A stretch of 64,000 nt of DNA from a virus. A program made the position numbers and the translations under genes. The DNA is taken from IMG/VR virus record IMGVR_UViG_3300017963_000029, positions 18,688 to 82,687 of that record. One strand, 5' to 3'. The notes beneath the pieces are model-generated. The model saw only the letters and a list, made by a program, of their open reading frames with translations, searched no databases and was not told where the DNA came from. Positions 1-64,000 of this stretch are shown here, one piece after another (position 1 is the first letter of the stretch; every line of letters starts with the position of its first letter).

Positions 1-2
1 CC

Positions 3-245
3 GCACAGCTGTACGCCAGGCGACGAGGCCGGCGCGCGTACATCTGCTCGGACTTCGGCGCGAAGTGCAAAGGGCGCAACCCCAAGTACTGGGTGCCCGT
101 CGTCTACGTGAACCCGGGTGGCCTGGCCATGCGTTACCCGGACGACCCCGTTGGCACCACCACCGTCAACCCGGTAGGTCCGGGACAGTTCAAGGAGTTA
201 GTGGCCCAAAGCCGAGGAGCATCCCTTCTCGGTCAAGGAGCCTGA
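3..245 (+). CDS. C-terminal part of an unrecognised protein, cut by the window edge
   Basis: The frame is open from the first bases of the window to a TGA, so this is the last 80 residues of a gene that starts upstream. The visible part begins with a basic stretch (ARRRGRRAYICSDFG) with two cysteines, followed by hydrophobic strands and a Gly/Pro-rich section, and ends LLGQGA. I do not recognise the family. It precedes small structural-type genes on the same strand, so a virion role is plausible but only inferred from position. Confidence 0.6.
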   Translation, partial: AQLYARRRGRRAYICSDFGAKCKGRNPKYWVPVVYVNPGGLAMRYPDDPVGTTTVNPVGPGQFKELVAQSRGASLLGQGA

Positions 246-278
246 GCAGCACCCATTTTTCCCCTGTAGGAGAAAGAC

Positions 279-704
279 ATGCCCGAAACCAACGCAAAAT
301 ATCTCTGTCCGATCGGCAGGGACCGGATCGTCTCGTTCGTGAGCAACAACGGCGCCCCCGTTCCGGAAATCATGGAACAGACGTACTACAACGAGGCCCA
401 GAACAGCGGCGGTGCCCGGAAGGGCAACCGCAAGATCTCCGCTCTGGTCGAGATCTACGAGGAGATCCCGCGCCAGACCGACGACACCATCCTGAAGATG
501 ACGGTCAAGGTTCCCGCCGGTATCATCTCTCCGCACGTTCAGAGATTCGCGGCCAGCACCCCGCGGCTCTACTACTACCCGCAGGTGATCCTGTCGCCGT
601 ACAGCCTGGACTTCCATCCCCAAGGAGTATGGGGAGAGGTTGAAGTAGGATCCGAAGATCCCGACGAACAACGGTCGAGGTTTGGCTTCACCAGCTCCTG
701 GTGA
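279..704 (+). CDS. Unknown protein, first complete gene of the left structural-type cluster
   Basis: This 141-residue protein starts at an ATG with a clear Shine-Dalgarno leader, AGGAGAAAGAC, the same leader seen before other non-overlapping genes of the window. The sequence alternates polar and beta-strand-like stretches, contains a run of three tyrosines before a Pro-Gln pair, and ends in an acidic and basic tail. No signal peptide, membrane segment or catalytic motif is visible. Its position just before adhesin-like genes suggests a virion component, but the family is not recognised. Confidence 0.6.
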   Translation: MPETNAKYLCPIGRDRIVSFVSNNGAPVPEIMEQTYYNEAQNSGGARKGNRKISALVEIYEEIPRQTDDTILKMTVKVPAGIISPHVQRFAASTPRLYYYPQVILSPYSLDFHPQGVWGEVEVGSEDPDEQRSRFGFTSSW

Positions 705-789
705 AAATCGCAGAACCCCTGCGCTACCTCATCCAGGTTGATTGGTCGCACAGCGTCATCAACTAACCCCGCGCTCTCGAGAATAGAGT

Positions 790-1140
790 GTGGCCGCTAT
801 CAACATCGTCTGTCTTCTCGGGCGTATCTCAAGCCCGGACGCGGGCGTTTCTGTCGACACGTCGGGGGCCCAGCGGAACTCCACCCGCTGGATCTTCGAC
901 GTGTCGCACGATACCGCGACCACCTCCTTCCGTTTACAACTACGAGACTCTCTCACCGGAGAGGTCAAGGACTACATGATCTCCTCCGTCACATTCACTC
1001 CCTTCAACATGGAGGCCGCCGGCGCGAAGTTAAGGGTGCCCATTATCGAGTCCCCCACGTTGACCATCGAGCTAGATCCACAACTGGGCCTGGCCAGGTA
1101 CAGGGTCACGGTGGATACCGTACATACCCTGGAGAGATGA
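790..1140 (+). CDS. Unknown small beta-rich protein
   Basis: A 116-residue protein. An in-frame TAG lies six bases upstream, so translation must begin at the GTG at 790 or later; the ribosome-binding site is weak. The sequence is rich in alternating Val/Ile/Leu and Thr/Ser, as expected for a beta-sandwich (for example RYRVTVDTVHTLER at the end). It is followed after seven bases by the next gene and so sits in the same transcription unit. Function unknown; a small virion or tail protein is possible from context only. Confidence 0.6.
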   Translation: MAAINIVCLLGRISSPDAGVSVDTSGAQRNSTRWIFDVSHDTATTSFRLQLRDSLTGEVKDYMISSVTFTPFNMEAAGAKLRVPIIESPTLTIELDPQLGLARYRVTVDTVHTLER

Positions 1141-1147
1141 GGAGCCT

Positions 1148-1495
1148 ATGCCGTTGAAACCCGGAGACCTTTGGTATTACCGCACGAAACAACCGGTGAT
1201 AGCCAATATCGCTTACCCGAAGCCGGTCAAGGTACACCTGATCTCCTTCAACCACCTGAACCTCATATCCGAACAGTACATCATGTTGTTCGACAGGGAT
1301 AAGATACCAAACGACGGAGCTTTCCCTCTCGTGGAGTTCACCGCGCCGCCCCAGCGCATGGTCAGCTACACACCTGCTTTTGGTGGAAGGAAATTCAATA
1401 ACGGGCTCGTGGTTGCCCTGTCCGCGACCCCCATCACGTTACAGAAAGTAACGGTTCCGGAGATCACCTACCAGATCGAAGGCGTCATCGCATGA
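1148..1495 (+). CDS. Unknown small protein in the structural-type cluster
   Basis: A 115-residue protein starting at an ATG after a GAGGAG ribosome-binding site. It shows beta-strand-like segments and a Gly-Gly-Arg turn, with no membrane span, signal peptide or catalytic signature. Its stop codon overlaps the start of the next gene (ATGA at 1492), so the two are probably translationally coupled. No family is recognised. Its place between small beta-rich proteins and adhesin-like proteins is the only clue to function. Confidence 0.6.
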   Translation: MPLKPGDLWYYRTKQPVIANIAYPKPVKVHLISFNHLNLISEQYIMLFDRDKIPNDGAFPLVEFTAPPQRMVSYTPAFGGRKFNNGLVVALSATPITLQKVTVPEITYQIEGVIA

Positions 1496-2028
1496 ACGGC
1501 GTTTACGCACAGGCCGGTGTTTTTGTTTCCGAGGGTAGCTCAGGCCCAGGCACCACCGTCACCAACGTCGACCCGACCGTCAACGACGACGCCACCCAAG
1601 GGTACATCCAGGGGTGGCACTGGATAAACGAAGCCGCAGGCCCTCCTCGCGTCTTCATTCTCGTTGACAATACTCCGGGTGCGGCCAACTGGGACCAGGT
1701 AAACGCTCCTTCCGGAACCGGCATCACCTATGGCGAGCAATACACCTACAGCGATACCACCAACAAAGTAGTCGGACCTCTCAACAACGACCCGGTCCCC
1801 GTCGGAGGCCTCAGTCTCTTTCCGGAAGAAGGCCTCCCTCAGATGTACACCAAAGACTATACCGTGCGTGAAGTGGCGGGAGGTTCCGCGCCCGGTTATT
1901 ACATTTGTGTTTCCCCCACGAGCAGTGCTCCAGGAGGAGGTGCGTTCGTAGGAGGAGCCAACCCATCGGGAGGAATAGACACAATCCTTTCCAGTGGAGA
2001 TGAGGTGCGTGTGATTTACCCGGCGTAG
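1492..2028 (+). CDS. Probable virion surface or fibre protein
   Basis: A 178-residue protein, low in charge and rich in Gly, Ser, Thr, Pro and Asn, with repeated short strands and turns and a closing GDEVRVIYPA segment. This composition is usual for phage fibre, spike or decoration proteins. It overlaps the previous gene by ATGA and is followed by a group of similar low-charge proteins. No catalytic motif is visible. The virion assignment is an inference from composition and neighbours. Confidence 0.5.
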   Translation: MNGVYAQAGVFVSEGSSGPGTTVTNVDPTVNDDATQGYIQGWHWINEAAGPPRVFILVDNTPGAANWDQVNAPSGTGITYGEQYTYSDTTNKVVGPLNNDPVPVGGLSLFPEEGLPQMYTKDYTVREVAGGSAPGYYICVSPTSSAPGGGAFVGGANPSGGIDTILSSGDEVRVIYPA

Positions 2029-2047
2029 CCGGTAACAGGAGAAAGAC

Positions 2048-2659
2048 ATGTCAAAACAGGACGCGAAGTGGATTAAGAAGGATGACGTAACCCTCGAAGG
2101 CGACGGCGCAGGCAGTAGCGGAAACCTCCGCGTCAAGGATGACGGCATCGACGAGAACAAGATCAACTCGTCGTCGCTTCTCACCAACGGCGGTCTGAAC
2201 GGAGGCAGCGGTACCAAGCTGTCCCTGGACATCACTGACCTAACTGATGGTTCCGCAGTTGCCGACGATGACCAACTCGCCATCTACGACCAGGACGCCG
2301 GGGGCCACCGCCGCGTCACCAGAGCAGAACTTCTGGCCGGTGCCGCGACCGAACAGAAGATTCAGGAGATGATCACCATCGCTGCCGGGGATATTACCGC
2401 CGGATACTTCAGCCTGGCCAACGACCCGGTGAACAAGGGCTGCGTCAGCGTTACCCCGGTCGGAGGCCCCCAGCAGGTAAACTACGACTCGGTCGGTGGC
2501 ACCGGAGCCACGCCCGACTTCGACCTGGACGACTTCGCCACCACCCCCAAACGGGTGAAGATCAACTCGGACGGAACCGACGGTTCCCCCAACCTTCAAC
2601 CCGCCGCCAACATGGATTGGACTGCGGGTGACGTCGTCATCGTCGAATACGAAATCTAG
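2048..2659 (+). CDS. Adhesin or fibre-like virion protein, member 1 of a three-gene cassette
   Basis: A 203-residue protein starting at an ATG behind ACAGGAGAAAGAC. Residues around 60-95 contain DDDQLAIYD followed by RRVTRAELL, the same layout (aspartate-rich loop, short strand, basic residues, leucine helix) that recurs near the N-terminus of the next two proteins. This is probably a shared attachment module. The C-terminal half is Gly/Asp/Thr-rich and ends in beta strands. Such modular proteins commonly sit on phage tails or capsid vertices; no enzyme motif is seen. Confidence 0.5.
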   Translation: MSKQDAKWIKKDDVTLEGDGAGSSGNLRVKDDGIDENKINSSSLLTNGGLNGGSGTKLSLDITDLTDGSAVADDDQLAIYDQDAGGHRRVTRAELLAGAATEQKIQEMITIAAGDITAGYFSLANDPVNKGCVSVTPVGGPQQVNYDSVGGTGATPDFDLDDFATTPKRVKINSDGTDGSPNLQPAANMDWTAGDVVIVEYEI

Positions 2660-2665
2660 TGACGA

Positions 2666-3229
2666 GTGTCGAAAAATTCCCCGAGATGGCTTGGCCCGTT
2701 CACCGACGTTCCTCAGAAAGTAACGCCGGTAGCGGGCGACCTCGTCCTCATTGGGGACAGCGCGGCAAGTGGTGCAAGGAAATACGCAGAGCTATCTCGT
2801 CTTTCTTTGGCTCGAAGCGGAGGCGCTCTCTACATCTCCGCACCCGCGGCCACCCTTTCAGTGGACGCAACTCCGGTGAAAGCCTCCGGAACCACCACCT
2901 CCTTACGTGCCGACAACTTCACCCACACCAACGGAAGGCTTACCTATACCGGCGCGGTACAGAAATTCTTTCAGGCGACCGCAGCGATATCCACAAAATC
3001 CTCCGTAGGTAACGTCGTCCTAAGCATGTACTTCGCAAAAAACGGAGTCGCAGTAGCCGCAAGCGAAATAACTCGAAAAATAGGAACCGCAAACGACGTA
3101 GGAGCAGCCCCTCTCATTCTCCCCATTACCCTCACCCAAAACGATTACATCGAGGTGTTCGTCTCAGTTACCGGCGCAACCCCTGACATAACCCTGGACA
3201 AAATGCTCCTTAACCTTATCGAAGAATAA
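2666..3229 (+). CDS. Adhesin or fibre-like virion protein, member 2, with shared N-terminal module
   Basis: A 187-residue protein starting at GTG 2666. Its N-terminus carries a motif repeated in the next gene: QK-TP-GD-VLI-DSAAS-KY-LS. After residue 50 it becomes a Thr/Val/Ala-rich beta domain ending in SVTGATPDITLDKMLLNL, like the globular tips of phage fibres. The stop overlaps the next start (TAATG at 3229). A common docking module with variable C-termini suggests alternative tips fixed to one virion site. Confidence 0.55.
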   Translation: MSKNSPRWLGPFTDVPQKVTPVAGDLVLIGDSAASGARKYAELSRLSLARSGGALYISAPAATLSVDATPVKASGTTTSLRADNFTHTNGRLTYTGAVQKFFQATAAISTKSSVGNVVLSMYFAKNGVAVAASEITRKIGTANDVGAAPLILPITLTQNDYIEVFVSVTGATPDITLDKMLLNLIEE

Positions 3230-3765
3230 TGAAATTAACTCCTGATTGGCTAGACCAGTTCAACACAGGAGGAGTTGCCCAAAAAGCAACCCCGGCCTCC
3301 GGTGATCGTGTACTCATAGACGACAGTGCTGCTTCGTTCGCGAAGAAGTACACGTTCCTGAGCAACCTACTCGGCAACACTGGAGTTGAATTTGGTTTCG
3401 GAGCGTCCATGGGAAGCGGGGATGTTGGTAAATACTTCCAACCCCATGGAGATGCCAACGGTGGTAAGTTCAGCTCCCTCGACTCTGAAAGCCAACTGGT
3501 CTCCCCCGTCAGTGGCACCATCGAGGCTCTTGCCTGGATAGCTGAAAACAGCCCCATCACCAACGCTGTACTCAAGGTTTGGAAAAACGGCCTAGTGGTA
3601 AAAACCATCACGGTCTCCGGAAGCGGCCCACCCAGCAGCGGAGCCAGCACAGGTCTGAACGTGGCGGTGGCTGTCGGTGATCTGCTCGCCGTTGAATACG
3701 ACGCTGTAGGTTCCGGAGGTGACATGAAAAAAACCGCCATCGAGCTTTTCATTAGGGGCGTTTGA
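3229..3765 (+). CDS. Adhesin or fibre-like virion protein, member 3, with shared N-terminal module
   Basis: A 178-residue protein. Residues 17-47 align with the N-terminus of the preceding protein (QKATPASGDRVLIDDSAAS then KY and LS), while the C-terminal domain differs: it holds a Gly-rich segment and a beta domain ending AVEYDAVGSGGDMKKTAIELF. The pair therefore looks like a duplicated anchor with exchanged tips. The stop overlaps the next ATG (TGATG). The function, receptor or surface binding, is inferred from architecture. Confidence 0.55.
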   Translation: MKLTPDWLDQFNTGGVAQKATPASGDRVLIDDSAASFAKKYTFLSNLLGNTGVEFGFGASMGSGDVGKYFQPHGDANGGKFSSLDSESQLVSPVSGTIEALAWIAENSPITNAVLKVWKNGLVVKTITVSGSGPPSSGASTGLNVAVAVGDLLAVEYDAVGSGGDMKKTAIELFIRGV

Positions 3766-4988
3766 TGATTGTAGCCATCATACCTCAAGGAACCGGAAAG
3801 ATTCGCGTTGAGGAGTTCCGCGAAGCTGTAGATGAAGCTACAGCAGTCGCCGCCTTCTGTGCTGAATATACGCCTCCGAAAACCCCCGCGGATTACCTGG
3901 GCTACAACACCGGTTGGGTTTCTTATCAATCGCCCGGTAAAAAGAAATTCTGGGCCTATGACTTTTCCTCCCCTGGTCTAGTGGAAGTGGCTTCGCCTTT
4001 ATTCAAAACTACGGGGGATGTCCAAACAGAACCTTACCGCAAACCCCAAGACCTTTTGATTTACTACGGTTATCCTAACTCGTTCAATAGTGCGACTTGC
4101 GGCTGGAACAACGAAAAGGTCGCCCAGGAAATGAGTAAGTACGAGATCGTGGTCTTCGGCAACGGCGTGGCCGACCCCACACACCCCGACTACGCCAACA
4201 CGCTCATCATCATCCCGCGACTTAAAGAGCTCCGACCCAACATCAAACTCTTCGGATACGTCGCCGCCACCGAGGCCATCGCTGACTTTAAAACCAAAGT
4301 AGACCAATGGTTTGACCTGGCAGTATACGGTATTTTTGTCGATTCAGCTGGTTACGACTACGGCACGCCGGCCACCAACGGTCGAGACGCTTTCAACGAG
4401 CGTATCGACTACATCCACAACAAGGCCTACTGCAACGTGGTCTTCGCCAACGCCTGGAACAGCGACCACATCCTGGGTACAGCCGACGACCCCTCTTACC
4501 CCAACTCCACCTGGAATCCCTCATTACACGAATCGCACCTAGGCGGGTACGACTACGTTCTACTTGAATCCTTCCCTATAAATACCACCGTCTGGACTCC
4601 AGGATACGAAGATAAAGACGAATGGCACGCTCGCGGTGAAAAATTAATGGCCCACCGAGAAACCTACGGCGTCAATCTGGCCGGCGTGGGTATCATCGAC
4701 AACAGTAACCCCTCCGGACAAGATCTATTCGACTTTGGTTTCATCTCGGCACTGGCCTGGAACCTGAACGCCTTCGGTACCAGCGACACCTCTTACGCTT
4801 CCGGGTCTGCCCAGGTGAACTGGTGGACCCGGCCCGACGTGACCGGCTTAGGATGCAGCTGGTGTACCGATCCCTCAGTACAAGAAGACGTAAATGACGC
4901 AGACGTCTTCTGGCGTTTTGTTGAGCACGGGAAGTTCATGCTCGATTTTTCAACCGGAGCACAAACAAGCTCCGTAACCAAATGGTAA
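3765..4988 (+). CDS. Glycosidase-like TIM-barrel spike protein (GH114-like)
   Basis: A 407-residue protein. The ATG at 3765 overlaps the previous stop and is preferred to the TTG one codon upstream. After a short N-terminal strand domain, residues from about 93 read like the TIM-barrel proteins related to GH114 endo-polygalactosaminidases: YEIVVFGNGVADP, KLFGYVAA, then VYGIFVDSAGYDYG with an aspartate at a barrel strand end, VFANAW and DYVLLESF. These proteins act on, or derive from enzymes acting on, amino-sugar polymers. Next to the adhesin cassette it probably serves as a virion depolymerase or glycan-binding spike. The enzymatic activity is not proven. Confidence 0.6.
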   Translation: MIVAIIPQGTGKIRVEEFREAVDEATAVAAFCAEYTPPKTPADYLGYNTGWVSYQSPGKKKFWAYDFSSPGLVEVASPLFKTTGDVQTEPYRKPQDLLIYYGYPNSFNSATCGWNNEKVAQEMSKYEIVVFGNGVADPTHPDYANTLIIIPRLKELRPNIKLFGYVAATEAIADFKTKVDQWFDLAVYGIFVDSAGYDYGTPATNGRDAFNERIDYIHNKAYCNVVFANAWNSDHILGTADDPSYPNSTWNPSLHESHLGGYDYVLLESFPINTTVWTPGYEDKDEWHARGEKLMAHRETYGVNLAGVGIIDNSNPSGQDLFDFGFISALAWNLNAFGTSDTSYASGSAQVNWWTRPDVTGLGCSWCTDPSVQEDVNDADVFWRFVEHGKFMLDFSTGAQTSSVTKW

Positions 4989-4991
4989 GCC

Positions 4992-5573
4992 ATGCCCGCC
5001 GCCTGGTCCGCAAAAGACGAACGCCAGTACGAGCACATCCTCGAGAGCTGCCGTACCGGTCGAAAAAAGAGGTCGCTGAATACCTGCAAGCGCATCGCCG
5101 CCTCCACCGTGAACAAGCAACGTCGGATCGAGAGGCGCACTCTCTCAGAGCTTCAGGCTCCCCTGCTGAATGAAGCCTGCGAGATGACCTACAACTGGGA
5201 TTACCTCGAAGGCAAAGAACTCAAAGAAGCCAAAAAGCTCGCCAACGAAGGATTAGTATATCCAGAAGAAAAAGCAAAATACCTGATACTCACTTCAAAA
5301 GGTAAGAAGAAAATAGGCGCAAAAAAGTGTCTATGGACTTTGAAGGGGAGGAACCCCGATTTCGCAGGTCTTCCCGGATTTCTCTTCGGTGCCGGTGCCG
5401 GCACTCTCATGACCGCCGGCTACGTAGGACACCCCGCCATTATGCGGGCCGACCTTACCGAAAAAGAAGTTATCGACCTGACCTATGATCGAGCCTCCAA
5501 AGGTGTGATGGCCGCTCTGGCTCTTCTGGGGGCAAGCGTTGCCATCAAACTGCTCTCAAAGGTGAACGTATGA
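4992..5573 (+). CDS. Protein with KDERQYEHI-type N-terminal helical motif and C-terminal hydrophobic region
   Basis: A 193-residue protein. Residues 6-45 (WSAKDERQYEHILESC, then CKRIAASTVNKQRR) match a short basic helical motif common in phage and plasmid proteins of unknown role. The middle is Lys/Glu-rich. From about residue 130 there are two hydrophobic, Gly/Ala-rich segments (GFLFGAGAGTLMTAGYVG and MAALALLGASVAIKLL) that could be membrane spans. It overlaps the next gene by ATGA; that gene also has a membrane anchor. A virion-membrane or envelope-associated role is possible. Confidence 0.5.
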   Translation: MPAAWSAKDERQYEHILESCRTGRKKRSLNTCKRIAASTVNKQRRIERRTLSELQAPLLNEACEMTYNWDYLEGKELKEAKKLANEGLVYPEEKAKYLILTSKGKKKIGAKKCLWTLKGRNPDFAGLPGFLFGAGAGTLMTAGYVGHPAIMRADLTEKEVIDLTYDRASKGVMAALALLGASVAIKLLSKVNV

Positions 5574-6022
5574 GCCTCGAGCTACTCACCCCTCAGAAAA
5601 CAATGGACCGGGCGCGGAAGCTCTACCGGGCCTTCGGTAAGCTGGGAGGCGCCGTTCAACATCACCCCAAGCTGTACAAGATGTTCTACCCGCGGTACCG
5701 AGCCTACAACGATTACTATCTGGACCTGAAAAACAACCGCATCGCCCAGGTGTTCGAGTTCACCGCCATCGATGGATGGGTGAAGGAGTTCGCCTTTCTC
5801 CGCAGAAAAGCCGAGGTAGAAGGCGCGGACGTGTCGCGCGTCCCTTTCATCAAGCCCGGTGGTATTATTGCTGACGTACTACCCGACGTACCGGTTCTCC
5901 CGGACATTCCGGACATTCCCACATCCGAAGAAATTGGTGAAGAGATGTCGGGGGTCGTTCTTCTGGGCGTAGCTGCTCTGGTGGCCGGGGGACTCATCCT
6001 CTATTTCACTACTCGCAAATGA
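5570..6022 (+). CDS. Protein with C-terminal transmembrane anchor
   Basis: A 150-residue protein. The N-terminal 85 residues are helical and basic with many Tyr residues, residues 100-118 are a Val/Pro/Asp-rich spacer (PDVPVLPDIPDIP), and the C-terminus is one clear membrane span (VVLLGVAALVAGGLILYF) followed by TTRK. This tail-anchored layout resembles other proteins of the window such as the M23 peptidase and the 46181 gene. Start and stop overlap both neighbours by four bases. Function unknown. Confidence 0.6.
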   Translation: MSLELLTPQKTMDRARKLYRAFGKLGGAVQHHPKLYKMFYPRYRAYNDYYLDLKNNRIAQVFEFTAIDGWVKEFAFLRRKAEVEGADVSRVPFIKPGGIIADVLPDVPVLPDIPDIPTSEEIGEEMSGVVLLGVAALVAGGLILYFTTRK

Positions 6023-6417
6023 CCTGGCATGCTGCAGTGGCCGTTACACAACGGCCTGATGGTCGGGTGCTGGGGTTGACCCGCGGCACCAACCTCAACA
6101 ACATCAACTTCCCGGGGGGCATGCGGGAACGCTACGACGGCTCCCCGGGGATGACCGTGCGCCGGGAGTTCAAGGAAGAGACCGGGCTCACCATCAAGAA
6201 GATGAAACCGCTGGGGGTCTTCCGGGACGGCAGGAAAGTGGTCCACGCCTTCCAGGTGCTGAAATGGGATGGCGAGCTCAAACCGAGCCCCGAAGGGCGT
6301 CCTGTCTGGGTATTACCTTCCAGATTGACATCCCCTTCGAGCACCTTCCGCTGGCAGAACGCCGCCCTGCTGCGAAAAGTGGGACCGGTGGTAAGCTATC
6401 GGTCAAAGAAACGATAA
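6019..6417 (+). CDS. Nudix hydrolase
   Basis: A 132-residue protein with a Nudix box at about residues 33-57: GG then REFKEETGL, which keeps the RE-EE-G core that binds the metal ions. The glutamate expected seven residues before REFKEETGL is not present (a Gly stands there, with Asp beside it), so the box is slightly divergent. Nudix enzymes cleave nucleoside diphosphates linked to another moiety; in viruses they often sanitise nucleotides or act on RNA caps or cofactors. The substrate cannot be told from sequence. It begins the accessory operon, coupled by ATGA to the gene before. Confidence 0.75.
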   Translation: MTWHAAVAVTQRPDGRVLGLTRGTNLNNINFPGGMRERYDGSPGMTVRREFKEETGLTIKKMKPLGVFRDGRKVVHAFQVLKWDGELKPSPEGRPVWVLPSRLTSPSSTFRWQNAALLRKVGPVVSYRSKKR

Positions 6418-6431
6418 CCGAAGAGGTTACG

Positions 6432-6815
6432 ATGAAAGTCAGAGACATACTGAACCACCTGCTGCCCGGTGTAGTTGATTTCGACGATTACGAAGACGTG
6501 GACTACCACCTGGCGGAGCAGTTCAAGCTTCTCGGCGCACCTCAAATGACCGGAGGCGCAGATTGGTCCGCAGACTCGGTCTGGAAACTTCACCCCCGCG
6601 TGCAGCGTCTCCTGGGTCTAAAACCCCGTAACCCCAAAATCGACGTCTTTCTGATCTGGTCCGAAGGTGAACCGGACGAGACTCTCATCTTCCTCGCAGG
6701 CCTCGCGGACTACAAGCTGGGCGGTTACCGCACCAAATACATCCGGGACTTCACGGTGGAAGATCTTCGCAAGCTCGAGCGCGAAGGGTTGTTACGACGA
6801 TCCAGCAAACGTTGA
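6432..6815 (+). CDS. Unknown protein
   Basis: The frame is open further upstream, but the ATG at 6432 is preferred because it follows an AAGAGGT ribosome-binding site just past the Nudix stop. The 127-residue product has an acidic region near residues 14-25, a middle part with RLLGLKPRNPKIDVFLIW, and a C-terminus predicted as helix with a basic end (EDLRKLEREGLLRRSSKR). No motif or membrane segment is recognised. It lies between the Nudix hydrolase and a Cys/His/Asp protein in the same operon. Confidence 0.55.
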   Translation: MKVRDILNHLLPGVVDFDDYEDVDYHLAEQFKLLGAPQMTGGADWSADSVWKLHPRVQRLLGLKPRNPKIDVFLIWSEGEPDETLIFLAGLADYKLGGYRTKYIRDFTVEDLRKLEREGLLRRSSKR

Positions 6816-6822
6816 ATACAAG

Positions 6823-7221
6823 ATGCTAGGCCAGTACATACGAGGATGTCCCTCTTCCGTGCGTCGACTTGTATTTGCTGTACGCAGAGCATTATCCGAG
6901 GAGCTTCGGCGCCCGAAATATCGGGGACACCCTGTTCGATCCGCCGGCCACTGCTACGTGGCCTCCGAGGCGCTCTACCACCTGCTGGGGGGTAAGAAGG
7001 CCGGATGGGTGCCTCGCCGTGTTCAACACGCCGGCGATACCCACTGGTACCTGGTCCATTCCTCCGGGTGTACGGTCGACGCGACCAGCGACCAGTTCTG
7101 TACCCCGGTCCCGCGCCATCTTGCTCGCGGTGCTGGCTTCCTGACAAAACGTCCTTCAAGAAGGGCACAGATCATCATGCAAAGAGTACGTAACCGTGGA
7201 CGCCGATCGCATCACGCATAA
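6823..7221 (+). CDS. Phage-type conserved protein with possible papain-like Cys-His-Asp arrangement
   Basis: A 132-residue protein (start ATG 6823, just after the previous stop). It carries the sequence AGHCYVASEALYHLLGG, then a His (DTHWYLVH) and an Asp (VDATSDQF), ending in ARGAGFLTKRPSRRAQ. This order recurs in many phage hypothetical proteins I know by sight. Cys44, His74 and Asp86 are in the order of a papain or transglutaminase-like triad, so a hydrolase or a degenerate fold is possible, but no activity is established. It overlaps the phosphatase gene by 26 bases. Confidence 0.65.
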   Translation: MLGQYIRGCPSSVRRLVFAVRRALSEELRRPKYRGHPVRSAGHCYVASEALYHLLGGKKAGWVPRRVQHAGDTHWYLVHSSGCTVDATSDQFCTPVPRHLARGAGFLTKRPSRRAQIIMQRVRNRGRRSHHA

Positions 7222-7621
7222 CCTGTATCTCGGAGGCGCCCCAAAGTCCTGCGGGCCGTTCGACACGGTGGTCCTCGCTGCCGAGGAGCTCCAGGACATC
7301 CCTCTGAACTGCCAGGTGATCCACGCTCCTCTGGACGACGCCGTCCCCACCCCGGACGAGGTGAAGACGGCCATCTACACCGCGCGAGCCGTGCGTCTCC
7401 TCCGCCGGCGCGGGCAGAAGGTGCTGGTCACCTGCGCCCAGGGAATCAACCGGTCGGCTCTGATCGTGGCCCTGTCGCTGATGATGGACGGCGCCTCCGC
7501 CAGCGAAGCTATCCACAAGATACGCTCCCGGCGCCGGGGGACAATGATGCCTCCGCTTTCCAACCGGGCTTTCGTGAAAACGCTCAAGAGATATGAGAAG
7601 ATGAGGAGACGCCATGCCTGA
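7196..7621 (+). CDS. Dual-specificity protein phosphatase
   Basis: A 141-residue protein starting at GTG 7196. It has the cysteine phosphatase signature CX5R as VTCAQGINRSA (Cys80, Arg86), preceded by a candidate general-acid aspartate in PLDDAVPT (residues 46-52), and opens with the ITHNLYLGGAP strand typical of small dual-specificity phosphatases. It should remove phosphate from Ser/Thr/Tyr or from other phosphorylated molecules. A kinase-like protein is encoded at 48491-49321, so the virus may carry both arms of a phosphorylation control. The substrate is unknown. Confidence 0.8.
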   Translation: MDADRITHNLYLGGAPKSCGPFDTVVLAAEELQDIPLNCQVIHAPLDDAVPTPDEVKTAIYTARAVRLLRRRGQKVLVTCAQGINRSALIVALSLMMDGASASEAIHKIRSRRRGTMMPPLSNRAFVKTLKRYEKMRRRHA

Positions 7622-8516
7622 ATTCAAACAAGGAGACATCGTTCGCCACACCGGGAAGTTCCTGCGGTCGATCGGTATGTATGCCGGCGCCCCCATCAAC
7701 GGCCAGGTGGTGGGTTTCAAGAAGATGGCAGGGCGCCCCTGGCCCGTGGTCGAATGGAGCGACGAGGACTGGGGCACCAAGATGATCAACCCGGCGAACA
7801 TCGAACTGGACCCCAGGTACGCTCGACAGAAAGGACGACCGGCTCCTCCGGTACACTTCGACGACATCGCCCCTCCGACGATAATGTACTCCGCGCCCGA
7901 CGGTCTCGGAGATGAAGACTCCCGGTGGTTCAAGGTCCATTGGGTCGCCGGATCCTATGCTGGCGTGCGTGAGGTCCAGGCTGAAGACGGAGAAGAAGCA
8001 AAAGCCAAGGTACGCGCCTGGGTCCGTAAGCAGATGGCGATCCCCCAGTACTACGAGTCGTACCGGGTCGAGGAGCTCGACGGACTTGAGAACGTGGAGC
8101 GAAACTACACCGTCTCGGTCCTGGGTGTCGAAGGAACGTACCGGCGCCCCCACCTGACTCTGGAAGAAGCAAAAAAGTACGTGCAACAACTGAAGACCCG
8201 GTTGTCTCCCGCCTGGCAGGATAAGATCCGCGTCTACTACCGGGACGGCTCCGAGGTATCTCTCGATGGACTCGGGGGTCACCGCTACAAGCGCCCGCCT
8301 CGCGTCGGTACCCGCGTCCGCTTCACCCCCAACCCGGCGAGCCTGCAGCTGTACTCCAACCCTCCTGCCGAAGGAGAAGAAGGCGAGGTTACCACCATCG
8401 CCGGCCCCCGCGGCCAGATGTCCTTCATGCGCGGCCCGGGTGGAGGCCTCGTCTACGTGGACTGGGACGACCACGGACCGATGGGTGTGAGCCTGTACGA
8501 CATCGAAAGGGCCTGA
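7614..8516 (+). CDS. Unknown protein with SH3/KOW-like ends
   Basis: A 300-residue protein. The first 65 residues (FKQGDIVRHTGKFLRS, then GQVVGFK and WPVVEWSD) and the last 65 (VGTRVRFTPNP, EGEVTTIAGPRG, LVYVDWDDHGPMGVSLYDIERA) both read like small SH3/KOW-type barrels that set out a charged binding surface. The middle (residues 100-215) contains two repeats of a YxVxxxxG strand-helix pattern, perhaps a duplicated domain. Overlaps the phosphatase end by eight bases. Function unknown; KOW-like barrels often bind RNA, DNA or ribosomal partners. Confidence 0.55.
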   Translation: MPEFKQGDIVRHTGKFLRSIGMYAGAPINGQVVGFKKMAGRPWPVVEWSDEDWGTKMINPANIELDPRYARQKGRPAPPVHFDDIAPPTIMYSAPDGLGDEDSRWFKVHWVAGSYAGVREVQAEDGEEAKAKVRAWVRKQMAIPQYYESYRVEELDGLENVERNYTVSVLGVEGTYRRPHLTLEEAKKYVQQLKTRLSPAWQDKIRVYYRDGSEVSLDGLGGHRYKRPPRVGTRVRFTPNPASLQLYSNPPAEGEEGEVTTIAGPRGQMSFMRGPGGGLVYVDWDDHGPMGVSLYDIERA

Positions 8517-8518
8517 CC

Positions 8519-8872
8519 ATGAGGCGCGTCGGATTCACAATCGAAAAAGAGACCTACGAAGAACAACGAGAAGCCGGTCGCTACAACCCCGGCCTGGTCG
8601 TTCTCTTCAGAGATCGAACAGGAAACCACCGCGTCCACATCGGAGCCGGCTACTCCGACGACGTCGAGGTCTACCGAGAAGGCGAAGAGACCTTCATCCT
8701 GAGCAAGAACTGGCGACTCGGCTACGTGGGGTTGGAGATCTACCGGGGTTCCCGGCACATCGGGGAGATGTTCCTGCAGAACAGCCAGGACATCGACGAG
8801 ATACTCGGCCCCCAGGGCCTGGACCTCGCGGACTACAACATCATCAAACGCATGGCGCAGTACATCGACTGA
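8519..8872 (+). CDS. Unknown protein
   Basis: A 117-residue protein with an N-terminal helical part rich in Glu/Arg, a central strand region (NHRVHIGAGYSDDVEVY) and a C-terminal helix ending LADYNIIKRMAQYID. No motif is recognised. The stop codon overlaps the next ATG (TGATG at 8872), so it is in the same translation chain as its neighbours. Nothing links it to a defined process beyond its place in the accessory operon. Confidence 0.55.
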   Translation: MRRVGFTIEKETYEEQREAGRYNPGLVVLFRDRTGNHRVHIGAGYSDDVEVYREGEETFILSKNWRLGYVGLEIYRGSRHIGEMFLQNSQDIDEILGPQGLDLADYNIIKRMAQYID

Positions 8873-9258
8873 TGCCCTTCCTCCCCTCCAAGAAATGGAT
8901 CAAGACACGCGCCGCGTGGCGTGGGGCGGTGTTGGCTCAGATCCGGGAGTGGGCCGAAGACCGGGGCGACCTCTACGACAAGGCCACGCACAACGTGGCT
9001 GTGCGCCGCCTGGAGCGGTTGGAGATGCTCGAACGCGTCCTGCGTCCGAAGGAGCACTTCAAGCTGGGTTGGCCATATGATCCTGCCGACGCGGCGGCGA
9101 TGATCGTGTTGCCCCGGCGGAAAGCTAGAAAGTTGGCGCACTCCTTCTTCGGGGAGCAAGTATACGAAAACGGAAAACCCGTAGACGTCGACTACGATGT
9201 CGCGGACGCGTGGTTGAAGAAGTTCAACCTCGACTGGTTCGATCCGGGGGAGTACTGA
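8872..9258 (+). CDS. Unknown basic helical protein
   Basis: A 128-residue, largely helical protein. The N-terminal half is basic (KKWIKTRAAWR and AVRRLERLEMLERVLRPK), the second half contains LPRRKARKLAHSFFG and an acidic end. No cysteine pattern or catalytic motif is seen. Coupled by TGATG to both neighbours. It sits directly before the JAB-domain protein, which may hint at a shared role, but I see no direct evidence. Confidence 0.55.
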   Translation: MPFLPSKKWIKTRAAWRGAVLAQIREWAEDRGDLYDKATHNVAVRRLERLEMLERVLRPKEHFKLGWPYDPADAAAMIVLPRRKARKLAHSFFGEQVYENGKPVDVDYDVADAWLKKFNLDWFDPGEY

Positions 9259-9809
9259 TGCGACCATATCCTCAACAACGTGAGCAGATCTACCTGGGAG
9301 GCCTCGAGGCCGTGCGCCGGCGGCGCCGGAAGGTCTGCACGTCGCGCCGGTACAAGTATGCCTGGATGCGGATCGAACCCTGCGTCGAGATGCCCGAGAG
9401 CGACGAAGAGGTCCCGAAGATCGTCTCGTCGAAAGCCGCCAACGAGTTTATCCACGAGGCGGTGCCTTTCGCCGGCAGACCTGGTGAACACTTCATGGTG
9501 GTGTGCCTGAACAACAAGAACGTGCCCATCGCGGTGGCGGTGCCCTTCATCGGCGGGCGCAACTCCTCCGTGGTCGACAAGTCCATCGTCTTCCAGGCAG
9601 TGCTGCTCGCCGGGTCGGTGGCATTCTTCGTTGCGCACAACCACCCGAGCAACGAGACCACCCCAAGCCCGGAAGACGTTGCGCTGTCGCGGAGCCTGAA
9701 AAGGGCCTCCGAGCTTCTGGGTCTTACCTTCCTCGACTCGCTGGTCGTCACCGACGACCCCGGCGAGTACGCGAGCCTGCTCGACATGGGGTTGCTGAGC
9801 GGCGAATAA
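9258..9809 (+). CDS. RadC-like JAB/MPN-domain protein
   Basis: The reading frame continues upstream but ATG 9258 overlaps the preceding stop and is the likely start, giving 183 residues. A JAMM zinc motif is visible as HNHPSNETTPSPED followed by helical LSRSLKRASELLG and LDSLVV, as in RadC-family proteins (HxHPSG...PSxxD), and an upstream conserved glutamate is possible. The N-terminal 50 residues are strongly basic. RadC proteins are widespread on phages and islands; their activity is unsettled. A zinc-dependent hydrolase or nucleic-acid role is inferred. Confidence 0.75.
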   Translation: MRPYPQQREQIYLGGLEAVRRRRRKVCTSRRYKYAWMRIEPCVEMPESDEEVPKIVSSKAANEFIHEAVPFAGRPGEHFMVVCLNNKNVPIAVAVPFIGGRNSSVVDKSIVFQAVLLAGSVAFFVAHNHPSNETTPSPEDVALSRSLKRASELLGLTFLDSLVVTDDPGEYASLLDMGLLSGE

Positions 9810-9835
9810 TAACCCTCACAGGTCAGGAGAAAGAG

Positions 9836-10138
9836 ATGCCACCTTCAAAGAGAATACCCACCAGAGCGACCCGGGAGTTCGTCGCGGCCCTGCAGGAGTT
9901 CACCGCTGCCACCCTGAAGCTCGACGAAGCCTGGCAGAAAGCATGGGAGGATCTAGCTCCGGATTACGGTGCAGAAGGATACCCCGAGAGCTTCAAGGGC
10001 AGCTTCGAGGACATCTCGCTTGAGGTCATCTGGTGGAAAGAAGCCCAGGAGTTGGTCAACAACATCCCGCACAAGTACCCCCGGCCCAACCCGCGCATCG
10101 GGATGCAGACGTTGAAGATGAGAGGACGACAGCGTTAA
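9836..10138 (+). CDS. Small unknown protein, last gene of the left plus-strand operon
   Basis: The frame is open upstream in another ORF, but the ATG at 9836 has a strong AGGAGAAAGAG leader, giving 100 residues. The product is helical with several Trp residues (AWQKAWEDLAP, EVIWWKEAQELVNN) and a basic C-terminus. No family is recognised. Two hairpin terminators follow, so it ends the transcription unit. Confidence 0.6.
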   Translation: MPPSKRIPTRATREFVAALQEFTAATLKLDEAWQKAWEDLAPDYGAEGYPESFKGSFEDISLEVIWWKEAQELVNNIPHKYPRPNPRIGMQTLKMRGRQR

Positions 10139-10229
10139 CCCCACCCTGTGCCGACCGTATCAGTGTTCCGGGATTGGGGATGTACCCGACCACCACGGCC
10201 GGCACGGGTCACCTCCTCCATAGCAAAAA

Positions 10230-10258
10230 CGGCTCCCCCGCACCATACGGAGGAGCCG
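10230..10258 (+). terminator. Hairpin, probable terminator of the left operon
   Basis: CGGCTCC at 10230-10236 is the reverse complement of GGAGCCG at 10252-10258, giving a seven-base stem. There is an A-rich stretch just before it (GCAAAAAC), which would serve as the U-tract for minus-strand transcripts arriving from the lipoprotein gene. It is one of two hairpins between convergent genes. Confidence 0.5.
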
Positions 10259-10305
10259 CTGCGACAATCACAAAACCGTAGAGCCTGCAGCCTACCACAA
10301 AAGCG

Positions 10306-10338
10306 AAGGCCCCGCACACCGCTCGAGTACGGGGCCTT
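10306..10338 (+). terminator. Hairpin terminator between convergent operons
   Basis: AAGGCCCCG at 10306-10314 pairs perfectly with CGGGGCCTT at 10330-10338. The stem ends in AA/TT on each side so it could work in both directions. It lies between the plus operon ending at 10138 and the minus lipoprotein gene ending at 10422. The downstream T-run is short, so strength is uncertain. Confidence 0.6.
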
Positions 10339-10421
10339 CTGTACCGGAACCCGCGCCCTCTTCTGTCCGGGGGAGGGGGCGGAAAACCACTGTGACAGGG
10401 CAACTGTAGCGCGAGACGCGC

Positions 10422-11054
10422 TTACAGTCCATGTTCCTGCCGCCACTCCTCGCACGAGCCCCACGGGATGCACTGGTAAGGTGTCGCCGGATGCCCGGGT
10501 AATCTGGGTGTCGTGGTGAGATCGACGTGGCTACATTCCTCTCCTGCCGCCGCTTTCGTCTCCGAACAGTAGTGCAACGACCCCGTGAAAGCGGTCTGGA
10601 AACACCAGTACCCGTCCGGACAATCCCCCTGATCGACGCCGACGCACTCCCGGCACTGGGCCTCTTCTTCCTGCGCGTCCGGTCCCGCATCCGGTCCCGC
10701 ATCCTCGACCGCCGCGTCCCCGGCATCGGTCCCGCCGTCCGAGCCCGCATCCGGTAGATCAGCGTCTCTCCCCCCGTCGAGCTCGTGTTCTCCGCCGGTA
10801 CCACCGGCTCCCCCGGTCCCGCCGGCGGTACCCGCGGTGGAGGAATCGCCGCGCTCGATCGCCGCGTCCTCTCCACCGTTGCCGCCGCCCTCCCCGGCCC
10901 CGCCGGCACCACCGGTGGCACCATCGTCGCGCGCGACCGCCCCATCCTCCATCCCCGCATCGTCGGTGCCGCCATCCGGGTGTGGACCCACGAAGATCGG
11001 CCCGTGCGAGCACGCCGCCAGGGCGACCACCATCACCACCATTTTTACCCTCAT
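10422..11054 (-). CDS. Myxococcota-style lipoprotein with low-complexity and Cys-rich regions
   Basis: A 210-residue protein starting at an ATG behind CCGGAGGGTC. The N-terminus MRVKMVVMVVALAACS is a lipoprotein signal: basic start, hydrophobic core, lipobox with the acylated cysteine at residue 15. Residues 25-130 are low-complexity Gly/Ala/Thr and Asp-Ala-Gly-Pro runs, and the last 70 residues hold eight cysteines (CRECVGVDQGDCPDGYWC and later) in a small disulfide-type domain. This layout is characteristic of secreted lipoproteins of Myxococcota. It would be anchored in the outer membrane of the infected cell. A role in superinfection exclusion or host-surface change is a guess. Confidence 0.75.
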   Translation of the reverse strand: MRVKMVVMVVALAACSHGPIFVGPHPDGGTDDAGMEDGAVARDDGATGGAGGAGEGGGNGGEDAAIERGDSSTAGTAGGTGGAGGTGGEHELDGGRDADLPDAGSDGGTDAGDAAVEDAGPDAGPDAQEEEAQCRECVGVDQGDCPDGYWCFQTAFTGSLHYCSETKAAAGEECSHVDLTTTPRLPGHPATPYQCIPWGSCEEWRQEHGL

Positions 11055-11139
11055 TTTGACCCTCCGGTTTTCAACATTACTGTAAATTAAGGCTCTACTT
11101 AAGACGGACTCTGGTTTTTGAGCACCTATTCACCATTTA

Positions 11140-11500
11140 CGTGCCGCATGTGCCGCGAAACCCATGTAAGTATTTTCTTACGTGCCGCAAGTGCCACGCC
11201 GCGGCACTTGCGCGGCACTTGCGCGGCACTTGCGCGGCAGGTCTTTATTTTGTAATAACATACGTTTATCTAATTGCGGCACATGCGGCACATCAATTTC
11301 AGCTCTTCACAAAATTTGATCTTCGAAATTCAATTTAAATTACCGTGTATAAGGAACGTGCCGCATGTGTCGCAATTAGATAACCTAGTGAAATTGTTGT
11401 AGAAGTACCTGCCGCGCAAGTGCCGCGCAAGTGCCGCGCAAGTGCCGCGGGCACACAAACGTATTAACGATGTATACATGCCGCAAGTGCCGCGGGCAGC
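11140..11500. repeat. Inverted array of GCCGC-rich repeats around an AT-rich core; candidate replication origin
   Basis: The right half has tandem 11-base units CAAGTGCCGCG near 11410-11450; the left half has about four copies of the reverse complement near 11201-11240. Inner arms at 11266-11291 and 11358-11383 are reverse complements with one mismatch (26 bases), and the distance from each inner arm to its array is the same 25 bases. The dyad centre is near 11324, in an AT-rich stretch with many A/T runs. Outer single copies lie at 11140-11157, 11180-11200 and 11478-11500. There is no gene here. Iterons plus an AT-rich unwinding zone beside a primase-helicase gene fit an origin; an operator array is the alternative. 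Confidence 0.7.
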
Positions 11501-11507
11501 TTTAAAT

Positions 11508-13985
11508 TCAGTTGAGCTTGAAATCTCCGGGGTCATTCGGATCCCCTTGCTGGGCCTTTATGAGACGGGCCTTCGGAGATGATTCGTGCCTCTCCTGCGG
11601 GGTCTTGATCCGGAGTCCGAGAAAGCCTCTGACGCCACTGTGCAGCTTGTGGTCCGGGTATCGCTTGCGCATGGCGACGTAGAACCTCTTGCGCTGATGG
11701 AAGACCTTATTACGGCTGTCCTCCGCGTACTCGAGGTAGGCCGCCCAGGCGATGTCGCGCGGTACGAAAAGCTCCGGACCCTCGATGAACCACTGGTCGA
11801 TGAAGGGCTGCAGAGGGTCCTGCTCGCGGCGGTAGTCTTCGGTCGCCATCTCCACCGCCTCCGGGGTGGGAAGACCTTTCTCGCGCCACAGGACGGCCTC
11901 GCGCGCGATGCGGGTCCAGATGCCCGGGATCTCCTGGCGGAGCTTCTGAGGGAGATCTCGGTCCTCCTTGCCGCGAAACGAGGCGTTCCACGGGATGACC
12001 TTGAGCCGGCGCCAGATGCCCTCGTCGGTACCGCGGACGTGCGGCAGCTGGTTGGCGCTCACCCAGAGTTGATATTCGGGCACGTAGGTCCACTCGTCCT
12101 CGCGCATCTTCCTGCCGGTGATGGGGTCGCTGCCGGTGAGTTCCTTGATCAGCGACTCCGCGAGCGCCTTCCCCTCCTCCACCTCCTGGGCGGTCACGAG
12201 CCTCTTGCCGAAGAACGACATCCGCCACGTCTCGTGCTTCTCGGCACCCTTGTTGGTGAGCAGATTTTTGCTGTTGGCGGCGAAGGCGTAACCGCCGATA
12301 CCAATGCCGAAAGCCTCGATGATAGCGTTCATGAAGGTGGTCTTACCGTTGGCGCCTTCACCGATGTTGAGGACCAGGATCTGCTCCGTGGTCACCCCTA
12401 CGGCGGTGTAGCCGAGCAAGCGCCAGATAAAATCCACCAGACCGCGGTTACCCTGCATGCACTCGGACAGGAATCGGTCGAAGGTCGGGCAGGTGGCATT
12501 CGGGTCGAACTTGTGCGGCGCGAGGCGCGTGATGTAGTCCTTGCGGTTGTGCTCGCGCAGCTGCCCGGTGCGAAGGTCGAGCGTACCATTCAGGAAGTTG
12601 AACACCCACGGATCCCTGTTCAGCTGGGTATATGAAATGAGAATGTCTCGGTCGGTGGCGGCGAGAGCGGCGCCGGCCGAGACCTTGTTGCGCGTCTCGC
12701 TCTGCTTGGCGAACTTCAGGATCTCCTCGATTATTTTGTCGAGCCGTTTGTACTTCTCCTCCGCCAGGTCCATTACTTCCGGACTGACGTTAGGATCTTC
12801 ATTTAATTTTTCAAACTCTTTTTTGGCGATCCACCGGTCGTGTCGAAATGCGTCAGCCTCTTCCGGGATGGAGCGCACGGTTTCTTTCATGTGCTCCTGG
12901 ACCAGCGCGCGGCCGGCCTCGAGGTTCCAGAAGGCCCCCTCCCAAACCAACCACCTCTGCCACGTCTCCTCCCATGCCAGATCTTTCTTGTGCCGATCGA
13001 GCAGCCGCTCTCCGAGCCCCATTTCGGTCAGGGGTCGGCTCTTTATCTCGTCGATCTTCGGCGGGTACCAGGGGCGCCCCTTGCCGTCCTCGATGGCACC
13101 CTCCACCTCCTCGATGGCTTTTTCGCGGTACGCCGGCACCGCCGGGTCGTGGGTGTTGCGGTTGTAGCGGTAGTCGAGCGCCGCGATGACCATCTCCCGC
13201 ACCCGTTTCTCTTCGATGAGGTGGGGGATGCCGCGAGCGATACCAAAAACGCCATGGCTCTTCAGGTCGTAGAGCTCGCCGGGGAAGGGTCGGTCGCGTA
13301 TCTCGTCGCAGAGATTATGTAATTTGGCGTCCCAGTAGTCTCGCAGGCCCTCTGTTATCTCGCCGCGGTCTTCCTCCGACAGGCTTTCCTCGTAGTTGTC
13401 GAGCGGTTTTTCTTTCATCCCTTCCGGGAGGGGCAGGCCGAGGACCATGTCCACGCCCAGCCCGGGGCCATCTTCACCGGAAACGCTGTATCGCGCCGGG
13501 TCACCACCGGGCTGGTAGAACATGTGGCAGGGGTCGGCGCACTTCTCGTCCGCGATGCCGTTCAGGCCGAAGTAGTACAGCGCCCGCACAAAGAACGCCG
13601 GCCACTCGGTGATGTCGACGGACCGGGATAACTTCACGATAATGCGGACTTTCAGCTGTCCCTGCGGCTCGTGGCTGAAGCTCGTATAGAGGATGTAGCC
13701 GTACTGTGCCACCTGCTTGAGCGTGGGCTCCAGATCTTTCCAGGTACCCTTGTCGACGTCGAACACCAGAAAGTGGTTGCGCAGGACGTTTACCGCGCAA
13801 CGCCGGACGCCGGCTTCGGCGTACTCCGCCGACATGAAAAGTGGAAGTTGTTCCTTATATTCCGCCGGTATGAATGTGTCTTTCTTGAGGAATTTCTCTA
13901 CCAGCGCGCCGAAGTCAGGCAGCGTTACCTGGTAGTTGACGAATCTGGAGTTGGAGACACAGGCACAACCGGAGAAAATTATCAC
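11508..13985 (-). CDS. Primase-helicase: PrimPol (AEP-like) N-terminus with D5/SF3 helicase
   Basis: An 825-residue protein starting at GTG 13985 behind GGGGAG. The N-terminal third looks like an archaeo-eukaryotic primase: FDVD (residues 75-78) as the metal-binding motif, SFSH (102-105) and an arginine soon after. The centre resembles the D5_N region of P4-type primases. From about residue 430 it reads WVFNFLNGTLDLRTG and then a superfamily 3 helicase with Walker A GEGANGKTTF near residue 545 and downstream ELTGSDPITGRKM and WVSANQLPHV. Such proteins load at origins, unwind DNA and prime synthesis. The repeat array lies immediately downstream of the gene. Confidence 0.85.
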   Translation of the reverse strand: MIIFSGCACVSNSRFVNYQVTLPDFGALVEKFLKKDTFIPAEYKEQLPLFMSAEYAEAGVRRCAVNVLRNHFLVFDVDKGTWKDLEPTLKQVAQYGYILYTSFSHEPQGQLKVRIIVKLSRSVDITEWPAFFVRALYYFGLNGIADEKCADPCHMFYQPGGDPARYSVSGEDGPGLGVDMVLGLPLPEGMKEKPLDNYEESLSEEDRGEITEGLRDYWDAKLHNLCDEIRDRPFPGELYDLKSHGVFGIARGIPHLIEEKRVREMVIAALDYRYNRNTHDPAVPAYREKAIEEVEGAIEDGKGRPWYPPKIDEIKSRPLTEMGLGERLLDRHKKDLAWEETWQRWLVWEGAFWNLEAGRALVQEHMKETVRSIPEEADAFRHDRWIAKKEFEKLNEDPNVSPEVMDLAEEKYKRLDKIIEEILKFAKQSETRNKVSAGAALAATDRDILISYTQLNRDPWVFNFLNGTLDLRTGQLREHNRKDYITRLAPHKFDPNATCPTFDRFLSECMQGNRGLVDFIWRLLGYTAVGVTTEQILVLNIGEGANGKTTFMNAIIEAFGIGIGGYAFAANSKNLLTNKGAEKHETWRMSFFGKRLVTAQEVEEGKALAESLIKELTGSDPITGRKMREDEWTYVPEYQLWVSANQLPHVRGTDEGIWRRLKVIPWNASFRGKEDRDLPQKLRQEIPGIWTRIAREAVLWREKGLPTPEAVEMATEDYRREQDPLQPFIDQWFIEGPELFVPRDIAWAAYLEYAEDSRNKVFHQRKRFYVAMRKRYPDHKLHSGVRGFLGLRIKTPQERHESSPKARLIKAQQGDPNDPGDFKLN

Positions 13986-14266
13986 AGGGCTCCCCTACGC
14001 GGCGGTACCAACCAGGATTACGCGTATAGAAAACTCTCGTCAAGATTTTTCGCTAACGAAAATTAAAAACACCACCCCTTGTGGCGTGTTACCGGGCGTA
14101 ACACAAAAAAGAGCCCATCGAGATGACCGGGGTTGCGCTAGTAGGAATCGATCACACAAGATGGGCTGGGGATGTCTTTTGCTTGTTATCGTTGTTTTTT
14201 GTAGTGCCTCGTTAGCGTGTGCGGCTACGTATACGATGGCAGATGACGTTTTTTCGCGCAAGTGTC
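13986..14266. promoter_or_regulatory. Divergent intergenic region between primase and nuclease operons
   Basis: This gap has no convincing gene. On the minus strand TTGACG (complement of 14038-14043) could be a -35 element for the primase, but the hexamer 17 bases on is poor. TTTTCG-CTAA-CGAAAA at 14047-14062 is a perfect dyad with the same 6-4-6 layout as the repressor-type operators elsewhere, though its outer bases differ. The segment 14090-14165 holds short complementary pieces (GAGCCCATC near 14111 and GATGGGCT near 14160), which could fold as a hairpin. Confidence 0.45.
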
Positions 14267-14295
14267 TTGACAGGCTATTTACGTAAGCGCAAATT
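14267..14295 (+). promoter_or_regulatory. Promoter with embedded operator for the replication operon
   Basis: TTGACA (14267-14272) is a consensus -35; 17 bases later CAAATT (14290-14295) is a modest -10. The spacer and -10 are covered by TTTACG-TAAG-CGCAAA (14278-14293), a 16-base dyad of the form found between the XRE repressor and its divergent operon. A repressor bound here would block RNA polymerase. The start site would fall near the in-frame GTG at 14301. Confidence 0.6.
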
Positions 14296-14318
14296 CACCG
14301 GTGCTAGTAGGAGACCAG

Positions 14319-15653
14319 ATGCCGCTCGATGCTACCGCGCAAAAGCACTGGCTGAGCGCGACACAACACGATACCTATCAGCTTTGCCCTAGAAAATGGG
14401 GGTGGGAGAAGCTCGACGGCATCAAAAAGCCTCGTAATAAGTATGCAGATAGGGGAGATGCCATCCACGGGTTGCTGGAGAACTGGCTCGAGCGCGGGAC
14501 ACCCATCGATACCTCCACCGACTACGGGAAGATGGTGGTGCCGGGGTTGAAGTACCTTCCACCACCGGGGGCGGGGCTCGTGGAGAAGCGGTTCAAGTTT
14601 CAGACCGAGACAGCCATTTACGTGGGGAAGTGGGATCTTCTGCAACAGTTTCAGCGGGAGCTTCATCTCACCAGGATAATAGATCACAAGACCACCGGTA
14701 ACTTCAAATGGGTCAAGCCCGCTCACATATTGAAGAGCAACGTGCAGGCGATTTTGTATGCTGTAGCCGGTATTGTCTGCGAGCCTGTCCCCGAGGACCG
14801 CGACAAGCTGTTTCTGGAGTTGAGTTGGATATACTACCTGACCAGCGCCACCAATCCGGGAGCTCGTAAGGTAACCGTTTACGTGGTACCCGATGGAAAA
14901 TCGTTGCGAGAGATGGATGGGTATTTGCCGGGGTCGTTCAATCCGTCGAGCGGTCTGATGGATTTGACGTTTCATTCAGACGTGATGGAGGAGTTTGCCC
15001 GGATAGAAACGGTTTCCCGGGAGATGCTCGATCATCATCGTATGGGGAGGAAGGCTATTGACCTGGAGTATCGGGTCGCGGGTTGTGAAGCATTCGGGGG
15101 GTGTCCTTACCTGGATACCCACTGCAAACTGACACCACAAGAAAAAATAAGAGGATACATGGAACAGCAAAGTGCAGCAGACAAGATGAGAGCAGCCAGG
15201 CAACAACAGGAAGAGCGCGCCGCAGCAGAAACGCCCTCCGCGACACCTTCGCCAGCTACGGGTGGAGGAGAAGAGGTTACGATGGCGGCCAAGATGCGCG
15301 CGGCCAAGTCTGCCACCACCGAGGCCAGCCCCGACGTGGTGGAGGGGGCGGCAGCGGCCACCGCCGAGACCGCCGCAGAGGTGCAGAGCAAGCCGCCGGC
15401 CGTCAATCCTCCCGGCGAGGCTGACGCCAAGCCGTCCGAGAAGCCGATGGACCCGGCGATGGCAGCGGAAGCACGAAAAGTCATCGATGGTGCCGGTACC
15501 AAGGTATCGGGTCGCCTGCGTATGGCCGGGAACATCGCCAGCGGCATCATCGGAGCGAGGCTTTTCGTTCACAGCGCCCCCGATTACGCAAAAAGTGTAG
15601 GGGATCTCGCGCTCAAGATCACGGACGCCATCATCGCCGCCGCGAAGAAGTAG
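14319..15653 (+). CDS. PD-(D/E)XK nuclease with four-cysteine Fe-S signature (RecB/Cas4/AddB type)
   Basis: ATG 14319 follows TAGTAGGAGACC and is preferred, although an in-frame GTG at 14301 lies where a leaderless message could start. The 444-residue product has Cys23 in LCPRKW, the nuclease core VGKWDLL (about 102) and IIDHKTTGN (about 122), and a trailing CEAFGGCPYLDTHC cluster near 257-270. One N-terminal and three C-terminal cysteines are the known Fe-S pattern of Cas4, AddB and Dna2-like nucleases. After residue 285 comes an Ala/Pro/Glu-rich linker with two copies of KMRAA, a motif also found in the 23105 protein. It probably processes DNA ends for recombination or replication. Confidence 0.8.
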   Translation: MPLDATAQKHWLSATQHDTYQLCPRKWGWEKLDGIKKPRNKYADRGDAIHGLLENWLERGTPIDTSTDYGKMVVPGLKYLPPPGAGLVEKRFKFQTETAIYVGKWDLLQQFQRELHLTRIIDHKTTGNFKWVKPAHILKSNVQAILYAVAGIVCEPVPEDRDKLFLELSWIYYLTSATNPGARKVTVYVVPDGKSLREMDGYLPGSFNPSSGLMDLTFHSDVMEEFARIETVSREMLDHHRMGRKAIDLEYRVAGCEAFGGCPYLDTHCKLTPQEKIRGYMEQQSAADKMRAARQQQEERAAAETPSATPSPATGGGEEVTMAAKMRAAKSATTEASPDVVEGAAAATAETAAEVQSKPPAVNPPGEADAKPSEKPMDPAMAAEARKVIDGAGTKVSGRLRMAGNIASGIIGARLFVHSAPDYAKSVGDLALKITDAIIAAAKK

Positions 15654-17470
15654 TGAACGCTTTGACCGACATCTCCCCGGACAAGCTCCTGAAGCTGCGG
15701 CGCCGCCTGGGCCGCAGCTTCAAGGAGGAGATCTCCGACACTCCGGAGTTGAAGCGGATAATCGAGCTTCCGCGACGGATCTGGCAGGAGGAGATCTACG
15801 AGGGGATGGACGTCGAGCAGCTGGTGGTCGCGCTCACCGACTACCTGAAAATACAAGAAGGAGAGCAGGTGCTGCGCCCCGTGCAGGCCAAGGCGTTGCA
15901 GGAAGCCCACGATATCGGGGGGCTCTTCGGGCCCATCCCGGTCGGGGACGGGAAGACGTTGATCTCGTTTCTCGTGCCGGTGGCGATGGAGGCCGAGAGG
16001 CCTCTGTTGGTGGTGCCGGCCAAGCTCAGAGAGAAAACGCGTCGGGACTTCCTGGGGCTCGCGGAGCACTGGAAGCGGCATCCACACATCCCGGTGGTGA
16101 GTTACGAGAAGATCTCCCGGGAGAACGGCACCAGATACCTCGAGGACCTCAATCCGGACCTCATCATCTGCGACGAGGCGCACCGGCTCAGAAACAAGAC
16201 GGCGGCGGTGACGAGGCGCTTCAGTCAGTGGATGGAGAAGCATCCCGAGACCCGCATGGTGGCGATGTCGGGCACCATCACCAACCGATCGCTGCTCGAC
16301 TTCGACCACATTCTCCGGTGGTGCCTCCCGGCGGAGCTTCAACCGCTACCGCCGCCGTCGATGGAGTTGAACGCCTGGGCCGCCGCAGTGGACGTCATCA
16401 AGCCGCGCGAGAACCGGATGGCGGCGAATCCGGGGGCCCTGCGCAAGCTCTGTAACGCCGAGGAGCTTCAGCAGGGCCGGGAGGGGGTCCGGAGCGCCGT
16501 TCGCCGGCGGTACCAGGAGACGCCGGGGGTGGTGGCCTCTCCGGGCCAGGAGGTCGACGCCTCGCTCAACATCGTGCTTTCGCTGGTCGACGGCTACAAC
16601 GACCGCATCTTGCAGCTTGCCCATGACCTGAACGGCGACCCTCCTGAAAAACGTGGCAAGAAGCCCAACGGCGAGGTGGTCACCGACCGGGATCTGGCTG
16701 TCCGGTGGCAGATCTTCCGGTGCCTGACCAGCGGGTTCTGGTACGAGTGGGTGCCGCCTCCGCCGAAGCCCTGGCGGAAGGCGCGCGGAGCCTGGAAAAA
16801 GAACGTCCACGACATCCTCGCCCAGGACATCGTGGGGCTCGAGTCGGAGATGCTGGTTGCTCGCGCGGTGGCCGGCGGCGACGAGCGGTGGAACTTCGAG
16901 AACGATGTCTACAAGACTTACGCGGCGTGGAAAGCCGTTCGTGACACTTATGAACCTGATGTGCAGCCGGTCTGGGAGGACGTCCGGATGCTCCACGCCA
17001 TCCACGAGTGGACCCGGACTCACCGGGGCATCATCTGGGTGAGCGAGGTCGCGCTTGGGGAGTGCATCGAGGAGACGATGGGCCTCCCTTACTTTCGCAA
17101 CCTGGGGCTTAACAAGGACAAGCGACCGATAGAAGACGTGGATCCTTCCGAGGGCTGCGTGGTGGCCAGCGTCAGCGCCAACAGTGAGGGGAGGAACTTG
17201 CAGGCCTGGGCCGAGAACCTCGTCATCAGCCCGCCGCCGGACGGCAAGACCTGGCAGCAGCTGCTTGGTCGCACTCACCGCCCGGGACAGGAAGCCGACG
17301 AGGTCTGGGTCGACGTGTTCATCGGGTGCAAGGTTGAGTGGCAGTGCTTTCAGCAGGCGCTGAGAGACGCGCACTACGCCTCGAAGATGGAGGCATCCAA
17401 GAAGCTCACATACGCGACGATCGATAGGTTCGAGCCGCCGTGGGGAGAGAACTCGTTGTGGCCGATTTAA
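15653..17470 (+). CDS. SF2 DNA helicase/translocase (SNF2-like)
   Basis: A 605-residue protein starting at GTG in a TAGTG overlap. Helicase motifs in order: motif I VGDGKTL (about 97-103), motif II ICDEAHRLRN (about 170), motif III AMSGTITNRS (about 204), and C-terminal QQLLGRTHRPGQ (about 535) as motif VI with the arginine finger. The order and the RxHRxGQ core are typical of SNF2-family translocases and related phage helicases. It should use ATP to move on duplex DNA, for fork remodelling or recombination. It lies between the nuclease and ssDNA-binding-like genes, supporting a replication role. Confidence 0.85.
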   Translation: MNALTDISPDKLLKLRRRLGRSFKEEISDTPELKRIIELPRRIWQEEIYEGMDVEQLVVALTDYLKIQEGEQVLRPVQAKALQEAHDIGGLFGPIPVGDGKTLISFLVPVAMEAERPLLVVPAKLREKTRRDFLGLAEHWKRHPHIPVVSYEKISRENGTRYLEDLNPDLIICDEAHRLRNKTAAVTRRFSQWMEKHPETRMVAMSGTITNRSLLDFDHILRWCLPAELQPLPPPSMELNAWAAAVDVIKPRENRMAANPGALRKLCNAEELQQGREGVRSAVRRRYQETPGVVASPGQEVDASLNIVLSLVDGYNDRILQLAHDLNGDPPEKRGKKPNGEVVTDRDLAVRWQIFRCLTSGFWYEWVPPPPKPWRKARGAWKKNVHDILAQDIVGLESEMLVARAVAGGDERWNFENDVYKTYAAWKAVRDTYEPDVQPVWEDVRMLHAIHEWTRTHRGIIWVSEVALGECIEETMGLPYFRNLGLNKDKRPIEDVDPSEGCVVASVSANSEGRNLQAWAENLVISPPPDGKTWQQLLGRTHRPGQEADEVWVDVFIGCKVEWQCFQQALRDAHYASKMEASKKLTYATIDRFEPPWGENSLWPI

Positions 17471-17889
17471 CTAAAGAGGATATTCCTAACAAAGTAATTT
17501 TATTTGGTCGTGAATTGGAATTAGAAATTTTTGATCACGAAAGAGAATGGGAGAGGTATTCTTTTTGGTCTAAATGGGCGGTAGTCAGTACAGATATGAC
17601 CAGAAAAGTGGACGAAGAAGAATACACACAGGAAGAGGATATTTTTAAGTTCAGGTTGGTAGGAAAAACATCAGATTGGGACACTCCTAACGAGGATTTT
17701 GATATCGAAATTTATGTTGTTTTGTACATATGGGATTGCGCGACTAACCAAGAAATAGAGATCAAATTCATAGGGGATGCGTTTGCTGACACAGTAGATG
17801 AAGGAATCGAAAGAGCAAAAGAACGCATAGAAGAGATACTGAAAGACATCGAAAGTAAAGTAGGGATGTTCAGAGAGGTAATGAAATGA
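17458..17889 (+). CDS. Unknown AT-rich protein
   Basis: A 143-residue protein. GTG 17458 is inside the last codons of the helicase gene; a longer start at 17440 is possible. Unlike its neighbours it is AT-rich and uses A/T-ending codons. The product is acidic, with Trp-rich strands (WSKWAVVSTDM) and a C-terminal amphipathic helix (EGIERAKERIEEILKDIE). No family is recognised. Its base composition suggests later acquisition or different expression needs. Confidence 0.65.
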   Translation: MADLTKEDIPNKVILFGRELELEIFDHEREWERYSFWSKWAVVSTDMTRKVDEEEYTQEEDIFKFRLVGKTSDWDTPNEDFDIEIYVVLYIWDCATNQEIEIKFIGDAFADTVDEGIERAKERIEEILKDIESKVGMFREVMK

Positions 17890-17951
17890 AAATCATCAAA
17901 CCCAGCTACACCATCGAGAAGCTCGACGACATCAAGTCATTCGAGGGATAA
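17886..17951 (+). CDS. Possible 21-residue micro-ORF, resembling a ThyX N-terminus
   Basis: ATGAAAATC starts in an ATGA overlap with the previous stop and runs 21 codons: MKIIKPSYTIEKLDD then IKSFEG. MKII-PSY-I is how many FAD-dependent thymidylate synthases (ThyX) begin, so this may be a remnant of a lost thyX start or a real micropeptide. It is too short for more. It fills the space before the next gene. Confidence 0.35.
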   Translation: MKIIKPSYTIEKLDDIKSFEG

Positions 17952-17953
17952 CC

Positions 17954-18151
17954 ATGGAGGACAAGAAGATAAAAGTTGTACCGAGAACAAAGTGCTGGGA
18001 CTGTGACGGCACAGGAGCGAAGCCCTCGCGGACGTGCGCGTTCAGGAGCATGACGTGCTCGACGTGTGGCGGTTCCGGCTATCTCGAAGAGGAAGTAGAA
18101 GGGTCTCGTCACCAGGCGAAACCCATCAATTTCGGAGATCGAGGAAGATAA
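17954..18151 (+). CDS. DnaJ-type zinc-finger (CxxCxGxG) small protein
   Basis: A 65-residue protein with two CxxCxGxG motifs, CWDCDGTG and CSTCGGSG, plus a single cysteine between them. This is the core of the DnaJ cysteine-rich domain, which binds zinc and helps hold unfolded protein substrates. Small free-standing versions occur in bacteria and phages. A separate protein of the window (24210-25124) carries a J domain, so the two halves of a DnaJ may act together. Short and charged at both ends; no membrane segment. Confidence 0.7.
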   Translation: MEDKKIKVVPRTKCWDCDGTGAKPSRTCAFRSMTCSTCGGSGYLEEEVEGSRHQAKPINFGDRGR

Positions 18152-18202
18152 AAACAAGAACAACAAATAACAACGAGAACGATAACAACAGGAGACAACG
18201 AG

Positions 18203-18685
18203 ATGTCATTATTCGATGGAATTGAAGATGCACAGGTAAGTAAGACCGGGCAGTGGTTCGAGGAGGGGGTCTACAAGGTCAAGGTCAAGCAGGTGAAGCT
18301 GCAGGCCTCACAGGTGGGAGCCGCCAAGCAGTGGTTCATCGTCGAGACCGAGGTCCTCGAGAGCAGCTGTCCCACGATCACGCCGGGGATGGAGAGGTCC
18401 CAGCTGATCGACATGGGGGGCCCGATGGCGCTGCCCAACATCAAGGCGTTCGTCGCCGCCGCCTCCGGGGTCGACCCCAACTCCGCCACCGTCACTGAGG
18501 AGGTGGAGGCCTACTGGCAGAAGGTCATAGGGGAGTACACGCCGCTGAAGCTGTTGGTGGAGCAGATCGTCTCCGACGCCAACCCGTTCGAGGGTTTCGT
18601 GATGGATCTGGAGTGCAAGATCATCACCACCAAGACCGAGAAGAAGCCCTTCACCAAGCATTTCTGGCAGCCGCGCAAGGTCTAG
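18203..18685 (+). CDS. Possible single-stranded DNA-binding protein
   Basis: A 160-residue protein starting MSLFDGIEDAQ. Strand-rich sequence (GVYKVKVKQVKL, QWFIVETEVLES, FVMDLECKIITTKT) fits an OB-type fold like the phage proteins related to DUF669 and other ssDNA-binding families. It sits between the helicase and the polymerase, where viruses often keep SSB. The SLFDGI string also occurs inside the 23105 protein. No acidic C-terminal tip typical of bacterial SSB is present (it ends FWQPRKV), so the assignment is tentative. Confidence 0.45.
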   Translation: MSLFDGIEDAQVSKTGQWFEEGVYKVKVKQVKLQASQVGAAKQWFIVETEVLESSCPTITPGMERSQLIDMGGPMALPNIKAFVAAASGVDPNSATVTEEVEAYWQKVIGEYTPLKLLVEQIVSDANPFEGFVMDLECKIITTKTEKKPFTKHFWQPRKV

Positions 18686-18697
18686 ACGGCGAGGGAC

Positions 18698-18733
18698 GGA
18701 GGACCGCCGGCCTGGCGGTTTCGGCGGTCCTCC
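18698..18733 (+). terminator. Strong hairpin after the SSB-like gene
   Basis: GGAGGACCGCC at 18698-18708 pairs perfectly with GGCGGTCCTCC at 18723-18733, an 11-base GC-rich stem. No T-run follows, so it may reduce rather than end transcription, or protect the 3 prime end of the SSB-like message, which would be needed in larger amounts. Confidence 0.5.
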
Positions 18734-18744
18734 GAGGCTCCCCG

Positions 18745-19341
18745 ATGAGCACAATCGACCGAATAGAGACGTTCTGGGAGAAGGCCTGCTCCCGGTACCC
18801 GAGAATTCCGGAGGAGATGGGGCTCAGCGCGTCTCCTTTCTTCCGCTTGAATCTCTGGGTGGGCAAGGAGCTACCGGACTTCAAGGGGCTGACGTTCGAG
18901 CAGTTCCTGGGGGGAGAGTACGAGGTTCTGGACAACCACCCTGGTCCGCTGACGCACTTCGGCGTGGCCGGCATCATAATGGAAACCTCAGAAGGTTTTG
19001 GGGACTGTGTGGTGGGCCGGGCGCTGTACTCCTTGGACTTGAAAGAGCACCTCGACATCATGCAGCAGTTTGGGGTGGGGTGGGTTGCTCTCCAGCAGAA
19101 GTACAGGAACGACAACGAAGTAACGATGAAACCGGTCGGTTGCGACCGCATCGGGGGGTTGTGGGTCCATCCTGAGCACCGGCGTCAGGGGCTGGGAACT
19201 TTCATGGAAGTAAAGCGGTGGATGAATACGCCACACGCGACTCTCTACATGAAATACGCTTTTCTGCAGCAGCATTCGAGGTCCGGGTACGAGCTTCAAA
19301 AGAGAGTCTATGAAGAACTGCTCCGGAAGAGGCTTTTCTGA
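18745..19341 (+). CDS. GNAT-family acetyltransferase
   Basis: ATG 18745 comes right after the hairpin and gives 198 residues. Near residue 135 it has IGGLWVHPEHRRQGLGTFM, the acetyl-CoA binding motif A (RxxGxG) of GNAT enzymes, followed by a C-terminal part with LQQHSRSGYELQKRVYEELL, as in other GNAT folds. It should move an acetyl group from acetyl-CoA to an amine; the target is unknown. Phage GNATs can modify host proteins or DNA bases. It overlaps the following gene by TGATG. Confidence 0.75.
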   Translation: MSTIDRIETFWEKACSRYPRIPEEMGLSASPFFRLNLWVGKELPDFKGLTFEQFLGGEYEVLDNHPGPLTHFGVAGIIMETSEGFGDCVVGRALYSLDLKEHLDIMQQFGVGWVALQQKYRNDNEVTMKPVGCDRIGGLWVHPEHRRQGLGTFMEVKRWMNTPHATLYMKYAFLQQHSRSGYELQKRVYEELLRKRLF

Positions 19342-19577
19342 TGTCAGAGAAAAAACTTTCAGAGTACGAGGAGCTAAAAAGTCTCGATCCTAAGTTTCTG
19401 GAGATGTTGGATAAAGCTTTAAGAGTGACTCAAGAATGGGAGTTTCTCGATGATAGTCGTTATCGGATATACGACGGAGTAGCGCAGGGAGCAGATGAGC
19501 TAGCAGATGCTCTCAGATGTTGGCAGGCACATGGCTGTCCTATAAAAAATAAGAAACCCCTAGTGAAGCGTAAATAA
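19341..19577 (+). CDS. Unknown small AT-rich protein
   Basis: A 78-residue, charged helical protein, coupled to both neighbours (TGATG at 19341 and TAATG at 19577). It is more AT-rich than the flanking genes. No recognised motif; the C-terminus is basic (IKNKKPLVKRK). Its position directly before the DNA polymerase may mean co-translation with it. Confidence 0.55.
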   Translation: MSEKKLSEYEELKSLDPKFLEMLDKALRVTQEWEFLDDSRYRIYDGVAQGADELADALRCWQAHGCPIKNKKPLVKRK

Positions 19578-21706
19578 TGGCCTCCCCTATCGCATTCGAC
19601 TGTGAGACGTTTTTGATTCGTCCAGGGCTACTGGCGCCTCCGATGGTCTGCCTGACGTCGGCCATGCCGCCCGGGAATGTCCGGTTGTTTCACGCGAAAC
19701 CGGAGATGATGCCCAACGGGTGCCTGCAGAAAGACGTGGACCGGGGGTCGTCAGGCTCAAGCAGCGCCCGCGGTCACTTCGAGTGGATCCTGGAGCAGGA
19801 CCCCATCTACGGCCTGAACATCGCCTTCGACATGACCGTGTGCCTAAACGAGTGGCCGGATCTCTTCCCCAAGGTGTTCAAGGCCTACGACGAGAATCGC
19901 GTCGTCGACATCGCGCTCTGTCAGCAGCTTATCGACAATGCCCGCGGGGCCATGACCTTTTTCAAGCAGCAACAGAAGCCCTACGGCTACAGTCTGGCCG
20001 GCATCGCCAAGCGTATTTTGAAGAAGGACCGGAGCGAGGAGAAAGAGAATCCGGACGCCTGGCGTCTCCGATATGGAGAGTTGATAGACGTGCCACTTCC
20101 TGAGTGGCCCGAGGCGGCGACCAAATACGCGATGGACGACAGCGAGGACACGCTCGAGATAGCCAACTACCAATGGCTTCATCACCGCGAGTTGATGAAG
20201 GACGCGCCGGCCCAGGCGCGGGCGGCCTTCGCGTTGCAGCTGTTGATGTGCTGGGGCGTCCGCACGGATCCAGAGCGGATAGCGATGCTCAAGGCCGCGG
20301 CAGAGGAGAAGTACTACGATATCACCCGCAGGCTCGTCGAGAACGGCCTCGTGAGGGGAGATGATGCGCCACCCAGGCAGCGGGGCACCAGAAACACGCG
20401 CGCAGCACAGAGGAGAATGCTCCAGATCCGGCGCGATAACGACTTGCCTCTCACGCTCACCAAGACCGGGTACAAGAAGTACAAGGAGCGCACAGGAAAG
20501 AAGAAAATCGCTGTCGACATCGTGTTCACCGAGGAGGAGCTCGTCAAATACATGGCGGTGGACGAGGATGCCTGCAACGAGAGCGGCGACGACCTGCTGC
20601 ACGACTACACCATGCGGGTACAGCTGCACAATATCCTCCATACGCACGTCCCCGACCTGCTGAAGGGGGTTCACCAGCCGATCCAGCCGTCCTACTTCAC
20701 GATGGTGGAGTCGGGGAGGACCTCGTGCGCGAAGAGCCGCTCGGAGGACAAGAAAAAGCCGTCACCGACCAACGGCTTCCAGTTCCAGAACCCCAAGCGG
20801 GCGCTTTCCTACTTTCCGACCGGCGTGGGCATCCGGGAGTGTTTCATCGCGCGGCCAGGGAGGTTCTTGTGTGATGCGGATTTCACGGGGCTCGAGCTTT
20901 GTAGTGGGGCCCAGACCTGTATCAGCACGGTGGGGTACTCCCGGATGGCGGAGGCCTTGAACGCCGGCAGGGACGTGCATCTGCAGTTTGGCGGCAGGTT
21001 GATGGGCATCAGCTACGAGGAGGCGCTCGAGCGCCGCCACGATCCTGAGGTAAAGGCGTTCCGGCAGAGGGCGAAGCCGCTTAACTTCGGAGCGCCAGGC
21101 GGCCTTGGCGTGTTTGGACTCATCGGCCTCGCCCGCGGTTATGGTGTCAAGTTCACGCCGGCAGAGGCCAAGAGCATTCTCAACGAGTGGTTCGAGGAGT
21201 TCCCGGAGTGGCAGGACTACTTCAAATACGTCCGCGACCACATCGACCGGGTGAGCGGCAAGGGGCAGATAGCGCAGCTGTTTGTCAGTCGTGTGCGTGG
21301 GGGCATCACTTTCACCTCCGGGTGCAACACGTTGTTCCAGGGGCTCGGCGCCGACGGCGCAAAAGCCGCGTGTTACGCCGTGGCCAAGCGTTGTTACATG
21401 AAGGTGCCTGGTTCAGTTCTGTATGGCGCGCGGCCTCTGGGGTTCGTTCACGACGAGATACTTTCTGAAGTGTTCCGAGAAATTGCACACGAGCAGGCCA
21501 TGGAAAAAGCCAAGGTGATGGAGGAGGCCTGCAACAAGTTCTTGCCGGATGTTCCGGTGAAGTGTGAGCCCTCCCTGGCCGAGAGATGGTCCAAGGACAT
21601 CGAGTCCGTTTACGACCGGGATGGCAGACTGCAACCTTACGACCTCGCCAAGGAAGGCCGGTGGGAGGTCTATTACGGCGACGGCGAGCCGGTGGAGTGG
21701 AAATGA
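19577..21706 (+). CDS. Family A DNA polymerase with 3-5 exonuclease domain
   Basis: A 709-residue protein. Exonuclease motifs: IAFDCET (Asp8, Glu10), NIAFDM (about 81-86) and YAMDDSED (184-191, YxxxD). Polymerase motifs: A as DADFTGLEL (about 432), B as RQRAKPLNFGAPGG (about 495) with the nucleotide-binding Arg, Lys and the NFG phenylalanine, and C as GFVHDEI (about 620). All catalytic residues appear kept, so it should be an active proofreading replicase. The phenylalanine in motif B implies normal discrimination against dideoxynucleotides, as in E. coli Pol I. No 5-nuclease domain. Confidence 0.9.
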   Translation: MASPIAFDCETFLIRPGLLAPPMVCLTSAMPPGNVRLFHAKPEMMPNGCLQKDVDRGSSGSSSARGHFEWILEQDPIYGLNIAFDMTVCLNEWPDLFPKVFKAYDENRVVDIALCQQLIDNARGAMTFFKQQQKPYGYSLAGIAKRILKKDRSEEKENPDAWRLRYGELIDVPLPEWPEAATKYAMDDSEDTLEIANYQWLHHRELMKDAPAQARAAFALQLLMCWGVRTDPERIAMLKAAAEEKYYDITRRLVENGLVRGDDAPPRQRGTRNTRAAQRRMLQIRRDNDLPLTLTKTGYKKYKERTGKKKIAVDIVFTEEELVKYMAVDEDACNESGDDLLHDYTMRVQLHNILHTHVPDLLKGVHQPIQPSYFTMVESGRTSCAKSRSEDKKKPSPTNGFQFQNPKRALSYFPTGVGIRECFIARPGRFLCDADFTGLELCSGAQTCISTVGYSRMAEALNAGRDVHLQFGGRLMGISYEEALERRHDPEVKAFRQRAKPLNFGAPGGLGVFGLIGLARGYGVKFTPAEAKSILNEWFEEFPEWQDYFKYVRDHIDRVSGKGQIAQLFVSRVRGGITFTSGCNTLFQGLGADGAKAACYAVAKRCYMKVPGSVLYGARPLGFVHDEILSEVFREIAHEQAMEKAKVMEEACNKFLPDVPVKCEPSLAERWSKDIESVYDRDGRLQPYDLAKEGRWEVYYGDGEPVEWK

Positions 21707-22230
21707 AAGAAATACTTGAAGCCGCAAGAGAGCAGATCGCAGAAATGTTGGAGGGAGATCTGTACGCGAAAAACTTCAGCGATGCCATTCGTGTGGCCAA
21801 GTTGGCGGAGGAGATAGCTGCTAACGAAGGCAGATCCGAGTTGGTAAGAGTAAAGCACAAGGCTCTAGCTGAGAGCGAGTTTTTCGCGCCTATCCTTTAC
21901 GAAGCCATCTTGGCCGATTTGGCCACCGGCAACGACATGTTGAAAGATAAGTATGATCGACTTCAACGGGCACACGCGGATTTAGAACGAAAGCATCTGA
22001 TGGTCGACGCCGCCGGCAATCGGTTGAACGCCGAGAGAAAGGCTTTGGACGCCGAGAGGACCGTCATTCACGAAGAGAGGCTGGCCATGAGGAAGGTACA
22101 CGCCGCTCTCGCGATCGAGAACAAAAGCGGTGTAGATCTTCCGGCGCTGCCTCCAATACCGGAGTTACCGCCGGATCCGCTGGACGAGGAAGAAGAGGAA
22201 GACAATGGCAACGAGACAGGAAGAGATTGA
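21703..22230 (+). CDS. Coiled-coil protein with acidic tail
   Basis: ATG 21703 overlaps the polymerase stop (ATGA). The 175-residue product is almost entirely helical with heptad-like patterns (ADLERKHLMVDAAGNRLNAERK), then a Pro-rich spacer (PALPPIPELPPDP) and a run of glutamates. Such proteins often serve as scaffolds or oligomerisation partners. It may act with the polymerase. No family recognised. Confidence 0.6.
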   Translation: MKEILEAAREQIAEMLEGDLYAKNFSDAIRVAKLAEEIAANEGRSELVRVKHKALAESEFFAPILYEAILADLATGNDMLKDKYDRLQRAHADLERKHLMVDAAGNRLNAERKALDAERTVIHEERLAMRKVHAALAIENKSGVDLPALPPIPELPPDPLDEEEEEDNGNETGRD

Positions 22231-22441
22231 GTCGGGGTGTTTGTCCAGAGTGTACGAGGACGAGCCCGTGTTCGTTATCAGGGCCGCGGACAAGTGCGCC
22301 CCTTACATGGTGACTGTGTGGGGTCTTTTTGCGCAGTTGATGGGCGCTGATCCCGAAAAAATAGTGGGGTCCATGAAGGCGATGGTTCGTATGCAGAAGT
22401 GGCAGAAGGACAATCCCGACAAGGTGAAGGTACCGGACTGA
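22205..22441 (+). CDS. Unknown small protein
   Basis: A 78-residue protein starting at ATG 22205 within the acidic tail codons of the previous gene. It reads as one strand section (EPVFVIRAADKCAPYMVTVW) then helices. Overlaps the next gene by TGATG. This type of short protein (a strand, then helices with a conserved KCAP) is familiar from phage replication clusters but has no known role. Confidence 0.6.
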   Translation: MATRQEEIESGCLSRVYEDEPVFVIRAADKCAPYMVTVWGLFAQLMGADPEKIVGSMKAMVRMQKWQKDNPDKVKVPD

Positions 22442-23103
22442 TGAACAAGATCTTCTGTATAGGACACTTCAAGACCGGGACCACGAGCTACTCGATGGCC
22501 ATGCGGATGCTCGGTTTCCGGGACATCCACTTCCCCCTCAAGTACGCGGAGCGCCTGCAGGAGACAGGGGACGTGTACTGGGATGACCGGGAGTGGGACT
22601 CCATGAGCAACATCAACGAGGTCGAGTACGACCGGTGTGACCGGGTGTATCCGGACAGCAAGTTCGTGTTGACGACCCGGGTTGTTGATAGTTGGTTGGT
22701 TTCTATCCAGAAACACATGGCGACGAAGTGGCCCCCGCGGCTCAAGAAGTTGTTGGATTGGCGCTCGGAGGTCGTCTTCGGGGTTCCCTGCGAGTTGGAG
22801 GCGTTTGACGAGGAGCATTTTCGAAAAAGATATATCGAGCACTATGAAGGTGTGCTCGATTATTTCAGAGGGCGAGAGGAGCAGCTGCTCGTGCTTTTCC
22901 TCGAGTCCAATATGAAGATGGAATCGCTCGCCACCTTCCTGGGCAAGGGGATTCCCTACCCCCGGATGAACGTTTCACCTGGTCCGGTCGCCGGCATGGA
23001 GTGCCCGGGGATCCCGACGTTGGTCGCCGGGGGCTTGAAACGGACGGTTGATTACGACGAAAAGACCGTGTTCCTGCAGTTCGAGGAACCGGTGAAGTGG
23101 TGA
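22441..23103 (+). CDS. Sulfotransferase-like protein
   Basis: A 220-residue protein with IGHFKTGTTSYSMAMRMLG near the N-terminus, the 5-phosphosulfate loop of PAPS-dependent sulfotransferases (KTGTTS), followed by a SKFVLTTRVVDSWLVSI strand-helix that matches the 3-phosphate-binding region, and a C-terminal YRVLDYFR-like helix. It should bind PAPS and may transfer sulfate to a sugar, lipid or small molecule. Finding it between replication genes is unusual; modification of the host surface or of DNA bases are possibilities but not supported directly. Confidence 0.65.
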   Translation: MNKIFCIGHFKTGTTSYSMAMRMLGFRDIHFPLKYAERLQETGDVYWDDREWDSMSNINEVEYDRCDRVYPDSKFVLTTRVVDSWLVSIQKHMATKWPPRLKKLLDWRSEVVFGVPCELEAFDEEHFRKRYIEHYEGVLDYFRGREEQLLVLFLESNMKMESLATFLGKGIPYPRMNVSPGPVAGMECPGIPTLVAGGLKRTVDYDEKTVFLQFEEPVKW

Positions 23104-23104
23104 T

Positions 23105-24220
23105 ATGCGCGACGTAGACCGAAATGCCCGGTTGGTGCTGACTTACGGTGGGATGTCCTGGCTGGCGGGAAACGTGAATTCTTCGGTTAGTCGGAAGGAT
23201 CTGTTTCTCGTAATGCGCAAAGACGTAGGAAAAACCGCTTTCAAAAAGGCGCTTAAAAACACCAGATGGCAGAAGGAGTGCGTGGCGCGAATGGTGGAGG
23301 CCGGTCTTCTTCGGGAGATTAAAAAAGGCAGTCAGGTGTTCTACAAGGTACACAACGAGCAGCTTCTGAAAGATGCTGTTGCCGATAGTGACAATAACGG
23401 GGGGATGGCTCTCGCCAGGTATCTGTTTCCTCACGAGGTTGGCGTGGATGAGGAGGACATCCCCGACGAGCTTCGGGAGATGTTGCAGGAAGAAGGGGTA
23501 TCACAAGGCGTTCTCGTCCCAGAAAGCCGCGAAGAAGCTCCGAAGTCGTTGGCAGAGAAGATGCGAGCGGCGAGTGCAAAAGGCGACTCGTTATTTGATG
23601 GGATAAAGGAAGTAGACGTGAGGGGTCCTTCTTTTACCGGAGAGGAACTGACGGAACCCACGATTCAGAAAGGCATAGCCAAAAACGAAGAATTAATAGA
23701 TATGCTCCGGCGTTTTCAAGGGTACGTCGAACACATAAGCGGTACGTTCGATACCATCAACAGCAATCTGACTCTCGCAGAGCAGCGGTTCAGCAGTGTA
23801 GATACTAGGTTGAAAGCACTGGGCAAGACCCTGGACCGGCATGTCAGCGTCACTGAAAACGCGGTGAAAGAGGAGGCAGAGAACCGTCGTAAGGACGCGA
23901 CAGAGCTTCTGGAGATGTTCACCATTATCGGGGAGAACCAGGTACGGGGGACGAAGCTCGTGGGAGTATTGAACGAGAACGTCAAGAAGCTGACAGAGGG
24001 AACGTCGAAGGAGAGCGAGGTGACGGCCAAAGTTGTGCAGGCCATCCACGCAGAACTGAAGTCGGTGGCCGACTCGTACAGGGCTCTGGTCGAATCACAA
24101 ACAGGCGAGGGGCGTATGAAGGAAGCGATGGATCTCATCAAACGCGGCCTCCGGGATTTTGAGGAAGGACAGTCGCTGCTCCTCGAGCAGCAGGCAGAAC
24201 AGGGCGGTGATGGCGAGTGA
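23105..24220 (+). CDS. Winged-helix plus coiled-coil protein of the replication operon
   Basis: A 371-residue protein. The first 80 residues look like a winged helix (VARMVEAGLLREIKKGSQVFYKVH). Near residue 145-165 it has SLAEKMRAASAKGDSLFDGI, combining the KMRAA motif of the nuclease tail and the SLFDGI string that begins the SSB-like protein. From about 185 to the end it is a long coiled coil (TFDTINSNLTLAEQRFSSVD and later helices). It may be a bridging factor that brings replication or recombination proteins together. Overlaps the next gene. Confidence 0.55.
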   Translation: MRDVDRNARLVLTYGGMSWLAGNVNSSVSRKDLFLVMRKDVGKTAFKKALKNTRWQKECVARMVEAGLLREIKKGSQVFYKVHNEQLLKDAVADSDNNGGMALARYLFPHEVGVDEEDIPDELREMLQEEGVSQGVLVPESREEAPKSLAEKMRAASAKGDSLFDGIKEVDVRGPSFTGEELTEPTIQKGIAKNEELIDMLRRFQGYVEHISGTFDTINSNLTLAEQRFSSVDTRLKALGKTLDRHVSVTENAVKEEAENRRKDATELLEMFTIIGENQVRGTKLVGVLNENVKKLTEGTSKESEVTAKVVQAIHAELKSVADSYRALVESQTGEGRMKEAMDLIKRGLRDFEEGQSLLLEQQAEQGGDGE

Positions 24221-25124
24221 AATAAGACTACGGCGGTTGATGGACCGGTACCGCGAGCTCGTGGAGAGAAACGCGCCCAGCATAGATCTGGCGAGGCTCG
24301 AGAAGGAGATCTGGGCCATCGTCAAGGTGAATCGCGACGTGGCGCTTCGGCGCCGGATATGGTTCGCAGAGGTGTTTGGAGGGAACACCGTCTATTACGA
24401 GAACCGGTGGCACATCTTCAGAAAGAAGTGGGCCCGCCCGCTTTTCGACGAGGTGGACAGCAAGAGGATGACCTGGAAGAGCGCCATCACCGCCTATCGG
24501 CGCTCCAACTTCCTCGCGCGCCGGCACGGCATGAAACCCGGCAAGGTTCTCAAGCGCGTGATGGAGCAGTACGACGGGACCACCAAATCCGTCGAGAATG
24601 CTGTTGTCGACGGCGAGGTGGTGCTTGATGTCAGCGACGGGCGCGAGTCGCTCAATCTGTTGGCCAAGGAGTTACGGGCCAAGGTAAAGCATGCCGCGGA
24701 GGTGTACGTGGCAGCGGCGCTCGACAAGATGGGCGTCGAGGACGACCAGCATCAGAAGATAATAGAGGACTTCGTTATCAGCATGGACCAGGTGGTCAAC
24801 GAGTTACTGATGACCATCCGCGTCTGCAGGAAGAACGCCAAGGAAGAGGGGCTCGCGAAGATAGGCCTTCGGTCGTTCGATTGGGCGTGCGAGGTCCTGG
24901 GTATTCAGGCTTCTTTTGGTGAGGAGGTGGATCTCAAGCTCGTCGGTAAAGTGGTTCGCCGGCGAGCGAGAGATCTGCACCCTGACCGTAATAAAACCCC
25001 GCAAGCGAAACAGGAGTATGACAACGTAAACCGTGCCCACGAGATACTGCTGGCGTACTCCCGGTTTCGCAGGAAAGGCAATGGAAATGGTATCACGCAG
25101 AAAGAAAATACGCAGTCTCCTTGA
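24210..25124 (+). CDS. Protein with C-terminal J domain
   Basis: ATG 24210 lies within the last codons of the previous gene, giving 304 residues. Residues 1-240 are helical, basic and unrecognised. Residues about 243-288 read KVVRRRARDLHPDRNKTP, then YDNVNRAHEILLAY: basic helix II, the HPD tripeptide, and helix III of a J domain. J domains stimulate Hsp70 ATPase, so the protein may recruit host DnaK to viral replication or assembly. A phage J domain is rare. A DnaJ-type zinc finger protein is encoded at 17954. Confidence 0.7.
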   Translation: MASEIRLRRLMDRYRELVERNAPSIDLARLEKEIWAIVKVNRDVALRRRIWFAEVFGGNTVYYENRWHIFRKKWARPLFDEVDSKRMTWKSAITAYRRSNFLARRHGMKPGKVLKRVMEQYDGTTKSVENAVVDGEVVLDVSDGRESLNLLAKELRAKVKHAAEVYVAAALDKMGVEDDQHQKIIEDFVISMDQVVNELLMTIRVCRKNAKEEGLAKIGLRSFDWACEVLGIQASFGEEVDLKLVGKVVRRRARDLHPDRNKTPQAKQEYDNVNRAHEILLAYSRFRRKGNGNGITQKENTQSP

Positions 25125-25623
25125 TTACAAACCCGACCCGAAAGTGAAGGACGAGGGCATGCAGGCGGCGATGTTCATGGTGTGGGCGGCGGAGGAGCTT
25201 CCCTACCGCTACATCCCGATGCCCATCATCGTCCGGATGGCCCGGGGCATGAATCGCACGCCCCGGCACGACAGCCCGGAGGTGGAGCTGTTCAAGAACA
25301 ACCGCTTCCAGCGGGTCAAGCGCATCCTCCTCGAGCAGTATCGGCGCGAGAATGACTGGGGCCCCGGGATGGGATATCGGGCCACGGTCGACAGCGCGGA
25401 CACTCTCAGGACGGCTTGGAAGAAGAGGCTCCGGGATATCCTGGCCGCCTTCAAAAGGGCCAAGGCCACCGGAGAGACCATCAACGAGAATCAGTTGACC
25501 AAGAAGGACCGGGAGTACTTCCTGTCTACCCGTGGGGCGGTCAAGAAGATGGACGGGCCCTCGTTGGGCGGGAAGTTGTTGCCGCGTGACGCCGAAGAGG
25601 ATGGTAAGAAAAAGACGGAGTGA
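25081..25623 (+). CDS. Unknown basic protein
   Basis: ATG 25081 (or ATG 25087) lies in the tail of the J-domain gene. The 180-residue product is helical and basic, with KKIRSLLDYKPDPKV near the start, a central YRYIPMPIIVRMARGMNRTP stretch and AAFKRAKATGETINENQLTK later. The overall pattern could be a DNA-binding helical domain. No defined family. It is coupled by TGATG to the methyltransferase gene. Confidence 0.55.
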   Translation: MEMVSRRKKIRSLLDYKPDPKVKDEGMQAAMFMVWAAEELPYRYIPMPIIVRMARGMNRTPRHDSPEVELFKNNRFQRVKRILLEQYRRENDWGPGMGYRATVDSADTLRTAWKKRLRDILAAFKRAKATGETINENQLTKKDREYFLSTRGAVKKMDGPSLGGKLLPRDAEEDGKKKTE

Positions 25624-27764
25624 TGCTCACCATAGGCTCTTTATTCTCTGGTATTGGAGGGCTCGAGTTGGGGCTGGAATTGTCCGGTCTCGGCCCCGTG
25701 CTCTTTCAAGCGGAGAAGGAGGAGTACTGCCTGGGCATCCTCGAAAAACACTGGCCAGAAGTGAAGAGGTTCGACGATGTCAGAAAAGTCACCGCAGACA
25801 CCGTGCCACGAGTCGACGTACTGTGCGGAGGATTTCCTTGTCAGGATATATCAGCAGCCGGCAAGGGTGAGGGCCTTAGCGGTTCTCGAAGCGGCCTCTG
25901 GTACGAGTTCGCTCGCGTCGTTAGTGAGCTCTGTCCAGAGTGGGTTGTCGTCGAAAACGTTGCAAGCGCAGCAAACCGTTGGGTCGATGCCGTCCGAAGA
26001 GACCTGGAAGGGAAAGGTTATGCAACGCTACCGATCCCACTTGCAGCAGCTGATGTTGGATCTTCTCATCTTCGTAAAAGAATCTTCATCGTTGGGCACC
26101 GCGCGCTGGACAACCCCGAAGAGCACGGCGAGCGGCCCGGACTACGCGCGATCCGGGAGGAAACGGAGCGGTGGAGACGACTTGGTGACTCAGGTGGCGA
26201 AGTGGCCGACCCCGACGGCATCCCTGTATGGGACGAGCCAGAACGAGGGACAGGTACCCCATCAACGTCCGAGTGCAGGGACGCCGAGTTTATGGACGAT
26301 AGCTCGCCGGTGGCCGACACCCGACGCGAACATGGGCAGCGGAGGGAGGATGACGGATCCGGAGAAAGTAACGCCGACGGGAAGAGATTTGGAGACAGGC
26401 AGAAAAAGGCAGATAACGTTAGGCGATGCGGTTCGCCGCCATCGTCGGTGGCCCACGCCGACGGCGGGGGATTCGAAGTCGAGCGGCAGCAGGAACTTAC
26501 CGGGGTCGAAAGCCCACCCGGGGGTGTCGTTGACGGACATGGCGCTTCACGGGAACAGCTCGACACCTCGCAGATGGCCGACGCCCAAACACCGGGATTT
26601 CAAGAGCGCAGCTGGTCCAGCAGGGATGAAACGAGACAATCCGGATTTGAATGTGGTGGCAGCGAAATGGCCGACGCCGACATCGTCGGAAGCGGGCAAT
26701 ACATCGAGGGGAGGGGACCGGAAGGACGAGCTTCTTTTGGGTGGCCTTTCGAGTGGCCACCACCGCCCGGAGACATGCAGTCATGGGGGCAAGTGCCGCC
26801 CGACTCTCAGCCCTCAGTTTGTGCTGTGGCTCATGGGATTCCCCAGAGGGTGGCTAGACTGAAGGCTTTGGGCAATGCAGTCGTACCACAATGCGCCGAA
26901 GTAGTTGGCTACATAATACAAGAACTATATACCCACGAAATACAGGAGATAGAAATGAAGTTGTTCAAGTTGAGTAAGACCGACAAGAAGGAGAAGTGCG
27001 CGGCCAACCGTTGCAAAGACGATCACACGGGAGAGGTTCCCGGCGATTTGTGGGGAAGAGAAACGGCCAAGCTTTGCGACCGGCACTTCAACGAGGCAGT
27101 CACCTTCGCAGAGCAGAACCCCGACTACAAGCCGCCGACCCCGGGAACTCCGGGCACCTCGTTGACGGTGGTGGACCAGGCACTGAACGACGAGCTTGAG
27201 GCCCAGTACAAGGAAGCCGAGGACATGCTCAAGGAGTTGGATGGCTTCGAGGTGGTAACGCAGCAGGACCTGGAGAACATAGCCGAGGTCCTCGTGATGG
27301 TGAAAGGCCGACGCAACTGGCTCGAGACGCGCGAGAAGGAGATAACCGTCCCCATCCACACCTCGTTGAAGAAGGTGCGAGAGCTATTTGAGCCGTCCAA
27401 GACGTTCTGGGCCAATGCCGAGGTCATCCTGAAGCAGAAGATAGCCGCAGCCAAGCTCCGCGAGGCCTGCAACACCGCCCAGGCGTTGCAGGAAGCGGCA
27501 GATGCCGCCGGCATCGGGGACAGCACCACGGTGGCGCATGCCACCTCGCGCATCACCACGGTCGGGGACGTGCCGGGCATCAGTACCCAGGACCGGTGGA
27601 ACTACAAGGTGGTGGACGCTTCGAAGGTGCCACGGAAGTACTTGATGGTCGACGACGCCAAGCTCCGGGCCCACTGCGCGATGTTCAAGGGCGACGACAA
27701 GCCCACCGCCATCGAGGGCATTGATTTTTTACCCGATGTCCGGGTGACGGCGAGGTCGAAATGA
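25623..27764 (+). CDS. C5-cytosine DNA methyltransferase fused in frame to a second domain
   Basis: ATG 25623 overlaps the previous stop. Motifs of C5 methyltransferases: I SLFSGIGGLELG (about 6-17), IV GGFPCQDIS with the catalytic cysteine near 73, VI VVENV (about 103), VIII HLRKRIFIVG (about 152), and X LKALGNAVVPQCAEVVG (about 413). Residues 165-370 form a long low-complexity stretch with repeated VADADG and MADA pieces instead of a usual target domain. No stop separates it from a second domain starting at Met 445, which has its own ribosome-binding site (ACAGGAGATAGAA). It may be one fused protein or two products. A second frame is open inside it. Confidence 0.8.
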   Translation: MLTIGSLFSGIGGLELGLELSGLGPVLFQAEKEEYCLGILEKHWPEVKRFDDVRKVTADTVPRVDVLCGGFPCQDISAAGKGEGLSGSRSGLWYEFARVVSELCPEWVVVENVASAANRWVDAVRRDLEGKGYATLPIPLAAADVGSSHLRKRIFIVGHRALDNPEEHGERPGLRAIREETERWRRLGDSGGEVADPDGIPVWDEPERGTGTPSTSECRDAEFMDDSSPVADTRREHGQRREDDGSGESNADGKRFGDRQKKADNVRRCGSPPSSVAHADGGGFEVERQQELTGVESPPGGVVDGHGASREQLDTSQMADAQTPGFQERSWSSRDETRQSGFECGGSEMADADIVGSGQYIEGRGPEGRASFGWPFEWPPPPGDMQSWGQVPPDSQPSVCAVAHGIPQRVARLKALGNAVVPQCAEVVGYIIQELYTHEIQEIEMKLFKLSKTDKKEKCAANRCKDDHTGEVPGDLWGRETAKLCDRHFNEAVTFAEQNPDYKPPTPGTPGTSLTVVDQALNDELEAQYKEAEDMLKELDGFEVVTQQDLENIAEVLVMVKGRRNWLETREKEITVPIHTSLKKVRELFEPSKTFWANAEVILKQKIAAAKLREACNTAQALQEAADAAGIGDSTTVAHATSRITTVGDVPGISTQDRWNYKVVDASKVPRKYLMVDDAKLRAHCAMFKGDDKPTAIEGIDFLPDVRVTARSK
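25777..26862 (+). CDS. Out-of-frame ORF nested in the methyltransferase gene, encoding a WPTP-repeat protein
   Basis: A 361-codon frame without stops lies entirely inside the methyltransferase gene in another frame. Its product begins with EDFLVRIYQQPARVRALAV, has five WPTP repeats (KWPTPTASL, RWPTPDANM, RWPTPTAGD, RWPTPKHRD, KWPTPTSSE) and ends LSPQFVLWLMGFPRGWLD. Proteins of this kind, with WPTP repeats and an end like LNP-FVEWLMGFP-GW, are known to me from bacteria and phages, often beside C5 methyltransferase genes. The match of ends and repeats suggests the frame is expressed, but no clear ribosome-binding site is seen at ATG 25777, and a true dual-coding pair is not proven. Confidence 0.5.
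   Translation: MSEKSPQTPCHESTYCAEDFLVRIYQQPARVRALAVLEAASGTSSLASLVSSVQSGLSSKTLQAQQTVGSMPSEETWKGKVMQRYRSHLQQLMLDLLIFVKESSSLGTARWTTPKSTASGPDYARSGRKRSGGDDLVTQVAKWPTPTASLYGTSQNEGQVPHQRPSAGTPSLWTIARRWPTPDANMGSGGRMTDPEKVTPTGRDLETGRKRQITLGDAVRRHRRWPTPTAGDSKSSGSRNLPGSKAHPGVSLTDMALHGNSSTPRRWPTPKHRDFKSAAGPAGMKRDNPDLNVVAAKWPTPTSSEAGNTSRGGDRKDELLLGGLSSGHHRPETCSHGGKCRPTLSPQFVLWLMGFPRGWLD
26955..27764 (+). CDS. Second domain downstream of the methyltransferase, with its own start site
   Basis: ATG 26955 follows ACAGGAGATAGAA at a good distance and is in frame with the methyltransferase, with no stop between. The 269-residue product begins MKLFKLSKTDKKEKC, has a small Cys/His group (CAANRC, later CDRHF) that may bind zinc, then a long helical section (ALQEAADAAGIG) and ends with a strand region (VVDASKVPRKYLMVDD) like phage proteins of the DUF1351 or recombination-associated kind. 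If translated alone it would be a separate protein; the lack of a stop makes readthrough certain unless translation is uncoupled. Confidence 0.55.
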   Translation: MKLFKLSKTDKKEKCAANRCKDDHTGEVPGDLWGRETAKLCDRHFNEAVTFAEQNPDYKPPTPGTPGTSLTVVDQALNDELEAQYKEAEDMLKELDGFEVVTQQDLENIAEVLVMVKGRRNWLETREKEITVPIHTSLKKVRELFEPSKTFWANAEVILKQKIAAAKLREACNTAQALQEAADAAGIGDSTTVAHATSRITTVGDVPGISTQDRWNYKVVDASKVPRKYLMVDDAKLRAHCAMFKGDDKPTAIEGIDFLPDVRVTARSK

Positions 27765-27997
27765 TCATCCGGATAATGGCCGGCGAGATATCGCTGGAGT
27801 TCGAGCTTCAGAGAGACGCGACCGCCCATATGTTGGTGGATGGAGGTTCCACTGATTTAGGTAAGTGGGAGAAGGACGGTAACACCCTCGAGATCATGGT
27901 ATCCGAGGAGGCTTTGAAGGGGGCTTTCACGAGCGTGGTCGCCAGTGCAGCCAAGGACCACGACAGTAAGGACGTGTTGATCTTCGAGTTGGATTAA
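27761..27997 (+). CDS. Unknown small protein
   Basis: A 78-residue protein coupled by ATGA to the previous gene and by TAATG to the HNH gene. It begins with a strand section (IIRIMAGEISLEFELQ) and ends in a helix and the acidic tail SKDVLIFELD. No motif is recognised. Confidence 0.6.
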   Translation: MIIRIMAGEISLEFELQRDATAHMLVDGGSTDLGKWEKDGNTLEIMVSEEALKGAFTSVVASAAKDHDSKDVLIFELD

Positions 27998-28473
27998 TGA
28001 ACCACGCGGCGCTCGAGAAGAGGTTCTGGGCCAAGGTAGACAAGAACGGCCCGTACAACGAGAGGCTGGGGAGCCGGTGTCATGTGTGGAAGGGGGCTCG
28101 CCGCCGTGGGTACGGACGTTTCGGGCTCACCTCCAAGGTGACGTTGTCGGCTCATCGCTTCGCCTGGGAGTTGGAGAAGGGGCCGATACCTGAAGGCCTG
28201 ATCGTGCTCCACCAGTGCGACAACAAACCATGCGTTAACACCGACCACCTGCGCATCGGCACCACCCAGGACAACTCCGACGACTGTCGTGAGCGAGGGC
28301 AGCTTCCCGCCGGCGAGCGGAACGGAGGAGCCAAGCTTAGCGCCGAGGATGTTAGGGAGATAAGACGAAGAGCGGCGAACGGATCAACACATTCGGCGCT
28401 TGCCAGGGAGTATGGGGTACACAAGACAACTATAACGAGGGCCGTCTCCAGGCGGCACTGGAGGGTAGCATGA
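27997..28473 (+). CDS. HNH endonuclease with C-terminal helix-turn-helix
   Basis: A 158-residue protein. The nuclease core is CHVWKGARRRGYGRFG, then LIVLHQCDNKPCVNTDHLRIGT, with the catalytic His, a zinc-type Cys pair and Asn/His of the HNH_3 fold. The C-terminus GAKLSAEDVREIRRR and HSALAREYGVHKTTITRAV is a helix-turn-helix like those that guide homing endonucleases. It is probably a free-standing homing endonuclease that spreads with its site, but a role in viral DNA processing cannot be excluded. Confidence 0.8.
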   Translation: MNHAALEKRFWAKVDKNGPYNERLGSRCHVWKGARRRGYGRFGLTSKVTLSAHRFAWELEKGPIPEGLIVLHQCDNKPCVNTDHLRIGTTQDNSDDCRERGQLPAGERNGGAKLSAEDVREIRRRAANGSTHSALAREYGVHKTTITRAVSRRHWRVA

Positions 28474-28874
28474 GCAACTATGTACCGATGCCGAGTCCGG
28501 AACTCCGGGCGGCGATAGAGTGGCTGAAGAAAATGGCGGAGATGCAGCCGTGGGATTCTGAAAACTCTAAGAATGCTCGCACGTTTCTTCGTGAGCTGGA
28601 TATGTTGATATACGGCTACATCCGGTTTTATGAGTGGGAGCGGTATCAGGATTTCATTCGTCCGCGCAACGAGTTGGCGCAAAAGATTTTTACAAGGCAT
28701 CTCCCGGTGGCTTTGGAAAAACTAGAACCGGGACCAAGGGTTCCGCAGATCGACGAGATCATGGAAGGATGTATCAGAATGGCAGATCGTTTCCTTGAGC
28801 TATCTGGCGAGAAGGTGAAGAATGTCGAGGATATCAAGGAGCGTCTGCGTGAGCACTTAGGGTGGAAGCCGTGA
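28470..28874 (+). CDS. Unknown helical protein
   Basis: A 134-residue helical protein, coupled by ATGA to the HNH gene and by GTGA to the radical SAM gene. It contains several Trp/Tyr-rich helices (YGYIRFYEWERYQDF) and ends LREHLGWKP. No motif is recognised. It could be an accessory subunit for the radical SAM enzyme by position only. Confidence 0.55.
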   Translation: MSNYVPMPSPELRAAIEWLKKMAEMQPWDSENSKNARTFLRELDMLIYGYIRFYEWERYQDFIRPRNELAQKIFTRHLPVALEKLEPGPRVPQIDEIMEGCIRMADRFLELSGEKVKNVEDIKERLREHLGWKP

Positions 28875-29707
28875 TCGTCAACACCGCCAAGAACCGGAAT
28901 CGCGACAAGTACACCTTCGCGAACATCAACCTACTGGGGAAGTGTAATGCGGATTGTTTCTTCTGCCTGGGCAAGGATATCGAGCATCTTCTGTCGCAGC
29001 ATAACCAGACACAAACGCACTGGCTTAACTGGCCTAACCTGCAGGAGTTCCTCAACCTCTGTCAGGAACATCACATCGAAAAGATCTACCTCACGGGCCA
29101 GAACACTGACCCTACTTTGTACCGGTATTTATCCGGACTGATCGGGTTTCTACAGTCGGCGGGTTTTCACGTTGGTATCCGGACCAACGGCCTGGCGGCG
29201 GAACGAGTACTGCCGGCAATAAATCTGTGCAGGGAAGAGATCGGCTACTCCATCCACACCCTGGACCCCATGACGCAGAAGATGGTGATGGGGACCGAGA
29301 AGATACCCGATTGGGGGAAGTTGCTCACCGAGAGCGGCCCCAACGTGAGGGTGTCCATCGTTCTCAACCGGTGTAACGAGTACGAGCTCTTTGACATTCT
29401 CCGGTTCACGAGGAACTTCTCGGACCTCCGGTACATCCAGGTCAGGCGCATCAGCACCGACACGCGCCTTGAGGCGCTGGCGCCCGACATGGCCGCCTAC
29501 GAGCGCGTGTATACCATCGTCAGCCGGGCGTTCCCGCTGAAGCGGAGGTTCGTCACGGACGCCGAGGTCTACGACATCTATGGCCAGGACGTGGTGTTCT
29601 GGCGCACCATCAAGACGTCGGTCAACTCGATGAACTATTTCACCGACGGGACTATCAGCGAGAAGTACTTCATCGTCGAGGGGTATCTTGAGCAGCAGGG
29701 AGAATAG
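28871..29707 (+). CDS. Radical SAM protein
   Basis: GTG 28871 overlaps the previous stop (GTGA); an earlier GTG at 28862 is possible. The 278-residue protein has CNADCFFC near residue 25, the CxxxCxxC cluster that binds the 4Fe-4S centre of radical SAM enzymes, followed by barrel strands EKIYLTGQNTDPT, HVGIRTNGLA and EIGYSIHTLDP, where HVGIRTNG is the typical beta-4 segment. It should generate a 5-deoxyadenosyl radical. The substrate is unknown; viral examples modify nucleobases, peptides or cofactors. No SPASM domain is seen. Confidence 0.8.
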   Translation: MIVNTAKNRNRDKYTFANINLLGKCNADCFFCLGKDIEHLLSQHNQTQTHWLNWPNLQEFLNLCQEHHIEKIYLTGQNTDPTLYRYLSGLIGFLQSAGFHVGIRTNGLAAERVLPAINLCREEIGYSIHTLDPMTQKMVMGTEKIPDWGKLLTESGPNVRVSIVLNRCNEYELFDILRFTRNFSDLRYIQVRRISTDTRLEALAPDMAAYERVYTIVSRAFPLKRRFVTDAEVYDIYGQDVVFWRTIKTSVNSMNYFTDGTISEKYFIVEGYLEQQGE

Positions 29708-29872
29708 ATGATGACCGATTGGAAGCACGAATTACAGCAACCTCCGATGATAGCGATGATCGTTATGTTTTCGCTGCTCACCATAATTGCTTTGAGCTAT
29801 ACGTGGTCGAGGATCATGTGTAACTGTCCGGAGTGCGATTGCTCTGGTTGTGAGTGTGTACTGAAGGATTGA
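29708..29872 (+). CDS. Small single-span membrane protein with Cys-rich tail
   Basis: A 54-residue protein, starting ATG ATG directly after the radical SAM stop. One membrane span (MIAMIVMFSLLTIIALSYTW) is followed by CNCPECDCSGCECVLKD, seven cysteines, which could bind a metal or form disulfides. Such small Cys-tailed membrane proteins have no known class. It may be a lysis, envelope or metal-handling peptide. Confidence 0.6.
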   Translation: MMTDWKHELQQPPMIAMIVMFSLLTIIALSYTWSRIMCNCPECDCSGCECVLKD

Positions 29873-29875
29873 AGC

Positions 29876-30061
29876 GTGAGCTACTACCGCTTTGCTTCTC
29901 GAAGTTGTCGAATCTGCGACTGTGCTCTTTCTCCGGTCTCCACCATTGTCCTTTACGGCAACACCTACTGCCCTCTTCACGCATACATGTTTTTGATACT
30001 TCTGGCTGACGAGGTAATAGAACTGGACTCGCACAGCGGTCCTATAATCAAGAGGAGGTGA
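29876..30061 (+). CDS. Small Cys-rich protein
   Basis: A 61-residue protein (GTG start) with CRICDCALSP near residues 11-20 and TYCPLHAYM later, making a small zinc-finger or zinc-ribbon with a following hydrophobic helix (AYMFLILLADEVIEL). It is part of a run of short genes after the radical SAM gene. Function unknown. Confidence 0.55.
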   Translation: MSYYRFASRSCRICDCALSPVSTIVLYGNTYCPLHAYMFLILLADEVIELDSHSGPIIKRR

Positions 30062-30064
30062 AGG

Positions 30065-30292
30065 GTGGGCTACAGACACTGCGAGAAACATGACCGAGAT
30101 GCCACCAACGGTTGTCCCCTGTGCATGGTCGAGAGCTACCATTATCATCCTTGCTCTGACAAAGAGTTCTGCAAGGGTAAAGGGACCTCGCTTTGTGAAA
30201 GCAATTGTGTGCCCGACGGGGATGGTGAGTACGAGCCTAAGATCTGCGTTTTATGTTACCTGGCGCGACAGTATACGGAGATAGAAAAATGA
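30065..30292 (+). CDS. Small Cys/His-rich protein
   Basis: A 75-residue protein (GTG start) with CEKHDRDATNGCPLC, HYHPCSDKEFCKGKGTSLC and a final CVLCYL, about nine cysteines and several histidines in pairs, most likely two zinc-binding knuckles. It overlaps the next gene. No enzyme motif; probably a nucleic-acid or protein binding module. Confidence 0.55.
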   Translation: MGYRHCEKHDRDATNGCPLCMVESYHYHPCSDKEFCKGKGTSLCESNCVPDGDGEYEPKICVLCYLARQYTEIEK

Positions 30293-30606
30293 AAGATAAA
30301 ACACTTTTTGGAGCAGGACTTGCTTTAATTATTTTCTTGGGAGGCCTTTTAGTGTTCATGGATATAGGGCGTATGCAGCTTGAAAAACGTATTGCTTCGC
30401 TCGATATCGACCTCAAGGTGTGTCAGGGACACAAGGAGGTAAACTGGGCCAACTACAAGGCCTGCCAGGGGAAGCTCGAGAAGTGCCGCGAGCGAAAACC
30501 GTTACCTGAGCGTCTCAAGAACATGACCCTGCAGGACGTCATAGACGACGTGCGTGAGATAGACCAGATGGTGAAGGCGTTCGTTGAAAGGCAGAAGAGC
30601 CGGTAA
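30289..30606 (+). CDS. N-terminally anchored coiled-coil protein
   Basis: ATG 30289 overlaps the previous stop. The 105-residue protein opens with a short basic start and a membrane span (TLFGAGLALIIFLGGLLVFM), then a heptad-rich helix (MQLEKRIASLDIDLKVC) with cysteines, and a basic end. The layout (signal anchor then periplasmic coiled coil) resembles phage i-spanins, which help disrupt the outer membrane, but no partner o-spanin is seen beside it, so the assignment stays open. Confidence 0.5.
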   Translation: MKDKTLFGAGLALIIFLGGLLVFMDIGRMQLEKRIASLDIDLKVCQGHKEVNWANYKACQGKLEKCRERKPLPERLKNMTLQDVIDDVREIDQMVKAFVERQKSR

Positions 30607-30608
30607 TG

Positions 30609-31106
30609 CTACATCGAGTTCAGCGCGACGGAGAGGCCTTCAAACTGGGCGGTGAGCTTCGAGAGGTTGTCGATGATTACGCAGAGGCCGGCGGTGTTCC
30701 AACGGGGGACCGTCGCGTCCGTGTGGGGTCGGTCGATGGCTCTCAGCAGGTCCTCTTCGGTTCGCCGTATCATTTCCTTGACCCAGTGACACTGCAGGTG
30801 GAGTCGGTCTACCCGACAAAGCTCTGTCCATGATTCGTATTCTTTTTCGACGGTTCGCTGTGCCTGGCGGATAAGGTCGGAGGGAAGATGGGAAGCGTCA
30901 ACGATAAGGCTTTCGAAAACACCACCGGGTTTGAGGCTTTGAAGTTCCGCTCCGACGAGGCCTGCCACCGGGTGTACTTCGAAAACACATCGATCATGCC
31001 CCTCGATGCTCTCGTAAATGAATGTTCCGCTATGCTCTTCTGGATTGAGACACAGAAGGCATATCTGGTATTTCTCTTTCAGCGGGATGTTGGAGACGCT
31101 TCCCAT
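30609..31106 (-). CDS. Unknown protein with N-terminal CxxC motif, in the repressor module
   Basis: A 165-residue minus-strand protein, downstream of the adenine methyltransferase gene in the same minus unit. The N-terminus reads YQICLLCLNPEEHSGTFIYE, a CxxC with nearby His/Glu that may bind zinc. The rest has helices (LIRQAQRTVEKEYESW) and a Cys in LHLQCHWVKEM. Nothing links it to a known function. It lies back to back with the plus gene ending at 30606. Confidence 0.55.
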   Translation of the reverse strand: MGSVSNIPLKEKYQICLLCLNPEEHSGTFIYESIEGHDRCVFEVHPVAGLVGAELQSLKPGGVFESLIVDASHLPSDLIRQAQRTVEKEYESWTELCRVDRLHLQCHWVKEMIRRTEEDLLRAIDRPHTDATVPRWNTAGLCVIIDNLSKLTAQFEGLSVALNSM

Positions 31107-31736
31107 CTAGGATTTCCAATCGACCCAGCCGAAGGATACACTTTCAGTCCATTTTTCGTAATCCGACATCGGAAGAGGCTCCGGGCGGAGGATGCACTCC
31201 ACCGCCATGTAGTCGGCCATGGGGGTGAACTTGGTGGGGGTGCCACCGAGGCCCACGAAGTGTGGGCGGTAGGTCAGGATGGCGATACGGATGGGCTGGA
31301 CGTACCGCCAGCAGTCCTGGAATCGGTCCTTGCCGTTCAGGGCCACGGTTCGTATCAGCGCGCAGGCTCTACGGGCCCACAACAGGCTCCTGTAGATGAA
31401 GAAGGCCTCGCCGTTGTTGGCGTAGGGAGGGTTCAGGATGGCCAGGTCGGCCCGCAGTTGGGGCACTTCCAGGTGGAGGAAGTCGGCACAGATGATCCGC
31501 GCCCGGGGGCGCCAATATTGGAGCTCGGGGATGATGTCCGGGTCGATTTCCACCGCCACCACCCCCTCCCGGTCGGGGGTGAGGGACCCCTCGCCGGCGG
31601 CGGGGTCGACGATAAGCTCCGCCTCGTCGACCCGGGCCCATTTCTGGAAGTCAAACGCCACCTTCGTCGGTGTGAACCACTGACACCAGTTCTCGCGCTC
31701 CTCGTCGGAGGTGATGACCGCGGCGACCTGGGGCAT
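31107..31736 (-). CDS. Adenine-N6 DNA methyltransferase-like protein
   Basis: A 209-residue protein with a SAM-binding motif IVDPAAGEGS (about 42-51), an acidic strand end VAVEIDP (about 60-66), CADFLHL (motif III) and the catalytic motif NPPY (residues 102-105) of N6-adenine or N4-cytosine amino methyltransferases. It has no clear target recognition domain and is short, like orphan phage Dam-type enzymes. It may protect viral DNA or set a methylation signal for replication. It lies four bases from the repressor gene, so they may be co-transcribed. Confidence 0.8.
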   Translation of the reverse strand: MPQVAAVITSDEERENWCQWFTPTKVAFDFQKWARVDEAELIVDPAAGEGSLTPDREGVVAVEIDPDIIPELQYWRPRARIICADFLHLEVPQLRADLAILNPPYANNGEAFFIYRSLLWARRACALIRTVALNGKDRFQDCWRYVQPIRIAILTYRPHFVGLGGTPTKFTPMADYMAVECILRPEPLPMSDYEKWTESVSFGWVDWKS

Positions 31737-31739
31737 GAC

Positions 31740-31955
31740 CTACTTCCGGGGTTTGGCCAGTATTTTCAGAAGTTTCTCGGGCGAAACGGGAGCCCACTTG
31801 CATATTCGCAACAGGTGCGATGCGCGGGGCTCGGTGTCGCCCTCCCAGCGGCTGATGGTGGGGGCCGAAAGGCCCAGAGCAGCGGCGGCCTGGGTCTGGG
31901 TGAGCCCCTTTTTCTTCCGGAGCTTCTCGAACCACTTGGCAAACGAGGTAGCCAT
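31740..31955 (-). CDS. XRE-family repressor, probable central regulator
   Basis: ATG 31955 gives 71 residues. The helix-turn-helix is GLTQTQAAAALGLSAPTISRW (residues 17-37), then a short dimer-type tail. It is a Cro/C1-type regulator reduced to its DNA-binding domain. Its start codon comes about eight bases after a -10-like TTATCT (complement of 31964-31969), so the message would be leaderless, as for lambda cI from PRM. The adjacent 16-base dyad is its likely operator, and similar dyads occur at other promoters of the window. Confidence 0.85.
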   Translation of the reverse strand: MATSFAKWFEKLRKKKGLTQTQAAAALGLSAPTISRWEGDTEPRASHLLRICKWAPVSPEKLLKILAKPRK

Positions 31956-31963
31956 GCGAGGAA

Positions 31964-32005
31964 AGATAACAGTACACTTGCGTAAACGCAAGGAAAGGGT
32001 AGGAT
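31964..32005. promoter_or_regulatory. Divergent promoters sharing operator CTTGCGTAAACGCAAG
   Basis: CTTGCG-TAAA-CGCAAG at 31977-31992 is a perfect 6-4-6 dyad. It contains both -35 hexamers: TTGCGT on plus (31978-31983) with a -10 TAGGAT at 32000-32005 after 16 bases, and TTGCGT on minus with a -10 TTATCT (complement of 31964-31969) after 16 bases. Binding of the repressor here would shut both directions. Start codons lie only about 6-8 bases past each -10. Confidence 0.7.
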
Positions 32006-32011
32006 GACGCC

Positions 32012-32335
32012 ATGGGAATGAAAGACGACGATAAGAACCGTCTCGTCCAGGCAACCCCGGAGGAGCAGGATGCGGCTTTTCAGCGTGCCAGGGGTGTTCT
32101 GGAGGCCATGAATCCGGTGCTGGATGAGTACGACGTTCTGGACCAGCTGACGGCATTACAGATGCGCATCGCGCAGCTTGCGGTACGAACTGGTAGAGGA
32201 ACCGAGGGTATCCTGACGTTAATAAATGTGAACATCCCTCCCATGATGAAGATGTGGGAGCAGGCTTATTCAGAGGTACAGGAGGAAGACGGTGGCGGCA
32301 CTGACAGAGGAACAACTTCAGGGAATGTTAACTGA
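32012..32335 (+). CDS. Unknown helical protein, first gene divergent from the repressor
   Basis: ATG 32012 is about six bases after the -10-like TAGGAT, so a leaderless message is possible; ATG 32018 is an alternative. The 107-residue product is helical (DQLTALQMRIAQLAVRTGRG) with an acidic middle and a Gly-rich, Thr-rich end. No HTH is seen, so it is not an obvious Cro. Directly controlled, by position, from the XRE operator. Confidence 0.6.
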   Translation: MGMKDDDKNRLVQATPEEQDAAFQRARGVLEAMNPVLDEYDVLDQLTALQMRIAQLAVRTGRGTEGILTLINVNIPPMMKMWEQAYSEVQEEDGGGTDRGTTSGNVN

Positions 32336-32507
32336 GTTGGAAGACGGGGCCTTCATGATCCTCGAGGAGGGAGACCTCGAGTTCATTCAGGGCGCGAAGA
32401 TGACCGTGGACATGGGCTTTCCGTTGACGCCTGCGGACATGGATCGCGTGGCCCGGATTTACGACAAGTTCAAAAAGATCCAGCACGACACCATGGGTAT
32501 AGGGTAG
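32292..32507 (+). CDS. Unknown small acidic helical protein
   Basis: A 71-residue protein starting GTG within the previous gene (44-base overlap). It is acidic and helical (TEEQLQGMLTELEDGAFMIL) with no cysteine or membrane segment. The overlap with the end of the preceding frame suggests close coupling. No recognised family. Confidence 0.55.
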   Translation: MAALTEEQLQGMLTELEDGAFMILEEGDLEFIQGAKMTVDMGFPLTPADMDRVARIYDKFKKIQHDTMGIG

Positions 32508-32528
32508 TTTTCATAAGACGCACGAGAG

Positions 32529-32594
32529 ATGGGTTACGTGTTTTCTTTTGTGGTGGTTGTCGTTTGGTTGTTGGCATGTTCTTACGTTAAGTAG
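32529..32594 (+). CDS. Possible 21-residue micro-lipoprotein
   Basis: ATG GGT TAC opens a 21-codon frame: a hydrophobic stretch of mostly Val and Phe, then WLLACSYVK. LLAC fits a lipobox, so this would be a tiny lipopeptide or toxin-like membrane peptide. The ribosome-binding site (GAGAG) touches the start codon and is therefore weak. Nothing else fills this 89-base gap. Confidence 0.35.
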   Translation: MGYVFSFVVVVVWLLACSYVK

Positions 32595-32596
32595 AA

Positions 32597-32914
32597 ATGG
32601 CCATCAATGAAGAACATCTAAGAGTAGACATGGTCGGTTTCTCGGTGGCGTTCATCTATAAAGGGCGGCACTTCAGTTTAAGTTTAAAAGAAGCAGGTAG
32701 TCCGATTTTTTGTCTTCTGGAAGTAAGAAAAGGAGAAATGCCCGATCCGTCCAATATGTTGAGCGGCATGTTGAAACATTCGAAGATAGCAACGGCGAAG
32801 ATTCATTGGGACGGAGCTTTCCCAAAAGATCCGCTAGTTGCAGAAGCCATGGATGTCATCACCGGATATTTGGTGGAAAGAAACTTCATATCGTTGAGCG
32901 AGGATTCTCACTAA
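32597..32914 (+). CDS. Unknown AT-rich protein
   Basis: A 105-residue protein, AT-rich compared with its neighbours. It contains a strand-rich first half (VDMVGFSVAFIYKGRHFSLS) and a helical end (VAEAMDVITGYLVERN). Starts just after the micro-ORF. No recognised motif. Confidence 0.6.
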   Translation: MAINEEHLRVDMVGFSVAFIYKGRHFSLSLKEAGSPIFCLLEVRKGEMPDPSNMLSGMLKHSKIATAKIHWDGAFPKDPLVAEAMDVITGYLVERNFISLSEDSH

Positions 32915-32924
32915 AGGAGACCAC

Positions 32925-33347
32925 ATGGAAAAGGAGTTCGTGGAACTGGCAATCAAGACCCCCATCTTTCACGGGGACCGACGCGTGCCGCCGGCTCTCA
33001 TCGGTACGGCGGAAGGTTGGGTCAATCCGGAGGAGATATGCGGAATCACTTCCGGGGTTCACGACGTGCCGATAGTAGCCGACGCTCGTAACAAACAGAG
33101 CCAGAGCAAGAAACCCAAGCCTGGTGGTTTCATGACGGTGCTGCACTTTCACAGCGGCGACCGGATCCTGGTGATGGGAACGCCGAAGGAGCTTCGGAAG
33201 CAGATCATCGAGGCCGTCAGTCCGGAAGCTGTCGAGCCCGAAGAAGACGAGACAGAGGAGGCACCGGAGGAAACCCCGGAGACCCCTGAAGAGACCAACG
33301 AGCCAGAGACTGAAACCCAGCAGTCTGAAGAGGAAGGTGGCGAATGA
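32925..33347 (+). CDS. Protein with long acidic C-terminal tail
   Basis: A 140-residue protein after an AAAGGAGACC ribosome-binding site. Residues 1-95 form a strand-rich domain (ALIGTAEGWVNPEEIC and later MTVLHFHSGDRILVMG); from about 100 to the end there are mainly Glu, Thr and Pro. Acidic tails of this sort are seen in DNA mimics and in SSB-interacting proteins. The folded part (GGFMTVLHFHSGDRILVMGTP) is like small KOW or regulatory barrels. Function unknown. Confidence 0.55.
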   Translation: MEKEFVELAIKTPIFHGDRRVPPALIGTAEGWVNPEEICGITSGVHDVPIVADARNKQSQSKKPKPGGFMTVLHFHSGDRILVMGTPKELRKQIIEAVSPEAVEPEEDETEEAPEETPETPEETNEPETETQQSEEEGGE

Positions 33348-33724
33348 ACTTCGATACGGCATTTGAGGAGTACCTCGACGTCCGCAACAAACTCCGCGAG
33401 CAGCAGGGGGCACTGGATAAGAAGAGAAGCGAGATGGCCGCGCTGGGCCGCGAGATGGAGAGCATGAAGAAGCGGTATAACGCCACGCGCCGACAGCTGG
33501 TGAAGGCTCAGGACGCCCTGGTCCCCGTGCTTCGCAAGGAGGTGGCGTCGTTTCCGCTCCCGGACGAGGACAAGAGCGCCTACGAGGAGGGTACCCGGAA
33601 CGTTCTCAGGAAGACGCCGGAACAGGAAGCTGCGGCGCTCGACAAAGTCATTCCGCCTGCGGAAGATGATGCTGAAGAAGCCTCCACACCCGAAGCGGTA
33701 GAGGTTGATGTCGGCTCGCCATAA
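33344..33724 (+). CDS. Coiled-coil protein
   Basis: A 126-residue protein, coupled by ATGA to the previous gene. Residues 15-65 are a long charged helix (LREQQGALDKKRSEMAALG), then a loop and acidic C-terminus. Looks like an adapter or scaffold. No family recognised. Confidence 0.55.
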   Translation: MNFDTAFEEYLDVRNKLREQQGALDKKRSEMAALGREMESMKKRYNATRRQLVKAQDALVPVLRKEVASFPLPDEDKSAYEEGTRNVLRKTPEQEAAALDKVIPPAEDDAEEASTPEAVEVDVGSP

Positions 33725-34049
33725 GGATCCCGTCGGGCCTCCGGGGACACTTCTACGTTGCAAGGGTCCCGGGTGTAAGAACACCGTCAAGTACCGTTCA
33801 CGCAAGTGGACCAACGAATGGATGATGACCTGGGTGGAGAGCAAGGGAAAGCTGTTCGATGTGTGCTCCATGGAGTGCGCGGATGCCCTGAAGGAGAAAC
33901 ATGCCAAACACGCCGCCGCGGTAGCACGGCGGGATTTTCGAGAGGCAGATAAATTCGATACAGAGGTTCTTTTGCCCAAAGGCAGTGAACCTCCCCTTCA
34001 AGTATTTTTTCGAGACATCAAGCAGAAGAAGGCCAAGGAGAAGGCATGA
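33708..34049 (+). CDS. Zinc-finger protein
   Basis: ATG 33708 (one codon after a TTG) gives 113 residues and overlaps the coiled-coil gene end. It has RCKGPGCKNT and CSMECADALKEKH, a four-cysteine finger split by a basic, Trp-rich helix. The end is Lys-rich (KQKKAKEKA). Likely a nucleic-acid-binding or structural zinc module of the kind common in phages. Confidence 0.6.
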   Translation: MSARHKDPVGPPGTLLRCKGPGCKNTVKYRSRKWTNEWMMTWVESKGKLFDVCSMECADALKEKHAKHAAAVARRDFREADKFDTEVLLPKGSEPPLQVFFRDIKQKKAKEKA

Positions 34050-34291
34050 GCCCTAAGACAGCACGCGAGCTTCGGCGTTATGCCATCTCTCAGATGAGCG
34101 ACAAGAGCCGGCAGAAAACCAAGACTCACATGTACCGCTTGCTCAAAAAAGGGTGGAACGAGTTGCTTAACGCGCGGGAAAGAGGGGTTTTCCGTCGTAC
34201 CGTGCTCCGCAACGGCCCGATGGAGCCGAAGCTCCGGGAGTTCTTGGAGCAGCGAGGATTCAACGTATATGGAACGATCGTGCATGAATAA
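34046..34291 (+). CDS. Unknown basic protein
   Basis: An 81-residue, strongly basic helical protein (KTARELRRYAISQMSDKSRQ) in ATGA overlap with the zinc-finger gene. It has no cysteines and could bind RNA or DNA. It resembles small ribosome-associated or capsid-filling proteins only in charge. It ends a chain of coupled genes; an AT-rich gap follows. Confidence 0.55.
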   Translation: MSPKTARELRRYAISQMSDKSRQKTKTHMYRLLKKGWNELLNARERGVFRRTVLRNGPMEPKLREFLEQRGFNVYGTIVHE

Positions 34292-34418
34292 GTCGTGCCA
34301 TAAATATTACACGATATATCCGTAAAAAACCTAATGATTTCAAGTACTTAGAGCACAATTGGAGTTTGCCGGTAATAGACATTTCCGGCATAGATAGAGT
34401 GTATAAAGGGAGGTTGAA
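34292..34418 (+). promoter_or_regulatory. AT-rich intergenic gap, probable promoter region with inverted repeat
   Basis: This 127-base stretch is much more AT-rich than its surroundings and holds no gene. TGCCGG (34367-34372) and CCGGCA (34385-34390) are inverted around 12 bases, suitable for an operator or hairpin. GTATAAAGGGAGG just before the next start combines a -10-like TATAAA with the ribosome-binding site. It is likely a promoter, but the exact elements cannot be set. Confidence 0.4.
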
Positions 34419-34895
34419 ATGTCGAAAAAGGTGCAGGAAGAGGTTTCGAACGGCGCAGTGGATGGTGGTTGGGGGTTTCAGGAGGCTGCTTCGGTGACCC
34501 CCTACAGCATGATGCAGAAGACGGTGCAGACATACTTGCAGTCCTTGCTCACAGAACCTGCTACTCCGGAATCGCTTCAGGCTTTGGAGCAATCGGTGGA
34601 GGCGTGTCACCAGTTGCTGGTGACTTGGAGTACCTCCGACCCCAAGGACTTTGTCGGGAGTTTTGAGAGGTTTCAGGAGCAGGTAAACGCCCTTTATGAA
34701 GAACAGGAGACTCCGCCAGCATCTTCGGACGTCAACCTTCCTGAGCTGGCCCAGGCGGTGATAGAGGCCATCCAGGAACGTAACCGCCCCACCATGGGAG
34801 GGCTGCTCCGGTCTCTGGCCCTTGCCAAGGAGTTGAAGCTCGAGAAGGTGGCCGCGCACATCGAGGAGCAGCTGCTAGCGATGGTGGAGGAGTAA
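34419..34895 (+). CDS. Unknown acidic helical protein
   Basis: A 158-residue protein after GGGAGGTTGAA. Mainly helices (LPELAQAVIEAIQERNRPT and LRSLALAKELKLEKVAAHI), rich in Glu and Gln, no cysteines beyond one. It precedes the endolysin by three bases, so the two probably share an mRNA. It is not a holin (no membrane spans). Confidence 0.6.
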   Translation: MSKKVQEEVSNGAVDGGWGFQEAASVTPYSMMQKTVQTYLQSLLTEPATPESLQALEQSVEACHQLLVTWSTSDPKDFVGSFERFQEQVNALYEEQETPPASSDVNLPELAQAVIEAIQERNRPTMGGLLRSLALAKELKLEKVAAHIEEQLLAMVEE

Positions 34896-34898
34896 CCG

Positions 34899-35741
34899 GT
34901 GCGAATACTTCAACGAGGGAGTAAGGGACAGGCGGTTGTCGGACTCAAGGAACGCCTCGCCGCGCAGGGGTTCTGGCCCGACCATCTGATGGGGCTCGAT
35001 TTCACTCCGAAGCTCGAAGACGCGGTGGCGTACTTCCAGATGACGCACCTGGGGCCCGACGGTAAACCTCTCGCAGTCGACGGGAAGGTGGGTCCCAATA
35101 CCGAATGGGCCTTGAAACATCCTACCGGGAAGGCCCAGACGTCGAACATCTCGCCGGCAGGAACCAAGACCGGGGGCCCGAAGTTCAACATCCCCGACGG
35201 GCTCAGCCTCGAACGGTACGAGACGTTGATGCGGGCGCTCGGGGAACACGGCGTCCGGGAAAGGCCCATGGGGAGCAACCGCGGGCCCGGCATCGACAAG
35301 TACCTCCCGCGGTGGTGGCTCGAAAAGGAAGGGAAGGGCCCGGCCTGGTGCTGCTTCTTCGTAAGCTGGGTGGTTCGTCAGGTCTTCGGTTTCCATCCGC
35401 TGGGGCGCAACCACGGCTCGTGCAAGCAGGCCTGGAAGGCCGCCCAGGAGCGCGAGATGGCTTATCAGGTACACGAGGTGGATACGATAGTCCCCGGAGA
35501 TGCATTCTATATGCGGTGGAGGGGTGGAGGGCACATCGGTTTTATTTACCGGGTGTCGGAGGACGGCCAGGAGATGAATACGGTGGAAGGGAACTGCGGC
35601 AACAGGGTAAAGGTGGGCCGACGTTCCCTTTCGGACGAGAGGATCTTCGGCATCATCGACTTCTACGGAGAAGAGTATCCGGACGAATTTGAACGTGGTC
35701 TCATCGAGGCCAAGGACGTGGCGAAGGACGGCACGCGGTGA
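34899..35741 (+). CDS. Endolysin: peptidoglycan-binding domain plus CHAP/NlpC-type amidase
   Basis: A 280-residue protein (GTG start). Residues 1-75 form a PG_binding_1 domain: LQRGSKGQAVVGLKERL, AVAYFQ and VDGKVGPNTEWAL. The C-terminal part is a Cys/His hydrolase: GPAWCCFFVSWV with the catalytic Cys near 150, GDAFYM then GGHIGFI with the His near 212, and VEGNCGN as the third residue region, like CHAP or NlpC/P60 folds. It should cut peptide cross-links of the host wall during lysis. No signal peptide, so it needs a holin or other route. Confidence 0.8.
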   Translation: MRILQRGSKGQAVVGLKERLAAQGFWPDHLMGLDFTPKLEDAVAYFQMTHLGPDGKPLAVDGKVGPNTEWALKHPTGKAQTSNISPAGTKTGGPKFNIPDGLSLERYETLMRALGEHGVRERPMGSNRGPGIDKYLPRWWLEKEGKGPAWCCFFVSWVVRQVFGFHPLGRNHGSCKQAWKAAQEREMAYQVHEVDTIVPGDAFYMRWRGGGHIGFIYRVSEDGQEMNTVEGNCGNRVKVGRRSLSDERIFGIIDFYGEEYPDEFERGLIEAKDVAKDGTR

Positions 35742-35953
35742 TCAATCGTTGCAGGACATGCAAGTGGTACCAGGCGATACCTACCCTTCCTCCGGATTTT
35801 CCTGGACCCATGAGCTACGACGGGTACTGTCGGTTGTTTCCGGTGATACCGGAGATAACGACCAAGGAGGACGGGTACTGCGGGCAGCACAAGTTTGGAT
35901 CGGTGTGGAAAGCGTTATGGGCGTTTTTGAAGAGAGTATGCGGTCGTGGGTAG
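35738..35953 (+). CDS. Small zinc-ribbon protein
   Basis: A 71-residue protein (GTG in overlap with the endolysin stop). CRTCKWYQAIP near the N-terminus with a later YCRLFPVIPEITTKEDGYCGQH gives four cysteines in a pattern seen in many phage small proteins (CxxCKW...C...C). It ends with a basic helix. No enzyme function is expected. Confidence 0.6.
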   Translation: MINRCRTCKWYQAIPTLPPDFPGPMSYDGYCRLFPVIPEITTKEDGYCGQHKFGSVWKALWAFLKRVCGRG

Positions 35954-36081
35954 TCGGCCTGTGCCGGTTCGAAACCGGGCGACGGCACCGTCACCCGGAG
36001 GGTCTTTCATTCCCTATCTCCCGGTGTGGCCCCGTGCTGGTCGGGTGACTCGCGCGCCGGGCGCGCTAACGGGGCTTTATT
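35954..36081 (+). ncRNA. Candidate structured RNA: three successive hairpins
   Basis: No gene fits this 128-base gap. Three hairpins follow each other: GTGCCG (from about 35961) with CGGCAC, whose inside is CCGGTTCGAAACCGG, like a tRNA T-arm; CACCCGGAG with CTCCCGGTG, one mismatch; and GCCCCGT with ACGGGGC around GCGCGCCGGGCGCGC. The next gene starts ten bases after the last stem. It could be a leader RNA controlling that gene, an RNA on its own, or part of a processing site. The T-arm-like part does not fit into a complete tRNA. Confidence 0.45.
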
Positions 36082-36270
36082 ATGGACAACATCAGAACAC
36101 CACCGAGTAACGACAAGTACCGGGATGGCTGGGACCGCATCTTCGGTAAAAAGAAAACGGAGTGCGACTGTGAGGCCTGCCAGGAGAACCGCAGGCGCGC
36201 GAAAGAGGGGTTACCACCTACGCACGAGACCGGAGGGCCGATCTGCCCGACGCCAGCAGACAGGAGATGA
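36082..36270 (+). CDS. Small Cys-rich protein
   Basis: A 62-residue protein after the structured gap. It has ECDCEACQENRRRAKEG and a final GGPICPTPAD. Three of four cysteines are close together, so metal binding is plausible. The N-terminus reads SNDKYRDGWDRIFGKKK, a motif (YRDGWDRIFGKK) common in small phage proteins of this family. Coupled by ATGA to the next gene. Confidence 0.6.
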   Translation: MDNIRTPPSNDKYRDGWDRIFGKKKTECDCEACQENRRRAKEGLPPTHETGGPICPTPADRR

Positions 36271-36851
36271 AAATGTGTAAGGAAGGAAAGTGTAGTAAGT
36301 GCGGACGAAAGTTTAGTAAATCGGCAGTGCTTCCCGGTCACGCGATAACACTTCTGATAGGGGGTCCTCGTTGTTACCAGTGTTACTACGAGGAGCAGGG
36401 GTGGGACCTTGAGACGTGCGTGGACTGCGAGAAGAAATTTCCCTTGTCCGAGGGCCTCGTTTTAACCATGGACGGCCCGCTGTGCATGGAGTGCAACCCC
36501 AGCGGTGCGATCGATCCGCCTCCGGAGAGTGCTTTACCGGAGGGTGCGGACCTTCCACCGGGTGTAGGGTTTCCCGTGTCCGAGTCGGTCATGGGGAGCC
36601 TGGTCTCCAACTTCGTGTCCGGGATGTTCGATCGGATGGGCAGCAGGGAGCGCATCGCTACGGTGATGTTGGGAGCTAATCAAGTATTTGATGGTTTACA
36701 AGCCATAGCCCATACGATTTGGGAAGGTAGAGAGCCTTCTTTTTTGAGCAGAGAGGATTTAATAAAAGAATCTTTGAAGGACGCAGACGCGCTCATTGCG
36801 GCGCTACGTTCTAACAAGGGAGATAAAAATGAAAACGGTGAGGTTCAATAA
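36267..36851 (+). CDS. Protein with two zinc-ribbon motifs and helical C-terminus
   Basis: A 194-residue protein. CKEGKCSKCGRKF with RCYQCYYEE and then CVDCEKKFP with CMECNP form two ribbons (about residues 4-40 and 51-82). The rest holds a Pro-rich linker and helices (ESVMGSLVSNFVSGMFDRMG). Two ribbons suggest nucleic-acid or protein-scaffold binding. Overlaps the following gene by 23 bases. Confidence 0.6.
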   Translation: MKMCKEGKCSKCGRKFSKSAVLPGHAITLLIGGPRCYQCYYEEQGWDLETCVDCEKKFPLSEGLVLTMDGPLCMECNPSGAIDPPPESALPEGADLPPGVGFPVSESVMGSLVSNFVSGMFDRMGSRERIATVMLGANQVFDGLQAIAHTIWEGREPSFLSREDLIKESLKDADALIAALRSNKGDKNENGEVQ

Positions 36852-37059
36852 GGTAGGGCTCGACGTCAACTTTGAACGTGTGGGCGACGAGCTACAGGTA
36901 AGCATCAACGTACCGGCACCCATGGTGAACGAGAAGCTCAAGATGTTGCAGGACTTCAAGGAGAGGGCTCGCTACCTCCCCGGGCTCGGGCCCGTGTACC
37001 ACGTCATCAGCCTCCTCGAGGCGGCCATCATCGGAGCCCTGGAGGAACCACCCAAGTGA
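36829..37059 (+). CDS. Unknown small protein
   Basis: ATG 36829 sits inside the end of the previous gene after AAGGGAGATAAAA, a good ribosome-binding site. The 76-residue product has two strands (VGLDVNFERVGDELQVSINV) and a helix (LKMLQDFKERARYLP). No motif recognised. Confidence 0.6.
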   Translation: MKTVRFNKVGLDVNFERVGDELQVSINVPAPMVNEKLKMLQDFKERARYLPGLGPVYHVISLLEAAIIGALEEPPK

Positions 37060-37062
37060 TCC

Positions 37063-37473
37063 ATGGTCCGGGTGTGCCTGATATTGCGCGTGTACTGCTC
37101 CGGTACGGAGCCGGACATGTCGGAGTGCGGCAAGCACTTTCATGCGGAGGTGCCGCTCCACATGCTGCCTCTTTTCGCGCGCGGCGAGGTGACCATCTCC
37201 ACCCTGGAGACCACGGACGATATCAGGGGCTGGTACCTCGAGAAGAACCGCGAGGCCCTGTGTCCGAAGCACAACACCGCGCGCCGGCCGGCGGTGGAGT
37301 TGGTGGAAGAAGACAAGGAAGAGCCGACCGAAGAAGTGCTGGAGCGAGCTCGTCGCCTTCAGGCGCTGGCCACGGATAAATCAGCCACGGAAGGGGAACG
37401 TCGTAACGCCTGGGAGAGCTTCACCAAGCTCTGGAAGCAGTACCGGTTACCCAACGATATAGGGATAGAGTGA
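37063..37473 (+). CDS. Unknown protein with Cys/His pairs
   Basis: A 136-residue protein. VYCSGTEPDMSECGKHFHAEVPLHM gives two cysteines and two or three histidines, followed by CPKHNTARR, possibly one zinc site. The C-terminal half is an acidic then basic helix (VLERARRLQALATDKSATEG). It overlaps the next gene by TGATG. Function unknown. Confidence 0.55.
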   Translation: MVRVCLILRVYCSGTEPDMSECGKHFHAEVPLHMLPLFARGEVTISTLETTDDIRGWYLEKNREALCPKHNTARRPAVELVEEDKEEPTEEVLERARRLQALATDKSATEGERRNAWESFTKLWKQYRLPNDIGIE

Positions 37474-38105
37474 TGAACGAGAGCCACAAGCCAATGACGG
37501 TTGAAGAGGTGGAAGAGATGTTGAAGGCCACGTTGCACGGCCCTCCACCCCAGGAGACTATATACCGCATATTCGCCACCCTGGCGGATTGGAAGGACAC
37601 GATCAAGCAGGTCATATATGCCGAAGGAGGGGACAAGCCTCCGGAAGTGGTGGAACTGAGAGACCAACTCACTCTTTGTCGGGATGATATAAGAGAAGCG
37701 GAGCGTCGGCACATCGAAGAGATGCGCGGATACGCAAAAGAGCTTTGGGAGATGCGCGGCTTGTACGCGGTAGCGTGTCAGCGCCTTCAACAGCTGGGGG
37801 AGGAAACGGCACCGCTTACGGAAGCTCCCGTAAGAAAGGTGGTACCGGACGTTGTCCATCGCTGTCGCGTGTGTGAGGAGGGTTTCACCATGGAGGCGGT
37901 GAACATTCCGGTACCGGGACCGCCGGGATCGGTCGTTGTCTTGTTCTGGTGCCGAAAGTGCGGGCGAATGTTGATAGCCAACCCGGACTTCATCGAGGTG
38001 GGGTGCTCGGAGGAAGCTTCGAAGGAGTACTTCGGAAGGGTCAAGGAGTTTTTCGAGGAGATGGTGGCGGTGGAGAGGGAAAAGTGGGAACAGAGGAAGA
38101 AATAA
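37473..38105 (+). CDS. Coiled-coil protein with zinc ribbon
   Basis: ATG 37473 overlaps the previous stop. The 210-residue product has a helical, coiled N-terminal half (LRDQLTLCRDDIREAERRHI), then CRVCEEGFTMEAVNIPV with FWCRKCGRMLI (about 131-169), a zinc ribbon of the CxxC...CxxC kind, and ends with a charged helix. The ribbon is very similar in layout to that of the 38418 and 39735 genes. Confidence 0.6.
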   Translation: MNESHKPMTVEEVEEMLKATLHGPPPQETIYRIFATLADWKDTIKQVIYAEGGDKPPEVVELRDQLTLCRDDIREAERRHIEEMRGYAKELWEMRGLYAVACQRLQQLGEETAPLTEAPVRKVVPDVVHRCRVCEEGFTMEAVNIPVPGPPGSVVVLFWCRKCGRMLIANPDFIEVGCSEEASKEYFGRVKEFFEEMVAVEREKWEQRKK

Positions 38106-38395
38106 GGAAGTATCGGGACCTCGTAACGGAAGCTGGTCGGCCTGGTTTCAACAAGATGTGTCCTATTCGCGAGGCTGCCTGGCGTATCGTGGTGGGGCGC
38201 ACCGGGAATATAGAAGGTAAGGACGCCAGGTACTGTCTGGGACCGGCGTGCGCGTGGTGGGTGGGGGAGTATTGTGCGGTCGTTGCCATATACCGTCGGC
38301 TGGGAGGTATTCAGGCGCAGGCATCCAGGCAAACGTCCAGCCGTAGGGAACCTGGCAGCGGAGAGTTGGGCAGGTCGGGAAGGTATTACGAGTGA
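38084..38395 (+). CDS. Small Cys-rich protein with CxxxCAWW motif
   Basis: GTG 38084 lies in the last codons of the previous gene; the frame stays open further upstream, so the start is uncertain. The 103-residue product has CPIREAAWRI and YCLGPACAWWVGEYCAVVAIYR, a pattern (C...C-x3-CAWW...CA) found in short phage proteins, likely one Cys4 metal site. The C-terminus is polar and low-complexity. Confidence 0.55.
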   Translation: MGTEEEIRKYRDLVTEAGRPGFNKMCPIREAAWRIVVGRTGNIEGKDARYCLGPACAWWVGEYCAVVAIYRRLGGIQAQASRQTSSRREPGSGELGRSGRYYE

Positions 38396-38417
38396 TTTTA
38401 GAGTAGAGGGTGTTCCA

Positions 38418-38651
38418 ATGAGTACCATGATTAAAATAATAGAAGACATGTTTTGTAGAGGATGCGGATTAAAAGAAGCAAAAGTCGTTCATAAAGATAA
38501 GAAAGTAGTACTAAGGTGGTGTGAATCTTGCGGGACATTGATGGAACACCCACGGATGGGATCTGATTATCAAGGGGAAAAGCCTACGGTAGTAGGAATG
38601 CCTGCTCTAGTTAAAGCTGAAAAAGTCCGTATCGCGTTAACGCAAAAATAA
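38418..38651 (+). CDS. AT-rich zinc-ribbon protein
   Basis: A 77-residue protein (ATG 38418), strikingly AT-rich. FCRGCGLKEAK and WCESCGTLM form a zinc ribbon. The base pattern CGCGTTAACGCAAA at its very end (38632-38645), just before the next gene, has the core of the 6-4-6 operator dyads, though imperfect. TAATG overlap with the next start. Confidence 0.6.
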   Translation: MSTMIKIIEDMFCRGCGLKEAKVVHKDKKVVLRWCESCGTLMEHPRMGSDYQGEKPTVVGMPALVKAEKVRIALTQK

Positions 38652-39331
38652 TGACTACCGTCTCCCAGCACATCCGCCGGCGGCTCCTGTTCCTGGGCAA
38701 GCTCGGGCAGTCCGAGTGGTCCTACGAGTTCGAAGAGCTAATGCGCAACCGCCTCATCATGGGTGCGTTCCGGTACGGAAAGCTTAGAGCGCCAGGGAAG
38801 CCCCAGTTCGACCGGGTGGCCTACGCCATCCGCTGCCTCGAGCAGTTTCGACAGACCGGGAACCTAGAGCACCTGGTGGACGCGGCAAACCTCTGCCTCG
38901 TGGAGTTTGTGGAGGGGAAGCATCCCCACCGACACTTTGCTGCGGTGGACGGGGGAGACCACGCAGAGAAGGTGTTGGACGCGGCTGAAAAGGTGCGCGA
39001 GGTGACGACGGATGAGGACGCGAAGGTTCTTGAGGGGGCTCGAATGGATCGCGTACTGAGACCTCCCACGGTGCCACCGGAAGGTGTGGACCTCACCGAG
39101 ACGCGGATGATGCAGGCCATCGGCAAGCGTCTCCAGAACTGGAACGGCCTGTGCGTTCTCTGCGGTGGCTGGGGGCCGTTCAGGAAACCGAAGGATTCGA
39201 AGTACGAGTGGACGGACGTCTGTGCGTGGTGCCACCACGTTCCTGATCCAGAAAGTAGCGGGCCTTATAAACCTCTATCGATAGCAGAACGAGAGGATTA
39301 TCCGAAGGCACCCGACGGGGGACCAAAGTAA
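38651..39331 (+). CDS. Conserved phage helical protein, possibly MazG-like, with C-terminal zinc site
   Basis: A 226-residue protein. Residues 20-90 read [20 protein letters not shown], then [20 protein letters not shown] and [17 protein letters not shown], an all-alpha pattern common in phage proteins and reminiscent of NTP-pyrophosphohydrolases of the MazG type, although the acidic metal motif is not clear. The end has [10 protein letters not shown] and VCAWCHHVP, a zinc ribbon. Nucleotide-pool cleaning is possible but not shown. Confidence 0.55.
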
Positions 39332-39738
39332 TGATCCGAAAACGCCGTAACAGAACGCTCTCCCGCCTCCGGGTACGGAAGAAGGACAAGCAGTTTCTCA
39401 AGCAGTTCGACTACCCGGAGGGGGTTCGTTTTCTCCCCCTGACGCGCCAGGAGTGCCTGACCACCGAGAGGCCGTGCCCGTTCGTGTCTTGTCGGTATCA
39501 CCTGTACCTGGACGTCACCGAGAAGGGCTCGTTGAAGCTCAACTACCCCGACCAGGAGCCTTGGGAGATCTCCGAGTCGTGCGCTTTGGACGTCGCGGAT
39601 GCCGGCGACCACACGCTCGAGGAGGTGGGACAGCTGCTGCAGGTCACCCGCGAGCGCGTCAGGCAGATCGAAAAGGGGAGTAAAGAGAAGCTTGAGGAGG
39701 ACCCGGACGTGCTCCGGTTGCAGGAGGAGGCGGCGTGA
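39331..39738 (+). CDS. Sigma-70 region 4-like DNA-binding protein
   Basis: A 135-residue protein. A Cys-containing N-terminal part ([16 protein letters not shown], then [12 protein letters not shown]) leads to [20 protein letters not shown], the helix-turn-helix of sigma region 4.2 that contacts the -35 element. No region 2 is present, so it is not a full sigma factor. It may redirect host RNA polymerase to viral promoters or act as a sigma-like activator. Confidence 0.7.
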
Positions 39739-39893
39739 TCAAAAGGTTGAAGCTCTTTCTGGCCAGAGCCGCGTTGTATACGTTCTGCGCCAGGGTGGAT
39801 GAGGAAGGTGTTATCCGTTGTCCGTTTTGCGAGAACAAGACGGAGGTCAAACCCACGTTTTGGTGTAGAAAATGTAATGTACTTTTGAGATAG
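39735..39893 (+). CDS. Small zinc-ribbon protein
   Basis: GTG 39735 overlaps the previous stop. The 52-residue product, too short for usual ORF cut-offs, has [11 protein letters not shown] and [11 protein letters not shown], a CxxC-CxxC ribbon, after a basic N-terminal helix. It may bind nucleic acid or RNA polymerase next to the sigma-like protein. Confidence 0.55.
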
Positions 39894-39902
39894 GAGAATG
39901 AA

Positions 39903-40496
39903 ATGCCGTTAGTACCCGTAGATAATAAGCCAGGACTGTTTCGTGATACGATTACCGGACAGGTTTTTAATGTTCGCGAGTATCGTGGCTCAGATCTTAT
40001 TTTCCCTTTTGAAGGTGGTCGTGCCATACCCAAGGAGTCCTGGCAACCAGAACCAGGAGCTTCGATGGCACTACAGGCGTGGTCCTTTCTCATGTATCCA
40101 TGGCCAGAGGTTATTCCTGTCACCCTGCGAGCCAAGTTGTACGTCAATGGTGACATCATGGCTGAGGGGCCTTTATTTGCTCTAGCTGAACCTCTGGTAC
40201 GTGCTGAGGACGAAGAGATACGGGAGCGGTTACGTGTCGTGGAAGAAAAAATAGAGACGCTCGAAATCGAAATGAAGGAAGCTAAAAAAGAGAAGGACCT
40301 TTCTGGCGACCCTAGAGCTGTTCACATACCTTCCAAGATTTACCCGGTTACTCGTTTAAGGAATCTAGTAGACATGAAGCACAAGTTGTGGGCAGAAATC
40401 GAGGGTCCAGGTAATGATTTTGTACCATTGCGCGAGAAGCTGGAACTACTGGCACTTCGTTTACGCGGTGTAGGACGTGAGCCGGTGAAAGATTGA
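39903..40496 (+). CDS. Unknown protein
   Basis: A 197-residue protein after TAGGAGAATGAA. The first 60 residues are strand-rich (GLFRDTITGQVFNVREY), the middle has a hydrophobic patch (LQAWSFLMYPWPEVIPVTLRA, too polar for a clear membrane span) and the end is a charged coiled helix (VEEKIETLEIEMKEAKKEKD). More AT-rich than most. No family. Confidence 0.6.
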   Translation: MPLVPVDNKPGLFRDTITGQVFNVREYRGSDLIFPFEGGRAIPKESWQPEPGASMALQAWSFLMYPWPEVIPVTLRAKLYVNGDIMAEGPLFALAEPLVRAEDEEIRERLRVVEEKIETLEIEMKEAKKEKDLSGDPRAVHIPSKIYPVTRLRNLVDMKHKLWAEIEGPGNDFVPLREKLELLALRLRGVGREPVKD

Positions 40497-40600
40497 TTGA
40501 TACCCCCATCGAGGTCGACTACTTCTACGCGGGCGTGATCGTCGGTTTTTGCCTCACCGTCTTGTGGGGCTGGTACTACATAAGCAAAAGGATGAGATAA
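40493..40600 (+). CDS. Small membrane protein
   Basis: TTG 40493 overlaps the previous stop (TTGA) and opens a 35-codon frame: MIDTPIEVDYFYAGVIVG then FCLTVLWGWYYISKRMR. It has one membrane span and a positive end (N-out/C-in would be expected). It would otherwise leave a 100-base gap, so it is probably real. Could be a lysis or envelope micropeptide. Confidence 0.45.
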   Translation: MIDTPIEVDYFYAGVIVGFCLTVLWGWYYISKRMR

Positions 40601-40602
40601 AA

Positions 40603-40848
40603 ATGATAGATATGAATATCAATATTAGTGTGACAGTAAAGGTACGTCTTACCACACTAGGTAAAGAGCTTTACGAAAAAAGTGGGAGGAATGAGTTTGT
40701 CCGTTGGGATGAAGATGGTTTGTTAGAGACCGAGTTGTGGAATTTAATGGTAGTTTTTGGTCCACATTTTAATGAGCATGTCGGTCCTTTTTTTGAAAAT
40801 AATGCAATATATGTAGTGGATTTAAGGAATGATCATGACCACTCGTAA
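40603..40848 (+). CDS. AT-rich small unknown protein
   Basis: An 81-residue protein (ATG 40603), strongly AT-rich, with strands (INISVTVKVRLTTLG) and a polar end with three Asp/His residues. It overlaps the next gene by 20 bases. No motif. Confidence 0.55.
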   Translation: MIDMNINISVTVKVRLTTLGKELYEKSGRNEFVRWDEDGLLETELWNLMVVFGPHFNEHVGPFFENNAIYVVDLRNDHDHS

Positions 40849-41530
40849 TGGTGATTGGTTTCAAACCTACACCGGTAAGAAGTTCTACGTTTTCGATCCG
40901 CGCAGCGACGAGATCGACATCGAGGACATCGCGCACTCCCTGGCGAACACCTGTCGGTTCAACGGACATACGAGTTATTTCTATTCGGTAGCGCAGCACT
41001 CTGTCCACGTCTGTAACGTCTTCGGCAAGCTCGTGGAGGGAACCGAGTTCGAGGAGAACTATCGGGCGTACCTCTGCGCGCTGTTGCACGACGCGACGGA
41101 GGCCTACGTCGGGGACATGATACGACCCATCAAGTTGTCGTTGCCGGACTACAAGGTGGCCGAGAACAACATCTGGACCTGCATCCTCAAGAAATTTGAG
41201 CTTTGGGACACCTGGCACCTGCAGGGCACGATGGATCTGCGCCTCTTCGTATCGAACCTCGTCAAGATGGCCGACGACATCATGCTGGCCACCGAGAGGC
41301 GAGATCTGCTGGCCAAGGGGCCGGGGAAGTGGCGCATCGAGGAACTCGTCGACCCCGATGATATGCTGGTTCTCCCGAAGCCTCCGGGTACCGTGAAGAG
41401 TATTTTTCTAAAGCTATTTGGGGAGCTACAATCGCGTATAGGAGAAGAAGATGCCGACACCGGTCACAGTGGTGAAAAAGGTGGTGGAGACGGCCCGGAA
41501 GTGGGTCAGGGTTCGCCGGAAGTACCGTAA
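40829..41530 (+). CDS. HD-domain phosphohydrolase
   Basis: A 233-residue protein. SVAQHSVHVC (about 53-62) holds the first histidine, ALLHDATEAYVGD (about 84-96) the HD pair and following acidic residue, and NLVKMADDIML (about 143) the last aspartate, as in HD metallo-phosphohydrolases of the YfbR or viral nucleotidase type. It should dephosphorylate deoxynucleotides. The C-terminal 30 residues are low-complexity and share DNA with the next gene over 80 bases. Confidence 0.75.
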   Translation: MIMTTRNGDWFQTYTGKKFYVFDPRSDEIDIEDIAHSLANTCRFNGHTSYFYSVAQHSVHVCNVFGKLVEGTEFEENYRAYLCALLHDATEAYVGDMIRPIKLSLPDYKVAENNIWTCILKKFELWDTWHLQGTMDLRLFVSNLVKMADDIMLATERRDLLAKGPGKWRIEELVDPDDMLVLPKPPGTVKSIFLKLFGELQSRIGEEDADTGHSGEKGGGDGPEVGQGSPEVP

Positions 41531-41819
41531 GCTCCTGGACAGCAAGAGCGCGAAGGAAGAGGACCTGAAGAAGGTCCGGAAGAGCCTCCTCGACGTCACC
41601 AACAGGCTCGAGACCGCGGTGCTCGAGTTCGAGGTGATGTACCGCCACGTCCAGAAGCACGGGCTCAAGAAGCCCAAGAAGCCCTTCCCGTGGAGGGAGG
41701 TCCTGGGCATCGTCTCGGCCGGCGCGGGCGCGCTCGAGAAGGCCATCGGCTCTCCCGGGGTCGGGGGGCCTGCCGACCCGAATACCATCGATGTTCAGGC
41801 CGAGATAATCGATCGATGA
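41451..41819 (+). CDS. Basic helical protein
   Basis: A 122-residue protein that starts 80 bases inside the HD gene. The first 85 residues are strongly basic helices (ARKWVRVRRKYRKLLDSKSA) with a coiled pattern, followed by a hydrophobic Gly/Ala segment (EVLGIVSAGAGALEKAIG). It may bind DNA and a membrane or serve in the virion. Overlaps the deaminase by ATGA. Confidence 0.6.
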   Translation: MPTPVTVVKKVVETARKWVRVRRKYRKLLDSKSAKEEDLKKVRKSLLDVTNRLETAVLEFEVMYRHVQKHGLKKPKKPFPWREVLGIVSAGAGALEKAIGSPGVGGPADPNTIDVQAEIIDR

Positions 41820-42310
41820 GCCGCCTGTTCGAGGACCACTGGGACGTCCGGTTCATCCGGCTCGCGGAGCATATTGCCGGCTGGAGCAAGGACCCGTCGA
41901 CCAAGGTGGGCTGCGTCATCGTCGGCCCGGACAAGGAGATCCGCTCCACCGGCTTCAACGGCTTCCCGCGGGGCATCAAGGATGACCCCCGGAGGCTCGA
42001 AAACCGCGACGAGAAGTACCCGCTCATCTGCCACGCGGAGGAGAATGCCATCTTGCAGGTGGCACGGGTCGGCGGCGCATCGCTCCGGGACTGCTGGGTG
42101 TACATCACCTGGCCACCCTGTACCCGGTGCGCGCGGTCCATCGTGCAGGCCGGTATCAAGGGGGTGAGCTACCCGCAGGGGCTCGACGTTCCTGAAAGAT
42201 GGTGGTCGGACCTTGAGAAGGCCCGCTCGATGCTCGACGAGGCCGGGATCTTCGTCCGGACGGTCGCCGTCAAGCTCAAACAGACGTCGTCAGAGGTTTC
42301 TATCGGCTGA
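41816..42310 (+). CDS. dCMP/cytidine deaminase
   Basis: ATG 41816 overlaps the previous stop. The 164-residue protein has CHAEENAI (His73, Glu75) and PPCTRCA (Cys102, Cys105), the zinc-binding and catalytic sites of deoxycytidylate deaminases, and SKDPSTKVGCVIV near the N-terminus as usual. It makes dUMP from dCMP for thymidylate synthesis. It fits the nucleotide-metabolism set with the HD enzyme. No thymidylate synthase is seen in the window. Confidence 0.85.
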   Translation: MSRLFEDHWDVRFIRLAEHIAGWSKDPSTKVGCVIVGPDKEIRSTGFNGFPRGIKDDPRRLENRDEKYPLICHAEENAILQVARVGGASLRDCWVYITWPPCTRCARSIVQAGIKGVSYPQGLDVPERWWSDLEKARSMLDEAGIFVRTVAVKLKQTSSEVSIG

Positions 42311-42908
42311 ACTGCCGCCAGAGGATCCATCCACCGGCTCCTAACGCCAGGAGCAACACGAGACCGCCGGCCGCCGCCGGCGCGATGTCTTCGAAGCGCC
42401 AGCCACCGGCGTCGTAGAAGGGCTTGAGGAGCGGGTACGGGTTTATCTTTCGCTTGTAGGGGCTGGTGATGGCGTAGTGCAGGTGCGGACAGGTGTGGAT
42501 GGCATTCCCGGTGCGCCCGACGTAGCCAATAACTTGCCCCGCGGTGACCGGTTGGCCCGGTCGGACCTTGGGGCGTTTCTGCAGGTGGGAGTAGTAGTGC
42601 TCGTTGCCGTCGGGGTCTCGGATCCAGACGTACCAGCCGCCCTTTTCGGAATATCCGGCTCCTGGTAGCCCCCGCCATTCGCGCATCACGGAGCCTGCCG
42701 TCGTCGAGCGGATGGGGGTCCCCTCCGCAGCCACGATATCGGTCGCGTGGTGCTTGAACTGCCCGCGGGGGGCCAGGAAGGAGTCCCAGAAACGCGGGCG
42801 CCAGCCGCTCTCCTTGTCCGGGTAGCAGGTCTTCCCGTGAGCTCCCACCCGATATCCCCGGAACTTGCTGGGGACCTGGACCGGGAAGACCGACAGGGTT
42901 ACGGGCAT
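42300..42908 (-). CDS. M23 peptidase with C-terminal membrane anchor
   Basis: A 202-residue minus-strand protein. FKHHATDIVA (His54, Asp57), WYVWIRDPDG, HYYSHL and CPHLHYAI (His142, His144) form the LytM-type zinc site of M23 endopeptidases. A hydrophobic span GLVLLLALGAGGWILWRQFSR ends the protein, so the enzyme would be membrane-held. It probably cuts peptidoglycan cross-bridges on entry or exit. It ends tail to tail with the deaminase gene. Confidence 0.85.
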   Translation of the reverse strand: MPVTLSVFPVQVPSKFRGYRVGAHGKTCYPDKESGWRPRFWDSFLAPRGQFKHHATDIVAAEGTPIRSTTAGSVMREWRGLPGAGYSEKGGWYVWIRDPDGNEHYYSHLQKRPKVRPGQPVTAGQVIGYVGRTGNAIHTCPHLHYAITSPYKRKINPYPLLKPFYDAGGWRFEDIAPAAAGGLVLLLALGAGGWILWRQFSR

Positions 42909-42930
42909 ACCGTATCAGGGGGTGAAACGC

Positions 42931-42960
42931 CTGCTCGCCAGACCGGGGCCCGGCGAGCAG
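42931..42960 (-). terminator. Hairpin between minus-strand genes
   Basis: CTGCTCGCC at 42931-42939 pairs with GGCGAGCAG at 42952-42960, a perfect nine-base stem. On the minus strand the stem is followed by GCGTTTCACC, a weak T-run. It may separate the virion-type genes from the M23 gene or lower its level. Confidence 0.5.
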
Positions 42961-42979
42961 GGTATGGGCGGACGAGGAG

Positions 42980-43231
42980 CTAGTCCTCGGCCTTGGTCGC
43001 CTTGACGCCGGCCTTGACCATGGCTTCGATGTCCTTCTCGTCGAACCCGCGGTTCTTCAGGAAGAACGTGGTTTTCACATCGCCGTGGAGTTTGACCATA
43101 CCGATGACGGCTTGCTTGATTTCTTCGGTAACTTTTCCCCTGGCGATTCGAACGGAATGTTGAATCACGCTTTGGGGAGAAGGCGGACGACGTGCCGGTA
43201 CTTTCTTTTCGGTCTTTTTCTTGGTCGCCAT
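42980..43231 (-). CDS. Small basic protein beside the virion-type genes
   Basis: An 83-residue, Lys-rich protein: basic N-terminus (KKKTEKKVPARRPP) then helices (SVRIARGKVTEEIKQAVIGM) and KDIEAMVKAGVKATKAED. The C-terminal pattern GDVKTTFFLKNRGFDEKDIEAM looks like a small helical domain that could bind DNA. It lies right after the first beta-rich paralogue. Confidence 0.6.
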   Translation of the reverse strand: MATKKKTEKKVPARRPPSPQSVIQHSVRIARGKVTEEIKQAVIGMVKLHGDVKTTFFLKNRGFDEKDIEAMVKAGVKATKAED

Positions 43232-43233
43232 GA

Positions 43234-44070
43234 TTACGCCCTCTTCGCGGCCTGCAGAGCGACAAAGGAAGCCGCGAGAAAGATGCGACCGTCGTCATTG
43301 GGGGGCGTGACACTGGTGTTGATCTGTGCCTTGAGAGCACCGCCGTCCGGGATGAACAGGTCTTCGGAGGCGATCAAGGAGAAGAAGTCAACGGCGCCAT
43401 CGGGGGCTACGGTCACCGAGTCGATCTGGATGTCATTCTGACCATCGCTCATGAAGAGATCGACTTGGATTCCACCAATGGCACTATCCCAGTTGAACAC
43501 GCGGATGTACGAAGTCGCCATTCCTCCACCCAAGTCCGGAAGAACCAGAGCGGTGCCCGGTTTGGGCTGTGCCACGACCTGAAGAGAGGCGTCCAGATCC
43601 TTACGAACGTTGATGACTTCCGCGTCGGTCCACACAGGCCACATCATGGCGCGGCCCGCTGCGACTTGCCCCAGGTCTCTGGAGATGATCTGTTCACCTT
43701 CCACCAGGAAGAAGTTACCTTGCATACCTATTTCGGTTATGGCTACCGCTATCCAGGCAGGTGCTCCCGCAGGAAGACCGATAGTACCTATCTGTAGCTC
43801 GTTGCCCTGGCCGTCCTGGAAGAACATATCGGTAGTGTAGGTTCCGGAAATTCCATTTCCGCCACCCATGTAGTCACCGGACATGGATTCCGGTCTCTGG
43901 ATCAGACGACCGAGACCATCATACGGCGACGGAACGATGATCTGGTCGGGTCCGGGGCTCACCAACTGCAGAGACGTGTGGGGTCCCTTGAAGGTATTGA
44001 GCCAAGGTTGGGGTTTCACGGACGGGTTTCCTCCGCCACGATGCTGAAGGGGTTCGTCTCCTCTTGTCAT
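43234..44070 (-). CDS. Candidate virion protein (capsid or other), paralogue A
   Basis: A 278-residue protein made of beta strands. Two halves each carry a strand pattern ending in D-GQ-GNE-L or SDGQNDIQI (about 85-95 and 205-215) followed by -TI or -SV strands, which suggests a duplicated beta-sandwich. It is homologous along its length to the 44344-45171 product (FNWDS/FNYDS, FLAASF/YIATLF). Size and twofold build fit small double jelly-roll capsid proteins of tailless phages or paired decoration proteins. No signal or membrane span. The capsid idea is an inference. Confidence 0.5.
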   Translation of the reverse strand: MTRGDEPLQHRGGGNPSVKPQPWLNTFKGPHTSLQLVSPGPDQIIVPSPYDGLGRLIQRPESMSGDYMGGGNGISGTYTTDMFFQDGQGNELQIGTIGLPAGAPAWIAVAITEIGMQGNFFLVEGEQIISRDLGQVAAGRAMMWPVWTDAEVINVRKDLDASLQVVAQPKPGTALVLPDLGGGMATSYIRVFNWDSAIGGIQVDLFMSDGQNDIQIDSVTVAPDGAVDFFSLIASEDLFIPDGGALKAQINTSVTPPNDDGRIFLAASFVALQAAKRA

Positions 44071-44121
44071 TGTATTGTCTGTCCTTCCTCGCCTACAGGG
44101 ACGGGGTTTTGGGTTCTACTG

Positions 44122-44334
44122 CTACGACGGGTTCTGCGGGTAGAAGGTCGTTATCATGGTGTCGGCCTCCTGCGCGCTGAATCCCCATCGTTGAAGTCTT
44201 CGGTGGAGGCGTTGTGCGTTGACGCCCTTGTTCACGAGGCAGACCATGGCCTCGTTGATGGCTTCCTGTGAAGCGCCGTCTCGTTTGGCGCGTTGCAAGG
44301 TGCGCCGGGCCTCTGCTCTTTGTTCGATGGGCAT
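44122..44334 (-). CDS. Small helical protein
   Basis: A 70-residue protein between the two beta-rich paralogues: helical and basic (AEARRTLQRAKRDGASQEAI, then LHRRLQRWGFSAQEADTMI). FSAQEADTMI resembles a small UBA-like or HTH-like helix pattern, as does the basic protein at 42980. Could be a DNA-binding or minor virion protein. Confidence 0.55.
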   Translation of the reverse strand: MPIEQRAEARRTLQRAKRDGASQEAINEAMVCLVNKGVNAQRLHRRLQRWGFSAQEADTMITTFYPQNPS

Positions 44335-44343
44335 TTTATCTAC

Positions 44344-45171
44344 CTATCCCAGATCCTTAGGGAGATCGAACTCTGCGAAGAGGGTGGCGATGTACAGCTT
44401 GCCGATGGGGTTACCATCGTTGGGTTGTACCTCGAGTCGGTACGGGTACGGAAACATGTGAGACTCGATGGTGTCCAAGAAGATGTTTCCGACGCTGTTT
44501 GCGCCAACAGAATCGGTGTTGGACATCAACACCCGGTTTCCCTGGTCGTCGGACACGTAGCAGTTGAAGGTGTGGGGGTCCGAGTCGTAGTTGAACGCCA
44601 GGATGCTGGCCCCACAGGGGTAGGAGCTGGTGGCCGGCATCTGCCAGGTCTTGCCCACCGGAGGTTGTGCGATGACTGTTCTTCCTCCGTTCACGATGGG
44701 GATGCGCTCGCAGATGGCGTTTCGGGCATCGTGGATCGAGACGGGAATGAAAAGCAGTCCGTCGTTACCGGAAGGGTCGCCGCTCGTGATGCGGATGACC
44801 ACTTTCTCACCCTCGACGAAACCAAACACGGCACAAGCCGGGTTGGGGGAGGGAATCTGGTCAAAACTTCCGTCCGAGAGAAGGGCGACGGTAGCGAGAG
44901 TGATCTCGTTTCCGTTCGCGTCGATGAAGATCACATCGTAGCCGATGTCCACGCCGCATCGGTTGTACAGGGATCCGATGGTCTGAAAGGCCACGACCCC
45001 TGCGAGACGGATCTTGTCCTTCAAGCCCTCGAGGACGGTGTGCTGACCTCCGGACTTGATGGGGACGATCTCGCCTGCGCCTTTCACGCCTTCGAAAAGG
45101 ACTACAGGTCCCGGGCTGGTGTTCTTACCGGCGCGTTTCTGAAGGGGGTTGTCCCCGATTCCAGCTGGCAT
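44344..45171 (-). CDS. Candidate virion protein (capsid or other), paralogue B
   Basis: A 275-residue strand-rich protein. ATG follows CCTGTAGGTGAGGAGAAGAC, a leader that resembles the one before paralogue A, pointing to tandem duplication. It shows two domains each ending IDANGNEITLATVAL (about 85) and SDDQGNRVLM (about 205), then EVQPNDGNPIGKLYIATLF. Cysteines at several places could stabilise it. It is likely made in quantity, being led by a strong ribosome-binding site. Assignment as a capsid subunit or major spike is inferred. Confidence 0.5.
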   Translation of the reverse strand: MPAGIGDNPLQKRAGKNTSPGPVVLFEGVKGAGEIVPIKSGGQHTVLEGLKDKIRLAGVVAFQTIGSLYNRCGVDIGYDVIFIDANGNEITLATVALLSDGSFDQIPSPNPACAVFGFVEGEKVVIRITSGDPSGNDGLLFIPVSIHDARNAICERIPIVNGGRTVIAQPPVGKTWQMPATSSYPCGASILAFNYDSDPHTFNCYVSDDQGNRVLMSNTDSVGANSVGNIFLDTIESHMFPYPYRLEVQPNDGNPIGKLYIATLFAEFDLPKDLG

Positions 45172-45261
45172 GTCTTCTCCTCACCTACAGGGGTTGAGAG
45201 TCGCTTCAGATTACCACGATTACGTATTAAAGGAAGAGGTCTGTAGCGTGCCAAAACAATG

Positions 45262-45594
45262 TTACCCAGGCTTGCCGCGGTACTTCTGCCACTCCCGATA
45301 GAAATCCCTCCAGACCACCGCGGCCACGCCGGCGCCCGTGTAGTACCAGACCACCCAGCTTGTTCCTTCTACGCCGGGGGAGGCCGGCATGTTAGGAATG
45401 TGGCCGACGCCCACGCCCATCAGGATGGGGAGCACCGGTATGGGGATCCAGCGTCGGAAAAAACGCACCCAGGAGACTTCTTCGGCTCTTTTCGCGCTCA
45501 GGGGACCGTCCTTGAGCGCCTTGGTGACCACGTAAAAAACGCCCCAGGCCACGAGGATCGGCCAGTGGGCGAGAATCAGATCAAGGTATTCCAT
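45262..45594 (-). CDS. Membrane protein with two or three spans, holin-like
   Basis: A 110-residue protein with spans ILAHWPILVAWGVFYVVTKA, WIPIPVLPILMGVGVGHI and WVVWYYTGAGVAAVVW, and a charged C-terminus (YREWQKYRGKPG). Small size, several spans and a basic tail are usual for holins, which release endolysins. A virion-membrane protein is the main alternative, given its position beside the candidate capsid genes. Confidence 0.55.
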   Translation of the reverse strand: MEYLDLILAHWPILVAWGVFYVVTKALKDGPLSAKRAEEVSWVRFFRRWIPIPVLPILMGVGVGHIPNMPASPGVEGTSWVVWYYTGAGVAAVVWRDFYREWQKYRGKPG

Positions 45595-45606
45595 AGATGG
45601 AGGGGA

Positions 45607-45643
45607 GCGCCCCCGGGGAGAAGGTCATCAACCCCGGGGGCGC
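45607..45643 (-). terminator. Strong hairpin upstream of the membrane protein gene
   Basis: GCGCCCCCGGGG at 45607-45618 pairs perfectly with CCCCGGGGGCGC at 45632-45643, a 12-base stem. It lies between the basic Cys protein gene and the membrane protein gene on the minus strand. No T-run follows on the minus strand, so it may act as an attenuator or RNA stabiliser. Confidence 0.55.
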
Positions 45644-45676
45644 TTAAATGGGGTTATCCACGCAGGAACGTGAAAA

Positions 45677-45841
45677 CTACTTGCTGCGCTTGCGCTTCAG
45701 GCAGCGTCCGGTGGTCTTGGACACGCCGTGTTTGCAACGCCGCTTCTTGGTGCGCCGTCCCTTGGTGCCCTTCTTCGGGCCGGGCTTGCGCTTACAACCG
45801 CCGGTCTTCTTCCTGCCGTATCGGCACTTCTTGGTGGCCAT
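45677..45841 (-). CDS. Very basic Cys-containing small protein, pair 1 member 1
   Basis: ATG 45841 after AAGGAGAAAGAC. The 54-residue product is about half Lys/Arg with five cysteines: KKCRYGRKKTGGCKRKPGPK, then RRCKHGVSKTTGRCLKRKRS. The end is shared with the next upstream gene (RRCKYGV...GSCLKHPRRKK). Such protamine-like proteins could neutralise DNA inside a capsid. The cysteines may bind zinc or form disulfides in the virion. Confidence 0.65.
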   Translation of the reverse strand: MATKKCRYGRKKTGGCKRKPGPKKGTKGRRTKKRRCKHGVSKTTGRCLKRKRSK

Positions 45842-45915
45842 GTCTTTCTCCTTGGCTCGATTTCGAAAGATCCGGAACGCGGACGCCCCGGGCTCATCGG
45901 GTTACGAAAGAGGTC

Positions 45916-46092
45916 CTACTTCTTCCGCCGGGGGTGCTTGAGGCAGGATCCCTTGAGGGTGCCGCGCTTGGCCACGCCGTACTTGCAGCGCCTCCCCTTC
46001 TTCCGCCGGCCCTTGCTGCCGCTGGTCTTGCCGCGACACTTGGTGAACCGTCCCTTGGACGTCCTGCACAGGTTTCCGCGTACTTTCTTCAT
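45916..46092 (-). CDS. Very basic Cys-containing small protein, pair 1 member 2
   Basis: ATG 46092 after AAGGAGAAAGACAGCC. The 58-residue product (VRGNLCRTSKGRFTKCRGK, then GRRCKYGVAKRGTLKGSCL, end KHPRRKK) matches the 45677 gene in its C-terminal half, so the two arose by duplication. Each has its own strong ribosome-binding site, which suggests high expression. A DNA-condensing virion role is inferred from charge and context. Confidence 0.65.
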   Translation of the reverse strand: MKKVRGNLCRTSKGRFTKCRGKTSGSKGRRKKGRRCKYGVAKRGTLKGSCLKHPRRKK

Positions 46093-46180
46093 GGCTGTCT
46101 TTCTCCTTTTATGACTCCCCCGCGGGGAAGCCGTGCCTCCTTGGCAGCATCTGCGGGCCCACCGGGGCCCCAGGTATGCC

Positions 46181-46768
46181 CTAAGATTCCTCCCTTTTAC
46201 GTAAAAAAGCAAGTCCGGCGACAAGACCGGCGCCCAGAGCCCCAAACAGGAACGGAAGGGGAGATCTTTCTTGCTCACCGAGACCAGGTCCCCACGGGGT
46301 CTCCTGGCCGGTCAACATGGGATGGGCCTCGACGGCCATTTTCTTGATCTTCGGGTAGTTTCGGTCGAAGAACCTCTTCGGCCAATCCGGAACCGTCTTC
46401 CCTTCCTTCGTGGGGTGGGGTTTCGTGCCGAGTTCGTCTTTCCACTGCCGGCAGGCGCGGGTGGACAGCCGCTGGGCCTTGTCCGGATCCTTGACCGGCA
46501 CGATATACCCGGGTTTCTTGGGTTCAATACAGAAGCGGAGGTTGGGGACGCCCTTTATCCAGATCAGCTGGACCGGGCAGCGGGCTTTCTCCTCGCCGCA
46601 CGGAGGACCACCTTTGGACCCCATCAGGTGGGTCGGGGTGGTGAAATCAAAATCACCTTTTTCTGGCAGACGGACCTCGGGGATCGGGAGGCAGTCGCCG
46701 GTCTCGTCCTTCTTGCAGAAGGTGAAGGCCGGGGAGTCATGGTCGCGGTATTTCGCTCGTTTCGCCAT
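46181..46768 (-). CDS. Tail-anchored protein with six cysteines
   Basis: ATG 46768 (coupled with the next gene) gives 195 residues. Six cysteines are spread over FCKKDETGDCLP, PPCGEEKARCPVQ, LRFCIEPKK and STRACRQWK. The C-terminus is a membrane span (LPFLFGALGAGLVAGLAFL) with RKREES. The layout is like those of the M23 and 5570 proteins: soluble domain, then anchor. Possibly a virion-envelope or host-membrane protein. Confidence 0.6.
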   Translation of the reverse strand: MAKRAKYRDHDSPAFTFCKKDETGDCLPIPEVRLPEKGDFDFTTPTHLMGSKGGPPCGEEKARCPVQLIWIKGVPNLRFCIEPKKPGYIVPVKDPDKAQRLSTRACRQWKDELGTKPHPTKEGKTVPDWPKRFFDRNYPKIKKMAVEAHPMLTGQETPWGPGLGEQERSPLPFLFGALGAGLVAGLAFLRKREES

Positions 46769-47994
46769 CAGTGCAACGTATAGTTTACCCTCGAGGTGGG
46801 GTGCATCCAACAGGTCCTGCACCCGGTCTTCTTTTTATTGTTGGGGTCCAACCCTTCTGCGCGCCGGCAGTTGGGTCCTCCCTCCACCGAGTAGGCTTCG
46901 CAGTTCCAATCGAACGTCTTACCCAGGTTCTTCTCACCTGCGCCGTGTCGGTAGACTACCGTGGTGCCTGACCACCCTTTTCCGAGTTTGTGGGTACCGC
47001 GCTGGTCGACGTGGTAGGCCGACGGGCGCAGGATGAGATTTTGGACACCCTTCACGGGCGCATTGATCTCGTTGACGCGCGCGACGTGCTTCCGACCCAG
47101 AGCCCAGATCCGGGTCGGTGCCCAGAAGATGATGGGTAGATCTTCGGTGTAGTTGGCCGGGTGGAAGTGGTTGGCGATGTGCTTCCAGGCTTGCAGGTAC
47201 GCCAGGTCGAAGAAGTCGCCGGAATCGTGGAGCCGGAAGAAACGCTGCTCGCGCCACTGGGCGGGCTCGGGTTCGATGACGTCTTTGCCGCGTTTGCCTC
47301 CGTCAATATAGAAGTCGGCGTGGTTGATGGCGTCGATCATCACTTGCACGAAAGCGCACTTCTGGGAGCCGCGGGTCACCTTCTTACCGTGGTAGTCGAC
47401 CTCGAGAGCGCGCTTGGCCCAGGCGTACCGCACGAACGCGTGGTGCTGGTTGCTCGCCGTCGGGTACTGGCCCTTGGTGGCGTAGCAGTACTGGCAGATG
47501 GCGTCCGAGAGCCGGATCTTGGTTTTGAGGACCTCCCGGAGCTTCTCCCCGACCTTACGCCGCTGGTGGTCCGGCACGATGCTCTGGCCGGCGTCGGCAG
47601 CGGGACAGCTGCCCCCGATCACGCTCGAGCCTGCTGATATGCTGAACGAGGGGGCGCTCATCTTGCTGGTCCAGCTGAGAAGCGTCGTCTTGCCGATCTC
47701 GGTGGCGGGATTCCACACCGGCCCCTTGGGCATCCGACTTACCACCAGGACAACGCTGTCCTTCTTCTCCTGGTCGTACTTCGGGCTGATGGTAACGCCC
47801 TGCAGCTGTTGGAAGACTACCTTCCTCGTCCACGCGAGCGTCATCAGGTTCGCGTGGCTCTGGTTGATGACCTGCTGCGGGGTGGGGCAGAGGATGTCGG
47901 GCGCCTCGAGTCCCTGCGCCTGGCAGTCCCAGTAGCGCCTTTCAAGCTCGGTGGTCTCGCCTTCCTGGGCGAGGTGCGGGAGGATCGCGGCCAT
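46768..47994 (-). CDS. GP88-family phage protein
   Basis: A 408-residue protein (ATG 47994). It shows landmarks of the mycobacteriophage gene 88 family: ICQYCYATKGQYP, RFFRLHDSGDFFDLAYLQAW, IIFWAPTRIW and near the C-terminus CEAYSVEGGPNCRRAEG with CRTCWMHP. The Cys groups suggest a metal cluster. The family is widespread in phages with no proven function; a radical-SAM-like or nuclease role has been suggested by some motifs, but I cannot confirm it. It is coupled by ATGA to both neighbours. Confidence 0.75.
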   Translation of the reverse strand: MAAILPHLAQEGETTELERRYWDCQAQGLEAPDILCPTPQQVINQSHANLMTLAWTRKVVFQQLQGVTISPKYDQEKKDSVVLVVSRMPKGPVWNPATEIGKTTLLSWTSKMSAPSFSISAGSSVIGGSCPAADAGQSIVPDHQRRKVGEKLREVLKTKIRLSDAICQYCYATKGQYPTASNQHHAFVRYAWAKRALEVDYHGKKVTRGSQKCAFVQVMIDAINHADFYIDGGKRGKDVIEPEPAQWREQRFFRLHDSGDFFDLAYLQAWKHIANHFHPANYTEDLPIIFWAPTRIWALGRKHVARVNEINAPVKGVQNLILRPSAYHVDQRGTHKLGKGWSGTTVVYRHGAGEKNLGKTFDWNCEAYSVEGGPNCRRAEGLDPNNKKKTGCRTCWMHPTSRVNYTLH

Positions 47995-48494
47995 CAACGT
48001 CGCCTTGCTACAGCTGTAGCACGTTTCTCCAGTTTCAGGAAAGTGTTACGGGTTCGACCACAATCAACTATGCGCTCCTTGGGGGCCTTGATCTCCCACG
48101 TTGCTCCCCAGTTCCACGCCTTGCCCTTACAGGGGTCCTTCACGTTCTCGGGGTTCTCGAGGAAGGCATCAACCATACGGACGGTCCACTGGGGCGCGGT
48201 GTCGATCGTCAGCGCGTAGATGGCGGCACGGTGTGGCAGCTGCGGGTCGCGCTTGGGGCTTAGAAATTTGGAGTACGCCTTCGTCATCTCGGTCAGCGTG
48301 TAGCCCTCGAACGCCGGTAGTTTTGTCCGACGCCGCTCCAGGACGTGAAGGATGGCCGCGTGTCCCCGGGTGGGCCGCCAACCCTCCTCGCCCAGCAAGG
48401 CGTAGACGATCGTCAGGCGGTCCTCGACGCCGGCATCGGTCGGTGATGGTACGAGCAGAATGCAAATTATTAAAAGAAATGAAAAATGCCTCAT
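47994..48494 (-). CDS. Secreted protein with signal peptide
   Basis: A 166-residue protein. MRHFSFLLIICILLVPSPTDAG is a signal peptide with a cleavage site near TDA-G. The mature part (IVYALLGEEGWRPTRGHAAI and later WNWGATWEIK) resembles small wall-acting or lysozyme-like proteins found in secreted phage sets (GAILHVLERR, YSKFLSPKRDPQ), but no firm catalytic residues are set. Two cysteines may form a disulfide. Export through Sec is likely. Confidence 0.6.
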   Translation of the reverse strand: MRHFSFLLIICILLVPSPTDAGVEDRLTIVYALLGEEGWRPTRGHAAILHVLERRRTKLPAFEGYTLTEMTKAYSKFLSPKRDPQLPHRAAIYALTIDTAPQWTVRMVDAFLENPENVKDPCKGKAWNWGATWEIKAPKERIVDCGRTRNTFLKLEKRATAVARRR

Positions 48495-49321
48495 ATGATC
48501 GGCACCTCCGGTAACTTGGTCCAGCGCGGATGGAACTCCACGGCGTGGCCCGGGTCGGTGATTACGAGTTGATCGTTCTTATCGCGACCGATGTTATTCA
48601 AATGTACGTCTGCGAGCAAGATACCGGAGTCGATGTAGAACTCGAGCGCCGCTCCGATGGGGGTGACGACCTCGGTGGAGCCGAGTGATCCGGAAATCTC
48701 CCAGCATTTGGTGATGGCAACTCCGATGCGCGGCAGGCCTCGATAGTGTCGAGGATCAGCCTGTACCGGTGCATCCTGAAAGGCTTCCCAGAACCTTTTT
48801 AACATCTCTTCCCGGTGTTCCGGGCCCGCTTTCTTGAGCATCCGGTCTATGACTCGCTTGGCCTCGCCGGCCCAATCTTTGAAAAGGATGATATCCCGTT
48901 TTCCTTCGCGGATGGCGCGTTCTTGAAAATCATCGTAGCCGTATATTTTCAAGTCATAAGGATGGACGAGGAAGCCGACTTCCTTCGCCGCCTGGCGCCA
49001 CAACACGAACAGGGGCCGTTTTCGATAGGTCGCGTTTTTCAGCGCGAAGATCTTGTGGTACCGGACGATGCCCTCGGTCTGCGGCAGCTGCATCGACATC
49101 ACTACGAACCTCGCCTCGGTGATGTCGCTCGTGAGCTTGAAAACGACGTCCTCGTCCTCGGTAGGCGTCACGCAGCCGTAGTGCCCGCAGCCGTACTCCT
49201 CGATGGAAAACTTCTTGCCGGGGTCCTTCACCGGCATCCACTCCGGGGGGACGTGCTCCGCGATGTCGTCCCAGAAGGAGCGCATCGTCCTGTCCACCCA
49301 GGGTGTGCGTCCGAGAGTCAT
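48491..49321 (-). CDS. Protein kinase-like protein
   Basis: A 276-residue protein. EEYGCGHYGCV (about 41-51) is a glycine-rich loop, VVFKLT (Lys62) the ATP-orienting lysine, and ITEARFV (Glu69) the helix C glutamate. LLADVHLNNIG (about 232) has the D-x4-N pattern of the catalytic loop and VITDPGHAVEF (about 247) a DPG in place of DFG. This is a small-kinase or APH-like fold. It may phosphorylate host proteins or a small molecule; the phosphatase at 7196 could be its counterpart. Confidence 0.7.
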   Translation of the reverse strand: MTLGRTPWVDRTMRSFWDDIAEHVPPEWMPVKDPGKKFSIEEYGCGHYGCVTPTEDEDVVFKLTSDITEARFVVMSMQLPQTEGIVRYHKIFALKNATYRKRPLFVLWRQAAKEVGFLVHPYDLKIYGYDDFQERAIREGKRDIILFKDWAGEAKRVIDRMLKKAGPEHREEMLKRFWEAFQDAPVQADPRHYRGLPRIGVAITKCWEISGSLGSTEVVTPIGAALEFYIDSGILLADVHLNNIGRDKNDQLVITDPGHAVEFHPRWTKLPEVPII

Positions 49322-49665
49322 CAGTTGTTCTGTGCGTTGAAACGTTTGTGTTCCAATACATCCATGGAGAAAGCCGCATCCGCCATTTCTCGTAGTCCTT
49401 CTACGAGATTTTTCGCGTTTCGATCGTAGGCGTCTTTAAAATATTCATCTCTATGAGGGGAATACAACAGAATACAGAAGCACTGTGTAAGATCTTTCAG
49501 CCAGGGATGATCGTTCATTAACTCCAAGGCTAAATCCGGTATGTTGTCCTGTTTCATCTCTTCTGCGGTGGTCTGGTAGCCTGGCTTGTACTCATATTTA
49601 TCCGCTTCCTTGAAAGCGGCATCGACGATCCTATCTACTTCGTTTTTATATTCTTGCTCAGTCAT
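49321..49665 (-). CDS. AT-rich unknown protein
   Basis: A 114-residue, helical, AT-rich gene product (ALELMNDHPWLKDLTQCF, KNLVEGLREMADAAF). It is coupled by TGATG to the kinase-like gene and ATGA to the next. No motif or membrane part is visible. The base composition differs sharply from the neighbours. Confidence 0.6.
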   Translation of the reverse strand: MTEQEYKNEVDRIVDAAFKEADKYEYKPGYQTTAEEMKQDNIPDLALELMNDHPWLKDLTQCFCILLYSPHRDEYFKDAYDRNAKNLVEGLREMADAAFSMDVLEHKRFNAQNN

Positions 49666-50228
49666 AGCGTCACCAACGTCCCGTCCGGGTTGCGCGTGAA
49701 CTCCGTGGAGGCCTTTCGGTACCGGTCTTCATCGGCAACGAGCCACATCAGGTACTCGAGGTGTCTCTCTGCCTCCTTGGGTTTCTGTTCTCCCAGAGCT
49801 ATCGCGGCCTCCCGTGCGGCCAGTTGCGCGCGGTTGTAGACCGGGAGCCGGCGGTGCGCGTCGGCGTAGACCTTGAGCAGCCGGTCCAGTTCCTCATCGT
49901 ACTCGCGCTTGGTGATGTTCCCGCGGTACTTGACGTTGGCTTCAACATTTTCTCGGTGCTCTCGCCAGAAACCGTAAGGTCTCTTCAGGTCCCGGAGTAT
50001 CTTTCGTGCTTTTTCGGCAACGTAGTCGATGCCTGAGTCCCATTCAATGTGGTCTCGCCGCGCCATCCGGTTGGTGAGGTCCCCGACGTGTTCAACGGCA
50101 TGCGAGAGAAGGCCAGCGTGGAACATCTGCACGTCTTTCATGGCCTCTTCAGGCTCACGTCGTTGAGCCCAGGCCATCTCGTCGAAGGCGACGAGCACAT
50201 CTTCCGGTGGTAGGTCTTTTCTCTTCAC
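49662..50228 (-). CDS. Unknown helical protein
   Basis: A 188-residue helical, charged protein (EYDEELDRLLKVYADAHRRL) with ATGA overlaps on both sides. The heptad-like pattern could form a coiled coil. No family recognised. Confidence 0.55.
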   Translation of the reverse strand: MKRKDLPPEDVLVAFDEMAWAQRREPEEAMKDVQMFHAGLLSHAVEHVGDLTNRMARRDHIEWDSGIDYVAEKARKILRDLKRPYGFWREHRENVEANVKYRGNITKREYDEELDRLLKVYADAHRRLPVYNRAQLAAREAAIALGEQKPKEAERHLEYLMWLVADEDRYRKASTEFTRNPDGTLVTL

Positions 50229-50509
50229 CTGATGCGATATCCCTTGCGCTGCATGGCCCTGAGAACCTCCTGCTGTTTTTCTCTGGGGATGCGGGGTTCG
50301 TAAGCGACGTCGATACCCGGCCCGGGACGATAGGCGTCCACGGATATCTCCAGAAGCTCGGCATCCGGGACCACCTCTTGCAGGTCTTCAAGACACTGCT
50401 GCGCGGCTTCCCTGGCCTTTTCGGCAAATACGTCCAGCTCGGCCACGTACAGAACCTTGCGGAGGTGGAGCGTGAACATCGGTATGGATACGGTTCCTTT
50501 GCTGCTCAT
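50225..50509 (-). CDS. Unknown protein
   Basis: A 94-residue protein: strands (VSIPMFTLHLRKVLYVAEL), a helix (VFAEKAREAAQQCLEDLQEV) and a second strand (AELLEISVDAYRP), an alpha/beta layout such as ferredoxin-like folds. Coupled by ATGA to both neighbours. Function unknown. Confidence 0.55.
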   Translation of the reverse strand: MSSKGTVSIPMFTLHLRKVLYVAELDVFAEKAREAAQQCLEDLQEVVPDAELLEISVDAYRPGPGIDVAYEPRIPREKQQEVLRAMQRKGYRIR

Positions 50510-50754
50510 GAGTACCTCGATCTAAGGCTGGTGGACTCTTCCAGGACCCCTTCCCAGAACTTTTTCTGCTTCGGCCACAATGGCGAACCCGGCTCCAGTT
50601 TCTTTCTTGCTATTTGAGACACCGCGTAGGCGGCGCGATATTCGTCTGGATATCCTTCTCCCAGGTTAGGTAGTTTTCCACTCTTCAGCTTCTCGTTGAA
50701 GACCTTGAGCGCCCATCGTTTACCGTTGTCGTATTCCTTCCGGTGTAACATCAT
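50506..50754 (-). CDS. Unknown basic helical protein
   Basis: An 82-residue basic helical protein (KRWALKVFNEKLKSGKLPNL, PDEYRAAYAVSQIARKKLE). ATGA overlap on both sides. No motif. Confidence 0.55.
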   Translation of the reverse strand: MMLHRKEYDNGKRWALKVFNEKLKSGKLPNLGEGYPDEYRAAYAVSQIARKKLEPGSPLWPKQKKFWEGVLEESTSLRSRYS

Positions 50755-50948
50755 TCTTCCCGCTGCAGTCGATCAACCTTTCGATCGATGCGCTCCAGGT
50801 CCTCGATCACGTTGGGGACGATTACCCTTACCTTGTGCCAGTACCAACCCTGGCCCTTGTTTATAGCATCACGAGCCTGCTTCAACTTGCCGATGGCGTA
50901 GTTCAGCTCGAAGGCGATGGTGCGCCTGGCTTCCTTGCTCGTGTTCAT
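50751..50948 (-). CDS. Unknown small helical protein
   Basis: A 65-residue charged helical protein (LNYAIGKLKQARDAINKGQG, IEDLERIDRKVDRLQREE) that may form a coiled coil. ATGA overlap on both sides. Function unknown. Confidence 0.55.
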   Translation of the reverse strand: MNTSKEARRTIAFELNYAIGKLKQARDAINKGQGWYWHKVRVIVPNVIEDLERIDRKVDRLQREE

Positions 50949-51394
50949 AACGCCAACACCACCGCCACCCCGATGGCAATCAACGCCGCTCCGGTGGTCC
51001 CGTACAGGAGGTGGACCAGCAGGTTGTTTTTCTCCTTCGCTTCCTCAAGCTGGACCTCGGTGGCAGCAAGTGCCGTGGTCACCTGCCTGGAGGCCTTCTT
51101 CTCCCGGTCGAGCGCGAGCGTTCGTTTCCGGGACTCCTCGTTGCGCTTGTCGAGCGCCTTCGTGCGCTTGTCCACTACCACCAGGCAGGCCTTCAACTTG
51201 CTCTCGGTTTCCAGGTGGTCCTTCTGCAGCCACCGGGGTATCCATGCGCCGGGTTCTTTGGTGTCCGGGTGGACCATGTCCACCGGGTCGGTCTTCTGAG
51301 CGTGGACGGGCTCGCAGCTGACGAACCAGACCAGGAAGGCCACCCCCAGGATGACCATGATGACTTCAAGAGCCTTGGAGTGGGGGGAGATCAT
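50945..51394 (-). CDS. Membrane protein with two spans and a coiled-coil loop
   Basis: A 149-residue protein: span 1 (VIMVILGVAFLVWFVSC), a large external loop with a heptad-rich helix (NEESRKRTLALDREKKASRQ), and span 2 (LLYGTTGAALIAIGVAVVLAL). SCEPVHAQK after span 1 could be cleaved. This build is known from phage spanin-like and envelope proteins. It is in the middle of several membrane or coiled-coil genes on the minus strand. Confidence 0.6.
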   Translation of the reverse strand: MISPHSKALEVIMVILGVAFLVWFVSCEPVHAQKTDPVDMVHPDTKEPGAWIPRWLQKDHLETESKLKACLVVVDKRTKALDKRNEESRKRTLALDREKKASRQVTTALAATEVQLEEAKEKNNLLVHLLYGTTGAALIAIGVAVVLAL

Positions 51395-51579
51395 CTCTTT
51401 AGCAATATTTTGATCGTTTCGGCCATAGCGTCGATCGTGTCGGCCATGTCGGCCTTGTCAGGAAGATCTTCTGCGTAGCGGGTCTTCTTTATCTTCTCCG
51501 CTTCGGCCAGAAGAAAAGCGACTCGTTTTCGAAATCGCTCTCTTGACTCGTACCTTTCTTTAACCGCAAACCATACCAT
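51391..51579 (-). CDS. Unknown basic helical protein
   Basis: A 62-residue protein, basic then helical (FRKRVAFLLAEAEKIKKTRY and MADTIDAMAETIKILLKR). ATGA/TAATG overlaps tie it to both neighbours. No motif. Confidence 0.55.
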   Translation of the reverse strand: MVWFAVKERYESRERFRKRVAFLLAEAEKIKKTRYAEDLPDKADMADTIDAMAETIKILLKR

Positions 51580-51962
51580 TACTGTTCCCTCGCCCTTTCT
51601 TTGGCCCGACGGGCTAGTTCCATATACTCCTTGTGAATCTTGTGCGCCGGCAGCTTTCGGATGCGGCTCAACTCCTCCATGCCGGCGTCTTCGACGCGTT
51701 TGGCCTCGTCTTCCAGTTCTTTCGCCTCCGCTGCCGCCTGGTTCGCGTCCCTCTCGTAGACCGCGCGCTCCCCCCAGTTCCGGGCGGCCAGGAACCGGCT
51801 CTTCGCTGCCTGCTCTCGTACCTTTGCCTGCGCGAGCTCCGCCTCTAGTCTGCGCCCGCGGAGTATCAACAACAAGATGGCAATACCCGCCGCCGCTGCG
51901 CCCAAGATGGCAGGCGGCACGCGTGTGAGTCGATCCCAGACGTTGGCGAAGAAGTTTTTCAT
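51579..51962 (-). CDS. Single-span membrane protein with coiled-coil domain
   Basis: ATG 51962 overlaps the next gene stop (ATGA); a GTG five codons upstream is possible. The 127-residue protein has a membrane span (PAILGAAAAGIAILLLIL), then a long charged helix (AELAQAKVREQAAKSRFLAA). Single-anchor coiled coils of this kind occur in lysis and virion-membrane complexes. Confidence 0.6.
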   Translation of the reverse strand: MKNFFANVWDRLTRVPPAILGAAAAGIAILLLILRGRRLEAELAQAKVREQAAKSRFLAARNWGERAVYERDANQAAAEAKELEDEAKRVEDAGMEELSRIRKLPAHKIHKEYMELARRAKERAREQ

Positions 51963-52390
51963 CTTTTCTTCGGACACTCCTTCAAGATGACGGTACCGAC
52001 GCCCGGTACATTCTTCTTTTCGACCTTGCAGCCCTGCCGGCGAAGCTCCGCGATCCTCTTCCGGCTCTGAGCGGCGGTCATTTGCGGCACGGCCTCAAGC
52101 CGGGCCCCCGGGTACTGCGGGTCGGTCCAGGGCGCGAGCTTCACCTGGCGACACCGCGCGAGGTTCTCGCCGCGGGGGGTGAGCTTGACCGTGCGCGTCC
52201 TGCCGCTCGACATCCGGATGAGCCCCGCTCGGTGTAGCTCGTTCTCGACCTTGTAGATCCGCTGGCTGTCGAACCCCTGCGAGCGGACGACGTGTCGGAC
52301 TCCTCCCGCCAGGGTGGGAATGTTGGGGTTGGTGCGCCAGAACTTCACCGCGCACAGGTAGGTCTTGCCGAGTGGTGCTCGTTTACGCAT
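51959..52390 (-). CDS. Possible winged-helix DNA-binding protein
   Basis: A 143-residue basic protein. FDSQRIYKVENELHRAGLIR and RTVKLTPRGENLARC form a winged-helix pattern: recognition helix, then strand wing with RTVKLTPRG. The C-terminus has two cysteines and is basic (RRQGCKVEKKNVPG). Could regulate late genes or bind viral DNA. Confidence 0.55.
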   Translation of the reverse strand: MRKRAPLGKTYLCAVKFWRTNPNIPTLAGGVRHVVRSQGFDSQRIYKVENELHRAGLIRMSSGRTRTVKLTPRGENLARCRQVKLAPWTDPQYPGARLEAVPQMTAAQSRKRIAELRRQGCKVEKKNVPGVGTVILKECPKKR

Positions 52391-52745
52391 TACATTTCCT
52401 CATCTCTTGCCGGGCGTGACGGATGGCACTGCGGAGATCTCGCCCGGTACGGTCTCCCTGCTTGCCGCGTTTCTCGGCCATGTGCCGGTAGTCCTCTGCC
52501 TTGTCGAAGTGCCTGCGCGCCATCGAGCACGAGTTCCGTGCCGCCGCCGACTCCGCGTTCCAGTACTCCTGCTCCGCTCGAGTAGAGGCATCGGCGGCCT
52601 TGAGCTCGCCGGGCTTCAAACGAGGTCCCGGCGCGGGCATCCGGCTTATCAGTCGCGGGAGCAGTATCAGGGACAGGACCCCCAACGTGCTGAGCGTGCC
52701 GAGAACGGCCTTGAGGGTGGTGTCGTTTTCGTCTCGTGTCGCCAT
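52383..52745 (-). CDS. Single-span membrane protein
   Basis: A 120-residue protein: a short N-terminus, one hydrophobic segment (AVLGTLSTLGVLSLILLPRL), a Pro-rich linker and a basic helix with Ala/Glu/Arg and a CNA end. It overlaps neighbours by eight bases and one base. It belongs to the group of single-anchor proteins of this region. Confidence 0.6.
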   Translation of the reverse strand: MATRDENDTTLKAVLGTLSTLGVLSLILLPRLISRMPAPGPRLKPGELKAADASTRAEQEYWNAESAAARNSCSMARRHFDKAEDYRHMAEKRGKQGDRTGRDLRSAIRHARQEMRKCNA

Positions 52746-53347
52746 CAGCGGTCCCTGTACACCGGTCGCGCGGCGTAACTTCGCGGGAGCAACCCCTCGC
52801 AGACCGGCCGGCCGCGCCGGGTGGCCACCACCGCCCTGCCACCGGCCTTCAGGTGGCTCCGGATGTCGCGCAAGATCTGCCTGGCCTGGCGCTCGGTGAC
52901 GGTGTTGAGCGTGAAGATGGAGAAGATCTCGTTGAACTTTCCGGTCGGTTTTCGCCCGTGAGAGCGTTTTTTCGGGTATTTGTCGTACCCTACACCCCGG
53001 CAGCGGCCCCTGGCGATGGCCTTCAGGCCCGGTTCGTCGGCCCCGACTCCGTGGTAGAGCACCCTGCAGGTGCCGTTCTTCGGCGCCCGGGTGCGGCGGA
53101 GGTACAGCTGGATGGGCTTGGCCGGCGCTCTGCGCATCCGGGTGGTGGCGCCGGGATCCTTCTCACCGATGGAGAACTGTCCCCAGGAAACCTCTCGATT
53201 CCAGTTTTTCAGGATTTTGTCGAGGTCCCTCCGGTCGAAGACCCATGTGGCCGCGCCATCGGTGGTGAACCAGGGCCTGTCCCGGAACGATACGCACGCC
53301 TGAGAGCCTCCGCTGGCCCGGCGCACGTTGGGGTTGGAGATCCGCAC
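52745..53347 (-). CDS. SAM-dependent methyltransferase-like protein
   Basis: A 200-residue protein (GTG start). CRVLYHGVGADEPGLKAI is like the SAM-binding first strand and Gly-loop, VGYDKYPK the second strand with the acidic ribose-binding residue, FNEIFSIFTLNTVTERQARQ the motif IV region, and LKAGGRAVVATRR the later strand. This matches class I methyltransferases of a type found in phages. The substrate is unknown. The first 75 residues may be another domain. Confidence 0.6.
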   Translation of the reverse strand: MRISNPNVRRASGGSQACVSFRDRPWFTTDGAATWVFDRRDLDKILKNWNREVSWGQFSIGEKDPGATTRMRRAPAKPIQLYLRRTRAPKNGTCRVLYHGVGADEPGLKAIARGRCRGVGYDKYPKKRSHGRKPTGKFNEIFSIFTLNTVTERQARQILRDIRSHLKAGGRAVVATRRGRPVCEGLLPRSYAARPVYRDR

Positions 53348-53359
53348 AGCAGCCGCCTG

Positions 53360-53548
53360 TCAGCGGCACACGGCCCGGACAAACGGCTTCTTGATGACGC
53401 GTCCGGATCTGCTCCGCTTCGGTCTCTGCCCCTGGCAGGCCCACCCGCGGCCAGCGCCCCGGGTAGAGATTCTTTTACTGCCGGCCGGACACCCGCACTT
53501 GGACCAATCCTTTTTCGGGTGCCTCTTGTGCCGCTTTTTAGCAGCCAC
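53360..53548 (-). CDS. Very basic Cys-containing small protein, pair 2 member 1
   Basis: GTG 53548 after ACGGAGGAATATC. The 62-residue protein: KKRHKRHPKKDWSKCGCPAG, GAGRGWACQGQRPKRSRS and KKPFVRAVCR. CGCP-GSKR-ST-G-GRGW-C-RPK and FVRAVC also occur in the 53605 gene, so the two are duplicates. Rich in Lys/Arg with four cysteines. DNA-condensing or metal-binding virion part is the likely role. Confidence 0.65.
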   Translation of the reverse strand: MAAKKRHKRHPKKDWSKCGCPAGSKRISTRGAGRGWACQGQRPKRSRSGRVIKKPFVRAVCR

Positions 53549-53604
53549 GATATTCCTCCGTAATTACGGGTCTATGCTACTTGAAACTCGATACCACGGA
53601 GGTA

Positions 53605-53823
53605 CTACCAGCAGACGGCCCGGACGAACGGCTTCTTGACCAGCTGGGTCTTTCCCCGACGGGAGCCCTTCTTGATCTTGAACCGCTTCGGCCTGTTGCT
53701 CTGGCAGGCCCAGCCGCGCCCGCGACCACCGGTTCTGACGCGCTTGGAACCGTGGGGACAACCGCAATCGGCCCACCGCTGGCGCTTGCGGTGGTTGGTG
53801 GAAGCTCGCTTTCGTCGTGGCAT
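53605..53823 (-). CDS. Very basic Cys-containing small protein, pair 2 member 2
   Basis: ATG 53823 after GGAGGTAGAGAC. The 72-residue protein shares CGCP-GSKRV-TGGRGRGWACQ, RPKR and KKPFVRAVC with the 53360 gene. Like it, half of its residues are basic or cysteine. The two pairs (45.7/45.9 kb and 53.4/53.6 kb) differ in sequence but share the idea of basic segments with regular cysteines. Confidence 0.65.
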   Translation of the reverse strand: MPRRKRASTNHRKRQRWADCGCPHGSKRVRTGGRGRGWACQSNRPKRFKIKKGSRRGKTQLVKKPFVRAVCW

Positions 53824-53921
53824 GTCTCTACCTCCGTCACCCAGTATACCCGGGAGGGTTCAGATGGTCGATAGTATGATTATTTGAAGAAAAAACTCAA
53901 CATCCGTGCCGATCTCAGCCT

Positions 53922-54092
53922 TTAATTACGTGTTCGACGAACATCTGCACGTTGTTCCCGCTCCGACAACCGGGAGCGCCTCTCCTGCCAGGTCTGGTCC
54001 TTCTCGCGACCCTTACGCCCGTTGCTCTTGTGCGGTTTGCACAGCAGGCAACCAGCGCGCGTATCCTTTGGTCGTCGGCGCTTGTGGTTCAT
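53922..54092 (-). CDS. Small basic protein with CLLCKPHK motif
   Basis: ATG 54092 overlaps the stop of the gene before it (ATGA). The 56-residue product, missed by usual length cut-offs, reads MNHKRRRPKDTRAGCLLCKP then HKSNGRKGREKDQT and a charged helix. CLLCKP(H/W)K-NG is a motif I recognise from many short phage and bacterial proteins. The two cysteines with His may bind zinc. Function unknown. Confidence 0.55.
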   Translation of the reverse strand: MNHKRRRPKDTRAGCLLCKPHKSNGRKGREKDQTWQERRSRLSEREQRADVRRTRN

Positions 54093-54274
54093 GTCGTACT
54101 TACCAGATAAGGTCCTCGAGGATTTCTGACGTCCCTCTTTACTCGATGCCGATCACGTATTTTATCCAGGCAGCCTTCGCAGTACCTCTTACTTCTCCCT
54201 CTCGGTTTTCCACAATCCACGCAGCTGCCCTCGCGCAGCTTCTTTTGCTTCCACTTCCATTGTCGGCTGGTCAT
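54089..54274 (-). CDS. Small zinc-finger protein next to the tmRNA
   Basis: A 61-residue protein, starting two bases after the tmRNA 3 prime end. GSCVDCGKPRGRSKRYCEGC is a four-cysteine finger, with a basic helix after it (LDKIRDRHRVKRDVRNP). Similar short fingers are common in phages and may bind RNA or DNA. It may be made from the same transcript as the tmRNA. Confidence 0.6.
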   Translation of the reverse strand: MTSRQWKWKQKKLREGSCVDCGKPRGRSKRYCEGCLDKIRDRHRVKRDVRNPRGPYLVSTT

Positions 54275-54276
54275 CT

Positions 54277-54645
54277 TGGTGGAGCCGCCGGGAGTCGAAC
54301 CCGGGTCCAGAAAAGCTCAAAGGCTGCGTCTACGTGCGTGTCTGCTTTTTCGTGTTACCGATGGTAGCAGCGACCAGGGGGCGGCCCGGAGACCACGTCC
54401 ACCACGACCGAAGATCTTGGCTCAAGGCCCGGTCGAACTCCTTGAGTTGCCACCGGCTGATCCACGCCCCGTCGCGAGCCGCCGGCTCTCTCGCGGGGGA
54501 CGCCTAGGCCGCGAGGTCGAGCTTCGCGGCTTCGGAGTTGCCGTTATCGTTGGCGTTTGTGGTTTGGTAACCTTAGTACCCGGGGGTTACCAGCCGGGAC
54601 ACGCAACAGCGTATCTTACTTCCCTGTCGAAACCTTTTCGGCCCC
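54277..54645 (-). ncRNA. ssrA: tmRNA (transfer-messenger RNA)
   Basis: The 369-base minus-strand RNA begins GGGGCCG and ends CGGCTCC-ACCA; these ends pair as a seven-base acceptor stem (one G-U). The 5 prime part continues with GGTTTCGACAGGGA, the usual tmRNA D-like start, and the 3 prime part has the T-arm CCCGGGTTCGACTCCCGG. CCA is encoded. An open tag runs from GCC at 54554 to TAG at 54504: ANDNGNSEAAKLDLAA, starting AND as in most bacteria and ending LAA, the ClpXP degron. It rescues stalled ribosomes. Placement inside the viral minus operon, with zinc-finger genes on its 3 prime side, shows that it is viral. Confidence 0.9.
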
Positions 54646-54656
54646 TTCTCCTTTCT

Positions 54657-55229
54657 TCACCTCTCCCACCTCGTGCTGTAATGACGTGAAGGCGTCGATT
54701 TGGCGAAACGCATCATGTACCAGTGGACGATCGCCAGGTACATCGCTGTTAGATCCTTTTTCTCGACGGAGTCGCGGATACTCCCCACCACCGAGTCGAC
54801 GATATTAGAAGCGCCGGCCTGCATGAACGGCTCCCACTCTTCGATATGCAAATTCGACTTGTTGACCGCCACGATTTCCGCGAAGGCATACGAGACTACC
54901 TCGCTTATACGGCGGAGATCCGGACACCGCCCTGCGACTTTTTCGAACGGACGTATCCGGGCCTCGAGAGAAGGCACGCGCTTGTTCATCAGCTGGCTCA
55001 AGAAGCCGTCGACAATGGACACCCACATGAACAACATCTGGCGCTCCAGATGGAGATCCCCCTCCAGGTTGAGGCGATCCATCTCGGACAAAACGTGGTC
55101 CCGTCCTTTCTCGAGGAGGAGTTCCCTCCATTTCGAAACGGGCAGTTTGCCGTAGTGAACATCCTCTATTTCCATGAAGCAGAGATCGACGAGCTCTTCA
55201 ATGAGGGCGACTCTTTTTCTCTTGGTCAT
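54657..55229 (-). CDS. Unknown helical protein upstream of the tmRNA
   Basis: A 190-residue helical protein (MTKRKRVALIEELVDLCFME, LTAMYLAIVHWYMMRFAKS). It ends 12 bases before the tmRNA 5 prime end, so RNase P processing of a joint transcript is expected. Several Trp/Met-rich helices, no membrane span long enough to be certain. Function unknown. Confidence 0.6.
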   Translation of the reverse strand: MTKRKRVALIEELVDLCFMEIEDVHYGKLPVSKWRELLLEKGRDHVLSEMDRLNLEGDLHLERQMLFMWVSIVDGFLSQLMNKRVPSLEARIRPFEKVAGRCPDLRRISEVVSYAFAEIVAVNKSNLHIEEWEPFMQAGASNIVDSVVGSIRDSVEKKDLTAMYLAIVHWYMMRFAKSTPSRHYSTRWER

Positions 55230-55543
55230 GTCTGCTCCTTCTTCAGCTGCTCCACTATACCTCGTGCCTCCTTCTCGGTGTAGCCCTGCCGAACATACTC
55301 CTGGATTTTCTCATCATCGCCCAGAGTAGGTGCCGGCGGCGGTTGTGAACCGTTCTTCCCCTTGGCCTTGCGCTCCATCTTCTGGAACTTCTTCGCCAGA
55401 GTGGCCCAGGCCGGATGTTTCGTGGCCGCGCTCGCATCGCCGCCGCGCTGGATGGTCTTCATCATGAAGAGCGCCACCCTCACCTCCTCGATACTGAAGG
55501 TGGTGGCCAGCTGTACGCGTACTCGATTACGGGGTTCGCTCAT
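55226..55543 (-). CDS. Unknown protein
   Basis: A 105-residue protein. A helical first half (FSIEEVRVALFMMKTIQRGG, then WATLAKKFQKMERKAK), a Pro-rich linker and a short helix pair (IQEYVRQGYTEKEARGIVEQ) that resembles a small UBA-like motif. ATGA overlap with the next gene. No defined role. Confidence 0.55.
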   Translation of the reverse strand: MSEPRNRVRVQLATTFSIEEVRVALFMMKTIQRGGDASAATKHPAWATLAKKFQKMERKAKGKNGSQPPPAPTLGDDEKIQEYVRQGYTEKEARGIVEQLKKEQT

Positions 55544-55721
55544 AACCGGCGTCCTCCATCACCTTCACGATGTCCGGCGGGAACCCCCCGTCCTCTAGCC
55601 ACGCCGCCAGGGTGCGCAGCTTGTAGATGATCTCCTTCTTTTTCTCGACGCGGTTTTCGCCGTCGTCGTTGAGGTCCTCGAGGTCCTCGATTATCTGTAC
55701 GAGCAACGCATTCGGATCCAT
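55527..55721 (-). CDS. Unknown small acidic protein
   Basis: A 64-residue acidic protein (IIEDLEDLNDDGENRVEKKK, then LRTLAAWLEDGGFPPDIVKV). It overlaps both neighbours. No motif. Confidence 0.55.
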   Translation of the reverse strand: MDPNALLVQIIEDLEDLNDDGENRVEKKKEIIYKLRTLAAWLEDGGFPPDIVKVMEDAGYERTP

Positions 55722-55999
55722 TATTTATCCTTAAGATATTCTTCCCACACTTCTTCAGGCATATCGTTTTGACCTTCATATAGTTCAGGAAGCCTCTCCG
55801 ATATTTCAGGTATTAGTGCTGGATCATCAACCATCCTTTGACACTTAGGACAATGGCGTTGATTCATATAACTAAAGAAATTTCCGAGAATATACACTTC
55901 ATATTCTGAACTTAAAGCTAAACCACATAACGTGGTTTCTTCCGTCCAACCTATATGGACTACTTGCGTTTCTGGATCTTTTCGCAAAATGGTATTCAC
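55721..55999 (-). CDS. Zinc-finger protein with VHIGWTEETTLCG motif
   Basis: A 92-residue AT-rich gene product starting GTG 55999, which lies only seven bases after a -10-like TATACT, so the message may be leaderless. VVHIGWTEETTLCGLAL and HCPKCQRM match the plus-strand 56478 protein (IVHMGRTEHTTLCGIRL and MCRNCQRV). The two are diverged paralogues read in opposite directions from the same control region. One zinc site is likely. Confidence 0.65.
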   Translation of the reverse strand: MNTILRKDPETQVVHIGWTEETTLCGLALSSEYEVYILGNFFSYMNQRHCPKCQRMVDDPALIPEISERLPELYEGQNDMPEEVWEEYLKDK

Positions 56000-56006
56000 G
56001 GTCCTC

Positions 56007-56035
56007 AGTATAGCCGATTTGCGTAAGCGTGTATA
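56007..56035 (-). promoter_or_regulatory. Operator-promoter before the 55999 gene
   Basis: On the minus strand -35 TATACA (complement of 56030-56035) and -10 TATACT (complement of 56007-56012) are 17 bases apart. Between them TTTGCG-TAAG-CGTGTA (56018-56033) has the 6-4-6 operator layout with a degenerate right half. The start codon follows after about seven bases. Confidence 0.55.
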
Positions 56036-56074
56036 AAAGGTCGTTGACGAAAGTCTAAAAGTTCAGTAAAATCA

Positions 56075-56109
56075 ATAATATAAGTAGTTTTCACTTGCGT
56101 AAACGAATA
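56075..56109 (-). promoter_or_regulatory. Second operator-promoter of the minus operon
   Basis: CTTGCG-TAAA-CGAATA at 56094-56109 keeps the left half and centre of the perfect XRE operator. On the minus strand -35 TTTACG (complement of 56098-56103) and -10 TATTAT (complement of 56075-56080) are 17 bases apart, and the -35 lies inside the operator. Two operators in series suggest graded repression of this operon. Confidence 0.55.
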
Positions 56110-56204
56110 ATGGTGTCTAACCTGACGTCTGTATAAGTCATGAATAAAGGAGGCCAGCGGACCCAGCGGGGTCGGACATTTACCGGATGGAGGTTCATTG
56201 GCAT
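56091..56204 (-). CDS. Possible 37-residue micro-ORF with strong ribosome-binding site
   Basis: CGGAGAAAGACATG on the minus strand is the leader used by other genes here. It opens MPMNLHPVNVRPRWVRWPPL then FMTYTDVRLDTIIRLRK and stops inside the second operator. The start signal lies in the loop of the large inverted repeat. The peptide shows no motif; the frame may be a leader peptide or a remnant. Confidence 0.3.
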   Translation of the reverse strand: MPMNLHPVNVRPRWVRWPPLFMTYTDVRLDTIIRLRK

Positions 56205-56245
56205 GTCTTTCTCCGTGTCCGACCTCGCTGAACCCGCTGGCCTCC
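56149..56245. repeat. Large inverted repeat, 30-base arms around a 37-base loop
   Basis: Arm 56149-56178 and arm 56216-56245 are reverse complements at 26 of 30 positions, starting GGAGGCCAGCGG and ending CCGCTGGCCTCC. The loop 56179-56215 holds the reverse complement of CGGAGAAAGACATG. The element lies between two operators and the 56302 gene. It could be an RNA hairpin that hides or shows a start site, a recombination site, or the trace of a mobile element. Confidence 0.6.
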
Positions 56246-56301
56246 TGGGCCCATACACCGGAGATGAAAATGAATCGCTGGACTCGGGATAAGGTCATTT
56301 T

Positions 56302-56481
56302 ATGACTATTAAAAAAGTACTAATTTGTAACCGTTGCAAGAAGACCATCACAGTTGCAAAACTACCTAAAACCTGGGCGACTATCACATTAAAACTCCGC
56401 ATCAACTTGAAACAAAAGAAATCCGACATTTGCCCGAAGTGTCTTAAAGCCCATGAAGCTTTTATGAAGGGCACGAAATGA
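56302..56481 (+). CDS. Small AT-rich zinc-ribbon protein
   Basis: A 59-residue protein: MTIKKVLICNRCKKTITVAK with SDICPKCLKAHEAFMKG, a CxxC-CxxC ribbon on a basic strand-rich body. It is AT-rich. A 13-codon leader frame (ATG 56264, after CGGAG, MKMNRWTRDKVIL) ends in overlap with this start, which suggests coupling or attenuation. ATGA overlap with the next gene. Confidence 0.55.
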   Translation: MTIKKVLICNRCKKTITVAKLPKTWATITLKLRINLKQKKSDICPKCLKAHEAFMKGTK

Positions 56482-56792
56482 AGTCGTCTTACTTTCGTGA
56501 ACACCCTACAACCGGGATCGTCCACATGGGGCGTACCGAACACACCACCCTGTGTGGCATCCGGTTGTGTGGCTCGTTCAAAAAACAAAGTACATTATCG
56601 TTCGTCGGCAAAAAGATGTGTCGAAACTGCCAGCGCGTTCATCAGAAGGAGGCGAATAAACATAGCCTTTTTCACGGGCTCGAAGAGCGGTGCCGCCGAG
56701 ACGCCGAAGAAAAAATCACACGACTAATCCTTGAAGAACTGGAAGAAGACGAACATGACCAACAAGTGGACCAGGGAGAAGCTCCTCGGTAA
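56478..56792 (+). CDS. Zinc-finger protein with VHMGRTEHTTLCG motif
   Basis: A 104-residue protein, paralogue of the 55721-55999 product: GIVHMGRTEHTTLCGIRL, then MCRNCQRVHQKEANKH. The helical C-terminus (CRRDAEEKITRLILEELEED) is acidic at the end. One Cys/His metal site is likely. Diverging orientation of the two paralogues around a shared control region resembles a regulated toxin-like or adaptor pair, but no function is known. Confidence 0.65.
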   Translation: MKSSYFREHPTTGIVHMGRTEHTTLCGIRLCGSFKKQSTLSFVGKKMCRNCQRVHQKEANKHSLFHGLEERCRRDAEEKITRLILEELEEDEHDQQVDQGEAPR

Positions 56793-57012
56793 TGACGGCA
56801 AGAAGGTCGACGTCCATATGAAGGACGACTACCGCGTCTGCCTGAACATCAATCGCGGGCTCGAGGCCACCGCCGGCGTGGAGGACCGCCACGGCCACCA
56901 CTGGTGGTACGAGGTGTCGCTGATGAACGGCAACGGCACCGAGAAGTACGTGGGTCAGGCCCCAACGCTCAAGGGCGCGAAGAAGCTGGCCACCCAGCAC
57001 GCGAACATCTGA
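56755..57012 (+). CDS. Unknown protein
   Basis: ATG 56755 lies within the acidic tail of the preceding gene, giving 85 residues. Strands dominate (KVDVHMKDDYRVCLNINRG, HHWWYEVSLMNGNGTEKYVG) with a basic C-terminal helix (LKGAKKLATQHANI). Not recognised; the GHHWWYEVS patch could be a small binding barrel. Confidence 0.55.
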   Translation: MTNKWTREKLLGNDGKKVDVHMKDDYRVCLNINRGLEATAGVEDRHGHHWWYEVSLMNGNGTEKYVGQAPTLKGAKKLATQHANI

Positions 57013-57025
57013 AAAGAAAACCACG

Positions 57026-57331
57026 ATGAGAATGTGGATGGTGAACCCCCGGAAGCTGTGCCGCCAGCACCTGCTGGGAGAACATAACGAGATCCACAAG
57101 TTCGTCGGGGCTCTCAACAAGGATAAGAGCCTGGATGGTTACAAGCCATTCATCGAGATCCACAATCTCCGCGCACGACACGATGCGCTGGTGAAAGAGA
57201 TGCTCCAAAGAGGCTACCGGCACGAATCACCTCTGGCACCCTTCACGAGACGACGCTGGGGTCACATCAACAGAAATCGAGCTTTGATGGACCTGCGGAA
57301 GCGATGCAAAAATTGTTTTAAGCCCTCGTAA
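57026..57331 (+). CDS. Pyrimidine dimer DNA glycosylase-like protein (T4 endonuclease V family)
   Basis: A 101-residue protein. MRMWMVNPRKLCRQHLLGEH, then EIHKFVGAL, RARHDALVKEMLQRGYRHES match the small proteins related to PF03013 (T4 endonuclease V), where His and Glu in HLLGEH-EI are at the active site. It would cut DNA at UV pyrimidine dimers. The C-terminal RCKNCFKPS may bind zinc. Function fits a virus that must repair its own genome; activity is inferred from family. Confidence 0.65.
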   Translation: MRMWMVNPRKLCRQHLLGEHNEIHKFVGALNKDKSLDGYKPFIEIHNLRARHDALVKEMLQRGYRHESPLAPFTRRRWGHINRNRALMDLRKRCKNCFKPS

Positions 57332-57345
57332 TCCTTCACAATTAA

Positions 57346-57373
57346 CTTGCGCTTGCGCAAGTGAATATATAAT
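57346..57373 (+). promoter_or_regulatory. Operator-promoter before the 57441 operon
   Basis: CTTGCG-CTTG-CGCAAG (57346-57361) is a perfect 6-4-6 dyad with the same half-sites as the XRE operator. A perfect -10, TATAAT, is at 57368-57373. A -35-like TTGCGC at 57347-57352, inside the operator, is 15 bases before it. A leader of about 60 bases with CGGAGAAAGAC precedes the first gene. Repression by the XRE protein would control the helicase operon. Confidence 0.7.
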
Positions 57374-57440
57374 ACTGGACATCCGTCCTTTCTGCGAGGT
57401 TCCTCACGGCCCGACGGGGCCACCAACCGCGGAGAAAGAC

Positions 57441-57878
57441 ATGTCAAGCAAACCTATCGAATCAGTAGCCCAGCTGACACCGCTTTTTCGCAAGGCCTAC
57501 CTGCTCGGAGGTAATGCGATTTTCACCATCGTCAGCAAGGTTAGTTCCTGCCGCTTCACCTACAAGGTGCGGGCCAAGGACGTCGAGAAGGACCGACGCC
57601 TGTATTTCGTCAACGTGCTCACCGGCCCGGAGAACACCAACGACTACCGGTTTATCGGAACCATCTTCCCGGACGGCACGTTCAAGCACGGGTCCCGCAG
57701 CACCATCAGCGCCGACGCCAAGAGCGTGAAGGCCTTCAACTGGTTGTGGACCCACCTCGACGACGAAGAGCGCATCGAGGTCTGGCACAGCGGACGCTGC
57801 TCGCGCTGCCGGCGGCTTCTCACCGACCCCCAGAGCATCGAGCGCGGTATCGGCCCGGTGTGTGCTGGACGAGATTAA
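57441..57878 (+). CDS. DUF6011-type zinc-binding protein
   Basis: A 145-residue protein after CGGAGAAAGAC. The first 105 residues are strands and loops; the C-terminus WHSGRCSRCRRLLTDPQSIE and RGIGPVC is the pattern of DUF6011, a short Cys3-4 motif (GRCxRCxRxLTxPxSIxxGIGxxC) common in phages and actinobacteria, thought to bind metal. First gene of the operon holding the RecD-like helicase. Confidence 0.7.
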   Translation: MSSKPIESVAQLTPLFRKAYLLGGNAIFTIVSKVSSCRFTYKVRAKDVEKDRRLYFVNVLTGPENTNDYRFIGTIFPDGTFKHGSRSTISADAKSVKAFNWLWTHLDDEERIEVWHSGRCSRCRRLLTDPQSIERGIGPVCAGRD

Positions 57879-57879
57879 C

Positions 57880-58440
57880 ATGCGCCTCGTCAACAGCACG
57901 CGGTACGATACGCGAAAGCTGCGCACCCTGGTATGCGCGGCCCACGACGACCTCGCCAAAGCTGAAGGGCGGCTGAAGTGCTGGCCTTATCTCATAGTGG
58001 AGTTCGTATACATCCGCAAGGAGTACACCACGCGCAGCATCTCTGGTTACGCCTATTACTACCACGGCCCGGTTCGTATTCGCGTTCCAAAAGATAGCTT
58101 CGACGTGGCATATGCCGCTGCACTCATCCAACATGAACTACTACACGTCTACGGTTATGGTCACGCTGCCATCGGTCATACCCGCACCCGCTTCCGGAAG
58201 CAAAACTACCAGTGGGCCGTTGAGAAAATGGGTACGGAAAGAATGCTTCCCGAATCCCCTGCTCCTTCGAAACCAAAACCCAAGCGCGACATCCAGCGCG
58301 AACGATATGAACGACTGCTGAAGCGCGAGAAGGCATGGACGACCAAGAAAAAACGAGCCGCCACCGCTTTGAAAAAGATAACCAAACAGAAGCGATACTA
58401 CGAGAACCAGTTCAAGAAAGCTGCGGAGAAAACATCATGA
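57880..58440 (+). CDS. Zinc metallopeptidase with HExxHxxGxxH motif
   Basis: ATG 57880 follows the previous stop; GTG 57862 is possible. The 186-residue protein has LIQHELLHVYGYGHAAIGH: His85, Glu86, His89 and His95 form HExxHxxGxxH, the zinc site of metzincin-type peptidases. The C-terminal half is a basic, Lys-rich helical tail (RERYERLLKREKAWTTKKKR) that could bind nucleic acid. A SprT-like DNA-linked protease is one option; processing of viral proteins is another. Confidence 0.7.
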   Translation: MRLVNSTRYDTRKLRTLVCAAHDDLAKAEGRLKCWPYLIVEFVYIRKEYTTRSISGYAYYYHGPVRIRVPKDSFDVAYAAALIQHELLHVYGYGHAAIGHTRTRFRKQNYQWAVEKMGTERMLPESPAPSKPKPKRDIQRERYERLLKREKAWTTKKKRAATALKKITKQKRYYENQFKKAAEKTS

Positions 58441-58655
58441 AAACCTACCAGGAAACCATCACCGAAATGACGGAACTGCTAGGTCGCCCGGATGTAGACG
58501 CCCGCCACATCGAGGGGTACATGCGGGTAGAACACGCGACCCTGGACGGCCTGTCCCCCCTGCAGTTCCTGCTGGAAGTCGAGATCGGTATCGCCTGCGT
58601 GGACGCCGATGGCATCATCAACGCGGAACGCAACGCGCAGTCCTTCGGCCTGTAG
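58437..58655 (+). CDS. Unknown small helical protein
   Basis: ATG 58437 overlaps the previous stop. The 72-residue product (MTELLGRPDVDARHIEGYMR, LSPLQFLLEVEIGIACVDAD) is helical with an RHIEGYMR segment like that of many short phage proteins. No metal or membrane motif. It precedes the helicase by 14 bases. Confidence 0.6.
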   Translation: MKTYQETITEMTELLGRPDVDARHIEGYMRVEHATLDGLSPLQFLLEVEIGIACVDADGIINAERNAQSFGL

Positions 58656-58669
58656 TAGCGGAGACGAAA

Positions 58670-61600
58670 ATGCTCATCGCAGAACACGACGACGGGACGG
58701 AAACCCGTGAAGCCACCATCTCCTCCATACGCTGGGAGAAAGCGGGTCGAGCGTGGAAGCTGTTGGCCATGTCCAACGGCGAAACCTGGAAAGGGCAGGT
58801 AGGAGACGTGCTCCCCGGTACCCTGCTCCGCGCCCGCGGCAAGGAGGTCACCAACGAGTATGGCACGGCCTTCGAGGTGCAGGAGGTAAAGAAGTCAGTG
58901 GTGGACACCGCCAGCGGGCTGGCCGCATGGTTGGCCTACCGCCTTCCCCAGGTGGGAGCGGAACGGGCTGAGAGGCTCGTAGACCTCTTCGGGGACGATC
59001 TCCTGAACACCATCGAGAACAACCCCCAACAGCTGACCCGGGTGAGCGGCATCACCCCGGAGCGGGCCCAGCAGATCTCGAAAATCTACCTCAACTACAA
59101 ACTCGAGCAGCAGCTCGTCACCCGGCTGGTCGACGCCGGCCTGAAGATGGGGCTGGCCATGAAGGCCTACAAGGAGTACGGCGAGCACCTGCAAGACGTT
59201 CTGAAGGCCGACCCCTACACCTTGATGTACGTCGAGGGCATCACCTTCGCCAATCTGGACCCGGTGTGCCTGAACCTCGGCATCAACGAGAAGGACCACC
59301 GCCGGGTCCGGGCCTACGCCGTGTTTCTGCTGCTCAAAGAACTGAACGAGGGCCACTGCTACCTGCCGCGCCTGGAGTTGCTGGGCCACATCTCCAAGTG
59401 GGGCTTCTCCTACCAGGAGGCCGCAGACATCCTCGCATCCTCCGACCGCCTGGTCCTGCGCGAGAACGAGATCTTGCTGTCCGAGATCGATCTGGCCGAA
59501 GTTATCGTTACCCGACGCGTTATTTATATGCTCGAGCGCCCTAATCTCGTCCTCAAGCGCGAACCCGAGATCCCCGACTGGTACGACCCGGAGCAGAAAG
59601 CGGCCATTCTAGGCCTGATGACAGCTCCCATCAGCATCATGACCGGAGGCCCAGGTACGGGAAAGACAACATGCTTGCTGGCCGCCATGGACGCCATGGA
59701 AGCCCGCGGCGAGCTCATCAAGTGCGCCGCCCCCACCGGGAAGGCAGCGAAGCGGATGACGGAGGTGTGTGGGCGCGAGGCTACCACCATCCACCGGCTG
59801 CTGGGCTGGAAGCCCGACGGCTGGGAGCACACCTCCACCAACCCGCTCGAGGCTAACGTTGTGGTGATCGACGAGGCTTCCATGGTCGACATCCAGCTGG
59901 CGGCATCTCTGTTGGACGCTATCGGCAACGCCCGCCTCATCATCGTCGGTGACAGCGACCAGCTGCCTCCGGTGGGACCGGGACAACCTCTTTTCGATCT
60001 ACTCGAATCCGCAACCATCCCCACCTTCCGGTTGATGACGGTCCACCGCCAGGCCGGCGACTCCTGGGTCTGCGACAACGCCTACAAGATCATCGAAGGC
60101 GAGAAACCGGATCTGCGCGAGACCCCGGACTTCGAGTTTGGGCAGTTCGAGGAGAGCGAGGCCATCGTGCAGGTGGCCATTCATCTGTCCAAGAAGTTCC
60201 CCGACATCCAGATCCTGACCCCCGAGCACAAGAAGGGTGCCGGGACGGTGAACCTGAACCTCGCCATCCAGGCTGCGCTCAACCCCCACGACGAATTGGA
60301 CGATCACATATCGGCCAACAACTATCGCATCTTCGAGGGCGACAAGGTGTTGTACACCAAGAACAACAAGGACAACGGGCTCGTGAACGGAGACATCGGC
60401 TACGTCCGACAAGTCAACGTCAGGGGTGTCGACACCCTGGCGTATGTCGAGTTCGACGGCCTTTACGACGAGAACCACCCCTTCGGGTGGTTTCTGTTGA
60501 AAGGCCGCGCGGACCTGGAGCCCCTGACGTTGGCCTACGCCATGACGGTCCACAAATGTGTGACTTCTGACACTCTGGTTGGACTACAACGACACGGTGT
60601 AGTGACCATGGAAGAACTGGTCCATGAAAACTATACCGATAAAATACAAACTACCAAAGGTTTTCTTCCTTTTGAAAATGCTTTTCTTTCCGCCGAAAAA
60701 CGCCCTTGCATAAAGATAACAACAAAAGATGGTTACGAACTAACCGTTACTCCTGATCATAAGATGAAGGTGTGGGGAGGATATGGTTACACACTAAGAA
60801 AAACCGAAGATCTAAAAATAGGCCAATTCTTACGTCTGGCCCTTCACTGGGACAGCGGTCAAGTTCAAGAACTACCTCCTCTTCCTGCTGGAGACATTCG
60901 TTCAAAACGCCATCGAGTGCCTCGTTATCTTTTATCAGAAGCCGCCGAATTCTTCGGATTGATGGTAGCCGATGGGACACTGTACGCAAAAGGTTTTCGG
61001 TTAGCCAAACGTCATAAAGACGTCGTAGATAGATTCTGCAAACTATGTTCAAAACTCTTCCACAAAAAACCAAAACGCTGGTTCGAAAACGGAGCTTATT
61101 TTGCTGAAGTAAACTCCGTTCGCCTTGCCGACTGGCTTCGACTTATCGGAGGAATGAACCCTAACAAAAAAGAAATTCCTCAAGCTATTTTGAAATCCGC
61201 AAAAATGGAACAAGCGGATTTTCTTCGTGGTCTATTTGAAGACGGTACAGTAAATGCGGATGAAAAATGGCGGACCCTAGATCACATTGAATGGTCCACC
61301 AAATATGAAAAAATAACTCACCAAGTTCAAATACTTCTTTTGCGTTTTGGTATTATCTCTTCGCGCACTTGCCGAGATGGCCAATGGATCATCTACATCT
61401 ACGGTAAAAACGCCCAACGTTTTTTTAATCCTTATCAAAATACGCGAATAGGTTTTATAAATAAAACCAAAAACAGACGCCTTCAATACACCGCGGGGCG
61501 TGAACAAAACTACCTCATTCCCGTAGATCCATCTTCTTTCCATTGTGACACCTATACCGGTCAAAATGCCCGACAAAGAGGTTATATATCCAGAGCTACA

Positions 61601-61954
61601 GCTGAAGAACTAGGTAACTTTCAAGAGCAACTTAAATTTCATCACGACCGTATCGTCAAACTAGAAACTACCTACGATTACGTTGGGTGTGTTACCGTTC
61701 CTGAACATGGTCGTTTTCTTCAAAACGGATTCGACGGAGGAAACAGTCAAGGCTCGGAGTGGCCCTTCGTCCTCATCATCGCGGACAAGGTTCACTGGTC
61801 TCTTCGCCGGCAACTGCTTTATACTGCTGTTACACGCACGCACGACCGACTGGCCATCGTGGGGTCGGTCGAAGCAATCGAACGCGCCGTGAAACGTCCT
61901 CGCGACACCAACCGCCGCACCCTACTTCGACAGCGACTTACCGGAGGAGCATGA
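58670..61954 (+). CDS. RecD2-like SF1 helicase interrupted by an intein
   Basis: A 1094-residue frame; 698 residues remain without the intein. The N-terminal part has helix-hairpin-helix repeats (GAERAERLVDLFGDDLLNTI, then VSGITPERAQQI) as in RecD2. Helicase motifs: I MTGGPGTGKTT (about 324), Ia CAAPTGKAAKRM, II VVIDEASMVD (about 397), III VGDSDQLPPVG, IV-like FRLMTVHRQ, V AYAMTVHK/SQGSEWP, VI LLYTAVTRTHDRL. It should be a 5-3 helicase for recombination or replication. The intein splits motif V after Lys629, so splicing is required for activity. Confidence 0.9.
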   Translation: MLIAEHDDGTETREATISSIRWEKAGRAWKLLAMSNGETWKGQVGDVLPGTLLRARGKEVTNEYGTAFEVQEVKKSVVDTASGLAAWLAYRLPQVGAERAERLVDLFGDDLLNTIENNPQQLTRVSGITPERAQQISKIYLNYKLEQQLVTRLVDAGLKMGLAMKAYKEYGEHLQDVLKADPYTLMYVEGITFANLDPVCLNLGINEKDHRRVRAYAVFLLLKELNEGHCYLPRLELLGHISKWGFSYQEAADILASSDRLVLRENEILLSEIDLAEVIVTRRVIYMLERPNLVLKREPEIPDWYDPEQKAAILGLMTAPISIMTGGPGTGKTTCLLAAMDAMEARGELIKCAAPTGKAAKRMTEVCGREATTIHRLLGWKPDGWEHTSTNPLEANVVVIDEASMVDIQLAASLLDAIGNARLIIVGDSDQLPPVGPGQPLFDLLESATIPTFRLMTVHRQAGDSWVCDNAYKIIEGEKPDLRETPDFEFGQFEESEAIVQVAIHLSKKFPDIQILTPEHKKGAGTVNLNLAIQAALNPHDELDDHISANNYRIFEGDKVLYTKNNKDNGLVNGDIGYVRQVNVRGVDTLAYVEFDGLYDENHPFGWFLLKGRADLEPLTLAYAMTVHKCVTSDTLVGLQRHGVVTMEELVHENYTDKIQTTKGFLPFENAFLSAEKRPCIKITTKDGYELTVTPDHKMKVWGGYGYTLRKTEDLKIGQFLRLALHWDSGQVQELPPLPAGDIRSKRHRVPRYLLSEAAEFFGLMVADGTLYAKGFRLAKRHKDVVDRFCKLCSKLFHKKPKRWFENGAYFAEVNSVRLADWLRLIGGMNPNKKEIPQAILKSAKMEQADFLRGLFEDGTVNADEKWRTLDHIEWSTKYEKITHQVQILLLRFGIISSRTCRDGQWIIYIYGKNAQRFFNPYQNTRIGFINKTKNRRLQYTAGREQNYLIPVDPSSFHCDTYTGQNARQRGYISRATAEELGNFQEQLKFHHDRIVKLETTYDYVGCVTVPEHGRFLQNGFDGGNSQGSEWPFVLIIADKVHWSLRRQLLYTAVTRTHDRLAIVGSVEAIERAVKRPRDTNRRTLLRQRLTGGA
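60557..61744 (+). other. Intein with LAGLIDADG homing endonuclease in the RecD-like helicase
   Basis: 396 residues from Cys630 to Asn1025. Block A CVTSDTLVGL, block B GYELTVTPDHKMKV (the T-x-x-H), DOD blocks AEFFGLMVADGTLYA and FLRGLFEDGTVNAD, block F VGCVTVPEHGRFLQNGF, block G FDGGN followed by extein Ser. The usual His before the final Asn is a Gly here, which in other inteins slows but does not always stop splicing. The segment is AT-rich and ends sharply at both junctions, marking recent insertion. Its target would be the TVHK-SQG site of helicase motif V. Confidence 0.9.
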
Positions 61955-62184
61955 TGTACGACATTAAAGATATAGATATTAAAGAGTTCGCCAGATTGTG
62001 TAGAAAATTTGCGGACCTTATAGAAAAAGAAGACGCAGTCGCTGCCGACGCGCTGAGTTCATATCCTCTCAGGATCTTGGCAGACGGAGTCACGGAAATT
62101 AGCGATGCTCTTTGTGTAGAAGGAGCCAGAAAGTTTGAGGTGGACGTTTACACTTTTGTCGAGAGCCTAAAGGAGATGAAATGA
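61951..62184 (+). CDS. AT-rich small unknown protein
   Basis: ATG 61951 (or ATG 61954) after GGAGGAGC, overlapping the helicase stop. The 77-residue product is acidic and helical (IDIKEFARLCRKFADLIEKE, EISDALCVEGARKFEVD). AT-rich, like the intein just before it. No motif. Confidence 0.6.
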   Translation: MMYDIKDIDIKEFARLCRKFADLIEKEDAVAADALSSYPLRILADGVTEISDALCVEGARKFEVDVYTFVESLKEMK

Positions 62185-62675
62185 ACGAACTGTACGACAC
62201 GAAGTTCCACCCCGTCGAGGAAGCCATCCAGTCCGTGAAGGACATGCGCGAGAAAGGTCACCACATCGACGAAACCAGCGGAGACTGTATGCCGGATTGC
62301 TCTTTGTGCCTGCCGCACAACATCTCCCCCGGCCAGGAGTACGGAGACGTCGTCGAGATGCTCAAGCAGGAGATCTCCAAAGCACATTCCAAGAACTCAA
62401 CGATCGAGGTGATGTCTTCCATCAACCGCACGCGACTGCAAGCACTGGCCAAGCACCCGATGACCCATGTCACCCGAGCCAAAAACGATCCCCCGGTCAT
62501 CGTCAAGGTGACCGTGACCATAGAGCACGAAGGCCGTTCCGCCACCGCTTCCGTCTACGGACTGCGCCCCATCCAAGGCAAGGAAGAGGCTTACACCAAA
62601 GGCTTCGAGCAGAACTGGACCGAGAGAACCAGCGAGGGCATCAACCCCAACACCAAACCTAAGGTCAAGCCGTGA
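62181..62675 (+). CDS. Unknown protein with CMPDCSLC motif
   Basis: A 164-residue protein, coupled by ATGA. GDCMPDCSLCLPH is a Cys4 group that may bind a metal; the middle is helical and the end is strand-rich (IVKVTVTIEHEGRSATASV). No recognised family. Confidence 0.6.
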   Translation: MNELYDTKFHPVEEAIQSVKDMREKGHHIDETSGDCMPDCSLCLPHNISPGQEYGDVVEMLKQEISKAHSKNSTIEVMSSINRTRLQALAKHPMTHVTRAKNDPPVIVKVTVTIEHEGRSATASVYGLRPIQGKEEAYTKGFEQNWTERTSEGINPNTKPKVKP

Positions 62676-62932
62676 GCCCTCCTCCCGCTACCGTCATAAA
62701 TCTCAACGGCGTTGGGTCCATTATCGTCGACTTCGACAACGACACGTTGACTCCTCGCGACCGAAACACAACGTGTCGTCTCTTCAACTTCATCCGGTTC
62801 TATCCGAACAAAGCCGCACGCTGCCTGCAACAAGTAGAAGACGTTGCCTCCGAGTACAAACCCGCTGATTACTGGAACTGGCGATTGCAGATGCCCTCTG
62901 ATTACAAGCCGTACAAGGGCCACATATGTTAG
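62672..62932 (+). CDS. Unknown small protein
   Basis: An 86-residue protein (GTG start in overlap with the previous stop). It opens with strands (TVINLNGVGSIIVDFDND), then a helical part with cysteines (TCRLFNFIRFYPNKAARC). No motif recognised. Confidence 0.55.
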   Translation: MSPPPATVINLNGVGSIIVDFDNDTLTPRDRNTTCRLFNFIRFYPNKAARCLQQVEDVASEYKPADYWNWRLQMPSDYKPYKGHIC

Positions 62933-62941
62933 TATTTGGGG

Positions 62942-63388
62942 ATGGCCAACAACCGGAAATGGTTGCAGAAACTCCTTGCGCTCTGGCCCATCCTGGTCAC
63001 CCTGGTCTCCAGCTCCGCGGCCACCTACGCCTGGGTCTCCTCGCAAGTTAACACCCGCATCCGTTCCGCCGTTCAAGCCCACGACCGTGAGCTTCTGGAC
63101 GCCTCCCACCCGGCCATTCAGACCCGGTTGGAGGCGCTGGAAGGGTACTGGAAAGCCCATACCACCGAGACCAACCGAATCCACGGGCGCGTCAACAAGG
63201 CCGAGAAGGAACTGTACGAGCTGTACTGGTTTCTGGTAGGAGACAAGGCCGCAGCAGCCGAACACAACCCGGACCACCGAGCCCAGGCTGCCCGCCAGGC
63301 GCGAGAGAGGTTCCGGATCTACGTCCGCGACGGCGAGGGGCTCAAGGACGCCTACCGGCACGCTCTGGAAAGCTCGATTCCACGATGA
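62942..63388 (+). CDS. Signal-anchored coiled protein
   Basis: ATG 62942 after TTTGGGG. The 148-residue protein has a membrane span (LLALWPILVTLVSSSAATYAWV) and a long helical part (HPAIQTRLEALEGYWKAHTT, VNKAEKELYELYWFLVG) outside. A similar design is found at 30289 and 51579. It may be a spanin-like or virion-membrane protein; a probable lytic enzyme is encoded nearby. Confidence 0.6.
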   Translation: MANNRKWLQKLLALWPILVTLVSSSAATYAWVSSQVNTRIRSAVQAHDRELLDASHPAIQTRLEALEGYWKAHTTETNRIHGRVNKAEKELYELYWFLVGDKAAAAEHNPDHRAQAARQARERFRIYVRDGEGLKDAYRHALESSIPR

Positions 63389-63400
63389 TATGCTCGGGAC

Positions 63401-63613
63401 ATGAAGCGAACGTTGATAAGAAGACCTTTCATATTGAGAGGTGGACGATCCGCAGGGATGGCCATCGAGCAGTTTGACCGAGAGCAGCTAGCTATCGGAC
63501 TACAACACGAACTCGAGCACACGAGAGATCGAAACGTGGCTTTGATTATTGCCGCTGACCACCTCGCAGAAGATCCGGACTACTACGTCAAGCTCGAGAA
63601 GGCCGGCCTGTGA
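63401..63613 (+). CDS. DUF5661-like small protein
   Basis: A 70-residue protein: FDREQLAIGLQHELEHTRDR, then NVALIIAADHLAEDPDYYVK. QLA-G---E-EHT-D---A--IA-DHL-EDP-YY is the core of DUF5661, short helical proteins common in phages and prophages, with conserved Glu/His/Asp that may bind a metal. Role unknown. Confidence 0.7.
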   Translation: MKRTLIRRPFILRGGRSAGMAIEQFDREQLAIGLQHELEHTRDRNVALIIAADHLAEDPDYYVKLEKAGL

Positions 63614-63819
63614 AACCTCTCACCATCAACGAGACCACCAAAGCACAAGGCGTCAGGCTGGCCGACGTCTACCTCATCGGCCCCCTGATGATCTGGGGCG
63701 GAGCTCGTGCAATCCCAACCAACCCTCTCCCTGGTCTTCTACTTACCCTCTTCGGTATGGGAACCATCGTTTATAACGGCGTCAACTACCGCCGAGTGAA
63801 ACAAAGGATGGAAACATGA
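63610..63819 (+). CDS. Small membrane protein
   Basis: A 69-residue protein (GTG start in overlap). Two hydrophobic segments (LADVYLIGPLMIWGGARAI and PLPGLLLTLFGMGTIVYNGV) and a basic tail (NYRRVKQRMET) suggest a two-span hairpin, a class II holin-like or virion-membrane design. Coupled by ATGA to the following gene. Confidence 0.6.
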   Translation: MKPLTINETTKAQGVRLADVYLIGPLMIWGGARAIPTNPLPGLLLTLFGMGTIVYNGVNYRRVKQRMET

Positions 63820-64000
63820 TCTGGCCCATCATCGCGCTCATCGGCGGCATCGGGCTCTTCGGTGCCACACGAAAAAAGAAAGCCGCCGGCTCCATCTTCC
63901 CTACCATCTCCTTCGGGCAACCTCCCTCCCACATCCTCTCCGCGCTCAAAAACGCCGCCGCGCGTTACGGCGTTCCCCTCGGTATCATGAAAGGGGTGGC
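63816..64000 (+). CDS. Start of a membrane-anchored lytic transglycosylase-like protein, cut by the window edge
   Basis: Only the first 61 residues are visible: a membrane span (MIWPIIALIGGIGLFGATRK), then a Ser/Pro spacer and LSALKNAAARYGVPLGIMKG-VA. AA-RYGVP---I-KGVA is how SLT-type lytic transglycosylase domains begin, just before the catalytic Glu, which lies beyond the window. It may open the wall during entry. Confidence 0.55.
   Translation, partial: MIWPIIALIGGIGLFGATRKKKAAGSIFPTISFGQPPSHILSALKNAAARYGVPLGIMKGV

Follow-up and report, generated by a model that had tools for sequence, protein, structure and literature searches.

An intact one-piece tmRNA gene in a circular 82.6-kb genome of a virus or virus-like element, probably of Myxococcota

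The window studied here (64,000 nt, part of an 82,687-base IMG/VR virus record) contains a stretch that was read in an earlier note as a complete viral tmRNA with an unusual tag, which raises the question of whether this locus is a genuine tmRNA gene, what kind of genome carries it and what it would do there. ARAGORN called a single tmRNA in the window, at 54277-54645 on the minus strand (the note had given no strand), with tag ANDNGNSEAAKLDLAA closed by a stop, and an Rfam cmscan against 4227 families returned RF00023 as the sole gathering-level match in the window (120.9 bits against a cut-off of 47, E=1.1e-46), the match covering the full length of the model (positions 1-374). The gene is of the one-piece type and is not permuted, as it matched RF00023 and not RF04321 or RF01849 and was called by ARAGORN without a permutation mark. 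The covariance-model check which the note had proposed was thus positive, and its coordinates, tag, acceptor, T-arm, CCA and stop are all borne out by ARAGORN, RF00023 and helix pairing. The parts of the gene and its immediate neighbours are as follows.

54657..55229, minus strand: upstream gene (ORF, same operon), 190 aa, with 11 nt between its stop and the tmRNA
54277..54645, minus strand: one-piece tmRNA (ssrA) gene, 369 nt (ARAGORN and RF00023)
54639..54645, minus strand: acceptor stem, 5' half, GGGGCCG, pairing with 54281-54287 (7/7)
54600..54626, minus strand: long helix H2, 5' side, pairing with 54308-54340 (8/8, 5/5 and 5/5)
54566..54598, minus strand: pseudoknot PK1 (5/5 and 7/7 pairs)
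54504..54554, minus strand: tag frame ANDNGNSEAAKLDLAA with stop TAG (ARAGORN coding part 92-142)
54552-54554, minus strand: resume codon GCC, with A at -4
54508..54530, minus strand: H5-like hairpin over the end of the tag frame (7/7 pairs)
54465..54502, minus strand: stem of the PK2 region (6/6 and 6/6 pairs)
54421..54456, minus strand: pseudoknot PK3 (5/5 and 7/7 pairs)
54362..54404, minus strand: first stem of the PK4 region (6/6 pairs)
54308..54340, minus strand: long helix H2, 3' side, partner of 54600..54626
54288..54305, minus strand: T-arm CCGGG-UUCGACU-CCCGG (sequence and RF00023)
54281..54287, minus strand: acceptor stem, 3' half, CGGCUCC, after which come discriminator A and the encoded CCA (54277-54280)
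54089..54274, minus strand: downstream gene, 61 aa, zinc-ribbon-like with two CxxC pairs, its ATG 2 nt past the encoded CCA

The tRNA-like domain comprises a 7-bp acceptor with a G3-U70 wobble, which is an alanine identity element, a T-arm, no anticodon arm and CCA; the long H2, the pseudoknots and a tag frame that follows PK1 with a resume codon and a stop are likewise present. All named helices are fully paired, although they were selected visually along the Rfam alignment, and the counts therefore state that the fold is possible throughout and are not a blind statistic. The tag frame closes with a single TAG. The retention of the paired helices, G3-U70, CCA, the A at -4 and the LAA end of the tag argues against decay. 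A pattern made from the 52-nt 5' end of this tmRNA gave no match in shuffled sequences. The locus is hence confirmed as a real, intact one-piece tmRNA gene. The completeness of its messenger-like domain also bears on the idea that the viral RNA is a decoy that would sequester SmpB and stop trans-translation in the host, a role proposed for phage DS6A and its TLD-only RNA (PMC4131195): a decoy would need neither messenger-like domain, tag frame nor pseudoknots, all of which are complete here, and this explanation is judged highly improbable.

The tmRNA is tightly set in an operon-like run of minus-strand genes, with gaps of 11 nt and 2 nt to its neighbours. The product of the 190-aa gene had no PHROG match and the 61-aa protein no Pfam match. 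No promoter-like or terminator-like sites marking the tmRNA itself were seen on its strand, and it is therefore probably processed from the operon transcript. Downstream, the minus-strand run at window positions 53360-54274 encodes small basic Cys-containing proteins (62, 72, 56 and 61 aa), the 62- and 72-aa members of which look like paralogues.

The record carries an exact 123-bp direct repeat at its ends (1-123 of contig bases 1-18,800 and 63878-64000 of the window), which indicates a complete circle, or a terminally redundant genome, of 82,564 bp. It encodes an integrase, a D5-type primase, a family-A DNA polymerase, a RecD2 helicase, a nuclease, a methyltransferase, RadC, and peptidoglycan-binding and CHAP proteins. 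An intein containing a LAGLIDADG domain splits the RecD2-like helicase (window 58670-61954, plus strand) at approximately residues 645-1021, and a Sulfotransferase-like protein (PF17784) is encoded at window positions 22441-23103 (plus strand). Neither SmpB (Pfam profile) nor tRNA genes were found in this genome, and the viral tmRNA must accordingly use host factors. No terminase, portal, HK97-type capsid or tail families were detected by PHROG or Pfam in the scanned proteins, among which small proteins were partly covered, and Terminase_6N is absent from three complete genomes, namely the carrier and two relatives. Two neighbouring conserved proteins of 186 and 220 aa, encoded on the minus strand at record positions 10597-11157 and 11255-11917, are common to the two complete viral relatives and to an element integrated in a Myxococcota genome. 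The predicted structures of the two neighbouring structural-like proteins are weak (mean pLDDT 56 and 67), and the jelly-roll-like beta matches of these models, none below E=0.001 in the PDB, are suggestive only; a structural-like protein of the carrier matched none of 50,697 phage and 72,556 plasmid records. These 82-102-kb circular genomes without a recognised terminase or tail gene, the carrier included, may by their gene content and weak models represent a tailless virus group or plasmid-like elements. The carrier is provisionally called viral on its IMG/VR class and its lysis-type and phage-type replication genes; nevertheless, the claim that this is a viral gene stands in the sense that the gene is part of a mobile genome, viral or virus-like (an 82,564-bp circle in an IMG/VR record), and not of a chromosome.

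Two related viral records share with the carrier, by alignment, the integrase (40%), structural-like proteins (54-64%), the helicase and the DNA polymerase, and both are closed by repeats at their ends (78 and 123 bp). The tmRNA is absent from both of these complete genomes and is thus dispensable in the group; it is also absent, as far as tested, from nine more records in which GP88 is the only shared protein. A 10.3-Mb Myxococcota genome, one of 284 sampled from this phylum, contains an integrated relative with these genes (integrase 39%, GP88 39% twice, helicase 42%, structural-like protein 54%). No tmRNA lies inside this relative; the sole full-length tmRNA of that genome sits elsewhere and has the tag ANDSTYALAA, and no tRNA-Phe att repeat was found near the integrated relative. 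When host phyla were compared for fit to the viral tmRNA, the comparison being between Myxococcota and Pseudomonadota only, the alignment score averaged 48.0 for the former (best 78.7, n=68) and 29.6 for the latter (best 52.5, n=30). Hosts already possess a tmRNA of their own: 116 of 141 Myxococcota genomes gave a match under strict filters. The integrated relative and the better alignment both uphold the Myxococcota host that had been proposed, and on these sequence comparisons the host of the carrier is probably a member of this phylum.

In a tree of 101 tmRNAs the viral tmRNA had a long branch (0.51) and no supported position, and this branch, together with the lack of a close host sequence, speaks against a recent copy from any sampled host. 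Exact 5'-end patterns found no match in viral and genome collections and a relaxed pattern matched three genomes; no second copy of the viral tmRNA was found, and single-sequence queries of viral contigs with the neighbour protein and the DNA polymerase returned nothing. The same locus in a host chromosome, which the note had named as refuting, was not encountered, as no host genome had an identical 5' end. The tmRNA is an accessory gene, either gained in the lineage of the carrier or lost in others. It might then be a host ssrA captured by recombination or imprecise excision and now neutral cargo, a reading with which its absence from relatives agrees; the carrier has an integrase, and mobile elements are known to integrate at ssrA (PMC3146451). 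Yet all checked helices are intact, the branch length of 0.51 and the lack of a near host relative do not fit a fresh capture from the sampled hosts, the gene is firmly embedded between same-strand genes and distant from the integrase, and it is whole where integration normally leaves a 3' fragment; we therefore regard neutral cargo as improbable. A remnant of an integration site in host ssrA, as a separate candidate, was rejected, the gene being whole and 24.8 kb from the integrase on the circle.

The tag had been called unusual on account of its 16 residues. This holds against typical hosts, in which 97 of 98 sampled tags have 9-15 residues (the remaining one, of 20, is an odd ARAGORN call), but not against the known range of bacterial tags, which is 8-35 residues (PMC2862035), or against other phage tags. 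Those of Kumao (31 residues) and of Azrael100, a Wildcatvirus (22), are, like that of the carrier, longer than usual host tags, and a 3'-TLD pattern, which fixes one acceptor type and biases the sample to it, recovered complete tmRNAs in 18 viral contigs, their tags comprising 13 different sequences of 10-30 residues. With phage tags of 10-31 residues in this comparison, the tag is long relative to hosts and not unusual for a phage. It begins with ANDN, a start common to 31 Myxococcota tags, and ends in LAA preceded by Asp at -4; host tags end in AA in 92 of 98 cases and in LAA in 63, and none of the 98 has Asp at -4.

These features allow the proposal that the virus keeps rescue but exchanges a host tag such as ANDNVELALAA for its own, which is longer and has Asp at -4; another protease or adaptor would then be engaged, sparing viral proteins or steering host proteins. 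In E. coli, ClpA contacts the residue before LAA and ClpX mainly LAA itself, which is counted in favour of this proposal together with the length of the tag, its Asp and the stranger tags predicted for other viral tmRNAs, for example 30 residues ending in EVTV. The LAA end, however, is the usual end of SsrA tags (PMC9382460) and is kept, the ANDN start is that of Myxococcota tags, and tags vary widely from species to species in any case (PMC2862035). The earlier suggestion that the host protease treats the tag differently is accordingly countered by the retained LAA and favoured by the differing spacer and Asp, and such a switch of tag is considered unlikely. Rather doubtful is the broader notion that viruses of this kind rewrite the degradation tag in infection, the carrier mildly, by a long spacer and Asp before LAA, and others further, with 30-residue EVTV tags. 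Three IMG/VR contigs (L169, L172 and L202) have a predicted 30-residue tag with a basic GKRKRSK stretch and the EVTV end, without AA, while AVEDTPEKQFSL is the predicted tag in L179, L190 and L198; these odd tags could be real tag changes or frame errors of ARAGORN.

The best explanation for the locus, which we consider probable, is that of an intact one-piece tmRNA of a circular 82.6-kb bacterial virus or virus-like element, likely of Myxococcota, that provides extra ribosome rescue with host factors. Host RNA-processing enzymes would cut the tmRNA from the operon transcript, host AlaRS would charge it with alanine, and host SmpB and EF-Tu would bring it, during infection, to ribosomes held up on broken transcripts of virus and host; ANDNGNSEAAKLDLAA would then be added and its LAA end would send the product to host ClpXP. 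The gain for the virus would lie in additional ribosome recycling during message degradation, with the exact tag being secondary. Counted against this reading are the two complete relatives that manage without the gene, the tmRNA which hosts already have, and the lack of a promoter-like or terminator-like site of its own. In phage lambda-immP22, plating is approximately 10,000-fold worse without tmRNA or SmpB, chiefly via ribosome rescue (PMC2862035); mycobacteriophage Wildcat expresses no lytic gene more highly than its tmRNA (PMC7474061), and for the tmRNA of Melnitz the upkeep of hijacked machinery or the recycling of host proteins has been proposed (PMC9004378). The suggested help in translating small overlapping genes finds no backing, as nothing links the viral tmRNA to such genes.

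Phage-encoded tmRNA is an already known kind of gene, and the remark that a few phages carry one is an understatement: 402 of 18,146 phage genomes encode it (PMC9004378), and one 3'-end pattern alone recovered the 18 viral contigs above. As in mycobacteriophages Bxz1, Wildcat and Kumao, Bacillus phage G and methylophage Melnitz, the gene is complete in the carrier, although these named phages have hosts of another phylum, and the tmRNA of Melnitz is two-piece (PMC9004378) in contrast to the one-piece form found here. The carrier contributes a phage tmRNA of intact structure; its genome is complete, yielded no SmpB and has relatives without a tmRNA against which it can be compared. To our knowledge, no phage tmRNA has been described from its probable host phylum, the Myxococcota. 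With the viral tags collected here one can test whether phage tmRNAs do no more than rescue ribosomes or also alter what is degraded, and more surprising leads adjoin this question, namely the virus group itself and the viral tmRNAs whose predicted tags lack an AA end.

The closest likeness is to the one-piece ssrA (RF00023) of the Myxococcota type: the TLD is nearly the same (GGACCCGGGTTCGACTCCCGG...CTCCACCA), the ANDN start and LAA end of the tag are shared, and the viral gene has 369 nt against 338-406 in sampled Myxococcota tmRNAs. It differs in the 16-residue tag with its DLAA end, in its location in a mobile genome and in the acceptor, GGGGCCG/CGGCUCC against the usual GGGGGCG/CGCCUCC, a compensated swap that few hosts have. 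The same GGGGCCG acceptor and TLD style occur in a Polyangiaceae-associated phage contig (L005/L174, IMG/VR, 79,030 bp), whose tmRNA nevertheless differs (277 nt, tag GNTQPQLRAA) and which shares almost no proteins with the carrier. That contig encodes a protein which, as read from its sequence, is tail-sheath-like, and the Polyangiaceae MAG that contains it also holds a normal chromosomal tmRNA, with tag ANDNALALAA, beside the short phage one.
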